DNA from: Pseudobutyrivibrio sp. | GTDB taxonomy: Bacteria; Bacillota; Clostridia; Lachnospirales; Lachnospiraceae | Direction: 5' to 3' | Length of the DNA: 43,434 nt | Assembly (NCBI GenBank): GCA_024684955.1 | Contig: JAIKWH010000072.1 | Location: 1-43,434, forward strand | Part shown: positions 1 to 43,434 of the stretch, one piece after another | How the letters are laid out: each line of letters starts with the position of its first letter | Position numbering within the stretch: position 1 is the stretch's first letter | Program-made: the position numbers and the translations under genes | Notes under the pieces: generated by a model | Database searches by the model: none | Told to the model about the DNA's origin: nothing | What the model saw: the letters and a program-made list of their open reading frames with translations, nothing else

Positions 1-63
1 TGCATCTCTGATTGCATCCCCCGCCTTCCAGTCTCGTCTTATTTCATCGCTAATTTTTGACAT
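1..63 (-). CDS. 5' end of an unidentified protein-coding gene (partial)
   Basis: Reading the minus strand from position 63 gives an ATG followed by 20 open codons, beginning MSKISDEIRRDWKAGDAIRD, and running off the window edge. A GGGGGGA purine run lies a few bases upstream of the ATG, at a good ribosome binding distance. The visible residues are charged and predict a soluble helical start with no signal peptide. That is too little to name a family. An imperfect inverted repeat (AAAATGT, 5-base gap, ACATTTT) sits at 110-128, upstream of this start, and could be its operator. Confidence 0.55.
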   Translation of the reverse strand, partial: MSKISDEIRRDWKAGDAIRDA

Positions 64-109
64 CGTATCCCCCCTTCACTCACTACCTCAATATTATCAT
101 AACCAACTT

Positions 110-128
110 AAAATGTGACTTACATTTT
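110..128. promoter_or_regulatory. Inverted repeat upstream of the partial gene, possible operator
   Basis: AAAATGT and ACATTTT are perfect 7-base arms separated by GACTT. The repeat is 47 bases upstream of the partial minus-strand gene start, where a repressor site would be expected. No T tract follows, so it is not a terminator. The bound protein is unknown. Confidence 0.3.
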
Positions 129-152
129 CGTGCTCCACCAAAGTATTCCCAT

Positions 153-749
153 GCCCCACAGCAATTCTCAGCCTAAAGCCCCCTCCGAAGGGCTGGGCCC
201 CAAGTTTTCCTGACAATTGCAGGAAAATTCAAGTTTTTCTTATTGCCCCTAGGGAGCATCACATACCTGTCTTTTAACTGGTTTTACAATTCAAAAAAAT
301 GTGTGACTGACACAGACACTTATTTGTTTACAAATCTTGCAGGTCCTTTAGGGATAGTTGCTTTACCTCTCCGTTCAATAAGAAATGCGACAAAGTGAAT
401 TTGTGGGACCCAGGCGCCGCACTTTATGCGACGTCCTGTCGCTGTCGTGCTCTCGCCGACGTCCTGTCGGCTCACGCCTGCGTCCTCACAAATTCCCTTT
501 TGCATTTCTAATTTCACTACGAATCATAAAGCAACTATCTCCTAAAGGCCCCTGCAAGATATCAATTAAGTTTATGAGTGTCTGTGTCAGACACACTTTT
601 TTGAAGAATTGTAAAGAATTTAAAAGACAGGTATCAATAAGGATGCGAGTCTGGGGCAATTAGAAAAACTTAGAATTTTAGCTGCAGTCAGAAAACTTGG
701 GCCCATGGCCTTGGAGAGGCTTTTAGAATAAAACCCCCTGCTGTGGGGC
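153..749. repeat. Large (~600 bp) imperfect palindromic repeat element, copy 1
   Basis: The two halves are reverse complements of each other around a centre near 450. Paired landmarks are: GCCCCACAGCA at 153-163 with its complement at 739-749; GGGCCC...AAGTTTTC near 195-209 with GAAAACTTGGGCCC at 691-704; the GATAGTTGCTTT block near 352 with AAAGCAACTATC near 530; and AATTTGTG...CAGGCG near 399 with its complement near 476. The GC-rich centre holds two direct copies of CGACGTCCTGTCG. A short perfect hairpin, GTGTCTG-tgt-CAGACAC, at 578-594 is followed by a T run. Open frames inside it are read through the repeat and are not credible genes. A transcript of this region could fold into one long imperfect duplex. 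No transposase gene lies nearby, so a MITE-like or other non-autonomous family is inferred. A second copy lies at the other end of the window. Confidence 0.85.
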
Positions 750-763
750 CGGCGGGCGGGGTT

Positions 764-792
764 AAAAAAAGAGGATAGCCTTTGCTATCCTC
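764..792 (-). terminator. Intrinsic terminator of the fprA-like gene
   Basis: GAGGATAGC (771-779) pairs perfectly with GCTATCCTC (784-792) around a 4-base loop. On the minus strand the hairpin is followed by seven T residues (764-770). It lies immediately downstream of the flavodiiron protein stop codon. Confidence 0.9.
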
Positions 793-802
793 CTTTTGGG
801 GT

Positions 803-1957
803 CTATTTGCTGAGGGCCTGGACTAGGTCTGCTAGGGCGGCCTCAGAGGTTGGGTCCAGTGTGGACTTTACGGTTACCACTGGGTCTATGAATTCTATGG
901 ATTTCATTGGTTCGAAGAGGGCTCGCATGGTTTTGGCTGCCATTGGACCCCAGGTGCCGTTTTCTATGAAGGCGATTTTGCGGTTTTGGAAGGCCTTGGC
1001 TCTCAGGTGGTTGATGAAATCTTCCATTGGGAGGAAGACGCCACCGTCGTAGGTTGAGGCTGCGCAAACCATTGTGTCGTAGTAGAAGGCTTTGGCAACG
1101 GCCTCTGAGAGGCTGCCACGGGTCAGGTCGTAGAATTCTGCTTTGATGCCTTTGTCGGTGAGGGTCTGGCAGAGGTCTGCGGCTATCTTTTTTGTGTTGC
1201 CGTGGATTGAAGCGCAGGCAATAAAGACTCCCTTTTCCTCTGGGGTGTATGTAGACCATTTGTGGTATAGGTCTAGGTATGGGGTCAGGTCTCCTGTGAG
1301 GACTGGACCATGTAGAGGGCATATGGTTTTGACTTCTACGCTGGATAGTTTTTTCAGGAGGGCCTGAACGGATGGGCCGTACTTTCCAACGATGTTGAGG
1401 TAGTAGCGGCGGGCCTCGTCAGCCCAAGGTTCCTCGGTGTCTAGGCTTCCGAATTTTCCAAAGCCGTCGGCAGAGAAAATAATCTTTTCTGTGGACTCGT
1501 ATTCTACCATAACCTCTGGCCAGTGAACCATTGGGGCCATGAGGAAGGTGAGGCTGTGAGAGCCCAGGTCTAACTGGTCCCCTTCTTTGACTACTAACTG
1601 GTTTTTGACCAGGCTGATATCGATGAATTGTCCTAGCATGGTAAAGGTTTTTGTGTTGCCTACCAAAGTGATGCTAGGGAATTTTGACAAAAGGTCTTTG
1701 ATAGAACCAGAGTGGTCAGGCTCCATGTGAGAGACCACAAGGTAGTCAGGAGTTTTGCCGGCAAGTACTGAATCTAAATTGCTGAGCCACTGGGTGGTTG
1801 CCCTTGGATCTACTGAGTCCATGATGGCAATTTTCTCATCCATAATCACATAGGAATTGTAAGAAACTCCATTAGGGATAGGATACTGGCTTTCGAATAA
1901 ATCTAATGTTTTATCATTTACACCTACAAATTTGATTGAATCTGAAATGGTAATCAT
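803..1957 (-). CDS. fprA: Class A flavodiiron protein (A-type flavoprotein, FprA-like)
   Basis: This cytoplasmic enzyme reduces O2 and/or NO to harmless products, using electrons from rubredoxin or coenzyme F420-type donors, and protects anaerobes. The protein has 384 residues, the usual size of a two-domain class A protein. The N-terminal metallo-beta-lactamase-like half carries the diiron ligands: H77, E79 and D81 in the HMEPDHSG segment, then HWPE, ADGFG and PLHGP motifs. The C-terminal flavodoxin domain begins at IACASIHGNTKK and binds FMN. No fused rubredoxin or NAD(P)H-oxidoreductase domain is present. The start at 1957 is chosen because AAAGGAGG lies just upstream; an in-frame ATG at 2017 lacks such a site. 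A TATAAT at 1986-1991 on the minus strand is a likely -10 box with a poor -35. The gene is divergent from mntP. Substrate preference (O2 or NO) cannot be read from the sequence. Confidence 0.93.
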   Translation of the reverse strand: MITISDSIKFVGVNDKTLDLFESQYPIPNGVSYNSYVIMDEKIAIMDSVDPRATTQWLSNLDSVLAGKTPDYLVVSHMEPDHSGSIKDLLSKFPSITLVGNTKTFTMLGQFIDISLVKNQLVVKEGDQLDLGSHSLTFLMAPMVHWPEVMVEYESTEKIIFSADGFGKFGSLDTEEPWADEARRYYLNIVGKYGPSVQALLKKLSSVEVKTICPLHGPVLTGDLTPYLDLYHKWSTYTPEEKGVFIACASIHGNTKKIAADLCQTLTDKGIKAEFYDLTRGSLSEAVAKAFYYDTMVCAASTYDGGVFLPMEDFINHLRAKAFQNRKIAFIENGTWGPMAAKTMRALFEPMKSIEFIDPVVTVKSTLDPTSEAALADLVQALSK

Positions 1958-2016
1958 ATTTATCCTCCTTTGTTGAGTTAAATTTATTATAAACTTTTTT
2001 ATAGGAATTTTCCCCA

Positions 2017-2046
2017 TTGACTTTGTGTATACTTGTAGGGTAAACT
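2017..2046 (+). promoter_or_regulatory. Sigma-A-type promoter of the mntP riboswitch transcript
   Basis: TTGACT at 2017-2022 and TAAACT at 2041-2046 are separated by 18 bases. Transcription would start near 2053, at the 5' edge of the manganese riboswitch. Confidence 0.5.
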
Positions 2047-2053
2047 TTTTAAA

Positions 2054-2178
2054 GTACTTCGTGAGGGAGTAGCTAGCGTGTAAACGTTGTTTGTCAACAG
2101 ACTCGGTACATTACCTGGCAAACATTAAATAGTGAGACTCACGTGTGCCTTCCTTGGGCGCACGTGAGTCTTTTTTTG
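2054..2178 (+). promoter_or_regulatory. yybP-ykoY family manganese riboswitch with terminator platform
   Basis: The leader contains the family's hallmark box GGGAGTAGC (2065-2073), a GTCAACAGACTCGGTA segment, a CCTGGC segment and a GTGAGACTC 3' box. All are in the order known for yybP-ykoY aptamers, and the downstream gene is the classic target mntP. The 3' aptamer box is reused as the left arm of the terminator stem GACTCACGTG (2136-2145) with CACGTGAGTC (2161-2170), followed by TTTTTTT. Mn2+ binding would therefore stabilise the aptamer, block the terminator and switch on the exporter. Assignment rests on motif recognition and context, without a covariance-model score. Confidence 0.87.
2135..2177 (+). 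terminator. Riboswitch-controlled intrinsic terminator before mntP
   Basis: An 11-base perfect stem (AGACTCACGTG with CACGTGAGTCT) encloses a 15-base loop and runs into seven T residues. The left arm overlaps the riboswitch 3' box, which makes it a conditional terminator. Confidence 0.9.
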
Positions 2179-2198
2179 TAAAAAGGAGTAATTGAATA

Positions 2199-2786
2199 AT
2201 GGGAATCGTGGAAATTTTCCTAATTGGAGTTGGCTTATCCATGGATGCTTTTGCGGTGGCAATTTGCAAGGGCCTTGGCATGACCCGGATTAACAAAAAG
2301 CAACTCTTTGTAATCGCGGCATTCTTTGGAGGTTTTCAGGCACTTATGCCTTTGCTTGGTTTTCTTTTGGGCTCAACTTTTGCTGAAAAGATAATAGCAA
2401 TTGACCATTGGGTAGCCTTCATACTTTTGGCATATATTGGATGTAAAATGATTGCTGATGCTATTAAGGAGTGGAATGAGGAGGATGTGGTAGTAGAAAT
2501 GGATTCTCCTATGGATATCAAGGAGGTTTTCCTACTTGCCATAGCTACCAGTATCGATGCACTGGCTTGTGGCATTACCTTCGCTTTTGAGAGAGACTTT
2601 AATATTATCAGGGCAATATTAATTATTGGAATCACAACCTTTGCTATATCGGCAGGAGGGGTTTATGTAGGCAATATATTTGGAGACAGATACAAGGCCA
2701 AGGCCCAACTGGTAGGCGGCTTAATACTTGTGTTTATGGGGGTGAAAATTCTTTTAGAGCACACCCTGGGAATCAAAATATTTTAA
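2199..2786 (+). CDS. mntP: Manganese efflux pump MntP
   Basis: This inner-membrane exporter removes excess Mn2+. The 195 residues form six hydrophobic segments in two repeated halves, matching the MntP/DUF204 fold and length. Each half has a conserved acidic signature: GLSMDAFAVAICKG near residues 12-25 and ATSIDALACGITFAFE near 112-127. Both contain the Asp that MntP needs for transport. AAAAGGAG lies upstream of the ATG. The yybP-ykoY riboswitch in front gives direct support for Mn2+ as the substrate. A cation antiporter gene follows 16 bases downstream and is probably co-transcribed. Confidence 0.95.
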   Translation: MGIVEIFLIGVGLSMDAFAVAICKGLGMTRINKKQLFVIAAFFGGFQALMPLLGFLLGSTFAEKIIAIDHWVAFILLAYIGCKMIADAIKEWNEEDVVVEMDSPMDIKEVFLLAIATSIDALACGITFAFERDFNIIRAILIIGITTFAISAGGVYVGNIFGDRYKAKAQLVGGLILVFMGVKILLEHTLGIKIF

Positions 2787-2802
2787 CTAAAAGGAGTTAG
2801 AC

Positions 2803-3786
2803 ATGGAAGCATTTATATCCACTATACCTGGAGCCCTTATTTTTCTATTGATAGGATTCGTTCTCTTGATTAAGGGCGCAGACTTTTTCGTAGAGGGAGC
2901 ATCAGCTGTTGCAAAGAAATTGCATGTGCCAGCCCTTATTATTGGTATGACCATTGTTGCTATGGGCACATCCCTTCCAGAACTTTCAGTTTCTGTTACA
3001 GCATCTTTACAAAACGCTAATCAGCTGGCAATTGGAAATGTAATTGGGTCAAACATTTTCAACCTGATGGTTGTCCTTGGTTCATGCGCATTATTTTCGG
3101 TGCTTGAAGTTGGAGAAACTACAATTAAGAAGGATTTTCCATTCTCGGTAATCTGTACCATAGCCTTGATTGTTATGGGATTAATTGGAGGCCAGGTGGG
3201 ACATGTAGACGGCCTTATTCTTCTTATTGCTTTTATTATCTTTATTGTTTCTATGGTTAGGGCTGGAATCAAATCCAGAAATTTAGTTTCCATGGAGACA
3301 TTAGATGAAAATGACATTGTAGATATTCCTATGTGGAAATGTATTGTCTATATTATTGGTGGGGCCCTTGCCATCAAATTTGGTGGTGACTGGGTAGTAG
3401 AGTCATGTACCACTCTGGCCCTAAAATTTGGTATGTCAGAGACCTTGGTAGGACTGACAATTGTTGCTCTTGGCACATCCCTTCCAGAGCTTGTCACATC
3501 AATTGCCGCAGCCAGAAAGAACGAACTTGATATGGCCATTGGAAATGTTGTGGGTTCAAACGTTTTCAATATCCTAATGATTTTAGGTGTGGCTGGTACA
3601 ATTTCTCCAATGACATACAAGACAGTGAATGTAATTGATGCTCTGATTTTGGTTGTTTTCTCAGCCTTGGTTTGGATTTTCTGCTACAGGAAAAAGCAAC
3701 TGAAGAGGTTTGATGGAATCATAATGTTGTTGTGTTACGTGGCATACCTTGCCTACATCATAATCAGAGATGGCGGGATAGTTTAG
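2803..3786 (+). CDS. Calcium/sodium antiporter, CaCA family (YrbG-like)
   Basis: This membrane protein exchanges Ca2+ (or another divalent cation) for Na+ or H+. Its 327 residues carry two homologous halves. Each has the alpha-repeat signature of the family: GTSLPELSVSVTA with GNVIGSNIFNL in the first half, and GTSLPELVTSIAA with GNVVGSNVFNIL in the second. About ten hydrophobic segments are visible. The start follows AAAGGAG closely. The gene is 16 bases behind mntP and shares its terminator at 3815, so it is probably also under the manganese riboswitch. That raises the possibility that it helps with Mn2+ or Ca2+ balance. The family is clear; the ion is inferred. Confidence 0.9.
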   Translation: MEAFISTIPGALIFLLIGFVLLIKGADFFVEGASAVAKKLHVPALIIGMTIVAMGTSLPELSVSVTASLQNANQLAIGNVIGSNIFNLMVVLGSCALFSVLEVGETTIKKDFPFSVICTIALIVMGLIGGQVGHVDGLILLIAFIIFIVSMVRAGIKSRNLVSMETLDENDIVDIPMWKCIVYIIGGALAIKFGGDWVVESCTTLALKFGMSETLVGLTIVALGTSLPELVTSIAAARKNELDMAIGNVVGSNVFNILMILGVAGTISPMTYKTVNVIDALILVVFSALVWIFCYRKKQLKRFDGIIMLLCYVAYLAYIIIRDGGIV

Positions 3787-3814
3787 ATTTTTGATAATCG
3801 TAAATTAGGCGAAG

Positions 3815-3850
3815 AGCCCTGCTTACTAATATTTAGTAAGTAGGGCTTTT
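3815..3850 (+). terminator. Intrinsic terminator after the mntP-antiporter operon
   Basis: AGCCCTGCTTACTAA (3815-3829) pairs with TTAGTAAGTAGGGCT (3833-3847) around a 3-base loop with one mismatch, followed by TTTT. Confidence 0.88.
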
Positions 3851-3868
3851 ATATTACCCAAAAAATAC

Positions 3869-3892
3869 TTAAAGAAATTTAACTCAAATTTA
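3869..3892. repeat. Direct repeat copy A flanking the fatty acid synthesis promoter
   Basis: A 24-base element starting TTAAAGAAATTTAACTCAAA recurs almost unchanged at 3963-3986, with one gap in each copy. The two copies lie on either side of the promoter at 3920. This arrangement suits a repressor that binds both copies, for example the MarR-family protein encoded at 13150. The binding protein is inferred. Confidence 0.45.
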
Positions 3893-3919
3893 ATAATCAA
3901 AATATTTTAATTAAAATTA

Positions 3920-3947
3920 TTGACATTAATTCCAAATTGGATAAGAT
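3920..3947 (+). promoter_or_regulatory. Sigma-A-type promoter of the fatty acid synthesis operon
   Basis: TTGACA at 3920-3925 and TAAGAT at 3942-3947 are separated by 16 bases. No other promoter-like pair is obvious between the upstream terminator and acpP. Expected transcription start is near 3954, leaving a leader of about 55 bases. Confidence 0.65.
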
Positions 3948-3962
3948 GGTCTTGTTGGATAG

Positions 3963-3986
3963 TTAAAGAAATTTTAACTAAATTTA
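3963..3986. promoter_or_regulatory. Direct repeat copy B with inverted-repeat core, candidate operator
   Basis: This copy of the repeat seen at 3869 begins TTAAAGAAATTTTAAC. It holds the inverted repeat GTTAAA-gaaat-TTTAAC (3962-3978) just downstream of the expected transcription start of the operon. That is the position of a repressor roadblock site. The half-sites are AT rich, so a chance match is possible. Confidence 0.45.
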
Positions 3987-4008
3987 TTTTAACAAAAGGA
4001 GAATTATT

Positions 4009-4233
4009 ATGTTTGAGACAGTTAAGGAAATTATCATTGATACACTTAGTTGCGCAGCAGAAAAGGTAACAATGGAGGCAAATCTTTTTGATGACCTTGG
4101 AGCAGATTCGCTAGATGCTGTGGAACTTTCTCTTGCAGTTGAGGAAAAGACAGGTATCACAATCGATGAGGATGCAATGGCTGAGATGAAGACAGTAGCT
4201 GATATTGTCAACTACCTTGAGGAACACAAATAA
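4009..4233 (+). CDS. acpP: Acyl carrier protein
   Basis: This small acidic protein carries growing acyl chains on a phosphopantetheine arm. It is 74 residues long, the normal length. The attachment site S34 sits in the GADSLDAVEL motif at the start of helix 2. AAAAGGAG precedes the ATG at good distance. It is the first gene of the operon, ahead of the acetyl-CoA carboxylase subunits. In many Firmicutes operons acpP instead follows fabH. Confidence 0.96.
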   Translation: MFETVKEIIIDTLSCAAEKVTMEANLFDDLGADSLDAVELSLAVEEKTGITIDEDAMAEMKTVADIVNYLEEHK

Positions 4234-4235
4234 TC

Positions 4236-4679
4236 ATGGATATCCAAGAGATTAAGGATTTGCTGAGGGTCTTTGATGACAGCGATAGCGTATTTCTAGA
4301 AGTGGAATCCGGGGATACAAAAATCAAGGTCAAGAAGGCCAGTGCAGTGGAGTGCACAAGTCAGCTTATGGTTCCCGCTGCCATGGCAGAGACCAAGGCC
4401 GTAAAAAATGAGGACAATCAGGATTCTGCCCCTTCTACTGAGGAGGGAGAATTGGTGAAGGCACCCCTGGTTGGAGTGTTTTATGCAGCTCCTTCTCCAG
4501 AGGAGGTCTCATATGTCCAGGTAGGGGACAGGGTAAAGGAGGGACAAACCCTTTGCCTTATTGAGGCCATGAAAATGATGAGCGAAATCACAGCACCAAG
4601 GGATGGAGTCATCAAAGAGATTTTTGTAAAGAATCAGGACATGGTTGAATTCGACCAGGCTCTATTTCGCATAGGATAG
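4236..4679 (+). CDS. accB: Biotin carboxyl carrier protein of acetyl-CoA carboxylase
   Basis: This subunit carries carboxybiotin between the biotin carboxylase and carboxyltransferase sites. At 147 residues it has a short N-terminal helical domain, an Ala/Pro/Glu-containing linker near residues 45-70, and a C-terminal biotinyl domain. The biotinylated lysine is K113 in EAMKM. The thumb-type insertion before the motif is recognisable. The gene starts two bases after the acpP stop, so the two are translated together. Confidence 0.95.
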   Translation: MDIQEIKDLLRVFDDSDSVFLEVESGDTKIKVKKASAVECTSQLMVPAAMAETKAVKNEDNQDSAPSTEEGELVKAPLVGVFYAAPSPEEVSYVQVGDRVKEGQTLCLIEAMKMMSEITAPRDGVIKEIFVKNQDMVEFDQALFRIG

Positions 4680-4690
4680 GTTGGGAGCAT

Positions 4691-6076
4691 ATGTTTAAAA
4701 GAATACTTATCGCCAACCGAGGCGAGATAGCAGTGAGAATTATCAGGGCTTGTATGGAGATGAACATTGAGTCGGTGGCGGTTTATTCCACCGCTGACAA
4801 GGAATGCCTCCACGTAAAATTGGCTACAAAAAGTGTATGCATAGGACCAGCCAGGGCCCAGGACTCTTACCTGAATATGGATGCCATAATTTCTGCGGCA
4901 AAGGTGACGGGTTGTGATGCCCTGCATCCAGGATTTGGATTTCTCTCTGAAAACCCTGATTTTGTTAGAAAGTGCCAGGAGGCAGGCATTACATTTATAG
5001 GACCTAGCCCAGAGGCCATGGAGGCCCTGGGCAACAAGGCCACTGCCAGAAAGATTATGAAAAAGGCTGGAGTGCCAGTGGTGCCAGGATCTGATGGCCC
5101 GGTATCAGACTATAAAGAGTTGGAAAAGATTGCAAAAAAGGTGGGCTATCCAGTGCTCATAAAGGCCAGCGCCGGTGGTGGAGGCCGAGGTATGAGGCGG
5201 GTATATGAGCCATCTGATTTGCAAAAATTATACGAGGAAGCCAAGGCGGAGACCATAGCCAATTTTAATGATGACGAGATGTATCTGGAAAAACTGATTG
5301 TCAATCCTAGACACATCGAGTTTCAAATACTAGCAGATGAAAAAGGAAATGTTATTCATCTGGGGGAGCGCGACTGCTCAATTCAACGCAAGAATCAAAA
5401 GTTGATTGAGGAAAGTCCATGTATGTATATAAAAAACGACTTGAGAAATGCCATGGGCAAGGCGGCAGTGCAGGCAGCAAAGGCAGCGGGATACACCAAT
5501 GCCGGCACAGTTGAATTTGTAGTGGATGAAAAGGGTCATTATTACTTTATAGAAATGAACACCAGAATCCAGGTGGAGCACGGTGTGACAGAGGCCGTTA
5601 CAGGCATAGATTTGATTAAAGAGCAAATAAGAATTGCCTTTCACGAGCCCCTAAAACTCAAGCAAAAAGATGTAAATATCAAGGGTCATGCCATTGAATG
5701 TAGAATCAATGCCGAGGACCCAGCCAAAGGATTCATGCCAAACAGCGGCAAGATAGGATTTTTGAATGTGCCTGGAGGCCCAGGGGTGAGAGTTGATACC
5801 CTCCTATACAACGGCTATGAGACTAGCCCATTTTACGACTCTATGATGGCAAAAATTATTGTCCACGCACCTAGCAGGCTGGAGGCAATCAGGCGTATGC
5901 GCCGTGCCCTTTTAGAACTTACCACAGAGGGCATTACCACAAATGGAGACTTTGATTATCTCCTTTTGCACCACCCGGATTTTGTAAAGGGTAATTACAA
6001 TGTCAGCTTTATAGAAAAGCATATGGAAGAGATTCTAAAGTGGGATCAAGCGGCGGCAGATATTGAGGAATTGTAA
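4691..6076 (+). CDS. accC: Biotin carboxylase subunit of acetyl-CoA carboxylase
   Basis: This enzyme carboxylates biotin on AccB using ATP and bicarbonate. The 461 residues show the family layout: N-terminal domain MFKRILIANRGEIAVRIIRA, an ATP-grasp domain with the glycine-rich loop KASAGGGGRGMR, the catalytic region with EMNTRIQVEHGVTEAVTG, and the C-terminal biotin carboxylase domain. Length is normal (about 450). It starts 12 bases after accB and its stop overlaps the accD start (TAATG). It is an acetyl-CoA enzyme rather than pyruvate carboxylase because it is stand-alone and lies among acc and fab genes. Confidence 0.96.
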   Translation: MFKRILIANRGEIAVRIIRACMEMNIESVAVYSTADKECLHVKLATKSVCIGPARAQDSYLNMDAIISAAKVTGCDALHPGFGFLSENPDFVRKCQEAGITFIGPSPEAMEALGNKATARKIMKKAGVPVVPGSDGPVSDYKELEKIAKKVGYPVLIKASAGGGGRGMRRVYEPSDLQKLYEEAKAETIANFNDDEMYLEKLIVNPRHIEFQILADEKGNVIHLGERDCSIQRKNQKLIEESPCMYIKNDLRNAMGKAAVQAAKAAGYTNAGTVEFVVDEKGHYYFIEMNTRIQVEHGVTEAVTGIDLIKEQIRIAFHEPLKLKQKDVNIKGHAIECRINAEDPAKGFMPNSGKIGFLNVPGGPGVRVDTLLYNGYETSPFYDSMMAKIIVHAPSRLEAIRRMRRALLELTTEGITTNGDFDYLLLHHPDFVKGNYNVSFIEKHMEEILKWDQAAADIEEL

Positions 6077-6867
6077 TGGTAAATGTTGTTGACCAGAGAA
6101 AAAGCAAATTTGAACGCTACAAGGGGCTGAGGGAATCCATAGGAGAGACTCCTGGTGCTGTCATAAAAACTGTTGATGAGTACAGTTCCTGGGACAGAAT
6201 AGTGGATGTGGCAGACCAGGGCTCATATCAGGAATTTGACTTTGTCTTTCCAGAGACGGACCCTCTTGATTTCCCCGGATATGTGGAGAAAAAAGAAAAA
6301 ATGCGAGAAAGCCTGGGGGTCAGGGACGCAATCACAGCAGGATCCTGCACCATAGATGGCAGGCCGGTGACCCTGGCTGTTATGAATAAAAAATTCATGA
6401 TGGCATCCATGGGAATGGAAGTGGGGGAAGTAGTCTGTCAGGCTGCAGAATATGCTGCTAATAATCATACCCCTCTTATCATTTTTACAGCCTCAGGTGG
6501 GGCCAGAATGCAGGAGGGAATTCTCGCCCTAATGCAGATGGCAAAAACCAGCGCAGCCATCCAAAGGTACAAGGATGGAGGCGGCCTATACATTACAGTT
6601 TTGACCCACCCTACAACAGGGGGAGTCAGCGCTAGTTTTGCGACCTTGGGAGACATTACCCTGGCTGAGCCAAAGGCTTTGATTGGCTTTGCAGGGCCTA
6701 GGGTTATTGAGCAAACCATTGGAGCAAAACTGCCTTTGGGATTTCAGAGGGCAGAATTTTTGGAGGAGCATGGCTTTGTGGACGCCATTGTCCCTAGGGA
6801 GGAAATGAGAGAAAAACTCTCTCAGATTTTGAGACTCCACCCTATTAATTCATTTAGCAGTATTTAG
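6076..6867 (+). CDS. accD: Acetyl-CoA carboxylase carboxyltransferase beta subunit, lacking the zinc ribbon
   Basis: With AccA this subunit moves the carboxyl group from biotin to acetyl-CoA to make malonyl-CoA. It has 263 residues, and the crotonase-like core is complete, including FTASGGARMQEG, THPTTGGVSASFA and GFAGPRVIEQT. Typical AccD proteins are about 280-305 residues and begin with a four-cysteine zinc ribbon. Here the first 90 residues contain no cysteine at all, so that domain is absent. The start overlaps the accC stop (TAATG), and nothing upstream could encode the missing domain because accC occupies it. The function call is secure from the core and the operon; the effect of losing the zinc ribbon is unknown. 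Confidence 0.93.
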   Translation: MVNVVDQRKSKFERYKGLRESIGETPGAVIKTVDEYSSWDRIVDVADQGSYQEFDFVFPETDPLDFPGYVEKKEKMRESLGVRDAITAGSCTIDGRPVTLAVMNKKFMMASMGMEVGEVVCQAAEYAANNHTPLIIFTASGGARMQEGILALMQMAKTSAAIQRYKDGGGLYITVLTHPTTGGVSASFATLGDITLAEPKALIGFAGPRVIEQTIGAKLPLGFQRAEFLEEHGFVDAIVPREEMREKLSQILRLHPINSFSSI

Positions 6868-6877
6868 GGAGAAAACA

Positions 6878-7693
6878 ATGAATGCAATAGACAAGGTTTT
6901 GACTGCCAGAGACAAAAATAGACCAAAGATTACAGATTACATAGACAATCTCTTTACAGATTTTTTTGAGCAAAAGGGAGATTATTTGGGCAAGGAAGAT
7001 GCCAGCATCTATGGGGGCATCGCCCTATTCCACGGCATGCCTGTTACGGTGTTAGGCCATCGCAAGGGCAACACAGTGGAAGAAAATATAAACTGCAATT
7101 TTGGAATGCCAGGGCCGGAGGGATATCGCAAAGCCCTGCGCCTGATGCAGCAGGCTGAAAAATTTAAAAGGCCAATCATTACCTTTGTGGACACACCAGG
7201 TGCCTACCCGGGGCTGGAGGCTGAGACCATGGGACAGAGCCAGGCCATCTCTGGGAATTTGGCTGCTATGTCAGGTCTCAAGGTGCCAGTCATCAGCCTT
7301 GTCACCGGAGAAGGCTCCAGTGGAGGAGCCCTGGGCATTGCTGTGGCAAACAGGGTATACATGCTGGAGAATGCAATCTATTCTGTACTTTCTCCAGAGG
7401 GCTTTGCCTCAATATTGTGGCACGACAGCGCAAAAAGGGACGAGGCTGCTGAGGTGATGAAACTAACAGCAAAAGACCTATATGATTTTGGAATAATAGA
7501 TGGAATCATTGGGGAGGAAGACCTCTACAGGGCAGTAGATGAGACCCTGGTAAAGGCCCTAAAGGAATTGAAAAAAATGTCAGGACAAGAACTGGCTGAT
7601 GATAGATTTAACAAGTTTAGATATATAGACAAAAAATATATAACCGGGCAGGAAATTGCCGGGGAAATAAATGAGCAAATGGAAAGTGTATAA
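6878..7693 (+). CDS. accA: Acetyl-CoA carboxylase carboxyltransferase alpha subunit
   Basis: This is the partner of AccD in malonyl-CoA synthesis. At 271 residues it is shorter than the E. coli protein (319) mainly at the N-terminus, as is common in Firmicutes. Recognisable core motifs are FGMPGPEGYRKALRLM, TFVDTPGAYPG, GEGSSGGALGI and the LSPEGFASILW segment. GGAGAAAAC precedes the ATG. The gene lies 10 bases after accD and directly abuts fabH. Confidence 0.95.
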   Translation: MNAIDKVLTARDKNRPKITDYIDNLFTDFFEQKGDYLGKEDASIYGGIALFHGMPVTVLGHRKGNTVEENINCNFGMPGPEGYRKALRLMQQAEKFKRPIITFVDTPGAYPGLEAETMGQSQAISGNLAAMSGLKVPVISLVTGEGSSGGALGIAVANRVYMLENAIYSVLSPEGFASILWHDSAKRDEAAEVMKLTAKDLYDFGIIDGIIGEEDLYRAVDETLVKALKELKKMSGQELADDRFNKFRYIDKKYITGQEIAGEINEQMESV

Positions 7694-8620
7694 ATGACTG
7701 GAATAAAGATACTGGCAACTGGTGCAGCAGTGCCAAAGGCCCTGGTGACAAATGAGGACCTGGCACAGATTGTGGACACCAGTGATGAGTGGATAAGCAA
7801 AAGAACAGGAATGAAATTAAGGCATCATGCAAAAGATGGCGAGACTAATCTGGACCTGGCAAGCCAGGCTGCAAGGCAGGCCATAGATAGGGCCGGCATT
7901 GACAAAGATGAAATCGGTGCTGTAATTGTGGCCACAGTGACAGGAGACTATGTGACCCCTGCCACAGCCTGTCTGGTGCAAAAGGAACTGGGACTGAGCA
8001 ATGACATAATAGCCTTTGACCTAAGCGCTGGATGCTCAGGGTTTGTGTTTGGGCTGGAGACCATGAGGGGTCTGCTGGCCACCAGAGATCACAAGTATGG
8101 GCTTTTGATAGCATCTGAACTGCTGACCAGGAGGGTGGACATGACCGACAGGGGCACCTGTGTCCTCTTTGGAGACGGGGCAGCAGCGGCTGTGATTGAA
8201 TCCTCCAATGATGGCTATGCCTCAGTTATGGGTGTGGATGGAAATCCAGACATGATAAAAATCAAAAGTCCTGATGGATATATAGAGATGGACGGCCAGG
8301 GCACCTACAAATTTGCAGTGGCAACTGTGCCGGAATTAATTGAGGATGCAGTAAAAAAATCTGGGAAAACTTTTGATGAAATCCACCACTACATTCTCCA
8401 CCAGGCAAATCTTAGGATTATAGAATCCATTGCAAAAAAGATAGGTCAGCCTATGGAAAAATTTATTGTAAATATAGACAAGTATGGAAACACATCTGCA
8501 GCCTCTGTGGGAATTGCCTTGAATGAGGCCATAGAGGATGGGCGAATCAAGGAGAAAGACACCACATTGATATGTGCTTTTGGGGCCGGAAAAACCTGGG
8601 GAGCCATTGTCTTAGGTTAG
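7694..8620 (+). CDS. fabH: 3-oxoacyl-ACP synthase III
   Basis: This enzyme starts fatty acid synthesis by condensing acetyl-CoA (or a branched acyl-CoA) with malonyl-ACP. The 308 residues carry the catalytic triad C114 (LSAGCSGF), H236 (ILHQANLRI) and N266 (KYGNTSAAS). Length is slightly below the usual 310-330. Its ATG follows the accA stop with no gap, and GGAAAG inside the end of accA acts as a ribosome binding site. Primer specificity, straight or branched, cannot be settled from the sequence. Confidence 0.96.
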   Translation: MTGIKILATGAAVPKALVTNEDLAQIVDTSDEWISKRTGMKLRHHAKDGETNLDLASQAARQAIDRAGIDKDEIGAVIVATVTGDYVTPATACLVQKELGLSNDIIAFDLSAGCSGFVFGLETMRGLLATRDHKYGLLIASELLTRRVDMTDRGTCVLFGDGAAAAVIESSNDGYASVMGVDGNPDMIKIKSPDGYIEMDGQGTYKFAVATVPELIEDAVKKSGKTFDEIHHYILHQANLRIIESIAKKIGQPMEKFIVNIDKYGNTSAASVGIALNEAIEDGRIKEKDTTLICAFGAGKTWGAIVLG

Positions 8621-8642
8621 TCATTCTCGGGAGGAAAATATT

Positions 8643-9578
8643 GTGAAATTAAATGACATTACAGGTACTAAATATCCGATTATCCAGGGTGGCATGGCAA
8701 ACATTGCCACAGGAGAATTTGCAGCAGCAGTTTCAAATGCAGGAGGTCTGGGGCTTATAGCATCGGGAGGCATGAATGCTGAGGCTTTGAGAGAACAAAT
8801 TCATATCTGCAAGGCAAAGACGGACCAGCCTTTTGGTGTAAATCTAATGCTGATGAATCCTGACGTGGATAATATTGCAAGGATGTTTGTGGAGGAAAAG
8901 GTCCAGTTTATTACAACCGGGGCCGGTAATCCTGGCAAATATATGAAGGATTGGAAGGCTATGGGGGCAAAAGTTTTCCCTGTAGTTGCATCTGTTGCCC
9001 TGGCCAAAATTATGGTTAGGGCTGGGGCGGACGCAGTCATTGCCGAGGGTGGAGAATCCGGAGGACACGTAGGTGATATGACCACCATGACCCTGCTGCC
9101 ACAGGTGGTGGAGGCAGTGGATGTGCCAGTGATTGCGGCAGGTGGGATTGCCACAGGTAAGCAGATGGCGGCAGCCATGATTTTGGGAGCATGTGGCGTG
9201 CAAATCGGCACTTGCCTACTTGTATCTGAGGAGTGTCCTATTCACGACAATTACAAGGCAGCCCTTTTAAAGGCAAAGGACAATGCCACCACAGTGACAG
9301 GCAGATCCCAGGGGGCACCTGTTCGTATTATCAAAAACGAGATGGCTAGAGAGTACCTCAAACTGGAGGCTGCCGGTGCAAAAAAGGAAGAACTGGAACA
9401 GATTACTCTGGGAGGCCTGAGGCGTGCAGTCCAGGATGGAGACATCCAAAGAGGCTCAGTAATGGCAGGCCAGGTCTGCGGACAGTTGAAAGAGATTAGA
9501 CCATTGGCAGATATTTTAGATGATATGTATGAGGGGGCAATCAGCTCTCTGAGACAGGCCAGCAAAATAGATATATAA
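8643..9578 (+). CDS. fabK: Enoyl-ACP reductase II, FMN-dependent
   Basis: This enzyme performs the last reduction of each elongation cycle using NAD(P)H and FMN. The 311-residue TIM-barrel protein begins MKLNDITGTKYPIIQGGMAN and contains GGLGLIASGGM, AEGGESGGHVG and AAGGIATGKQ, typical of FabK and related nitronate monooxygenases. Its position inside the fab operon makes FabK the right choice over nitronate monooxygenase. The start is a GTG, chosen because GGGAGGAAAA lies seven bases upstream. No FabI gene is present in the window. Confidence 0.94.
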   Translation: MKLNDITGTKYPIIQGGMANIATGEFAAAVSNAGGLGLIASGGMNAEALREQIHICKAKTDQPFGVNLMLMNPDVDNIARMFVEEKVQFITTGAGNPGKYMKDWKAMGAKVFPVVASVALAKIMVRAGADAVIAEGGESGGHVGDMTTMTLLPQVVEAVDVPVIAAGGIATGKQMAAAMILGACGVQIGTCLLVSEECPIHDNYKAALLKAKDNATTVTGRSQGAPVRIIKNEMAREYLKLEAAGAKKEELEQITLGGLRRAVQDGDIQRGSVMAGQVCGQLKEIRPLADILDDMYEGAISSLRQASKIDI

Positions 9579-9593
9579 AGGGGAGAAAAGATT

Positions 9594-10547
9594 GTGAAAA
9601 TAGGATTCGTTTATGCAGGTCAGGGCAGCCAAAATGTGGGCATGGGCCAGGACTTTTATGAAAAATACGACACTTATAGAGATACCATTGATGGGGCCAG
9701 TCAGGCTGTTAAAACAGTTACGGATGTGGATTTGGCTGACCTATCTTTTAATGGGCCAATAGAAAAATTGTCCCAGACCAGGTACACACAGCCAGCCATG
9801 GTTGCCTTTGCTATAGGTGTAAGCAAACTATTAAAGGAAAAGGGCATTAGTCCAGACTACTGCCTTGGCCTTAGCCTGGGAGAATATTCAGCCCTCTATA
9901 GCGCAGAGGTTTTGGATGAAGAGACCATCATGAATCTCATTGCAAAAAGGGGCAAATATATGGAGGAGGCCTCCGCTGGGTTGGATGTAAAAATGGCGGC
10001 AGTCCTTGGCGGTGACAGACAGACTGTGGAGGAAGCTTGCAAAACATCTACAGAGAGATTCTCTGGAGAAAAGATAGCTGCCCCTGCAAATTACAACTGT
10101 CCTGGACAGATTGTAATCTCAGGAGATTCTCCAGCAGTGGACTTGGCGTCGGCCTATCTAAAGGAGGCAGGGGTAAAGAGAATTATCCCGCTAAATGTCA
10201 GTGGACCATTCCACACCAGCCTGATGAAACCAGCAGGAGATGCCCTGGCCAGAGAATTTGAAAAGGTAGAATTCAAAGAGGAAAAGGCAAGGGTGGTATA
10301 TAACTGCACAGGCAAGGAAAGGGAGAAAGACCAATCCATTGCAGAACTATTGGAAAAGCAGGTACAGTCCTCAGTTTATTTGGAGGATTCAATTAGATAT
10401 ATGGCAGAGGCAGGGGTAGATACAATCGTAGAGATTGGCCCAGGCAAAGCCATCAGTAAGTTTATAAAAAAGACAGTTCCAGAAATTAATGTATATAGCA
10501 TTGATACGGTAGAGGATTTTGAAAGGACTGTGGAGGAATTAGCATGA
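9594..10547 (+). CDS. fabD: Malonyl-CoA:ACP transacylase
   Basis: This enzyme transfers malonyl from CoA to ACP. It has 317 residues. The nucleophile is S94 in GLSLGEYS, and the catalytic histidine lies in GPFHTSLM near residue 207. The N-terminal FVYAGQGSQ motif is the family hallmark. It has a GTG start preceded by AAGGGGAG. Its last codon overlaps the fabG start by four bases (ATGA), so the two are translationally coupled. Confidence 0.95.
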   Translation: MKIGFVYAGQGSQNVGMGQDFYEKYDTYRDTIDGASQAVKTVTDVDLADLSFNGPIEKLSQTRYTQPAMVAFAIGVSKLLKEKGISPDYCLGLSLGEYSALYSAEVLDEETIMNLIAKRGKYMEEASAGLDVKMAAVLGGDRQTVEEACKTSTERFSGEKIAAPANYNCPGQIVISGDSPAVDLASAYLKEAGVKRIIPLNVSGPFHTSLMKPAGDALAREFEKVEFKEEKARVVYNCTGKEREKDQSIAELLEKQVQSSVYLEDSIRYMAEAGVDTIVEIGPGKAISKFIKKTVPEINVYSIDTVEDFERTVEELA

Positions 10548-11269
10548 GTCTTGCACTTGTAACAGGAGGTAGCAGGGGAATAGGCAGTGTTATTGCAATT
10601 AACCTTGCAAAAAGTGGATACGATGTAGCTATTTGCTATTCGGGAAATGAAAAGGCTGCAGAGGAAACTGTAGAAAAAATTAAAGAGGCAGGAGTAAAGG
10701 CTATGGCCCTAAAGGCAGATGTGTCAGACCCTGACCAGGTCTCAAAAATGTTTTCTGACATCAAAGAAGAGATGGGAAATGTAGATGTTTTAGTAAACAA
10801 TGCAGGCATAACCAGGGATGGCTTACTTATCAGTATGTCAGAGGAAAGTTTTGACGCTGTAATAGATATTAATCTAAAGGGGACTTTCAACTGTACCAAA
10901 CTGGCAGTGAAGGACATGATGCGAGCCAAGCATGGCAGGATTATCAATATTAGTTCCATCGTTGGAATAAATGGAAATGCAGGCCAGGCAAATTATGCAG
11001 CCAGCAAGGCAGGCCTGATTGGTTTTACCAAATCTGTGGCTAGAGAATATGGCAGCAAGGGGATTACGGTAAATGCTGTAGCCCCAGGATTTATTGAGAC
11101 TGTCATGACAGAGTCCCTTCCTGAAAAGGTGAAGGAGGCATACCTTGGCCAGATTCCTGTAAAGAGATTTGGCAGTGCAGAGGATGTGGCTGCGGCGGTA
11201 GAATTTTTGGCCTCAGACAAGGCCTCTTATATAACAGGTCAAGTGCTGGAAGTAACCGGAGGAATGTAG
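10544..11269 (+). CDS. fabG: 3-oxoacyl-ACP reductase
   Basis: This NADPH-dependent short-chain dehydrogenase reduces 3-oxoacyl-ACP. At 241 residues it is standard length. It has the nucleotide-binding TGGSRGIG motif, the NNAG motif, the catalytic serine in INISSIVG and the YAASK catalytic pair. The start overlaps the fabD stop by four bases and fabF follows after three bases. Confidence 0.95.
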   Translation: MSLALVTGGSRGIGSVIAINLAKSGYDVAICYSGNEKAAEETVEKIKEAGVKAMALKADVSDPDQVSKMFSDIKEEMGNVDVLVNNAGITRDGLLISMSEESFDAVIDINLKGTFNCTKLAVKDMMRAKHGRIINISSIVGINGNAGQANYAASKAGLIGFTKSVAREYGSKGITVNAVAPGFIETVMTESLPEKVKEAYLGQIPVKRFGSAEDVAAAVEFLASDKASYITGQVLEVTGGM

Positions 11270-11272
11270 AGA

Positions 11273-12505
11273 ATGAGAAGAGTAGTTATAACAGGAATAG
11301 GAACTGTAAATCCCTTGGGGAATTCTGTCAAAGAGACTTGGGAAAATGCAAAAAAAGGAAAATGTGGAATAGGACCAATCACCCATTTTGATACAGGAGA
11401 TTTTAAAGTCAAATTGGCAGGTGAGGTAAAGGACCTGGACCCTAGTGAAATCCTGGGAGCCAAGGAGGCAAGACACATGGATGACTATACCAAGTTTGCC
11501 TGTGTGGCTGCCAAGGAGGCCATGGAAGATGCTGGCCTTGATATGGACCGTGAGAATGCTGACAGGATAGGCTGTATTGTCTCCTCTGGCATCGGTGGTC
11601 TCACCACAATCTGTCAGGAGCATACCAAGGGGGAGGAGAGAGGCTACGGCAAGGTTTCTCCATTCTTTATCCCTATGTCCATCAGCAATATGGCTGCAGG
11701 ACAGATTGCTATCAGCTATGGTCTCAAGGGAATGTGCACCAGTGTTGTTACAGCCTGCGCTAGTTCCAACAATGCCATTGGGGATAGTTTCCACAGAATC
11801 AGAGACGGCTACGAGGATGTAATGGTGTGCGGTGGTGCAGAGGCGGTGATTAATCCCCTGGCCATTGGAGGCTTCCAATCTATGAAGGCCCTGCATACAG
11901 GAGATGACCCTAATAGGGCCTCAATTCCATTTGACAAGGAAAGATCAGGATTTGTAATGGGAGAAGGGGCAGGCATTCTCGTTATAGAGGAATATGAACA
12001 TGCAAAAAAAAGAGGGGCAAAAATATATGCCGAGATAGTAGGATATGGCAGCAATTGCGACGCATATCACATCACGGCCCCTAGCCCAAGTGGAGAGGGC
12101 GGAGCCAAGTGTATGATGGCTGCAGTGGCTGATGCAGGTCTAAAGATGGAGGATGTGGACTACATCAATGCCCACGGCACATCTACCCCTTTAAATGACG
12201 CCGGGGAGACCCAGGCTATAAAGACAGCATTTAAAGATCATGCCTACAAACTGATGGTCAGCTCCACCAAATCTATGACAGGACATCTCCTGGGGGCAGC
12301 AGGGGCAGTGGAGGGAATCCTCACAGCCTTGGCTTTGAGGGATGGATTTGTCCCTTGCACCTTGAATTACAGGGAAGAGGATGGAGACTGCGACCTGGAT
12401 ATTGTGCCAAACCAGGGCAGAGAGGCTGACATAAAAGTGGCTCTTTCCAATGCTTTGGGATTTGGTGGTCACAATGCTTCTATAGTTATGAAAAAATTTG
12501 AGTAG
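11273..12505 (+). CDS. fabF: 3-oxoacyl-ACP synthase II
   Basis: This condensing enzyme elongates acyl-ACP with malonyl-ACP. The 410 residues include the nucleophile C162 in [11 protein letters not shown], and the two catalytic histidines in [11 protein letters not shown] and [12 protein letters not shown]. There is no second condensing enzyme (FabB) in the window, so this protein probably carries all elongation, including any unsaturated branch. The ATG lies three bases after the fabG stop. Confidence 0.96.
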
Positions 12506-12513
12506 GTGAAAAT

Positions 12514-12942
12514 ATGGAATTATCAAATAGAGAAATACAAGAAATCTTGCCCCACCGTTATCCATTTTTGATGGTGGACAAAATCACAGAATGTGAGCCA
12601 GGGGTTTTTGCCAGGGGAATCAAGTGCGTGTCTGCCAATGAGATGCATTTTTTGGGCCATTTCCCAGGCCATCCTGTAATGCCGGGGGTCCTTATAATTG
12701 AGGCCCTGGCCCAGGTAGGGGCGGTGGCAATTCTCACCGAGGCGGAAAACAAGGGCAAACTAGCATTTTTTGGAGGAATAAAAAATGCTAGATTTAAAAG
12801 ACAGGTAGAACCAGGGGATGTGCTAAATCTGGAGTGCAAATTGACGGCTAAAAAAGGGCCTGTTGGCTTTGGGGAAGCAGTGGCATATGTTGATGGGGAA
12901 ATTGCCGCAAAGGCTGAAATTTCTTTTTGCTTAGGAGAGTAG
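12514..12942 (+). CDS. fabZ: 3-hydroxyacyl-ACP dehydratase
   Basis: This hot-dog fold enzyme dehydrates 3-hydroxyacyl-ACP. It is 142 residues with the catalytic pair H49 and E63 in the [20 protein letters not shown] block, and an N-terminal [11 protein letters not shown] motif. It closes the 11-gene operon. Without FabA, FabM or FabN nearby, the source of unsaturated fatty acids is not shown by this window. Confidence 0.96.
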
Positions 12943-12961
12943 GTTGAGGTATGATATTTTT

Positions 12962-13104
12962 AGGAACCGAACAGAAGGAGAGTATAGGTTTTTGATTTTC
13001 TTCAGAAAATCAAGGACCGGACATTGACCAATATTTTCTGAAAGAAAATATTGCCTGGCAAAGCCAGGTTCTTGTGGGCTTTTTCCTTAAGTGGCCCACA
13101 AGAA
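12962..13104 (+). promoter_or_regulatory. Multi-hairpin structured RNA segment between fabZ and the MarR gene
   Basis: Four stems follow each other: TGATTTTC-ttca-GAAAATCA (12993-13012), CAATATTTTC-tgaaa-GAAAATATTG (13029-13053), CCTGGC-aaa-GCCAGG (13054-13068), and TTCTTGTGGGC paired with GCCCACAAGAA (13069-13104). AGGAACC (12962-12968) can also pair with GGTTCTT (13067-13073, with one G-U), closing the first three stems. That pairing uses the left arm of the fourth stem, so the two folds exclude each other. The first two loops, TTCA and TGAAA, are complementary. This is the layout of a leader switch or attenuator. The family was not recognised. A weak T run (CCTTTTTC) follows the fourth stem. 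Confidence 0.55.
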
Positions 13105-13149
13105 GTCATCCTTTTTCACGGAAATACAAAAAAGGAACAGGTGCTAAAA

Positions 13150-13602
13150 ATGTTAGAACAATCATTATCTGAGGTGTATACCAAGTTTAAAGTACACTTT
13201 TATCAGGAAATGTTTAATCACCTTCACAACAGGGAGACCAGTCTTTCCACAGTGGAGTTATTCTGCGTAGAGGTAATCCATGCATTAAAGAGCCCAACAG
13301 TTGCTGAGTTTGCAAACTTTATCAATGTTTCTTCTCCAAATGCAGCATACAAGGTTAACAGTCTTTTAAAAAAGGGCTACATTAACAAGATTCAGTCAGA
13401 GACAGACAGGAGAGAGTATCACCTGGAGGTCACTGAAAAATATTACGATTATTACAACCTTTCTCAAAAATATGTAAATGCTGTTGTAGATAGGGCAAAA
13501 AATTATTTTACTGCAGAGCAGATAGAGACCTTGGACAATATTCTCACAGACATGTCAAAGGAACTCATGAAAGACGTAGCCATACCAGAGGTTACCCCAT
13601 AA
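13150..13602 (+). CDS. MarR-family transcriptional regulator, probable fatty acid synthesis regulator (FabT-like)
   Basis: This is a small winged-helix protein with helices before and after a DNA-binding core: LKSPTVAEFANFINVSSPNAAYKVNSLLKKGYINK followed by the wing residues ETDRREYHLEVT. It is 150 residues from the ATG at 13150; a GTG at 13141, closer to AAAGGAA, is an alternative start. An in-frame ATG at 13051 is rejected because it lies inside the hairpin region. Position right after the fab operon suggests a FabT-type role, in which acyl-ACP-bound repressor shuts down fatty acid synthesis. The repeats around the promoter at 3920 are candidate targets. The MarR family is clear; the FabT role is inferred. 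Confidence 0.82.
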   Translation: MLEQSLSEVYTKFKVHFYQEMFNHLHNRETSLSTVELFCVEVIHALKSPTVAEFANFINVSSPNAAYKVNSLLKKGYINKIQSETDRREYHLEVTEKYYDYYNLSQKYVNAVVDRAKNYFTAEQIETLDNILTDMSKELMKDVAIPEVTP

Positions 13603-13621
13603 TTTTTTTCTTGCAATTATT

Positions 13622-13655
13622 ACACGACCGTGTTACCATAACGGTCGTGTTTTTT
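13622..13655 (+). terminator. Intrinsic terminator after the MarR-family gene
   Basis: ACACGACCGT (13622-13631) pairs perfectly with ACGGTCGTGT (13641-13650) around a 9-base loop and runs into TTTTT. Confidence 0.92.
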
Positions 13656-13777
13656 ACGTTATAAATTCAAATTATTTTCATAGGCGATTTCAGCCTTATT
13701 TCCCTTTATTTATTTTATGTCTGCTTTTTAGCGGATTTATTTTGCTGAATTTTTTTGTATTTTAAGGAGTATTTTGA

Positions 13778-14617
13778 GTGAGAAAAAGAGAAAAAAGAAT
13801 AAAAGATAAGAGTATGAAATCCTTTATATGGGAAGAGGTTAAAAGCACATATAAAAGAGAGGATGGCAGCCTAAATGGTTTGGCTATATTTATATCGGTT
13901 CTAGCCCTGGTTTTGGTTTTGATGCTGGGACGATTTGTGGTGGAAGAAGTGAGAGATATGTTTGTGGCAAAAAGGGTATCTGCCGCAGAACTGAGCCTGG
14001 AAGATTTGCAAAAACAGGTGGAGGATTCTTTCTATCAGGCCCTGGAGGATGAGGCAAATACTGGCCTTGATACTGAGCCCCTAAAGGAGCGATTAATAAA
14101 ACTGCTTGCCAGAGAACTTAATGCATCAGGCAAGTTTACAGACAGTCAAATCAAAGAACTGATGAATACTATAGAAAAATATTTGGATGAAAAAAATATA
14201 TACAGTGATATGGAGGCCAGAGACCAGGCTATAAAAGATATCTATCAGTTAATTAGTGACAAGTACACACAAAATAGGGAAATGGCCCTGGGTATAAAAA
14301 CAGAACTGACAAAACTTTTGGAGGACAACAAGGGCAGGGATAGTGAAAGATATGATGACCTAAAACTAATGATAGACAGGCTGGATGCCTGGCTTTTGGC
14401 TGACCAGGAAAACACCAGAATTGATTTGGCAAAACTAGAGTCTGACCTAAGGGCGAGTATATCCACTCTAGACCAGGATTTGGATGCACTAACCGCCAGG
14501 GTAGAGACTTTGGAGGGGCAGGTATGTGACCCGGTAGATAGGGACTACAAGTTTCAATATGGTTATTTAGATGGCATGGCAGGATACTACGTAGATGGTG
14601 TTTTTAGGCCATTTTAG
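13778..14617 (+). CDS. Membrane-anchored coiled-coil protein of unknown function
   Basis: The 279-residue protein has a basic cytoplasmic start (about residues 1-33), one transmembrane helix at about 34-53, and a long, highly charged helical region from about 65 to 245 with Leu-rich heptad-like spacing, predicted to be coiled coil outside the cell. The tail from about 250 is aromatic and Gly rich (YGYLDGMAGYYVDGVFRPF). A GTG start is chosen because TAAGGAG lies eight bases upstream; an ATG 12 codons later has no such site. It is followed by two secreted protein genes after 16 and 10 bases. No family was recognised. Stalk, scaffold or secretion accessory are possibilities only. Confidence 0.75.
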   Translation: MRKREKRIKDKSMKSFIWEEVKSTYKREDGSLNGLAIFISVLALVLVLMLGRFVVEEVRDMFVAKRVSAAELSLEDLQKQVEDSFYQALEDEANTGLDTEPLKERLIKLLARELNASGKFTDSQIKELMNTIEKYLDEKNIYSDMEARDQAIKDIYQLISDKYTQNREMALGIKTELTKLLEDNKGRDSERYDDLKLMIDRLDAWLLADQENTRIDLAKLESDLRASISTLDQDLDALTARVETLEGQVCDPVDRDYKFQYGYLDGMAGYYVDGVFRPF

Positions 14618-14633
14618 GATATAGGGAGCGTTT

Positions 14634-17111
14634 ATGAAAAAGAAAATTATATCAGTCCTTTTGGCCTTTTTCATGTTTTTCAATATGGGGACCAAGGCCT
14701 ATGCAGCAGAGGCAGGTAGGGGTCAGGAGAGGCCTGAAAATATTGTAAATGAAAATTTCATCCCCAGCAGGTCGGAGATTCCCATGTATTTGTCTCAATT
14801 CTCCAGTTATAAGGGAGAGATGATAAAGGGGATTTGGGCCAAGTTGTTTTATGAGGAACTGACTTTTGATGATGGGAATTACAGGTCATGGTACCAAAAA
14901 TATAATCACGGCATCTCTAAGGATGGCCAGGTGCCGGTCTACTATCTGGCCCTAGGTGGACACTTGGCCCAGGTCCAGTCACAGATTACATATTCTGCAG
15001 GAGACTTTGAGACATTTTTTGGCAATAGCCTAAAGGCTAATCCAGAATTTTTAGGACAGATGTTGGGCCTGCCTGGATATGCACCTCTGGGCCAGGATAG
15101 GGCGGGCAATGAGCTGATGCGACAGGTCATGGTCAATTACCTTTTAGACCCTTGCAAGTACAAGGCCCTGGCAAAAAGAATCGGGGAGATTACCTACCAG
15201 GGTGACTATATAGGAGACAGCAAAACTAGCGATAATAACATTCTCAAGGGAGAAAGTTTTGGAGAATATTCTCTAGATATCTATGTTCTGATGACCCTGG
15301 CCTCCCTCTATGAGGGAGATGGGGATGAGGCCTATCTCAGCGACATCCAGCTGGCATGGCTTAGGTCCTACGAGAGATTTTTATATGATGACTACGTGGA
15401 CAGGGGAGAAAATTCTCTGGCAAGACAATTTCCAAGCATTTATGACCTGATTGCAAGAAGTGTTGATGCATCAAATAATTACAGGGGACTGGGCCAGGAA
15501 TTTTTTGACTATGTGGAGGAATCTGCCCGGGGTGCAGGTAGCTGGCTCAACCAGATTGAGGGAGTGGATATAGAGGGGCTGGATGATTTGTCCTCTAGCA
15601 TTTCGTCTATATTTGATTTTGCAGATGGATACTGCTATGGCCATGAGGACAATTGCAAAAATCATGATTGGTGCCTGGCCGTAGAAAATGGCGGCAGAGC
15701 AAAAAAAATAGACGACTATGCATATTTAATCAGCAAAAGCCCTGAGGCCATGGTCTATATAAAGGCAAACGAGAATACAGCCAAAGCCTACTCTAATCCA
15801 AATTCAAAGGATGGAGGATGGCTGGAAAAATACAATATGCGCCACGGCAGTGACAGCAGCGCTGACCACTATTTTCTCCAGTTAAATATTGTGTCAGGAG
15901 GCAACGGGGAAAATAGGGCCACAGCCCAGTGTGACAGGTGGTCCAGAGATTCTGCCACAGCCAGAACCAGCGCCACAGCCAGGGTTGACCTGACAAAAAT
16001 AGATGCACTTGCCCTGGAAAATTTTGGTGAGGAGATTCTATCCAGGACAGATGCCATAACTGTCTCCATGAATGGAGGCCACTGGACAGGCAGCAGGCTG
16101 CAGACAGGAAATACTGGAGGCGGCTGTATGGCTTCATATAGCAGGGGAGGATACTCTGTATCCAGCGTCACCGGCAATGTGACAAACAGGGTGGTTAGGT
16201 CGGGAAACACCTTTAATATATCTGACCTGAGCCTGGAGGAAAGGGCCAGCGCCGTCATCAGTGTATCCCATTCTGCCACATCCTCAGTGCAGGTAAATGG
16301 CCAGGATGGCAGCGGAAACTACTCTGCCACAGGTATCGCAAAAGTTTCCACATCACCTACGGCTACCCTGTCTGTAAAGAGGGCCAAGTGCTTTCAGGAA
16401 GGTCACGACTGGGCAGGAAAGGTGGACTGGGATGGCTATTTTGAAAATGCCAGCGGGGCTGAGGGCCAGAGGGCAACCATCGCCTATACCTGCAAAAATG
16501 ATGTGTCCCATGTGATCCAAATTCAGGTCCCAGTCACAAGTAAGAGAGAGGGAGACTACATGGTCTACACTGCCAGTGCTGCCCCTTTTGTATATGACAG
16601 CCAGGCAGGAGGATATGACACATATTCAATAAAGATAAATGCTACAAACGGTGATACCAGGGAAAATATCAAACTCCTATCTGGGGACAATGTAAGTGGC
16701 AACACAAGTGATAGCAAAAGATCATCAACACAGGTGTTCCCTCAGGGGTCTGTGTCAAAATACCACTACACCATGGCGGTGGCGAAGGCCGACTTTACTG
16801 TGCAGGCTGGTACCATAAAGGCGGGAGCAAAGAGAATTAAATTTAATGTGTCTGCCAGCGAAGAACTCCATAGCCTGTCAATTAAAGTCTACGATAGGTA
16901 TGGAGAAATCATCGCAGTAAATGATGTTAATGATCCATATTCTTGTTACATAGTTGGCAAGTCAGATGGGCAGCTGAGAGACTGCTATGCTGTGGTCAGC
17001 GCCGTGGCCACCACTCAGCACTTTAATACCAGGGCCTACGCCCAGTGGGAGGATGCGCCAGAGAGCCATGCCACTATAATTGTTAGTTCAATGGATATTT
17101 ATTATAAGTAG
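14634..17111 (+). CDS. Large secreted protein of unknown function
   Basis: The 825-residue protein begins with a clear signal peptide (KKK, hydrophobic core, cleavage after A24 or A25 in AYAAEA). Residues about 40-330 look helical and globular, with many Tyr and Trp. A cysteine/histidine cluster, C334, C341 and C347 in CYGHEDNCKNHDWC, could bind metal or form disulfides. From about 410 the sequence becomes Ser/Thr/Gly rich and beta-like, with C433, C498, C586 and C620 and repeated SATA segments. There is no LPXTG motif, cell-wall repeat or recognised enzyme motif. A ribosome binding site GGGAG precedes the ATG. It sits between a membrane-anchored coiled-coil gene and an acidic secreted protein gene, so the three probably act together at the cell surface. 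Confidence 0.8.
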   Translation: MKKKIISVLLAFFMFFNMGTKAYAAEAGRGQERPENIVNENFIPSRSEIPMYLSQFSSYKGEMIKGIWAKLFYEELTFDDGNYRSWYQKYNHGISKDGQVPVYYLALGGHLAQVQSQITYSAGDFETFFGNSLKANPEFLGQMLGLPGYAPLGQDRAGNELMRQVMVNYLLDPCKYKALAKRIGEITYQGDYIGDSKTSDNNILKGESFGEYSLDIYVLMTLASLYEGDGDEAYLSDIQLAWLRSYERFLYDDYVDRGENSLARQFPSIYDLIARSVDASNNYRGLGQEFFDYVEESARGAGSWLNQIEGVDIEGLDDLSSSISSIFDFADGYCYGHEDNCKNHDWCLAVENGGRAKKIDDYAYLISKSPEAMVYIKANENTAKAYSNPNSKDGGWLEKYNMRHGSDSSADHYFLQLNIVSGGNGENRATAQCDRWSRDSATARTSATARVDLTKIDALALENFGEEILSRTDAITVSMNGGHWTGSRLQTGNTGGGCMASYSRGGYSVSSVTGNVTNRVVRSGNTFNISDLSLEERASAVISVSHSATSSVQVNGQDGSGNYSATGIAKVSTSPTATLSVKRAKCFQEGHDWAGKVDWDGYFENASGAEGQRATIAYTCKNDVSHVIQIQVPVTSKREGDYMVYTASAAPFVYDSQAGGYDTYSIKINATNGDTRENIKLLSGDNVSGNTSDSKRSSTQVFPQGSVSKYHYTMAVAKADFTVQAGTIKAGAKRIKFNVSASEELHSLSIKVYDRYGEIIAVNDVNDPYSCYIVGKSDGQLRDCYAVVSAVATTQHFNTRAYAQWEDAPESHATIIVSSMDIYYK

Positions 17112-17121
17112 GGAGTAAGTT

Positions 17122-17886
17122 ATGAAGAAAAAATTATTATATATTTTCCTGGGGATAGCACTTTTTATTGGAAGCCAGGGAAGAGTTTATGCGGCAACTA
17201 ATGGATTTGAAGAGAATTCTAGACAAGAAACTAATCTAGATACCAATTCAGATTCTATTTTGGAAGCAGATTTAAAAAAGGATTCTCAGGTAAAAGGTGA
17301 TGCTAGCATAGAAGAAAGCCAGACAGAAAATGGAGGAAAAAAAGAAGATTCTTTCATTAGTGATGAAGAGGGAGAGGATATAGGGGATAAAAAGAGTGAA
17401 ATAGGCCAAGAAGGAGAAGTGGCAGAGGATAACTTGAGAGAAACTGAGGGAGAATTGCAAGAAGGATTAGGGGATGAAGAAGAGGAGAATGGAGAAGAGG
17501 AGAATGAAGAAGGGGATGATGAGGAGACTCAAAATAGGAGGAGCAGAATTACCATAAAGTTTATGGACTGGCAGGATGTGGTTGTAGACTTGGATGGCCA
17601 GACTTTTGTTCTGGAGGAGGCAGGGTCCTATATGGACTTTGGTGGGGTATCCCTTTCCTCTTCCATGGGAATCCCGGTTTCAGATTTTATTGCAGCAGGA
17701 AAAAGTGACAGCCAGGAATATTCTTATTTAAAATCGGTTATTCCCTACGACTATCTCAATAGTTTTGACAATGTAGAGGAATTCTATAGGAAAGTATCTG
17801 CCTGCGGAGAATATATTCCCTCAGACCTGCAGATTACTATCTATATTAAAAATGAGAATATAGAAACAATGGAGATTGATTTCTGA
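17122..17886 (+). CDS. Secreted acidic low-complexity protein of unknown function
   Basis: This 254-residue protein has a signal peptide (KKK, hydrophobic core, cleavage near A24 or A25 in VYAATN). The mature N-terminal half, about residues 27-140, is dominated by Glu, Asp, Gly and Lys, and is probably disordered and strongly negative. Residues about 140-254 form a compact domain starting RSRITIKFMDWQDVVVDLDG, with alternating hydrophobic residues that suggest beta strands. GGGAG lies before the ATG, 10 bases after the preceding gene. The acidic half could bind Ca2+ or coat the surface. No family was recognised. Confidence 0.75.
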   Translation: MKKKLLYIFLGIALFIGSQGRVYAATNGFEENSRQETNLDTNSDSILEADLKKDSQVKGDASIEESQTENGGKKEDSFISDEEGEDIGDKKSEIGQEGEVAEDNLRETEGELQEGLGDEEEENGEEENEEGDDEETQNRRSRITIKFMDWQDVVVDLDGQTFVLEEAGSYMDFGGVSLSSSMGIPVSDFIAAGKSDSQEYSYLKSVIPYDYLNSFDNVEEFYRKVSACGEYIPSDLQITIYIKNENIETMEIDF

Positions 17887-17901
17887 TAATATAGACAATC
17901 A

Positions 17902-17925
17902 CCCCATAATTAGTGGTTAATGGGG
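17902..17925 (+). other. Stem-loop after the three-gene exported cluster
   Basis: CCCCAT (17902-17907) pairs with ATGGGG (17920-17925), with further pairing possible inside. It lies 16 bases after the stop codon but lacks a T run, so it may be a weak terminator or an mRNA end-protecting hairpin. Confidence 0.4.
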
Positions 17926-17997
17926 CATAAATAGCAACTTGCTACAAAAAGTTATAAAAAGTAGGGAGATGTTTATAGAAAAAATGAATGTAACTAT

Positions 17998-18054
17998 ATA
18001 GACTTTTCACAAATACATGCTATACTAAAACTCGCGACTGGTCTCAAAACCAGT
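17998..18054 (+). promoter_or_regulatory. Extended -10 promoter and leader hairpin of the secreted hydrolase-like gene
   Basis: TATACT at 18021-18026, preceded by TGC, is an extended -10 box; the -35 region (around 17998-18003) is weak. The leader then forms ACTGGT-ctcaaa-ACCAGT (18037-18054), close to the expected 5' end. Such 5' hairpins are known to protect abundant mRNAs. Confidence 0.5.
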
Positions 18055-18083
18055 GCATACTTATAAAAACATGGAGGAATCGT

Positions 18084-19661
18084 ATGAAAAGTTTTAAAAG
18101 GCTTGCTAGTTTAGTTCTTGCCCTTGCTTTAGTTGTTACCTTCTCCCTTTCAGGAATGGGCACAATGACAGTAGAGGCAGCAAAATCTTCAGGAGTTGCA
18201 ATCGGTGGCGTTTTGATTCAGGGCGCAAACGTAGTTGTTGCTTCTTCAGGAACAGCAGCATCTGATGATGGTTTATATCACCTTGTTGCAGCTGACATGG
18301 TAGCACCTGCACAGTCTGGTGCTGATGTGGCTCAGGTTCCAGTTTCAGCCAATGCTAATTTTACAGCACCACTTAACAAGGCGGCTGCTAATTCATTATT
18401 ATTTAAAAAGTTTACAGTATGTGTTATGAGAGGCGGAGCCCTTACTCCTGTTTCTAATAGCATGTTTATCACAAATCCAGAGGCATGTGCTACATACAAC
18501 GCAGCACGTATGGACTACAGCAAGAAGGGTATCCTTCCTGCCCTGGAGAGTTACAGACAGCATGGTAATGGTCCAAAGGTCCTTGGATGTACACAGGTTA
18601 TTTTGACACTTCCACTTTCTTGGATTTCTTATGGCTCAGGTGTTCCTTACCAGTACAATGGCAAAACAGTTAACTTTGAGACAGCAAGACTTTCAGGATT
18701 TGATTATTCTATTAGAAGATACAACCAGCTTGGTTGCCAGGTTACACTTGTTGTAGCTGCTGACCAAAATGCTCAGACCCAGTTCCTTAGCCCATATGCA
18801 TTAAAAGGTCTTGGAACAGCAAACTGGTATGGTATGAATGGTGCAACAATGGATGGTCTTGACCTCCTTGGTGCAGCAGGCGCCTTCCTTGCAGAGAGAT
18901 ACTCAGGTGCTACAGGACATGGCCAGGTTGACAACTTTATCATCGGTAACGAGGTAAATGCTTGGAGACAGTGGAACTACATGGATTGTGGCAACATTGA
19001 CAACTATACACAGCAGTATGCTAATTCATTTAGAATGCTTTACAACGGTATCAAGTCTGGTAACGGATCTGCAAATGTATACGTTTCACTGGATCAGCAG
19101 TGGGCAAAAGCAGGTGGCGGATTCTACCCAGGCAAGACTCTTCTTACAAAGTTTAACGATGATATCCGCTCAACAGGAAACATTGACTGGAGAGTTGCAA
19201 CACACGCATACAGCGTACCTTTGACAAACGCTATGGCATGGGCTCCTACAAAGAATCTTACCCACAGCCAGTCATCACCATTTATCTCTGTACAGAATCT
19301 TGAGGTTCTTACAGATTTCCTCAGCCAGCCATCATTCCTTTCACCATCAGGTGCAGTCAGAACTGTCAAACTGTCTGAGCAGGGATGGACATCTCTCACA
19401 GGAGAGCAGTACCAGGCAGCATCAATTATCTTTGGTTACATGGCTGCTATGAAGAATAGCCACGTTGATGGATTTATCCTTTCTCGTGAGTATGACGAGA
19501 ATGTTGAGATTGCTCAGGGTCTTGCAAATGGACTTAGATCAACAAACGATGTTCCAAAACTTTCATATACATGGTATCAGAATGCTGACAGCCCTGACAT
19601 TCAGGCTCAGGCTTCTGCAGTAGCAGGTGTTGACTTCAACGCATTGCTTCAGGTTAGATAA
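18084..19661 (+). CDS. Secreted glycoside hydrolase-like protein (GH-A/DUF5722-like)
   Basis: The 525-residue protein has a signal peptide ending near A32 or A33 (VEAAKS). The mature part resembles a TIM-barrel glycosidase of the GH-A type: FIIGNEVNAW places E290 where the acid/base sits after beta strand 4, and KLSEQGWTS places E432 where the nucleophile sits after strand 7. VATHAYSVP and GFILSREYDE are also compatible with a barrel. The DUF5722-like label is from memory. No carbohydrate-binding module, sortase motif or SLH repeat is present, so it is probably released. Codon choice differs from the flanking genes (more GTT, CTT and ACA, few CTG or GTG), like the BMP lipoprotein gene, which suggests high expression. 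Substrate is unknown. Confidence 0.7.
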   Translation: MKSFKRLASLVLALALVVTFSLSGMGTMTVEAAKSSGVAIGGVLIQGANVVVASSGTAASDDGLYHLVAADMVAPAQSGADVAQVPVSANANFTAPLNKAAANSLLFKKFTVCVMRGGALTPVSNSMFITNPEACATYNAARMDYSKKGILPALESYRQHGNGPKVLGCTQVILTLPLSWISYGSGVPYQYNGKTVNFETARLSGFDYSIRRYNQLGCQVTLVVAADQNAQTQFLSPYALKGLGTANWYGMNGATMDGLDLLGAAGAFLAERYSGATGHGQVDNFIIGNEVNAWRQWNYMDCGNIDNYTQQYANSFRMLYNGIKSGNGSANVYVSLDQQWAKAGGGFYPGKTLLTKFNDDIRSTGNIDWRVATHAYSVPLTNAMAWAPTKNLTHSQSSPFISVQNLEVLTDFLSQPSFLSPSGAVRTVKLSEQGWTSLTGEQYQAASIIFGYMAAMKNSHVDGFILSREYDENVEIAQGLANGLRSTNDVPKLSYTWYQNADSPDIQAQASAVAGVDFNALLQVR

Positions 19662-19678
19662 TCATTTTAATCATTAAG

Positions 19679-19705
19679 GCGCCAGGATTTCCTGGCGCTT
19701 TTTTT
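19679..19705 (+). terminator. Intrinsic terminator after the secreted hydrolase-like gene
   Basis: GCGCCAGGA (19679-19687) pairs perfectly with TCCTGGCGC (19690-19698) and is followed by seven T residues. The direct loop is only two bases, so the innermost pair opens. Confidence 0.92.
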
Positions 19706-19753
19706 AATGGGAGGAGAGGGTTTACTGCTATAAAAAAATTTTTTAAAAAGTGT

Positions 19754-19785
19754 TTGACAAATGGAATAGGTTAGTATAATATAAT
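19754..19785 (+). promoter_or_regulatory. Strong sigma-A-type promoter of a small RNA unit
   Basis: TTGACA at 19754-19759 is followed by overlapping -10 candidates TATAAT (19775-19780), TAATAT (19777-19782, 17-base spacing) and TATAAT (19780-19785). Transcription would start about 19787-19792. No open reading frame lies between this promoter and the terminator at 19883. Confidence 0.75.
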
Positions 19786-19786
19786 C

Positions 19787-19919
19787 TTAGTTAGAGATAA
19801 CTAACACACAGAAACGTTTACTTCGATTTTCTCAAATTCCTCACCTGGTTTTTTGAGAAAAGTTTCTAGACTCCTTTTTACAACTCCCAGGCATGCCAAA
19901 GCCTGGGAGTGTTTCTTTT
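19787..19919 (+). ncRNA. Candidate small structured RNA with its own promoter and terminator
   Basis: A strong promoter just upstream and a strong terminator at the end define a transcript of roughly 130 bases. It contains a hairpin TTAGTTA-gaga-TAACTAA (19787-19804) with a GNRA-type loop, a second hairpin TTTTCTCAAA paired with TTTGAGAAAA (19827-19861) with a 15-base loop, and the terminator stem. No ribosome binding site with a start codon is visible. The downstream valS leader has a separate promoter at 19933, so this is not simply part of the T-box leader. It does not match 6S, SRP, tmRNA or RNase P RNA by eye. If the transcript starts a few bases late, the first hairpin would lose its foot. 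Confidence 0.55.
19883..19919 (+). terminator. Intrinsic terminator of the small RNA unit
   Basis: ACTCCCAGGC (approximately 19883-19892) pairs perfectly with GCCTGGGAGT (19901-19910) around an 8-base loop, followed by GTTTCTTTT. Confidence 0.88.
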
Positions 19920-19932
19920 GGGAATTTGCTTA

Positions 19933-19961
19933 TTGAAACATAATTTAAATTTTGTTATCAT
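19933..19961 (+). promoter_or_regulatory. Sigma-A-type promoter of valS
   Basis: TTGAAA at 19933-19938 and TATCAT at 19956-19961 are separated by exactly 17 bases. The start would be near 19968, at the 5' end of the T-box leader. Confidence 0.7.
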
Positions 19962-19967
19962 AAATGG

Positions 19968-20206
19968 AACAAATGCCATGATGAAGAGGAGTAGACAGAC
20001 CTCGCCTTGTAGAGAGGGTCATTCACCGGCTGAAAGGTGACCTAAGGTAGAATTGTTGAAGGTAGCTTCGGAGCAGGTGGTCAACAAAACGCAATAGCGT
20101 ATAAACCACCCGAGTCGTTCCCGTAAGGAATAAGATAAGAGACAAATGCAGGTGGTACCGCGATTATTCGCCCTGCGTACGTATTTTACGTGCGCAGGGC
20201 TTTTTT
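19968..20206 (+). promoter_or_regulatory. T-box riboswitch controlling valS
   Basis: The leader has the near-invariant T-box AGGTGGTACCGCG at 20150-20162, a GAGGAGTAGACAG purine segment at the base of stem I, several hairpins in the stem I to III region, and a terminal stem-loop. Uncharged tRNA-Val would pair with the specifier codon and with the TGG of the T-box, blocking the terminator and allowing valS expression. The specifier triplet could not be placed with confidence; GTA in the 20046-20064 region is a candidate. The valine identity comes from the downstream gene. Confidence 0.93.
20170..20206 (+). terminator. T-box-controlled terminator before valS
   Basis: A 14-base stem begins GCCCTGCGTACGTA (20170-20183), has a TTT loop, and closes with TACGTGCGCAGGGC (20187-20200) with one G-U pair. 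Six T residues follow. Confidence 0.92.
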
Positions 20207-20230
20207 ATTGTTTAGAAAGGAATTAAAAGG

Positions 20231-22879
20231 ATGAAAGAATTGGCAAAGACATACGATCCAAAAGGTCTAGAGGAAAGACTTTACAAAAAGTGGGAAGACA
20301 ATGGCTATTTTCATGCTGAGGTAGACCGCAGCAAAAAACCATTTACTATTGTTATGCCACCTCCAAATGTTACAGGACAGTTACACATGGGCCATGCCCT
20401 TGATAATACAATGCAGGATATTCTCATCAGATATAAGAGAATGCAGGGCTATGAGACTCTCTGGCAGCCAGGCACAGACCACGCTGCAATTGCCACAGAG
20501 GTAAAGGTTATTGAGCACCTCAAGGACCAGGGCATTGATAAAAATGACCTAGGCCGCGACGGCTTCCTGGAAAAATGCTGGGAGTGGAAAGAGGAATACG
20601 GCAATCGTATCATCAACCAGCTGAAAAAGATGGGTTCATCTGCTGATTGGGACCGAGAGAGATTCACCATGGATGAGGGCTGCTCAAAGGCAGTTGAGCA
20701 TGTATTTGTAAAACTCTATGAGGAGGGATACATCTACAAGGGCAAGAGAATCATTAACTGGTGTCCGGTTTGCCAGACCTCTATTTCTGATGCCGAGGTT
20801 GAGCATGAGGAGCAGGCTGGTCATTTCTGGCACATGAAATACGAGATAGTTGGCGAGCCTGGCAGATATGTTGAGTTTGCTACTACCCGTCCTGAGACAA
20901 TGCTGGGTGATACAGCCATTGCTGTTAATCCAAAGGATGATAGATACAAGGATATAGTTGGCAAGACAGTTATGCTGCCATTTATGAACCGTGAGATTCC
21001 TGTTATCGCCGACGAATATGTAGATATGGAATTTGGTACAGGTGTTGTAAAGATTACACCTGCCCATGACCCTAATGATTTTGAGGTTGGTAGAAGACAT
21101 GACCTGCCTGTTATCAACATTCTCAACGACGATGCAACCATCAATGAAAATGGTGGAGAATTTGCAGGCATGGACAGATACAAGGCCCGTGAAATCATCG
21201 TAAAGAAAATGGATGAGATGGGACTCCTTGTTAGAATCGAAGACCATACTCACAATGTAGGTACTCATGACAGATGTGGCGCTACTGTTGAGCCAATGGT
21301 AAAGCCACAGTGGTTTGTTGCCATGTCAGAACTGAGAAAGCCGGCCATCGAGGCAATCCACAATGGCCAGTTGGAGTTTGTACCTAGAAATTACGAAAAG
21401 ACATACCTCCACTGGATGGAAAACCTCCGTGATTGGTGTATCTCTAGACAACTTTGGTGGGGACACCGCATTCCTGCATACTACTGCGACGAGTGTGGCT
21501 GGACATTTGTAGGCAGCGCTGATGATGTACCAGACGTTTGCCCTAAGTGTGGATGCACCCACTTCCACCAGGATGAGGATACATTGGATACCTGGTTCTC
21601 ATCTGCCCTTTGGCCATTCTCTACACTGGGCTGGCCAGAAAAGACAGAGGAGATGGATTATTTCTATCCTACTAATGTCCTTGTTACAGGTTACGATATC
21701 ATTACATTCTGGGTTAGCCGTATGGTATTTTCTGCTTACAAGTGGACAGACAAGAGCCCATTTGAAAAGGTTCTCATCCACGGACTTGTACGAGATAGCC
21801 AGGGCCGCAAGATGTCAAAGTCCTTAGGCAACGGTATTGATCCACTGGAGATTATTGAAAACTACGGCGCTGATGCCCTTCGTCTCACCCTTATCACAGG
21901 TAATGCACCTGGCAATGATATGCGTTTTTACAATGAGCGTGTGGAGAATAGCCGTAACTTTGCAAACAAGGTATGGAATGCATCAAGATTTATTATGATG
22001 AATCTGGCAGACAATCAGGTTACAAAGCCTGCCCAGTCAGACCTTGCTACAGAGGATAAATGGATTATTTCTGCAGTGAACACTTTAGCCAAAGATGTCA
22101 CTGAAAATATGGATAAATATGAACTTGGTATCGCTGTTCAAAAAGTTTATGATTTTATTTGGGACCAGTTCTGCGATTGGTACATCGAAATCGTAAAGCC
22201 TCGCATGTATTCAGAGGAGTATACAGCCAGCAAAAATGCTGCCCTATACACAGCAAAGACCGTGCTTATCAATGCACTTAAATTGCTTCACCCATTTATG
22301 CCATTTATCACAGAGGAAATTTTCTGCACATTGCAGTCAGAGGAGGAGACTATCATGCTTTCAGCATGGCCTGAGTATGATGCTGCTCTGGATTTTGCTG
22401 CTGATGAGACAAAGGTTGAGGGTGCAAAGGACGTTGTTCGCGGCATGAGACAGTTGCGCACAGACATGGATGTTCCACCTTCAAAGAAGGCTGCCATCCA
22501 CATCGTTTCAGAGGATGCTGCTGTCAGAGCAATGTTTGAGGAGATTACTCCAATCTTTAAGACTCTGGCTGGTGCAACAGAGGTATTTGTACAGGCTGAC
22601 AAGGCTGGTATTTCTGATGATGCAGTATCAGCAGTTATCCCTAATGCCACTCTTTTTGTACCACTGGAGGACCTGGTAGATTTCGAAAAGGAAAAGGAAC
22701 GCCTCACAAAAGAAAAAGAAAAACTTGAGAAGGAACTTGCTCGTTCTCGTGGAATGCTTTCAAATGAAAAATTCATGAGCAAGGCCCCTGAGGCAAAGGT
22801 TGCCGAGGAGCGTGCAAAACTGGAGAAATATGAGCAGATGATGGCTCAGGTAGAGGCCCGTTTGAACTCAATGAAGTAA
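20231..22879 (+). CDS. valS: Valyl-tRNA synthetase
   Basis: This class I synthetase charges tRNA-Val. The 882 residues show the HIGH-type motif HMGHAL (about residues 57-62), the editing domain with [12 protein letters not shown], the KMSKS motif near residue 534, a zinc-type segment CDECGW...CPKCGC, an anticodon-binding domain, and a C-terminal coiled coil ([17 protein letters not shown]...). Length is normal. AGAAAGGAA precedes the ATG. Expression is controlled by the T-box leader. The stop overlaps an upstream ATG of the next frame (TAATG). Confidence 0.98.
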
Positions 22880-22893
22880 TGGAGGAATTGGAA

Positions 22894-23559
22894 ATGGATG
22901 TAAAGAATATTTTAAGCAAGTGCGACCACACCTTACTTGGTGTGGACGCTACATGGAATGACATAAAGGCCATCGTGGATGATGGCATGAAGTATGACAC
23001 TGCCTCAGTTTGCATCCCTGCTAGTTTTGTAAAGCAGGCTGCAGACTATGTTAAGGAGCAGGGCGGACATCTGCCAATTTGCACAGTTATTGGATTTCCT
23101 AATGGCTATGCGACAACTGCTTCAAAATGTTTTATGGCAACTGACGCTGTAAACAACGGAGCAACAGAGGTTGATATGGTTATCAATGTGGGCTGGGTCA
23201 AGGAAGGCAGATATGATGACGTGCTTGCTGAAATTAACGCAATCAAGGCTGCCTGCAATGGCAAACTTTTAAAGGTCATTATTGAGTGCTGCCTGCTTAC
23301 AGATGAGGAAAAAATCAAGATGTGCCAGGTTGTTTCAGAGTCAGATGCAGAGTATATCAAGACTTCTACTGGATTCTCAACAGGTGGAGCAACATTTGAT
23401 GATATTGCTCTCATGGCAAAGCATATGACAAATGGAAAACTGATCAAGGCAGCAGGTGGTATCGCTTCCCTTGATGATGCTCAAAAGTTCCTGGACCTGG
23501 GAGCATCTAGACTTGGCACAAGTAGAGTTGTAAAGGCAGTAAAGGCTTTGGAGAAATAA
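22894..23559 (+). CDS. deoC: Deoxyribose-phosphate aldolase
   Basis: This enzyme splits 2-deoxyribose 5-phosphate into glyceraldehyde 3-phosphate and acetaldehyde in deoxynucleoside breakdown. It is 221 residues from the ATG at 22894, chosen because GGAGG sits eight bases upstream; the earlier ATG at 22879 overlapping the valS stop has no such site. Family motifs include KCDHTLLG, the [10 protein letters not shown] segment, [11 protein letters not shown] and the Schiff-base lysine in YIKTSTGF. It follows valS directly and may be partly co-transcribed, but it fits better with cdd and the nucleoside importer further down. Confidence 0.96.
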
Positions 23560-23652
23560 ATAGTAAAATCAATGAAAAAATGGTGAAAATTATATATTTT
23601 AATACCGAATTGAAATATAATCTAAGGTGATAAACTAAAGGAGCTTATTACT

Positions 23653-25041
23653 ATGGAGGCTAAAAATACCCCCCCAAAGGTCAATGTATCCAGAGATGGA
23701 TTAGAGGCCACAATAACATTCTCTATCCCTTCGGGGGGAGCACCAAAAGTTGAATATTCGGTAGGTCAGATAATAGGCTTCCTGAATCAAGCCAATGTAA
23801 CTTTTGGCATTGATCAGGAGGCTATTGCAGGTTTGTCTGAAAGAATTGTTTACCAGCATCCAATTGTGGTGGCAAGGGGCTATCCTTGCGTGGAGGGACA
23901 AGCCGGATACTACGAATTTACATTTGAGAAGGAACTTGCTAAAAAACCTGTAATCAAGCCTGATGGCTCTACTGATTACATGAATATAAAAACTATTGAG
24001 GTCGTCCACAAGGATGATCTTATTGCCATTTATCATCCTGCAGTCCAGGGGACTAGCGGCATGAGTGTTAGGGGTACACCTATTATGGCAAAGCCTGCCA
24101 GAGACCTGCCTCCTCTTATGGGCAAGGGCTTTAACAGGTCCAATGACAACCTGACCTACACAGCAGCCATCGATGGCAAAATCGAGGTGCAAAAGGACAA
24201 GGTTATTATATCCCCTGTTCATGAGATTAAAGGGGACGCTGATATCAGCACAGGCAACATCGAATTTAACGGAGACGTGGTAATCAATGGCTCTGTAAAG
24301 GATGGTGTTGTAATAAAGGCCGGTGGCAATGTTACCGTAAAAGGTCTGGTGGAAAACTGCGAGATTTATGCAGGACGAGACCTCTTCTTGCTGTCTGGCA
24401 CCAAGGGCGGTGACAAGACAATCCTGGAGGTGGGCGGCTCTATGACAGCCCAGTTCCTAGAGTTTGTTGTGGTTAATTGCGGAGGTAATATCACTGCGGA
24501 TTATCTTTTCAAGTGCAAGATTACCTGCGATGGAAAAATAGAGTTAACAGGAAAGAAGGCTTCTATTATTGGTGGCTTTGTTTCCGCAGTGCAAGGTATA
24601 GAAGCAGACGAGATAGGCAACTCCTTTGGCACTAACACCAGTGTTTCGGTTGGTGTGGATCGTGAGAGAGAGGCTGCCATGGAGAGGCTGCGCTCAAAAA
24701 TCGAGGACATCACTACAAACCTCGAGAAAATTAAAAAAGGTATTGAGATATTCGAACTGGCAGGAAGAGAAAGAGGATTGGACTTCTCCAAGGATCCTCG
24801 TAGGCTTCAACTGCTCAGGGTCAAGATTCGTGACGAGGCTGTTGCCAATAGAGACAAAGAAGAACTTTCAAAGATGGAGGCAGTGGCAGCCAGTGGTGAG
24901 AGGGCCAAGATTCGAGTATACAGAAAGGTCTACAGTGGCACCACAGTTACCATAGATGACCATCATGCCTTTATAAAGGACAATCAGGAACATATCGAGT
25001 TTTCTAAATCCCCTGATGGAATTAGAATGTCAATTATCTAG
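23653..25041 (+). CDS. FapA-like protein (DUF342)
   Basis: The 462-residue cytoplasmic protein has the FapA/DUF342 layout: an N-terminal domain (about 1-170), a repetitive right-handed beta-helix-like region (about 170-330) with phrases such as ADISTGNIEFNGDVVINGSVKDG and KAGGNVTVKGLVENCEIYAGRD, and a C-terminal helical coiled coil (about 335-410) followed by a small beta tail. Members are linked to flagellar assembly or cell-surface polymer functions in some bacteria; here no flagellar gene is adjacent. AAAGGAG precedes the ATG. A tiny gene follows whose ribosome binding site overlaps its stop. The exact role is not settled by the sequence. Confidence 0.87.
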   Translation: MEAKNTPPKVNVSRDGLEATITFSIPSGGAPKVEYSVGQIIGFLNQANVTFGIDQEAIAGLSERIVYQHPIVVARGYPCVEGQAGYYEFTFEKELAKKPVIKPDGSTDYMNIKTIEVVHKDDLIAIYHPAVQGTSGMSVRGTPIMAKPARDLPPLMGKGFNRSNDNLTYTAAIDGKIEVQKDKVIISPVHEIKGDADISTGNIEFNGDVVINGSVKDGVVIKAGGNVTVKGLVENCEIYAGRDLFLLSGTKGGDKTILEVGGSMTAQFLEFVVVNCGGNITADYLFKCKITCDGKIELTGKKASIIGGFVSAVQGIEADEIGNSFGTNTSVSVGVDREREAAMERLRSKIEDITTNLEKIKKGIEIFELAGRERGLDFSKDPRRLQLLRVKIRDEAVANRDKEELSKMEAVAASGERAKIRVYRKVYSGTTVTIDDHHAFIKDNQEHIEFSKSPDGIRMSII

Positions 25042-25051
25042 GAGAATAGTT

Positions 25052-25198
25052 TTGATAGATTTCGAGGAAGAATTAAAAAAATACGAGCCTGCCATTGAAG
25101 TGGAGCAGGCTGAGGCAGATATAAAGGCCAGAGATCTTACAGATTTGACCGATTTGCTTTTTAATATGACAGCCCAGAATAATACTACAAACAAATAG
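25052..25198 (+). CDS. Small acidic protein with TTG start, unknown function
   Basis: A TTG at 25052 is preceded at seven bases by GGAG that overlaps the stop of the FapA-like gene. It opens a 48-residue frame (MIDFEEELKKYEPAIEVEQA...). The frame continues upstream to an ATG at 25016, but that start lies inside the FapA-like gene without a ribosome binding site. The peptide is acidic and helical, rich in Glu, Leu and Asp, with a hydrophilic Asn/Thr tail. Tight placement between the FapA-like and TPR protein genes argues that it is real. Confidence 0.6.
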   Translation: MIDFEEELKKYEPAIEVEQAEADIKARDLTDLTDLLFNMTAQNNTTNK

Positions 25199-25221
25199 GG
25201 TATATTTACGGAGAATAATAC

Positions 25222-26619
25222 ATGAAATGTTTTATGTGCGGTGCCGAAGTTGGGGACGAAAAAGTCTGCTACAACTGCGGCGCTGATATTTTATTGTATA
25301 AACAAATAATCTACACATCATATGTGTTCTACAATCAAGGTTTGGAAAAAGCCAAGGTTCGTGATATTTCAGGAGCCATCGACAGTTTGAAATCTTCTTT
25401 GCAATACTATAAATACAACACCAGGGCCAGGAATCTTTTGGGCCTTTGTTATTATAGGGTTGGAGAGTTGGTCAGGGCCTTGAATGAGTGGGTACTGTCA
25501 AAGAATCTTCAGGAGGAAGATAATCCTGATGCGGACAGATACTTGGCTGAGATTGAGAACGACCCGGGCTTTCTGTCCAAGATGAATTCCAATATAAAAA
25601 AATACAATCAGGCTATAGAATACTGCAAGGCGGGCAGCAGGGATTTGGCCGCTATCCAACTAAAAAAGGTGGTCAGCCAGAATCCTAATTTTGTAAAGGC
25701 CCAGCAGTTGTTAGCCCTGCTCTACATACAGGATGGCAAGTATGCTGACACCAGGAGTGTCCTCAATGCTGCCAAACAAATAGACAACAACAACACCACA
25801 ACCATTAGGTATATCCATGAGGTAAAAGACAGACTCAAGGAGCAAAACACAGGCAAAAAGAAAAAGAAAAATGATGTTATTACCTTTGCTGATGGCAATG
25901 ACACCATCATTATGTCGGAGAATTCATTTAGGTCTATGCTGGACAACAGCAGGACTTCCTTTATGAACATTCTCTTGGGTCTGGTTCTTGGCCTGCTGAT
26001 TTGTTTCTTTTTGGTAGTGCCTAGCGTAAAGGAAACCTCGGCAGATTCTGGTACAGACACCATTCTGGCCCTCAATGAGGAATTGGAAAAGGCCAAGGAG
26101 GAAAATGCCCAGCTGGTGGCTGAGAGGGACAAGATAAAATCAGATTTGGATGAATACGCCAACAAGGCGGATGTTACCACCAGTTATGACAATCTTTTCT
26201 CCGCTCAAAACTCCTATAACGAAGGGGATACAGCAGCAGCGGCTGAGAGGATTCAACTTGTGACAAAGGACCTATTGGGACCGGATGGACAAAAGGCTTA
26301 CGACACTCTCTATGCCCAACTGGGACCTACCATAGTCCAGGGCTATTACGCTGACGGAGAAAATTTCTACAAGGAGGAAAACTACGACAGCGCCATAACC
26401 AACTTCCAGACAGTGGTAGACATTGATGAGACCTATAACAATGGGGCGGCACTATTCCTTTTGGGAGACTGCTACAGACTGACTGGGGACACGGAAAACG
26501 CCATCAAATATTTTGAAAGGGTAGTCGAACTTTATTCAGGTAATCAATGGGGCAAACAAGCTAAAACATACCTGCAGGCAGATGGCACTGCCTTAGAGGC
26601 TACAGAGGTAGAAGATTAG
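25222..26619 (+). CDS. Zinc-ribbon, TPR-containing single-pass membrane protein
   Basis: The 465 residues start with a zinc ribbon (C3, C6, C16 and C19 in CFMCG...CYNCG). Helical TPR-like repeats follow from about 30 to 200, then a Lys-rich patch (GKKKKK, about 211-216), one transmembrane helix at about 247-267, a coiled coil at about 280-315, and an outer TPR domain from about 330 to 455 (for example DSAITNFQTVVDIDETYNNGAALFLLGDCYR). It could connect a cytoplasmic partner with an extracellular one. It lies in a run with the FapA-like gene, the small TTG gene and cdd; the cdd start is one base after its stop. A specific function is not known. Confidence 0.82.
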   Translation: MKCFMCGAEVGDEKVCYNCGADILLYKQIIYTSYVFYNQGLEKAKVRDISGAIDSLKSSLQYYKYNTRARNLLGLCYYRVGELVRALNEWVLSKNLQEEDNPDADRYLAEIENDPGFLSKMNSNIKKYNQAIEYCKAGSRDLAAIQLKKVVSQNPNFVKAQQLLALLYIQDGKYADTRSVLNAAKQIDNNNTTTIRYIHEVKDRLKEQNTGKKKKKNDVITFADGNDTIIMSENSFRSMLDNSRTSFMNILLGLVLGLLICFFLVVPSVKETSADSGTDTILALNEELEKAKEENAQLVAERDKIKSDLDEYANKADVTTSYDNLFSAQNSYNEGDTAAAAERIQLVTKDLLGPDGQKAYDTLYAQLGPTIVQGYYADGENFYKEENYDSAITNFQTVVDIDETYNNGAALFLLGDCYRLTGDTENAIKYFERVVELYSGNQWGKQAKTYLQADGTALEATEVED

Positions 26620-26620
26620 T

Positions 26621-27070
26621 ATGGATGATTATGAATTAGTGATTGAGGCCATGAAGGCTAGAGAGATGGCCTACACTCCATATTCTCGCCACAAGGTGGG
26701 AGCGGCTCTTGAGACCAAAGATGGAAAAGTATACATGGGATGCAACATTGAGAATGCTGGATACACTCCTACAAACTGCGCTGAGAGGACAGCAATTTTC
26801 AAGGCTGTCAGCGAGGGAAACAAAGAGTTCAAAAGGATTGCTGTGGTAGGGGGCATGGACAATATGGCTGCCCTTGATGTGTGCCCGCCATGCGGTGTGT
26901 GCAGACAAGTCCTGAGAGAGTTTGTCAATCCTGACCATTTTGAGATTCTCCTAGCCAAGGTTGACAAGGCCAAGGATATTCCTTCTATAAGAAAGGAAGA
27001 CATAGAAATCAAGAAATACAACTTATCCCAACTTTTACCATTGGGATTCGGACCGGAAAATTTGTTTTAA
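26621..27070 (+). CDS. cdd: Cytidine deaminase
   Basis: This enzyme deaminates cytidine and deoxycytidine to uridine forms, for salvage or breakdown. At 149 residues it has the zinc site NCAERTAIF with catalytic Glu and the second motif PPCGVCRQVL that gives the two cysteine ligands. It follows the TPR gene after one base and precedes the nucleoside importer, which has its own promoter at 27105. With deoC it points to nucleosides as the imported substrates. Confidence 0.95.
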   Translation: MDDYELVIEAMKAREMAYTPYSRHKVGAALETKDGKVYMGCNIENAGYTPTNCAERTAIFKAVSEGNKEFKRIAVVGGMDNMAALDVCPPCGVCRQVLREFVNPDHFEILLAKVDKAKDIPSIRKEDIEIKKYNLSQLLPLGFGPENLF

Positions 27071-27104
27071 TTTGTACAAAACATCAAATAAAATAACATA
27101 ATTC

Positions 27105-27133
27105 TTGAAAAAAACTGTATTTATTTTTATAAT
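27105..27133 (+). promoter_or_regulatory. Sigma-A-type promoter of the nucleoside importer operon
   Basis: TTGAAA at 27105-27110 and TATAAT at 27128-27133 are separated by exactly 17 bases. The start would be near 27140, directly before the leader hairpin at 27143. Confidence 0.82.
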
Positions 27134-27142
27134 AAATTGTAG

Positions 27143-27174
27143 CGTTTCCACCTATTGGAAACGAGCATTTTTTA
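27143..27174 (+). promoter_or_regulatory. Leader hairpin, possible operator or attenuator of the importer operon
   Basis: CGTTTCCA (27143-27150) pairs perfectly with TGGAAACG (27156-27163) around CCTAT, and is followed by AGCATTTTTT. As DNA this is an operator-like inverted repeat at the transcription start. As RNA it is a short terminator-like hairpin at the very 5' end of the message. Confidence 0.5.
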
Positions 27175-27188
27175 GGAGGAATGAAAGA

Positions 27189-28376
27189 ATGAAAAAGAAG
27201 TTATTAAGCGTACTTCTTGTGGCTTCAATGGTTGCTACAATGTTCGTTGGTTGTGGTTCTTCATCAGAGAGCACTTCAAATGAAGCATCTACAGAGGCTA
27301 CAACAGATGAGGGGGCTGCAGAAGAAACAGCAGCTAGCGATTACAGAATCGCAATGATCACTGACTCAGGTGATATCACAGACCAATCTTTTAACCAGAC
27401 TACATACGAGGCATGCAAGGCTTTTGCAGCTGAGCAGGGCTTAGGCGAGGATGAGTTCAAATACTACAAGCCAACAGATGATTCTGACGAGGCTCGTATT
27501 GCTTCATTCGAGCAGGCTGCAGCTGACAACTACAACGTAGTTGTTGTTCCTGGTTACTTATTTGGTACAATGATCCAGGCAGTTGCTGAGGATTATTCAG
27601 ATGTTACAATCATCGCACTTGATGTTTCTGCTGGTGATTTCCCAGAGGGATATGAGATTCCATCAAACGTTTGCTGCTTTACATATCAGGAAGAGCTTGC
27701 TGGTTACATGGCAGGTTACGCAGCTGTTAAGGAAGGCTACACAAAGCTTGGCTTCCTTGGCGGTATGGCAGTTCCAGCTGTTATCCGTTACGGATACGGT
27801 TTCGTTCAGGGTTGCAACGATGCATCAGTTGAACTTGGCAACACTTCTGACGTAGAAGTTAACTACGTATACGGTGGTCAGTTCTTTGGTGATGATGCTA
27901 TCACAGCTCAGATGGATACTTGGTACTCAAACGGTACAGAAGTTGTATTCGCTTGCGGCGGCGGTATCTTCACATCAGCTTGCGAGGCTGCTGTAAAGGT
28001 TGACGGCAAGGTAATCGGTGTTGACTCTGATCAGTCACCAGTTATCAATGCACAGTACAGCACAGAGGGTCTTTGCATCACATCTGCTATGAAGGGTCTT
28101 GCTCCTACAGTAGAGTCTACACTTACAGATCTCTTTGCAGGCAACTGGTCTGCACATGCAGGACAGGTTCAGAACCTTGGTCTTGTATCTGGCACAGATC
28201 CATCACTTAACTATGTTCAGCTTCCAACTGACACATGGACAATGACAAACTTCACAGTTGATGATTACAACGCTCTTGTTGCAGCTATGTATGACGGTAC
28301 AGTATCTGTTAGCGCAGATATCGACGCTATGCCTTCAACTGAAATCAAGGTAAATATGTTTGATAACATTCACTAA
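27189..28376 (+). CDS. BMP/PnrA-family nucleoside-binding lipoprotein
   Basis: This is the substrate-binding part of an ABC importer for purine or other nucleosides. The 395-residue protein has a lipoprotein signal with lipobox FVGC, so C22 is lipid modified, then a Ser/Thr/Glu-rich linker to about residue 50 and a periplasmic-binding fold. Typical BMP motifs are DSGDITDQSFNQ, YKPTDDSDEA, EELAGYMAGYAAVKEGYTKLGFLGG and GVDSDQ. The ATG at 27189 follows AGGAGGA, whereas an ATG at 27105 lies upstream of the promoter -10 box and is rejected. Codon use suggests high expression. A strong hairpin after the gene (28430) may give it more mRNA than the genes behind it. Confidence 0.93.
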   Translation: MKKKLLSVLLVASMVATMFVGCGSSSESTSNEASTEATTDEGAAEETAASDYRIAMITDSGDITDQSFNQTTYEACKAFAAEQGLGEDEFKYYKPTDDSDEARIASFEQAAADNYNVVVVPGYLFGTMIQAVAEDYSDVTIIALDVSAGDFPEGYEIPSNVCCFTYQEELAGYMAGYAAVKEGYTKLGFLGGMAVPAVIRYGYGFVQGCNDASVELGNTSDVEVNYVYGGQFFGDDAITAQMDTWYSNGTEVVFACGGGIFTSACEAAVKVDGKVIGVDSDQSPVINAQYSTEGLCITSAMKGLAPTVESTLTDLFAGNWSAHAGQVQNLGLVSGTDPSLNYVQLPTDTWTMTNFTVDDYNALVAAMYDGTVSVSADIDAMPSTEIKVNMFDNIH

Positions 28377-28429
28377 TTAATACCTTGATTCATTCAACTG
28401 AGTGAAGAGAAATCAAGTTGTATTTATGA

Positions 28430-28458
28430 GGGGGAGGGCTTGCCCTTCCCCTTATTTT
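28430..28458 (+). terminator. GC-rich hairpin between the binding-protein gene and the ATPase gene
   Basis: GGGGGAGGGC (28430-28439) pairs with GCCCTTCCCC (28442-28451) with one G-U pair, followed by TTATTTT. It sits about 50 bases after the lipoprotein gene. A partial terminator or mRNA-stabilising hairpin here would explain higher lipoprotein output than transporter output. Confidence 0.65.
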
Positions 28459-28586
28459 CTAATAAATAAGCTTTTGCAAGAAAATAGAATTTACCATAGC
28501 ATCTATGATATTTTCTATGGTTTTGCCTAGGGAGAAGCTTTTAGGTAAATCATGATTTTAAACATTTAGATAGAAAGGGAAGCTAG

Positions 28587-30125
28587 ATGGAAGATTATGT
28601 AATTGAGATGTTGCATATCACAAAAGAATTTCCAGGTATCATTGCAAACGACGATATCACTTTGCAGTTGAAACGTGGAGAGATTCATGCACTTCTCGGG
28701 GAGAATGGAGCAGGAAAGTCTACTCTTATGAGTGTTCTTTTTGGTCTTTACACTCCTGAAAAGGGTGTCATTAAAAAGGATGGCAAAGAGGTTAAAATTA
28801 ACAATCCTAATGACGCTACCGCACTGGGAATAGGAATGGTTCATCAGCATTTTATGCTTGTTGATATTTTCTCTGTTCTCGACAATATTATTCTCGGCGC
28901 TGAGCCAAACAAATTGGGATTTTTGACAAAGGCAGATGCTCGTAAAAAAGTTATAGAACTGTCCGACAAATACAATTTAAAAGTTGATCCAGATGCCAAG
29001 ATAGAAGATATCACTGTGGGCATGCAGCAGCGCGTTGAAATTCTAAAGATGCTCTACAGGGATAATGATATTTTAATATTTGATGAGCCTACTGCGGTAC
29101 TGACACCACAGGAGATCGACGAACTGATGAAAATCATGAAGGGGCTTGCCGCTGAGGGCAAATCAATCCTTTTCATTTCTCACAAGTTAAACGAGATTAT
29201 GGAGGTTGCTGACAGATGTTCTATCCTGCGCAAGGGTAAATATATCGGCACTGTTGATGTAGCAAACACTACCAAAGAAGAACTTTCTTCCATGATGGTT
29301 GGACGTAATGTTAAGTTTGCAGTAGACAAGACAGATGCAAAACCTGGTCAGGAAGTATTAAAGGTTTCTAATGTTTGCGTAAAGAGCAAACTTAATTCTA
29401 AGGACAGCGTACACAATGTTTCTTTCAATGTTAGAGCAGGAGAGATAGTTTGTATCGCTGGTATCGACGGCAATGGCCAGACTGAGTTTGTTGGAGCCCT
29501 GACAGGTCTCGACCATATTGAGTCAGGTAAGATTGAACTTTGCGGACAGGATATCACCCAAAAGTCAATTCGCTACAAGAACACTCACGGAATGAGCCAC
29601 ATTCCTGAGGATAGACATAAACATGGTCTGGTTTTGGATTACACTCTCGAGGAAAATATGATTCTCCAGAGATATTTTGAGCCAGAATTCAACAACAAGG
29701 GTCTTTTAAGAAAGAACGAGATGCACAAGTACTCAGACAAGTTGGCTGAGGCATTTGATGTTCGTTCTGGACAGGGTGCTACTACAATTGTGCGTTCTAT
29801 GTCTGGTGGTAACCAGCAAAAGGCAATTGTTGCCAGAGAGATGGATAGAAAACATGATCTTCTTATAGCAGTTCAGCCTACTAGAGGTTTGGATGTTGGC
29901 GCTATAGAATACATCCATGAGGAGATTGTCAAGGAAAGAGATGCAGGCAAAGCAATTCTTCTTGTATCCCTTGAGTTGGACGAGGTTATGAACCTTTCAG
30001 ACCGCATCCTTGTTATGTACGAGGGTGAGATAGTTGGTGAGGTTGATCCTAAGACAACTACTCTTCAGGAACTGGGACTTTATATGTCCGGTGCTAAGCG
30101 CGATGATAGAAAGGAGGCCATGTAA
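28587..30125 (+). CDS. ABC transporter ATPase for nucleosides, double-domain (NupO-like)
   Basis: The 512-residue protein has two tandem ATPase domains, as in sugar and nucleoside importers. The first has Walker [10 protein letters not shown] (about 38-46), signature region [10 protein letters not shown] and Walker B ILIFDEPT. The second has a degenerate nucleotide site with GIDGNGQTE in place of a Walker A lysine, the signature MSGGNQQK and [12 protein letters not shown]. This asymmetry is usual in the family. GAAAGGGAAG precedes the ATG. The stop overlaps the permease start (TAATG). Confidence 0.94.
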
Positions 30126-31270
30126 TGAGGGAGAAAGTTAGTTTCTTTAAACGACCTGCTGTTCAAACCATCCTGGCTTCTGTTCTTTGTGCAGTTATTG
30201 GTATTTTACTTGGCTATGTAATTTTGTTAATAATGAATGCTGAGCATGCCGGAGAGGGTATTGCAGCAATCCTTATTAACTTCTTCAAATTTAATAACAA
30301 TTCAAAGGTTCTGATGAAATACTTTGGTTCATTCCTGGTAAAATCAGTTCCTACTATCTTGTGTGGTGAGGCAATCCTCTTTGCATACAAGGCAGGCCTT
30401 TTCAACATCGGCTGTGCAGGCCAGTACACTGTTGGTATCATTGCCAGCATCTACTGCTCAGTAGGTCTTGGATGGAATTGGTTCTTATGTGTTATTGCAG
30501 CAATGGTTGCTGGTGGAATCTGGGGCCTTATTCCTGGTATTCTAAAGGCATACCGCAATGTAAACGAGGTTATCGCCGGCATCATGCTCAACTGGATAGC
30601 CCTTTACGTCTGCAACATTGTCCTGGGTACAGAGCTTTGCATGGACACTACAAAGTCTGAGACTCATGACATTGCAAAGGTTAATCCAGCAGGTATTCTT
30701 CCACCATTTATGAAGGATTTCTTTGGTGGCAATGACTATATTACAATCGCTGTTCCTATTACAGTGATTATTGCAATACTAATCCTGGTTGTTTTAAACA
30801 AGACAACATTTGGTTATGAATTAAAGGCTACAGGACACAACAAAGACGCTGCAAAATATGCGGGTATGAATGCAAAGAGAAACATAGTTCTTACACTTGT
30901 TATCTCTGGTGCAATTGCAGGCCTTGCAGCTGCCCTTCTTTACCTGACAGGTATTGAGCATTACAAGATTTCCGGTTCTGTTCCAGGCACAGGTTTCGAC
31001 GGTATCGCTGTTGCATTCCTGGGCGGATTACATCCAATCGGAACAATATTTGCAGGTATGCTGGTTAAATACATTACCCTTGGAGGTTCATACCTCAACA
31101 CCAACTATTACAACCCACAGGTTGCTGATCTTGTTATCGCGATTATTATTTACCTCTGTGGTTTTGTACTATTCTTCAAGACATTCATCAACAAGCGCGG
31201 CAAGTCAAAGGTAAAGGTTAATGCAAATGCAGAGCCAAGCCAAAAGACAGCTGAAGAAAAGGAGGTGTAG
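30125..31270 (+). CDS. Nucleoside ABC transporter permease (NupP-like)
   Basis: This is the first of two membrane subunits that form the importer channel. It has 381 residues with about ten hydrophobic segments. The family's conserved loop reads VNEVIAGIMLNWIALY, and ATGHNKDAAKYAGMNAKR matches the EAA-like coupling region. The C-terminal tail from about 345 is Lys rich and cytoplasmic. It starts in the stop codon of the ATPase gene, so translation is coupled, and is followed two bases later by the second permease. Confidence 0.92.
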   Translation: MREKVSFFKRPAVQTILASVLCAVIGILLGYVILLIMNAEHAGEGIAAILINFFKFNNNSKVLMKYFGSFLVKSVPTILCGEAILFAYKAGLFNIGCAGQYTVGIIASIYCSVGLGWNWFLCVIAAMVAGGIWGLIPGILKAYRNVNEVIAGIMLNWIALYVCNIVLGTELCMDTTKSETHDIAKVNPAGILPPFMKDFFGGNDYITIAVPITVIIAILILVVLNKTTFGYELKATGHNKDAAKYAGMNAKRNIVLTLVISGAIAGLAAALLYLTGIEHYKISGSVPGTGFDGIAVAFLGGLHPIGTIFAGMLVKYITLGGSYLNTNYYNPQVADLVIAIIIYLCGFVLFFKTFINKRGKSKVKVNANAEPSQKTAEEKEV

Positions 31271-31272
31271 TT

Positions 31273-32217
31273 ATGGCATTACTTATTCAATACACCCTTA
31301 TTTCATCAGCAGTTCTTATCCTTGTTGCTTTGGGTGGTATGTTCTCAGAGCGAAGCGGTATTATCAACCTGGGACTAGAGGGCATCATGGTATTTGGTGC
31401 TATGGCAGGTGCCATGACAATGGTTATCCTTCCTTCTGGCACAAGCAGATTTGTTCTTATTATTGCAACACTTTGTGCTGCTGCTATAGCAGGTATGCTT
31501 TCCTCACTTTTGATTGCTGTTGCCTGCATTAATTTCAAGGCAGACCAGACACTGATTGGTACAGCCCTTAATATGTTGGCTACTGCAGCCGCTACAGTTA
31601 TTGTAAAAGGCTTTAACACAGCAAGATCAAATGGATCAGATTTCTCTGCAAAGTTGGACTATTTCACACAGTTCCAGGCTTTCCAGATTCATACAAAATA
31701 TATTGATTTCAACTGGTTTGAGGTAGTTGCTCTTATACTGCTGGTGGTAGCAACTGTATTCTTCTACAAGACCAAGTTGGCACTGCGTCTCCGTGCTTGC
31801 GGTGAGCATCCACAGGCTGCTGACTCAGTTGGTATCAATGTATATGCTATGAGATACACAGGTGTGCTAATCTCTGGTTTCCTTGGCGGATTAGGTGGTA
31901 TCATTTACATCGCTGCTGCCAACTCTACATGGCACTTTGATCAGGGTGTTGCAGGTGCAGGTTTCCTTGCTCTTGCAGTTATGATCTTTGGCCAGTGGAA
32001 GCCTGAGAGAATTGCATGGTCTGCAGTACTTTTCGCAGTATTTAGATCACTGTCAAATGTATACATCGGAATTGATTTCCTTCACAGTCTTCCAATTCCA
32101 GGTACTGTATACAACATGTTCCCATATATCGTATCTCTGGTTGTACTTGCATTCACATCACAGAATTCTCGTGCACCAAAGGCTGAGGGTATCCCATACG
32201 ACAAGGGCATGCGCTAA
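31273..32217 (+). CDS. Nucleoside ABC transporter permease (NupQ-like)
   Basis: The second membrane subunit has 314 residues and about eight to ten hydrophobic segments. It contains FSERSGIINLGLEGIMVFGAM, TLIGTALNMLA and LRACGEHPQAADSVGINVYAMRY, the last being the coupling loop that contacts the ATPase. AAAGGAGG is placed just ahead of the ATG. Together with the three preceding genes it matches the nupNOPQ or bmpA-nupABC set. Confidence 0.93.
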   Translation: MALLIQYTLISSAVLILVALGGMFSERSGIINLGLEGIMVFGAMAGAMTMVILPSGTSRFVLIIATLCAAAIAGMLSSLLIAVACINFKADQTLIGTALNMLATAAATVIVKGFNTARSNGSDFSAKLDYFTQFQAFQIHTKYIDFNWFEVVALILLVVATVFFYKTKLALRLRACGEHPQAADSVGINVYAMRYTGVLISGFLGGLGGIIYIAAANSTWHFDQGVAGAGFLALAVMIFGQWKPERIAWSAVLFAVFRSLSNVYIGIDFLHSLPIPGTVYNMFPYIVSLVVLAFTSQNSRAPKAEGIPYDKGMR

Positions 32218-32235
32218 AAGAAAAATAGAAATTAT

Positions 32236-32267
32236 AAGTGAGGTAGAAAGTTCTACCTCACTTTTGT
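32236..32267 (+). terminator. Intrinsic terminator after the nucleoside importer operon
   Basis: GTGAGGTAGAA pairs perfectly with TTCTACCTCAC around a very short AG loop (32237-32262), followed by TTTTGTT. Confidence 0.88.
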
Positions 32268-32317
32268 TATACTAAAGAGGTAAAACATAAATCTGCTAAT
32301 GTATATGGGGCACAGAT

Positions 32318-33415
32318 ATGAAAAAGGTCAATGTAGAAGATATTAAGCCAGGCATGATTCTGGCAGAGGACATCAAGAGTCCTAGGGGCCAGGTATTGGC
32401 TAGGGTTGGGGAGCCAGTTACAGCCCAGCAACTATTACACATGAGCTATTATGGTATAGATATTGTCCAGGTACAGGATGAGGATGATGTCATAGATGAA
32501 CTAGGTCTGGAGGCTCCTGACGATTTTGTAGGGGAGAGCCAGTCTTGGAGGATCCAAAATAGTGCTGAGTATAAGGACTTTAAAAGGGCCTACAAAAAAT
32601 GTGCTGCCAAACTAAAAGAAATAGTTGATGACTTTATAAATAACAAGTCTAATCTCAGGGGAGATGACATAATAGAGGATATCCACGGGGTATTTGAGCG
32701 CCACGCTACAGGCCTTGGCATTATGTCCATGATGCTAAACATCCAGGAAATTGATGATGATACCTACGAGCATTCAGTTAATGTAGCCATTATTTCCAGG
32801 GTATTAGGTGGCTGGCTAGGAATAAAGGATCCTGATGAATTAGATGTGCTGACAATTGCAGGACTCTTCCACGATATTGGAAAGAGCCAGGTGCCAGAAT
32901 CAATTCTCAAAAAGCCTGGCAAACTAACCACAGAAGAATTCTTTAGGATGGCAGAGCATCCAGTGCTGGGTTACACTCTGCTACAGGACCAAGAGTTGGA
33001 TAGACGAATCAAATTGGCTGCCCTCCAGCACCACGAGAGATGCGACGGGTCGGGGTATCCATATGGTCTGACTAGGACCTTTATCGCTCCTTTTTCCAGG
33101 GTAGTTGCCATAGCAGATGTATATGATGCTATGACCAGCGATAGGGTATACAGGGCTGGCATTTGCCCTTTTGAGGTAATAGCTCAGTTTAAAAGACAGA
33201 GAGCCAACAAATATGATGTGGATATGCTGATGGTATTTTTATCAAATATTGCCCAGTCTTACATTGGAACAGGAGTCATCCTGTCAGACGGAAGCAGAGG
33301 AATTATCACCATGGTAAATAAAAATGCCTTGGCTTCCCCTCTTATTAAAATTGATGATGGGTCTTTCATAGATTTAGAGGATAGGAATGACCTCTTTATC
33401 AGAGCCCTAATTTAA
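32318..33415 (+). CDS. HD-GYP domain protein, probable cyclic di-GMP phosphodiesterase
   Basis: This cytoplasmic signalling enzyme probably hydrolyses c-di-GMP. It has 365 residues: an N-terminal domain (about 1-70) with KPGMILAEDIKSPRGQVL, common in clostridial HD-GYP proteins, a helical linker (about 85-130), and the HD-GYP core (about 140-320). The core has EHSVNVAIISR, the metal motif FHDIGKSQVP, EHPVLGY, LQHHERCDGSGYP and IADVYDAMTSDRVYR. All key metal and GYP residues are present, so it is predicted active. There is no membrane helix or receiver domain. It is a single gene between the importer operon and a convergent unknown gene, with a weak ribosome binding site. Confidence 0.92.
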   Translation: MKKVNVEDIKPGMILAEDIKSPRGQVLARVGEPVTAQQLLHMSYYGIDIVQVQDEDDVIDELGLEAPDDFVGESQSWRIQNSAEYKDFKRAYKKCAAKLKEIVDDFINNKSNLRGDDIIEDIHGVFERHATGLGIMSMMLNIQEIDDDTYEHSVNVAIISRVLGGWLGIKDPDELDVLTIAGLFHDIGKSQVPESILKKPGKLTTEEFFRMAEHPVLGYTLLQDQELDRRIKLAALQHHERCDGSGYPYGLTRTFIAPFSRVVAIADVYDAMTSDRVYRAGICPFEVIAQFKRQRANKYDVDMLMVFLSNIAQSYIGTGVILSDGSRGIITMVNKNALASPLIKIDDGSFIDLEDRNDLFIRALI

Positions 33416-33427
33416 TAGGAAAAATTA

Positions 33428-33458
33428 AAAGTCCAGGCAATTTGCCTGGACTTTTTTA
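33428..33458. terminator. Bidirectional terminator between convergent genes
   Basis: AAAAGTCCAGGCA (33428-33440) pairs perfectly with TGCCTGGACTTTT (33444-33456) around ATT. A-rich and T-rich flanks on each side let it end transcription from the HD-GYP gene and from the minus-strand gene. Confidence 0.93.
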
Positions 33459-33472
33459 AAAAAGGAAATCCA

Positions 33473-34207
33473 TTAGGTCTCGATGTATGTTGATGAGCTA
33501 ACTGCGGAAATGTTTTCTTGATATGTAATGTTTGTGCCAGCACCAAAGCCTTGGATCTGGTCATTCTTTGATGAGTATGTTCCGTTCTTCCATGCATTGA
33601 ATTTTTCTTCTACAGCATCATATGTTTTAGAAGAAATATCTGGTAATTTCTTTCCCCATGTGCCTGTTGCCTGCTCATAGCCTTTCTTGAAAGCGTCCAA
33701 AAGCATGTCAGCCTTTGAAGTGTCACCGCCTGAAAGTGCAATAGCAAAGTCTACGATTCTATCAGAGGTTTGATTTACACCCCAATAGCCGTCTTCTGAA
33801 ATGTCTTCTTGAGCCTTTTTGACTGTCTCTGGATCGGCTGTAAATTTGCCCTCAGCCAGGAATTTCCACATGTCGTCCTGACTAGCAATTGCAAATGTGC
33901 TACCCTGACCACTGATAGTCTTGAGAACAATATCCATAAGGTTCTGAACCATTTTGTCCTGATCAGCCTTTAATTGCTCAATAAGGGCAGTCCTATCTGT
34001 AATTTTATTATTGTATGTCTCGCTTTTTGGAAGGGCATCAGTAGATTTCTCATAAACTGCAGCTGAGTCAGAGAATTTTGATGCGTTGATTTCTGATTTG
34101 CTAGCCTCAAACTCTAATGATTCTGTAACAGAGCCATCCGCATTTGTAGTCTTTTTGTAAGTGCCGGCAATATTGGAAGATACGCTACTATAATTACTAA
34201 TTTCCAT
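33473..34207 (-). CDS. Unknown protein behind a sigma-28-like promoter
   Basis: The 244-residue soluble protein has no signal peptide and no membrane helix. The N-terminus is Ser/Thr/Asn rich (MEISNYSSVSSNIAG). Residues about 70-100 are helical (RTALIEQLKADQDKMVQNLMDIV). A globular part at about 130-205 (DGYWGVNQTSDRIVDFAIALSGGD, DAFKKGYEQATGTWG) looks like a small helical domain, and the C-terminus is again Ser/Thr/Asn rich. That pattern resembles proteins that leave through a flagellar or similar non-Sec route. AAGGAGG sits before the ATG. The upstream promoter at 34253-34280 resembles flagellar sigma-28 promoters, so a motility or late flagellar link is inferred. The family was not recognised. 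Confidence 0.75.
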   Translation of the reverse strand: MEISNYSSVSSNIAGTYKKTTNADGSVTESLEFEASKSEINASKFSDSAAVYEKSTDALPKSETYNNKITDRTALIEQLKADQDKMVQNLMDIVLKTISGQGSTFAIASQDDMWKFLAEGKFTADPETVKKAQEDISEDGYWGVNQTSDRIVDFAIALSGGDTSKADMLLDAFKKGYEQATGTWGKKLPDISSKTYDAVEEKFNAWKNGTYSSKNDQIQGFGAGTNITYQENISAVSSSTYIET

Positions 34208-34252
34208 ATTAAACCTCCTTGTTTACCTAGGGAATTCCTTTTCCTATCTTTT

Positions 34253-34280
34253 CTATCGGCAGATTAAATGTCTGACTTTA
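34253..34280 (-). promoter_or_regulatory. Sigma-28 (SigD/FliA)-like promoter
   Basis: On the minus strand TAAA (34280 to 34277) is followed after 16 bases by GCCGATAG (34260 to 34253). The known flagellar sigma consensus is TAAA, about 15 bases, GCCGATAA/T. The start would lie near 34246, about 39 bases before the ATG of the unknown gene. Spacing is one base longer than the ideal. Confidence 0.6.
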
Positions 34281-34288
34281 GTTATGGA

Positions 34289-34308
34289 TTGTATTTATTT
34301 TAATACAA
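34289..34308. promoter_or_regulatory. 20-bp palindrome upstream of the ispE promoter, candidate operator
   Basis: TTGTATT and AATACAA are perfect 7-base arms separated by six bases. Further half-sites of the ATACAA type recur downstream across 34340-34372, around and after the ispE -10 box. TTGTAT/ATACAA half-sites are reminiscent of FCD-type GntR operators, and such a regulator is encoded at 35280. The link is inferred. Confidence 0.4.
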
Positions 34309-34313
34309 AAACC

Positions 34314-34342
34314 TTGATAATGTATGTAGAGTTTGTTAAAAT
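34314..34342 (+). promoter_or_regulatory. Sigma-A-type promoter of ispE
   Basis: TTGATA at 34314-34319 and TAAAAT at 34337-34342 are separated by exactly 17 bases. Transcription would start near 34349. Confidence 0.7.
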
Positions 34343-34394
34343 ACAAAATAATACAAAATACATTTTAGTACAATTTTAAACGACAGGATAGACT

Positions 34395-35264
34395 ATGGAC
34401 AATATTTCAATAAAGGCTCTGGCAAAAATCAATCTGGGCCTGGACGTTACAGGGATTAGGGAGGATGGTTATCACCAGGTCCGCATGATTATGCAGACTG
34501 TTAATCTTTTCGATTCTTTAAACATATCAAAAAATAGGGAAAAGGAAATTAGACTCAGCACCAATCTGGGATTTCTCCCTGTAAATGATGACAATCTCTG
34601 TGTAAAGGCTGCAAGGCTTTTATTAGATGAATTTAGTATTAAAGATGGAGTAGATATTAAACTGACAAAGCACATCCCTGTTGCTGCAGGAATGGCAGGA
34701 GGTTCCTCCGATGCTGCGGCAGTTTTATTTGGAGTAAACAGGATTTTTAGACTTGGCCTGTCCAAAAAGGAATTGATGGCCAGGGGAGTAAAAATCGGTG
34801 CCGATGTGCCTTATTGCCTTATGAGAGGCACAGCCCTGGCAGAGGGAATAGGGGAGGAATTAACAGTTCTTGATCCTATGATTAAATGCCCGGTACTGAT
34901 TGCAAAGCCAGGTATATCAGTTTCCACAAAGGAGGTATACCAGGCCCTGGATTCTTGCTTTGACACTGTGACCCATCCTGATATTGATGCCCTTATTCTG
35001 GATATTCAAAACAAGGATTTAAAGAGTCTTTGCTCCCACATGGGCAATGTTCTCCAGGAGGTTACCATTCCAAAGCATCCAATCATTGCAGACATAAAGC
35101 AAAACATGGTGGACAACGGGGCACTAGGAGCCATGATGTCAGGCTCTGGACCTACAGTATTTGGATTCTTTGAGGACATGAAAACCGCCAGGGAGGCAAA
35201 GCAAAAACTTACAGAAACCGGTATGGTAAAACAACTTTATCTTACAACTATTTATAACAATTAG
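34395..35264 (+). CDS. ispE: 4-diphosphocytidyl-2-C-methyl-D-erythritol kinase
   Basis: This enzyme phosphorylates CDP-methylerythritol in the non-mevalonate isoprenoid pathway. It has 289 residues of the GHMP kinase family, with the N-terminal KALAKINLGLDVTGIREDGYH, the ATP-binding loop PVAAGMAGGSSDAAAV (about 96-111) and the C-terminal GAMMSGSGPTVFG motif. Length is normal. It is the first gene of a three-gene run with a GntR/FCD regulator 15 bases downstream and a DUF1934 gene. A weak GACAGGAT serves as ribosome binding site. Confidence 0.95.
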   Translation: MDNISIKALAKINLGLDVTGIREDGYHQVRMIMQTVNLFDSLNISKNREKEIRLSTNLGFLPVNDDNLCVKAARLLLDEFSIKDGVDIKLTKHIPVAAGMAGGSSDAAAVLFGVNRIFRLGLSKKELMARGVKIGADVPYCLMRGTALAEGIGEELTVLDPMIKCPVLIAKPGISVSTKEVYQALDSCFDTVTHPDIDALILDIQNKDLKSLCSHMGNVLQEVTIPKHPIIADIKQNMVDNGALGAMMSGSGPTVFGFFEDMKTAREAKQKLTETGMVKQLYLTTIYNN

Positions 35265-35279
35265 AGACAAGGAGAAAGA

Positions 35280-35954
35280 ATGACTGAGAATTTAACTCTT
35301 AAGATGGACGATTATCTGCCACTTCGTGATGTGGTTTTTAACACCTTGAGAGAGGCTATTCTAAAAGGTGAATTAAAGCCAGGTGAGCGTCTCATGGAGA
35401 TGCATTTGGCAAACAAACTGGGGGTTAGCCGCACTCCTATCCGTGAGGCTATCAGGATGTTAGAGCAGGAGGGGCTGGCTGTCACTATTCCCCGTAAGGG
35501 AGCCCAGGTGGCAAAGATGACAGAGAAGGACCTGCAGGATGTGCTGGAGGTGAGAGATGCCTTAGATGCACTGGCAGTGGTATGTGCCTGCCAGAGAATG
35601 ACATCCGCACAGATTGTAAAGTTAAAGGAGGCAATGAAAGCCTTTGAGACCGCTACAAAAACAGATGATGTCCGCAGCATTGTAGAGACAGACGAGGCCT
35701 TTCATGATGTAATCTATGCGGCAGCTGACAATCCAAAGTTGGAGAATATTATCAATTCTGCCAGGGAGCAGATGTACCGCTACAGATATGAATATGTAAA
35801 AAATCCTGCTGTATATGAGCAGTTGATTTCAGAGCACAAGGCTATCATTGATGGCTTTGAAAGAAGAGATGTAGACTTTTTAAAGAACATAATGCACGTC
35901 CATCTGGAAAACCAGATTGAGGCTGTGCGAGTAGTTATAAGGGAGCAGAGTTAA
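35280..35954 (+). CDS. GntR-family regulator, FCD (FadR) subgroup
   Basis: This DNA-binding repressor or activator has 224 residues. The winged helix lies at about 11-80, with LREAILKGELKPGERLMEMHLANKLGVSRTPIREAIRMLEQEG. The helical FCD ligand domain lies at about 90-215, with ETDEAFHDVIYAAADNPKLENI and the metal-site histidine segment MHVHLENQIEAV. AAGGAGAAAG precedes the ATG. It sits in an operon with ispE, and its stop overlaps the DUF1934 start (TAATG). The ligand, often an organic acid for this subgroup, is not evident. Confidence 0.92.
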   Translation: MTENLTLKMDDYLPLRDVVFNTLREAILKGELKPGERLMEMHLANKLGVSRTPIREAIRMLEQEGLAVTIPRKGAQVAKMTEKDLQDVLEVRDALDALAVVCACQRMTSAQIVKLKEAMKAFETATKTDDVRSIVETDEAFHDVIYAAADNPKLENIINSAREQMYRYRYEYVKNPAVYEQLISEHKAIIDGFERRDVDFLKNIMHVHLENQIEAVRVVIREQS

Positions 35955-36364
35955 TGGGTGGAAGACAGTGTGAGATTCAGGTGAATTCTTGTCAGGTTTT
36001 GGGAGATGACACCGAAGAAACATTAGATATGTACAAGGGCAACTATCTGGACAGGGGGGACAAAAAATACTTGTCCTATAGGAGAGAAACCGAGGATGGT
36101 CAGGTAGAATGCTTGCTCAGTTATGAGGCAGGCAGGATCACCATGAGCCAGCAGGGTGGAGTCCGTTCTAAAATGGAATTCGTCCCAGGCAAAAAGACCA
36201 TATCTCAGTATCTGACACCTCTGGGCAACATGGATATCCCTATTTACACAAGAGGTCTTTCTGTGGAGGAGAAGGACGAGACATTAAACATTATGATTGA
36301 CTACGACATTGCCACAGATGATGCTATAAAGACTAGGATAGATATTAATGTCACATTAAAATAA
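35954..36364 (+). CDS. DUF1934 family protein (YwiB-like beta barrel)
   Basis: The 136-residue protein matches the pattern of the DUF1934 family of small calycin-like beta-barrel proteins of Firmicutes. It has alternating hydrophobic strands, the GNYLDRGDKKYLSYRRE segment, GRITMSQQGGVRSKMEFVPG and a TPLGNMDIPIYTRGL block. It has no signal peptide. Its ATG overlaps the stop of the GntR gene, and it ends at a strong terminator at 36371. The biochemical role is unknown. Confidence 0.8.
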   Translation: MGGRQCEIQVNSCQVLGDDTEETLDMYKGNYLDRGDKKYLSYRRETEDGQVECLLSYEAGRITMSQQGGVRSKMEFVPGKKTISQYLTPLGNMDIPIYTRGLSVEEKDETLNIMIDYDIATDDAIKTRIDINVTLK

Positions 36365-36370
36365 TAAAGA

Positions 36371-36403
36371 AAAAGAGTTTTGCAGGGCAAAACTCTTTTT
36401 TTC
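36371..36403 (+). terminator. Intrinsic terminator after the DUF1934 gene
   Basis: AAAAGAGTTTTG (36371-36382) pairs perfectly with CAAAACTCTTTT (36388-36399) around a 5-base loop, and T residues continue after it. Confidence 0.93.
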
Positions 36404-36413
36404 TTTGATTCAT

Positions 36414-36442
36414 TTGACTAAGCCCCCTTGGTGGACTAAGAT
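36414..36442 (+). promoter_or_regulatory. Sigma-A-type promoter of the six-gene overlapping operon
   Basis: TTGACT at 36414-36419 and TAAGAT at 36437-36442 are separated by exactly 17 bases. The start would be near 36449, about 40 bases before the first gene. Confidence 0.75.
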
Positions 36443-36488
36443 TACCATAGATATATTTTAAGATAGGATAAGTGTGTATAGAGACAGT

Positions 36489-37640
36489 ATGGATAGATTT
36501 ACCATTAATGTTCCATGCCATTTTGGACTGGAAGCACCCCTGAAAAGAGAGATATTTGACCTGGGCTACGACGTTACAGAAGTCACCGATGGCAGGGTAT
36601 CTTTTATAGGAGATGCAGAGGCAGTATGTAGGGCAAATATTCATATCAGGGCAGGGGAGAGAATCCTCATCGAAATAGGCAGATTTACAGCCACCACTTT
36701 TGAGGAATTATTCCAGGGGATCAAGAGCCTGCCATGGGAAAAGTATATTCCTAAAGATGGAAAATTCTGGGTGACTAAGGCCACCTCTGTTAAGAGTAAA
36801 CTTTTTTCTCTCACAGACATTCAGTCTATTACCAAAAAAGCCATGGTGGAAAGGATGAAATCCTTCTATGGCATCGATTGGTTCAAAGAAGACGGAAATG
36901 ATTATCCAGTTAGAATATTCATATTAAAAGATGAAGTGGTTGTTACCCTGGATACTACGGGGCAGCCTTTGCACAAGAGAGGCTATAGGACATATACCAG
37001 CAAGGCGCCTCTTTCAGAGACAATGGCGGCAGCCCTTATAGAACTCACACCTTGGCATCCAGACAGGATACTGGTGGACCCATTCTGTGGCTCTGGCACA
37101 TTTTTGATTGAGGCAGCCATGATGGCAGCAGGTATTGCTCCTGGCCTAAATCGTGATTTCACTGCTATGGATTGGACAAATATAATTGATCCAAAACTTT
37201 GGAAGGACGCCTTTGATGAGGCTAGGGAAGAGGTAGACACCAGCGTAGAATGCCATTTGCAGGGATTTGACATAGACCCTGAGATGATAAAAATAGCCAG
37301 ACTTAATGCAAAAAATGCAGGAGTGGACCACATGATTCACTTCCAGACTAGGGATGTGGCAGAACTTAGACATCCTAAAAAATACGGCTTTATTATTACA
37401 AACCCTCCTTATGGAGAAAGGCTGGAGGACAAAAAGGACCTGCCTGCAATCTATGGCAACCTGGGCAAATCTTTTGCCGCCCTTGACTCCTGGTCCATGT
37501 TTGTGATTACCAGCTATGAAAATGCCCCTGTTGATATAGGAAGAAAGGCCGACAAAAACCGCAAGATTTACAACGGTATGATCAAGACCTACTTTTACCA
37601 ATTCTTGGGACCTAAGCCACCTAAAAAGGACAAAAAATGA
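36489..37640 (+). CDS. THUMP-domain class I rRNA methyltransferase (RlmL/YpsC-like)
   Basis: This enzyme probably makes m2G in 23S rRNA with S-adenosylmethionine. It is 383 residues from the ATG at 36489; a GTG at 36474 in frame is an alternative start. The N-terminal ferredoxin-like and THUMP regions cover about 1-160. The methyltransferase core has the SAM loop LVDPFCGSGTFLIEAA (about 195-210) and the catalytic NPPYG motif, which marks modification of a base amino group. The NPPY motif and THUMP domain separate it from other methyltransferases; the exact nucleotide is by homology only. Its stop overlaps the next ATG by four bases. Confidence 0.9.
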   Translation: MDRFTINVPCHFGLEAPLKREIFDLGYDVTEVTDGRVSFIGDAEAVCRANIHIRAGERILIEIGRFTATTFEELFQGIKSLPWEKYIPKDGKFWVTKATSVKSKLFSLTDIQSITKKAMVERMKSFYGIDWFKEDGNDYPVRIFILKDEVVVTLDTTGQPLHKRGYRTYTSKAPLSETMAAALIELTPWHPDRILVDPFCGSGTFLIEAAMMAAGIAPGLNRDFTAMDWTNIIDPKLWKDAFDEAREEVDTSVECHLQGFDIDPEMIKIARLNAKNAGVDHMIHFQTRDVAELRHPKKYGFIITNPPYGERLEDKKDLPAIYGNLGKSFAALDSWSMFVITSYENAPVDIGRKADKNRKIYNGMIKTYFYQFLGPKPPKKDKK

Positions 37641-39331
37641 AATTTTCCAAAAGATACGCTTTCTTTATCCTGATAATTATCGGGACTCTGATTTGGAAAT
37701 TGAATAATTGGAACGACAGGTATGCAGCAGTTGAACCATTTAGAGGAGCGGCTCTCAAAGAGGAGGTGCTCTATCCTCTTATGTCCAAAAATCTAAATGA
37801 TTCAGGTACCTTGCATGTTTACATAAATGACGTCAGATATGACAACAATGACCAGGGGGTAGTTTTAGATGACAGGATGGTGCCAGTGGCATCTTTGGAA
37901 TTTATTAGATCATCCCTAAAAGGCTCTGCTTTTATGAGCGATGAGGACACAGCCATCGTCCAGATTGTAAACGATATTTATGGAATATCTGCAGATACTC
38001 TCAAAGCAACAGAAAACACCACCAATATAAACTTAAAGAGTCTGCCATCTATGAGAGGCAACAGTTTGTACATTGGGGTGGAGGACCTGTGCGATATTTT
38101 TGGATACGAATATTCCTATAATAAGACAAAGTACGAAGTAAAAATCACATATGACAAGGCAGCATCCCTTCCTGCCAAATATGACCTGAGGGATATGAAA
38201 AGGGTAAGCAAAATCAGAAACCAGGGCTCTACATCTACATGCTGGGCCTGCGCCTCTTTAGAGGCCATGGAATCATCTTTGCTGCCATCTGATTCATATT
38301 ATTTTGATGTGGATTCCATGATTGGAAACAATAGTTTCAAATTAAAGGAGGAGGCCGGCGGAGACTACACTATGGCATTGGCCTATCTCTTGGGATGGCA
38401 GGGGCCTGTGGAGGCAGAAAAGGAGGAGACAAGCCCTGTTCACCTCCAGGAGGTTCACTTCTATGACTCTGAGGATTTGGATGAGATAAAGTGGGCAGTA
38501 TATCAGCACGGTGGTGTTTCCACCTCTATATATGCCAGCGTTTCATCATCAAACCTGTCTAATACATCTAGTTATAACAGATTGACCAATTCCTACTGCT
38601 ACATGGGCAACGAAAAGCCAAACCATGACGTGGTAATTGTGGGCTGGGATGACAATTTCAAGGCCAGCGCATTCTCCACAAACGTGCCAGGCGATGGTGC
38701 CTTTATATGCCAAAATTCTTGGGGCACAGGCTTTGGAAACAATGGTATATTCTATATTTCCTACTATGATACCAACATTGGCAATCAGGCTGTTTCATAT
38801 GTAAAGACTGATTTAAACAACAGGTACAATTATATTTACCAAAGTGACCTATGCGGTTGGGTAGGCCAGGTGGGCTACAGCAAGGAGTGGGCCTACGGGG
38901 CCAACACCTATGAGGCCACAGATGATATGCAAATAGATGCAGCAGGATTTTACGCCCTGGGCAAGAATACTTCTTACCAGTTGTATTTTGTAAACAACTA
39001 CAAGAATACCTCATCTCTTGCCACCAAAGAATTGGTAGCCAAGGGTTCTCTCACTGACGCAGGCTATTACACCATTAATTTCAATCAGGGGAAGACAGTA
39101 TCAAAGGGAGAAAACTTCGCCGTTGTTTTATACATCAATACTCCAGATGCCTCTAGACCTATGGCAGTGGAATACATGGCTGACGACATGACAGCCAACG
39201 TGGATCTGGAGGATGGAAGGGGCTACATTTCCAACAATGGACTTGACTGGGAGAATGTCGAGGACGTTGCTGGGGCAAACCTTTGCCTAAAGGCCTACGG
39301 AAACAACATCATCGAAGTGTTTGAAGAATAA
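37637..39331 (+). CDS. Membrane-anchored papain-family (C1) cysteine peptidase
   Basis: The 564-residue protein has an N-terminal signal-anchor helix (about 8-22) and should act outside the membrane. Residues about 55-170 resemble the small beta/alpha repeats of copper-amine-oxidase-like N-terminal domains. The papain-like core starts at about 178 (LPAKYDLRD). It shows oxyanion Q196, catalytic C202 (QGSTSTCWACA), catalytic H330 (NHDVVIVGWDD) and N360 (CQNSWGTGFG), so activity is expected. A C-terminal beta domain, about 395-560, resembles lectin-like domains found after C1 peptidases in clostridia. Start and stop overlap neighbouring genes (ATGA and TAATG). The target is unknown. Confidence 0.88.
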   Translation: MKFSKRYAFFILIIIGTLIWKLNNWNDRYAAVEPFRGAALKEEVLYPLMSKNLNDSGTLHVYINDVRYDNNDQGVVLDDRMVPVASLEFIRSSLKGSAFMSDEDTAIVQIVNDIYGISADTLKATENTTNINLKSLPSMRGNSLYIGVEDLCDIFGYEYSYNKTKYEVKITYDKAASLPAKYDLRDMKRVSKIRNQGSTSTCWACASLEAMESSLLPSDSYYFDVDSMIGNNSFKLKEEAGGDYTMALAYLLGWQGPVEAEKEETSPVHLQEVHFYDSEDLDEIKWAVYQHGGVSTSIYASVSSSNLSNTSSYNRLTNSYCYMGNEKPNHDVVIVGWDDNFKASAFSTNVPGDGAFICQNSWGTGFGNNGIFYISYYDTNIGNQAVSYVKTDLNNRYNYIYQSDLCGWVGQVGYSKEWAYGANTYEATDDMQIDAAGFYALGKNTSYQLYFVNNYKNTSSLATKELVAKGSLTDAGYYTINFNQGKTVSKGENFAVVLYINTPDASRPMAVEYMADDMTANVDLEDGRGYISNNGLDWENVEDVAGANLCLKAYGNNIIEVFEE

Positions 39332-40407
39332 TGGAAAGAAAATTGATGGGGGTGTCCGCCCTTATAGTTATGGTGGTGTCCATCGCCCTTAGTTTTTTAT
39401 TAATATATGTTCCCAACATGCACATCATTGCCCTCAAAATCAGGGACAAGGAGATGGAGGGCGGCAGGGTCTCAATCATGGAGATGCTTTTGGACGAGAA
39501 TCAATTGTCTGAGGAAGTAAACCAGGATGAGGTGGTGGATATACTAATGGGCCACGAGATGAGACTGTCATTGCCAAGCAATGTTTCCACCAGGGATGTG
39601 TCTATTAAAAATGACTATGTCAACAGGACAATATCTGTCACCATAAAAGGAATCGGAAAAGACTACTTTAACCAGTATCCTATGAGGGGATTATCTAACA
39701 ACATTATGGATATCACCTACGGCAGCGAGAATTTGGTTGGTGTTATCGACATAGTTTTAGACGACGTCAAAGAGTTAAAGATGGAGGAGAATGGTCCTTA
39801 TCTATACTTTGATTTTATAGATCCAAAGGATGTATATGACTATGTGGTGGTAGTGGATGCAGGTCACGGAGGCAATGTGCCTGGAGCCAGCAAAATGGGC
39901 ATCAACGAAAAAGACCTCAATCTGGACATAGTCCTAGAACTCAAAAAACTCTTGGACAAAAACGACAAAAATATTGGTGTATACTACACTCGCACAAGGG
40001 ATGTAAACCCATCCTTTGAAAACAGGGTAGGCCTGGCCAATGACTCAGATGCAGATTTGTTTTTGTCGGTACACAATAATTCAACCGCCTCAGGCCGTAT
40101 GAGTTCCATCTCTGGTGCCGAGGTCATGTACAGGGGCGGTGATGAGTCTGGAGAATCAAAAAAATTCTCCCAGATGTGCCTAGATAATTTGCTGTCTGCC
40201 CTTGGGGCCAAATCAAAGGGACTTGTAGTAGGGGACGAGGTGTATATAATAAGAACATCCCAGGTGCCTGTGGCCCTTGTAGAAGTTGGATTTATGACTA
40301 ACCAAACCGAACTTCAAAATCTTAGCGACAAGACTTATCAGAAGAAGGCAGCCCAGGCCCTCTATGATTCAATAATAGAATATTTAAACACCAGGGAGAT
40401 GCAATGA
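39331..40407 (+). CDS. N-acetylmuramoyl-L-alanine amidase (Amidase_3)
   Basis: This cell wall hydrolase cuts the bond between muramic acid and the stem peptide. The 358 residues carry one N-terminal membrane helix (about 7-27), an extracellular spacer (about 30-165) without recognised motif, and a zinc amidase domain (about 170-355). Expected zinc ligands are H179 (DAGHGG), E193 and H248 (LSVHNN), and catalytic E318 (ALVEVGFMTN). All key residues are present. Its ATG overlaps the stop of the cysteine peptidase gene, and it overlaps the next gene by four bases. The peptidase and amidase may be used together in wall remodelling. Confidence 0.92.
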   Translation: MERKLMGVSALIVMVVSIALSFLLIYVPNMHIIALKIRDKEMEGGRVSIMEMLLDENQLSEEVNQDEVVDILMGHEMRLSLPSNVSTRDVSIKNDYVNRTISVTIKGIGKDYFNQYPMRGLSNNIMDITYGSENLVGVIDIVLDDVKELKMEENGPYLYFDFIDPKDVYDYVVVVDAGHGGNVPGASKMGINEKDLNLDIVLELKKLLDKNDKNIGVYYTRTRDVNPSFENRVGLANDSDADLFLSVHNNSTASGRMSSISGAEVMYRGGDESGESKKFSQMCLDNLLSALGAKSKGLVVGDEVYIIRTSQVPVALVEVGFMTNQTELQNLSDKTYQKKAAQALYDSIIEYLNTREMQ

Positions 40408-41015
40408 AAAGAAAAATAGTATTTGCCACATCAAATCCAGGCAAGATGAGAGAAATCAGAGAGATTTTGGGAGGGGAAGATTTTGAAATTCTCTCCATGA
40501 AAGAAGCCGGCATAGACTGCGACATAATCGAGGACGGCCAAACTTTTGAGGAGAATTCTCTTATAAAATCCAGAGAGGTGGCAAAATATGCAAAAGATGC
40601 CATCGTATTAGCAGATGACTCCGGTCTGGAAATCGACGCCTTAAACAAGGAACCAGGAGTATATTCTGCCAGATATATGGGGGAAGACACCTCCTATGAT
40701 ATAAAAAATGCAAACCTTATTGAAAGATTAGATGGGGTTGCAAAAGAGGACAGGGGGGCCAGATTCGTATGTGCCGTCTCAGCAGTATTCCCCGATGGGT
40801 ATGAGGCTGTAGTCAGAGGCACCATAGAAGGCTACATAGGCTGGGAAGCCCAGGGCCAAAACGGATTTGGGTATGACCCAATATTTTACCTGTGGGACAA
40901 GGACGTCACCACAGCCAGCCTTTCACCTGAGGAAAAGAATGCAATCAGCCACAGGGGACAGGCCCTTAGATTGATAAAGAAAGAAATTTTAAAACATGAA
41001 AATATTAGTTGTTAG
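40404..41015 (+). CDS. rdgB: XTP/dITP pyrophosphatase (RdgB/HAM1 family)
   Basis: This house-cleaning enzyme hydrolyses non-canonical purine triphosphates such as dITP and XTP. It has 203 residues with the substrate motif ATSNPGKMREI at the N-terminus, the metal-binding DDSGLEIDALN segment and the GYDPIF motif. Length is normal. It overlaps the preceding gene by four bases and the following one by 20, so translation is coupled on both sides. Confidence 0.95.
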   Translation: MKRKIVFATSNPGKMREIREILGGEDFEILSMKEAGIDCDIIEDGQTFEENSLIKSREVAKYAKDAIVLADDSGLEIDALNKEPGVYSARYMGEDTSYDIKNANLIERLDGVAKEDRGARFVCAVSAVFPDGYEAVVRGTIEGYIGWEAQGQNGFGYDPIFYLWDKDVTTASLSPEEKNAISHRGQALRLIKKEILKHENISC

Positions 41016-41499
41016 TGATACCCATGGGAAAAATCAAAGTCTTTGGGATGTTATAGAAGAGGAAAACCCTGACAGGATTTTTCACCTTGGGGATGGCCAG
41101 AGTCTGGAGGAAGAAATCTGGATGTACACAGAGGCTGAATGTGATATTGTCTGCGGCAACTGTGACTGGGGCAATGATTTGCCCTCAGAACTTACCATTC
41201 CAATTGGCAAGCACAAGATTCTCTTGACCCACGGCCACTATTACGGAGTAAACTTTGGCTACGAAGAAATAGCCCAGGCTGCTCACGAATTAGGATGTGA
41301 CATAGCCTTATATGGTCACACCCACATGCCAACCATAGATTACTACGAGGATTTGATAATAGCCAACCCTGGCTCCCTATCATATCCTAGACAAAGCAGT
41401 AGAGAGCACACCTATATGATTATGGATGTGGACTCTGACGGAAATATCAAAATGTCATTACGCTCCCTAGAGGAGAAGGCAAGAGATTATGGAAATTAA
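40996..41499 (+). CDS. YfcE/MJ0936-type metallophosphoesterase
   Basis: This is a small cytoplasmic phosphodiesterase that uses two metal ions. Its 167 residues carry the calcineurin-like motif set in order: VVSDTHGKNQSL, LGDGQSLEE, GNCDWG, LTHGHYYGV and YGHTHMP. That set matches the YfcE group. Genes of this kind often follow rdgB in clostridia. It overlaps rdgB by 20 bases and the next gene by 11. The natural substrate is unknown. Confidence 0.9.
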   Translation: MKILVVSDTHGKNQSLWDVIEEENPDRIFHLGDGQSLEEEIWMYTEAECDIVCGNCDWGNDLPSELTIPIGKHKILLTHGHYYGVNFGYEEIAQAAHELGCDIALYGHTHMPTIDYYEDLIIANPGSLSYPRQSSREHTYMIMDVDSDGNIKMSLRSLEEKARDYGN

Positions 41500-42979
41500 A
41501 ATCGTTATTGGCGAGGATGAAAAAGAATACACTGTCATGTCCTATACCCCAATCAAATTTGTGGATGCCATGAATGAACTGGGCCTTAATTTTTACAGGC
41601 CATGTGGGGGCATAGGAAAGTGCTTTAACTGCGCCATTAGATTCGTATATGGGGCTCCAGAAATGACCGCATACGATGAAAATGGTCTAGACTTTAATGA
41701 CATGCGAAATGGCTACAGAATGGGTTGCCAATGCATCATCGACAAGGATTGCAAAATCCAGGTTCCAAAGGCTTTAGTTAGCCCAATTATTAGCCCGGTA
41801 TCTGACTCTGGCTCAGAGGAAGAAATTGACTATAAAAAAACCGCCATTGCCATAGACATAGGCACCACCACAATCGCCATAGCAATCGTGGAGGCAGCCA
41901 CCGGCCGAATCCTTAGGCAATACGCATTAACCAACTCCCAACTTAAATATGGCGCTGACGTAATGACAAGAGTAAAGGCTGCCATGGAGGGTCACGCCAA
42001 AGAACTCCAAAACTGCGTGAGAGACGACCTAATCGGATTTGGCAAAAACTTTCAGGGCGATATAATGCACACTCAGCGCATTGTATTTGCCGCCAACTCC
42101 ATTATGACTCACCTATTTTTAGGATACACTGTGGACGGCTTTGCAGCCTCACCATTTATCCCATACACATTAGATGCCATCAAATTCGTAGAAAGCAAAC
42201 GAGAGGTATACTTTATGCCATCCATCTCACCATTCGTAGGTGGTGACATCGTATCAGGCCTCTATCACATAAATAAACTATCAGCTGGTGACACATTCCT
42301 CTTCGTAGACCTGGGTACCAACGCCGAGATAGTCCTCTACAACGGAAGCCAGTACCTGGTGGCCTCAGCCTCAGCAGGCCCAGCCCTAGAAGGAGCCGGA
42401 CTCAGTTGCGGCACCGCCTCAGTCCGGGGGGCAATCAATCACCTTTCAATCATAAATGGACAATGCAAATACACCACCATAGGAGATGAGGCCCCTATTG
42501 GAATCTGCGGCAGTGGAGTCATCGACACCATCCATGAACTCCACAGAGGCGGCCTCATCGACGATGGAGGACTCTTCGTCCCTGAATATGACGAAGGCTA
42601 TCCTATCGCCCCAGGCATCACCATGACACCTGAGGACGTACAGGCCGTCCTCCTTGCAAAAAGTGCAGTCTACTCCGGAATCCAAGTCCTCTTCCAAGAG
42701 GCCGGACTAGACTCCTGGGACGAAATAGGCCACCTATACGTAGCAGGCGGCCTGGGATCCGCCGTCAGCGTATGGGCCGCCGCCGGCATCGGAATCTTTC
42801 CCAAGCAGTTGATAGAAAAATTCCAGTCCGTGGGGAACACCTCCCTGCTAGGCGCCATTGATTTTATAGCAGACTCAGACGAAAAGGCCCTAGAGGCTAT
42901 CCGCCAACAGTCACGGCAAGTAGAACTTGCAAACCACCCAGCCTTCGAGGCCCTCTTCCTAGACAACCTACGCCTCTAA
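41489..42979 (+). CDS. [2Fe-2S] ferredoxin-ASKHA protein, RACo-like (DUF4445)
   Basis: Proteins of this family use ATP to reactivate corrinoid proteins by low-potential electron transfer. The 496 residues have an N-terminal [2Fe-2S] domain (about 1-95) with C39, C45, C48 and a fourth cysteine at C80 or C82 (YRPCGGIGKCFNCAI...RMGCQC), then an actin-like ATPase fold (from about 118: AIAIDIGTTTIAIAIV, FVDLGTNAEIVLY, GICGSGVIDTIHEL). It is shorter than many members (about 600 or more), missing part of the linker. No corrinoid protein or methyltransferase gene lies in the window, so its partner is elsewhere or different. It ends the six-gene operon. Confidence 0.88.
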   Translation: MEIKIVIGEDEKEYTVMSYTPIKFVDAMNELGLNFYRPCGGIGKCFNCAIRFVYGAPEMTAYDENGLDFNDMRNGYRMGCQCIIDKDCKIQVPKALVSPIISPVSDSGSEEEIDYKKTAIAIDIGTTTIAIAIVEAATGRILRQYALTNSQLKYGADVMTRVKAAMEGHAKELQNCVRDDLIGFGKNFQGDIMHTQRIVFAANSIMTHLFLGYTVDGFAASPFIPYTLDAIKFVESKREVYFMPSISPFVGGDIVSGLYHINKLSAGDTFLFVDLGTNAEIVLYNGSQYLVASASAGPALEGAGLSCGTASVRGAINHLSIINGQCKYTTIGDEAPIGICGSGVIDTIHELHRGGLIDDGGLFVPEYDEGYPIAPGITMTPEDVQAVLLAKSAVYSGIQVLFQEAGLDSWDEIGHLYVAGGLGSAVSVWAAAGIGIFPKQLIEKFQSVGNTSLLGAIDFIADSDEKALEAIRQQSRQVELANHPAFEALFLDNLRL

Positions 42980-43016
42980 GGCCAGGCAAAAGGCCACTCA
43001 ACTCCAAACACTCACA

Positions 43017-43045
43017 GGGATGAAGACGACTTCATCCCTTTTTTT
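43017..43045 (+). terminator. Intrinsic terminator of the six-gene operon
   Basis: GGGATGAAG (43017-43025) pairs perfectly with CTTCATCCC (43030-43038) around ACGA, followed by seven T residues. Confidence 0.95.
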
Positions 43046-43078
43046 ATGCCACCCTCACCAGTGCCACAAGTTTATCTA

Positions 43079-43434
43079 AATATCTCTTGCGGGCCTTGGC
43101 CCAAGTTCTCTGACGACGCTAAAATTCTTAGTTTTTCTAATTGCCCCAGACTCGCATCTTTTATTAGTGACTGTCTTTTAAATTCTTTACAATTCTTCAA
43201 AAAAGTGTGTCTGACACAGACACTAATAAACTTAATTGGTATCTTGCAGGCGCCTTTAGGAGATAGTTGCTTTATGATTCGCAGTGAAATTAGAAATGCA
43301 AAAGAGAATTTGTGAGGACGCAGGCGTGAGCCGACAGGACGTCGGCGAGAGCACGACAGTGACAGGACGTCGCATAAAGTGCGGCGCCTGCGTCCCACAA
43401 ATTCACTTTGTCGCATTTCTTATTGAACGGAGAG
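43079..43434. repeat. Palindromic repeat element, copy 2 (truncated by the window edge)
   Basis: From about 43160 to the window end this is about 96% identical by eye, with roughly ten differences in 260 bases, to the reverse complement of copy 1. Similarity extends more weakly outward to about 43079. It holds the same landmarks: GTGTCTG-aca-CAGACAC hairpin near 43208, GAGATAGTTGCTTTATGATT, AATTTGTGAGGACGCAGGCG and two GACAGGACGTCG copies. The element continues past the window end, so its outer arm is not visible. It begins about 35 bases after the terminator of the six-gene operon. Confidence 0.88.

What the first reader, a model, noticed from the sequence alone, without database searches (positions are those of the whole stretch)
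153..749. A 600-bp imperfect palindrome with no coding capacity
Nearly the whole gap before fprA is one inverted repeat around position 450. Matching blocks run from the ends to a GC-rich centre with two GACGTC-containing direct repeats. The arms differ by point changes and small indels yet keep their pairing landmarks, and the same arm is about 96% conserved in a second copy. That suggests selection on a fold, or recent spread. Possible natures are a non-autonomous mobile element, a long hairpin RNA, or a DNA structure used in chromosome organisation. The family is not one I recognise.
Basis: partly seen in the sequence, partly recalled or inferred. Interest (0 to 1): 0.7.

Follow-up and report, generated by a model that had tools for sequence, protein, structure and literature searches.

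The report
Self-mirroring mobile hairpin with RNA tip
The 600-base palindrome is one copy of a repeated, apparently mobile hairpin element of rumen and gut bacteria; its tip is a known but unexplained RNA motif, and its outer stems seem to be kept mirror-symmetric by DNA copying from one arm to the other.

Summary
In detail: window 153-749 is one imperfect palindrome (fold z -19.5). Its centre (366-524, minus strand) is Rfam TwoAYGGAY, RF01731; the GACGTC repeats are its GGA-loop hairpins. It matches 24 places in its genome, 21 reaching contig ends. The genus is Pseudobutyrivibrio; 27 of 29 genus and 35 of 200 family genomes carry TwoAYGGAY.

It looks like a non-autonomous transposable element: in relatives copies end in GTTACYATTCACAG repeats, 2 of 14 have flush 8-bp duplications, and one IS66-like element shares the ends. 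The window copy lacks these ends.

Surprisingly, outer stems are private to each copy yet self-complementary (8-mer sharing 0.52-0.70 within, 0.00 between copies). Changes often hit both arms at once, transversions included, mainly in one genome; outer mismatches show no G-U excess. At one locus, three empty sites lack the flank-to-flank identity. I read this as DNA template switching. csrA occurs in 34 of 35 TwoAYGGAY genomes, fitting but not proving CsrA binding.

The parts
153..749 (.). Whole palindromic element (imperfect inverted repeat, centre near 450)
   Evidence: the element matches its own reverse complement over 173-726
153..163 (.). Basal helix, left side: GCCCCACAGCA
   Evidence: pairs with 739-749
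739..749 (.). Basal helix, right side: TGCTGTGGGGC
   Evidence: pairs with 153-163
173..365 (.). Left arm, several helices separated by unpaired internal loops
   Evidence: inverted repeats I1-I7, alignment
527..726 (.). Right arm
   Evidence: inverted repeats I1-I7, alignment
366..524 (-). Apex: TwoAYGGAY RNA motif, Rfam RF01731
   Evidence: cmscan 52.2 bits, gathering score 43, E 7.9e-6
428..442 (-). GGA-loop hairpin, minus strand GCGAC-AGGAC-GTCGC
   Evidence: read from the sequence; repeat D1
455..471 (-). GGA-loop hairpin, minus strand GCCGAC-AGGAC-GTCGGC
   Evidence: read from the sequence; repeat D1
43098..43434 (-). Second copy, partial, inverted, cut by the contig end
   Evidence: 94.7% identity to the first
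43291..43419 (+). TwoAYGGAY motif of the second copy
   Evidence: cmscan 49.5 bits, E 3.2e-5
766..797 (-). Neighbour, not part of the element: terminator-like hairpin downstream of fprA
   Evidence: inverted repeat I9, T run read from the sequence

Best explanation
The palindrome is one copy of a dispersed, non-autonomous, MITE-like element of Pseudobutyrivibrio. It is spread in trans by a transposase that recognises GTTACYATTCACAG ends, most likely that of an IS66-like insertion sequence (ends and duplications shown in relatives; inferred for the window copy, which lacks them). Its apex encodes the TwoAYGGAY RNA, whose GGA-loop hairpins most likely bind CsrA (inferred from loop sequence and csrA co-occurrence; transcription not shown). 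Its outer stems are kept complementary by DNA template switching: the hairpin lets a stalled nascent strand copy one arm, or one flank, onto the other. Each copy so acquires private but self-complementary stems, and the palindrome can grow into host flanks, coding ends included (inverted identity missing from three empty sites is shown at one locus; the replication step is inferred).
For: 24 places in one genome, 21 reaching a contig end. Ends shared by elements of ~190, ~600-750 and 2961 bp, the last with an IS66-like transposase; flush 8-bp duplications in 2 of 14 end pairs 607-750 bp apart, plus an 8-9 bp one at the IS, exact repeats being 0.002 of 2000 swapped pairs. Private yet self-complementary stems in G021, G002, G239 and G126. 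Shared changes in both outer arms: 53 substitutions, 32 of them transversions, and 2 indels, against 25 single-arm substitutions. No G-U excess at isolated outer mismatches, 20 against 32 A-C. Three empty sites without the flank identity, scores 14-18 against 60. GGA-loop hairpin in 98 of 101 apices on one strand, 11 on the other, 33 in shuffles. csrA in 34 of 35 TwoAYGGAY genomes against 76 of 165 others.
Against: The window copy has neither the ends nor a duplication, and compared with L007 it shows no shared arm change (15 unchanged columns, 3 single-arm changes). 44 of the 53 shared substitutions come from two G239 pairs that share one copy; in the G021 pairs alone there are 9 shared substitutions against 12 single-arm ones. 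The IS66-like gene is complete in 1 of 29 genus genomes, a fragment in another, absent from the window's genome. Most end pairs have no duplication. Unpaired internal loops persist and core arms are not homogenised, which plain template switching does not explain. Inner mismatches do show a G-U excess, 46 to 24. G162 lacks the private-stem pattern. The csrA link is a correlation, not corrected for ancestry.
Confidence: 0.5

Rival explanations
1. A functional long hairpin RNA (CsrA sponge or another regulator) under selection for pairing. Private stems are ordinary compensatory evolution of old copies whose apex is conserved by function.
For: Strand-specific GGA loops; G-U excess at inner mismatches, 46 to 24, p 0.012; unpaired internal loops persist at similar places; csrA co-occurrence.
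Against: Outer arms: A-C not rarer than G-U, shared transversions and indels; flank identity reaching into coding ends, absent from empty sites; no preferred strand relative to genes, 9 against 14.
Confidence: 0.27
2. Old dispersed palindromes that no longer move; cores are kept alike by recombination between copies, and the shared ends reflect descent from a once active element.
For: Cores up to 99.3% identical while arms are unrelated; few duplications; partner IS rare.
Against: Two flush 8-bp duplications with intact ends in G021; three empty sites at the G002 locus. These show past insertion, not present activity.
Confidence: 0.15
3. The core inserts into pre-existing palindromes or terminators, so the private stems are target DNA.
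For: Some copies abut terminator-like hairpins.
Against: At the one locus with empty sites no palindrome exists there in three relatives; inserted ends lie outside the private stems in end-bearing copies.
Confidence: 0.05

Closest known systems
TwoAYGGAY RNA (Rfam RF01731)
   Same: The apex matches the family above its gathering score, with GGA-loop hairpins.
   Different: The Rfam model covers only the tip. In 27 of 31 loci the inverted repeat goes on outside it. The passages I read in the five listed papers do not describe a mobile palindrome. Rfam types it Cis-reg; the 2010 paper's table marks it probably an RNA and probably not cis-regulatory.
Bacterial MITEs and ERIC-like palindromic repeats
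   Same: Non-coding, multi-copy, intergenic, inverted terminal repeats, short target duplications in some copies.
   Different: Most of the length is palindromic (about 600 bp), the apex carries an RNA motif, and outer stems are private to each copy. The MITE review PMC10969869 has no mention of IS66 or CsrA (term search).
IS66 insertion-sequence family
   Same: An IS with a PF03050 transposase has the same 14-base ends; 8-bp duplications are typical of IS66 (recalled).
   Different: The element codes for nothing. IS66 ends usually begin GTAA (recalled); these begin GTTA. Other IS66 loci of the genus lack these ends.
Quasipalindrome template-switch mutations (PMC7202029, PMC8794818)
   Same: Arms made more perfect by copying one from the other; multi-base compensatory changes without G-U steps.
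   Different: The E. coli reporter is an 18-bp quasipalindrome and the RNA study looked at short rRNA stems. Here it would act over hundreds of bases, in a repeated mobile element, and on flanking coding ends.

Membership tests
Rfam RF01731 TwoAYGGAY | Covariance-model score above the gathering threshold | tested here: met
   52.2 and 49.5 bits against 43
Rfam RF01731 TwoAYGGAY | Two terminal hairpins with AYGGAY-type loops | tested here: met
   Both window hairpins have GGA loops (AGGAC). Over 101 apices 98 have at least one and 42 two or more by my stem rule; the exact AYGGAY hexaloop is not present in the window
Rfam RF01731 TwoAYGGAY | Is transcribed as an RNA | not testable with these tools
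   no RNA-seq held
MITE (non-autonomous transposable element) | Multiple dispersed copies without a transposase gene | tested here: met
   24 places; 92-aa ORF without a Pfam match
MITE (non-autonomous transposable element) | Terminal inverted repeats shared with an autonomous element | tested here: inconclusive
   Met in relatives; not seen at the window copy; in the window's genome seen at C3, C61, L001 and L002
MITE (non-autonomous transposable element) | Target-site duplication | tested here: inconclusive
   Flush 8 bp in 2 of 14 end pairs 607-750 bp apart; none seen at the window copy
IS66-dependent element | Cognate IS66 transposase in the same genome | tested here: not met
   No PF03050 match in the window's 86%-complete genome; full gene in G241 only
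CsrA-binding RNA | GGA in hairpin loops on the RNA strand | tested here: met
   consensus itself recalled and from PMC4333381 passages
CsrA-binding RNA | Host encodes CsrA | tested here: met
   G000:C64:16139-16294, E 4.3e-26
CsrA-binding RNA | Binds CsrA | not testable with these tools
   needs a binding assay
Template-switch (quasipalindrome) evolution | Reverse-complement patches absent from ancestors or relatives | tested here: met
   One locus, G002 against three empty sites; not tested at the window locus, where neighbours are not conserved

The most novel reading that the evidence does not exclude
A mobile element that builds its own stems: after insertion its hairpin makes the replication machinery copy host DNA from one flank to the other, so each insertion becomes a longer palindrome unique to its site and even rewrites the ends of neighbouring genes; the apex it carries is a transposon-borne CsrA-binding RNA, which would explain the orphan TwoAYGGAY family.
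Probability: 0.33. Interest if true: 0.8.

Novelty: new variant of a known kind. Interest (0 to 1): 0.6.

Why it matters
It offers a setting for TwoAYGGAY, an RNA family listed since 2010 whose function I found nowhere in the passages read: the tip of a transposon-like palindrome. It offers a natural many-copy system in which template switching could be watched making and maintaining long stems, a question raised for RNA hairpins in PMC8794818. It warns that covariation in repeated palindromes can come from DNA copying and need not prove selection on RNA. A CsrA-binding repeat, if confirmed, would add to CsrB-like sRNAs, which PMC4333381 (2014, passages seen) says were known only from Gammaproteobacteria when it proposed TwoAYGGAY as a candidate.

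Tried and rejected
Pre-existing palindromic targets: rejected at one locus by three empty sites.

Strictly cis-acting RNA (Rfam's type): no strand preference relative to genes. 39 of 40 elements were classed, 36 with a gene on both sides: opposite 14, same strand 9, convergent 10, divergent 3 (genes are mechanical ORFs of 90 aa or more).

First G-U test pooled internal loops and a few duplicate loci (GU 242, AC 264). It was replaced by isolated mismatches only (93 elements used, 20 of 113 dropped for short flank, low arm score or an inner arm identical to another copy).

Patchy matches deeper in coding flanks printed: own and swapped flanks become alike by about 280-340 nt outside the apex, with 1 of 9 G239 copies above the 99th percentile in each of the two next zones; not claimed further.

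TATAAT-like strings in some loops were seen by eye and not tested.

Other IS66 loci of the genus as partner: of 30 loci scanned, only L264, the same IS, has the end motif.

Exact empty site for the window: fprA found in 28 of 29 genomes; 24 of the 27 others were examined downstream (three were left out), none with an inverted repeat of 100 bp or more there, but the neighbouring gene varies.

Assembly artefact: thought unlikely because copies are imperfect, differ from each other and occur in many genomes; not separately tested.

Full report
OBSERVATION. Window 153-749 is one inverted repeat with its centre near 450. The RNA fold of 140-770 lies 19.5 standard deviations below 20 dinucleotide shuffles. 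A terminator-like hairpin downstream of fprA (766-797) lies outside the element.

APEX. cmscan finds the Rfam family TwoAYGGAY at 366-524 on the minus strand and at 43291-43419 on the plus strand. The two GACGTC repeats are, on the minus strand, GCGAC-AGGAC-GTCGC and GCCGAC-AGGAC-GTCGGC: two GGA-loop hairpins. Over 101 distinct apices, 98 have at least one GGA-loop hairpin on the RNA strand (42 have two or more), 11 on the opposite strand, and 33 in shuffled versions. Selection of hits by the Rfam model biases this count. In the pairs tabulated there, Watson-Crick 1136, G-U 18 (13 of them at the loop-closing pair), A-C 2, other 41; most positions of the first stem use three or four Watson-Crick types.

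COPIES. The 611-base query gives 45 matches in its own genome (86% complete, 84 contigs). Merging forward with palindromic reverse matches leaves 24 places, 21 of which reach within 3 bases of a contig end. Two places may be halves of one element, so copies number roughly 12-24. Two divergent copies are L001 and L002. Of 40 relatives, only G019 and G021 have a weak DNA match. Yet 27 of 29 genus genomes (own included) carry the RNA family, with 49 matches in G021, as do 35 of 200 genomes of the family. In 27 of 31 scorable loci (33 listed, 2 too short) the Rfam match sits in a longer inverted repeat that beats all 30 shuffles; one of these, L069, is asymmetric.

ENDS AND PARTNER. End-bearing relatives finish in GTTACYATTCACAG...CTGTGAATRGTAAC. 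The pattern TTACTATTCACAGY occurs in 23 of 29 genus genomes and in none of them in the reversed control. It bounds ~190-bp elements and, once in the genus, a 2961-bp element with an IS66-like transposase (PF03050, E 8.3e-18). The same IS, 99% identical in protein, sits at different flanks in Lachnospiraceae RGIG827 with the same ends and no evident duplication. Among 38 end pairs, 5 have an exact 8-9 bp direct repeat, against 0.002 of 2000 swapped pairs. L126 and L178 are one insertion seen twice, and the repeat of L183 is not flush. That leaves 2 of 14 pairs 607-750 bp apart (L156, L198, both G021) and the IS. The window copy lacks these ends. In its genome they are seen at one end of C3 and C61 and at both ends of L001 and L002. 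No IS66 transposase was found in the window's genome.

PRIVATE, SELF-COMPLEMENTARY STEMS. Zones were measured outward from the Rfam match in G021 (20 copies fetched of 49 matches), G002 (10 of the 11 fetched; L159 is cut) and G239 (9 fetched). At 160-200 nt the arms of one copy share a median 0.52, 0.70 and 0.64 of 8-mers, different copies 0.00. At 60-120 nt in G021 the order is reversed: 0.18 within, 0.44 between 5' arms. In fixed 50-nt outer windows, median identity within a copy is 0.75, 0.71 and 0.74 against 0.48-0.54 between copies. L173 and L174 are 99.3% identical in core but 53% and 60% in outer arms, near that background. In another genus (G126, 13 apices) the first 40 nt outside the match share 0.38 within and 0.01 between; in G162 (7) there is no such pattern, 0.19 against 0.24. 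So this is not universal. For the window family itself I could not do this test, since most copies are cut at contig ends. Pairs with related arms (L151/L157, L198/L199, L199/L156) differ by 15-24% in an outer window and by 4-6% in the core.

HOW THE STEMS CHANGE. Summed over six of eight pairs of related copies (two left out as non-independent), outer arms show 53 substitutions shared by both arms (21 transitions, 32 transversions) and 2 shared indels. Single-arm changes are 6 G-U, 15 A-C, 4 transversions and 4 indels. In the core there are 5 shared substitutions and 14 fixed mismatches. The weight is uneven: 44 of the 53 come from L172/L173 and L171/L172 of G239, which share L172. The three summed G021 pairs give 9 shared substitutions and 2 shared indels against 12 single-arm substitutions. 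The window element against L007 gives none shared and 3 single-arm. Isolated mismatches inside stems: outer G-U 20, A-C 32 (p 0.13); inner G-U 46, A-C 24 (p 0.012, not corrected for shared descent). Stepwise RNA compensation through G-U should favour G-U and transitions; the outer arms do not show this. The inner excess suggests RNA-level selection nearer the apex.

EMPTY SITES. The G002 element L165 lies between convergent genes, a PfkB-like gene B (my reading of its sequence) and gene A, whose matches end 603 nt apart. In G015, G016 and G012 the orthologous matches end 10, 16 and 16 nt apart. The 3' ends of A and B, each read on its own strand, match with score 60 in G002 (19 and 19 identical bases around an unpaired loop) against 15, 14 and 18 in the empty sites. 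The protein ends stay recognisable: A SKEHSTSEEDLNK against SPEYSTSQEEIEE in G016; B KNILHQIDIKQIDR against EKLINQITIEKIG. I read one patch as copied from A to B and one from B to A. The identity thus arose at or after insertion. This is one locus. In general, own-flank inverted identity fades by 280-340 nt from the apex.

MECHANISM. Template switching at quasipalindromes makes arms more perfect in E. coli (PMC7202029, abstract and passages seen) and has been proposed to create and maintain RNA hairpins (PMC8794818, abstract, start of the introduction and section 7 seen). A long hairpin would bring both flanks together at its base, so the same process could lengthen the stem outward. This does not explain why internal loops of roughly 11-17 nt stay unpaired in the copies I looked at, nor why core arms are not homogenised; gene conversion between copies or selection on the core are guesses.

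CsrA. csrA (PF02599) is found in 110 of the same 200 genomes: 34 of 35 with TwoAYGGAY (G207 is the exception) and 76 of 165 without (p 1.9e-9). In the better assemblies it is 26 of 27 against 61 of 137 (p 1.4e-7). The sample holds nearly one genome per genus, but ancestry is not corrected for. CsrA binding was proposed from the motif by others (PMC4333381, passages seen). A transcript is unproven.

LITERATURE. The library search for TwoAYGGAY gave 7 papers, 5 listed; I saw passages in all five, and none of those passages describes a mobile or palindromic element. Pseudobutyrivibrio with 'miniature inverted-repeat' gave 0 papers; CsrA with 'miniature inverted-repeat' and 'transposable element' gave 1, the Rfam 12 update, seen as a listing only. 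The library holds open-licence papers only, so this is no proof of absence.

Noticed in passing
L127, L129-L132, L181-L193 (for example L130:1509-1700): A ~190-bp element with the same GTTACTATTCACAGT ends and internal hairpins occurs in many Pseudobutyrivibrio genomes (20 of the 38 end pairs are 189-193 bp apart).
   Followed up: partly
L126:2280-5240 (G241:C31), L179: An IS66-like insertion sequence with a divergent PF03050 transposase and a 126-aa upstream ORF, bounded by the same ends; two insertions at different flanks.
   Followed up: partly
window 43434 and other contig ends of G000: The element appears to be a frequent cause of contig breaks in this assembly: 21 of its 24 places reach a contig end.
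   Followed up: no
L204, L208 (G126), L067 region of G048: TwoAYGGAY apices in inverted pairs about 300 nt or more apart, back to back.
   Followed up: no
L134:30-447 (G001:C163): A 417-bp palindrome with the same ends whose centre seems to lack the GGA hairpins; possibly a deletion derivative.
   Followed up: no
L238, bases 42-127 downstream of fprA (G241): A separate 86-bp inverted repeat (80%) just after fprA, not compared with the element.
   Followed up: no
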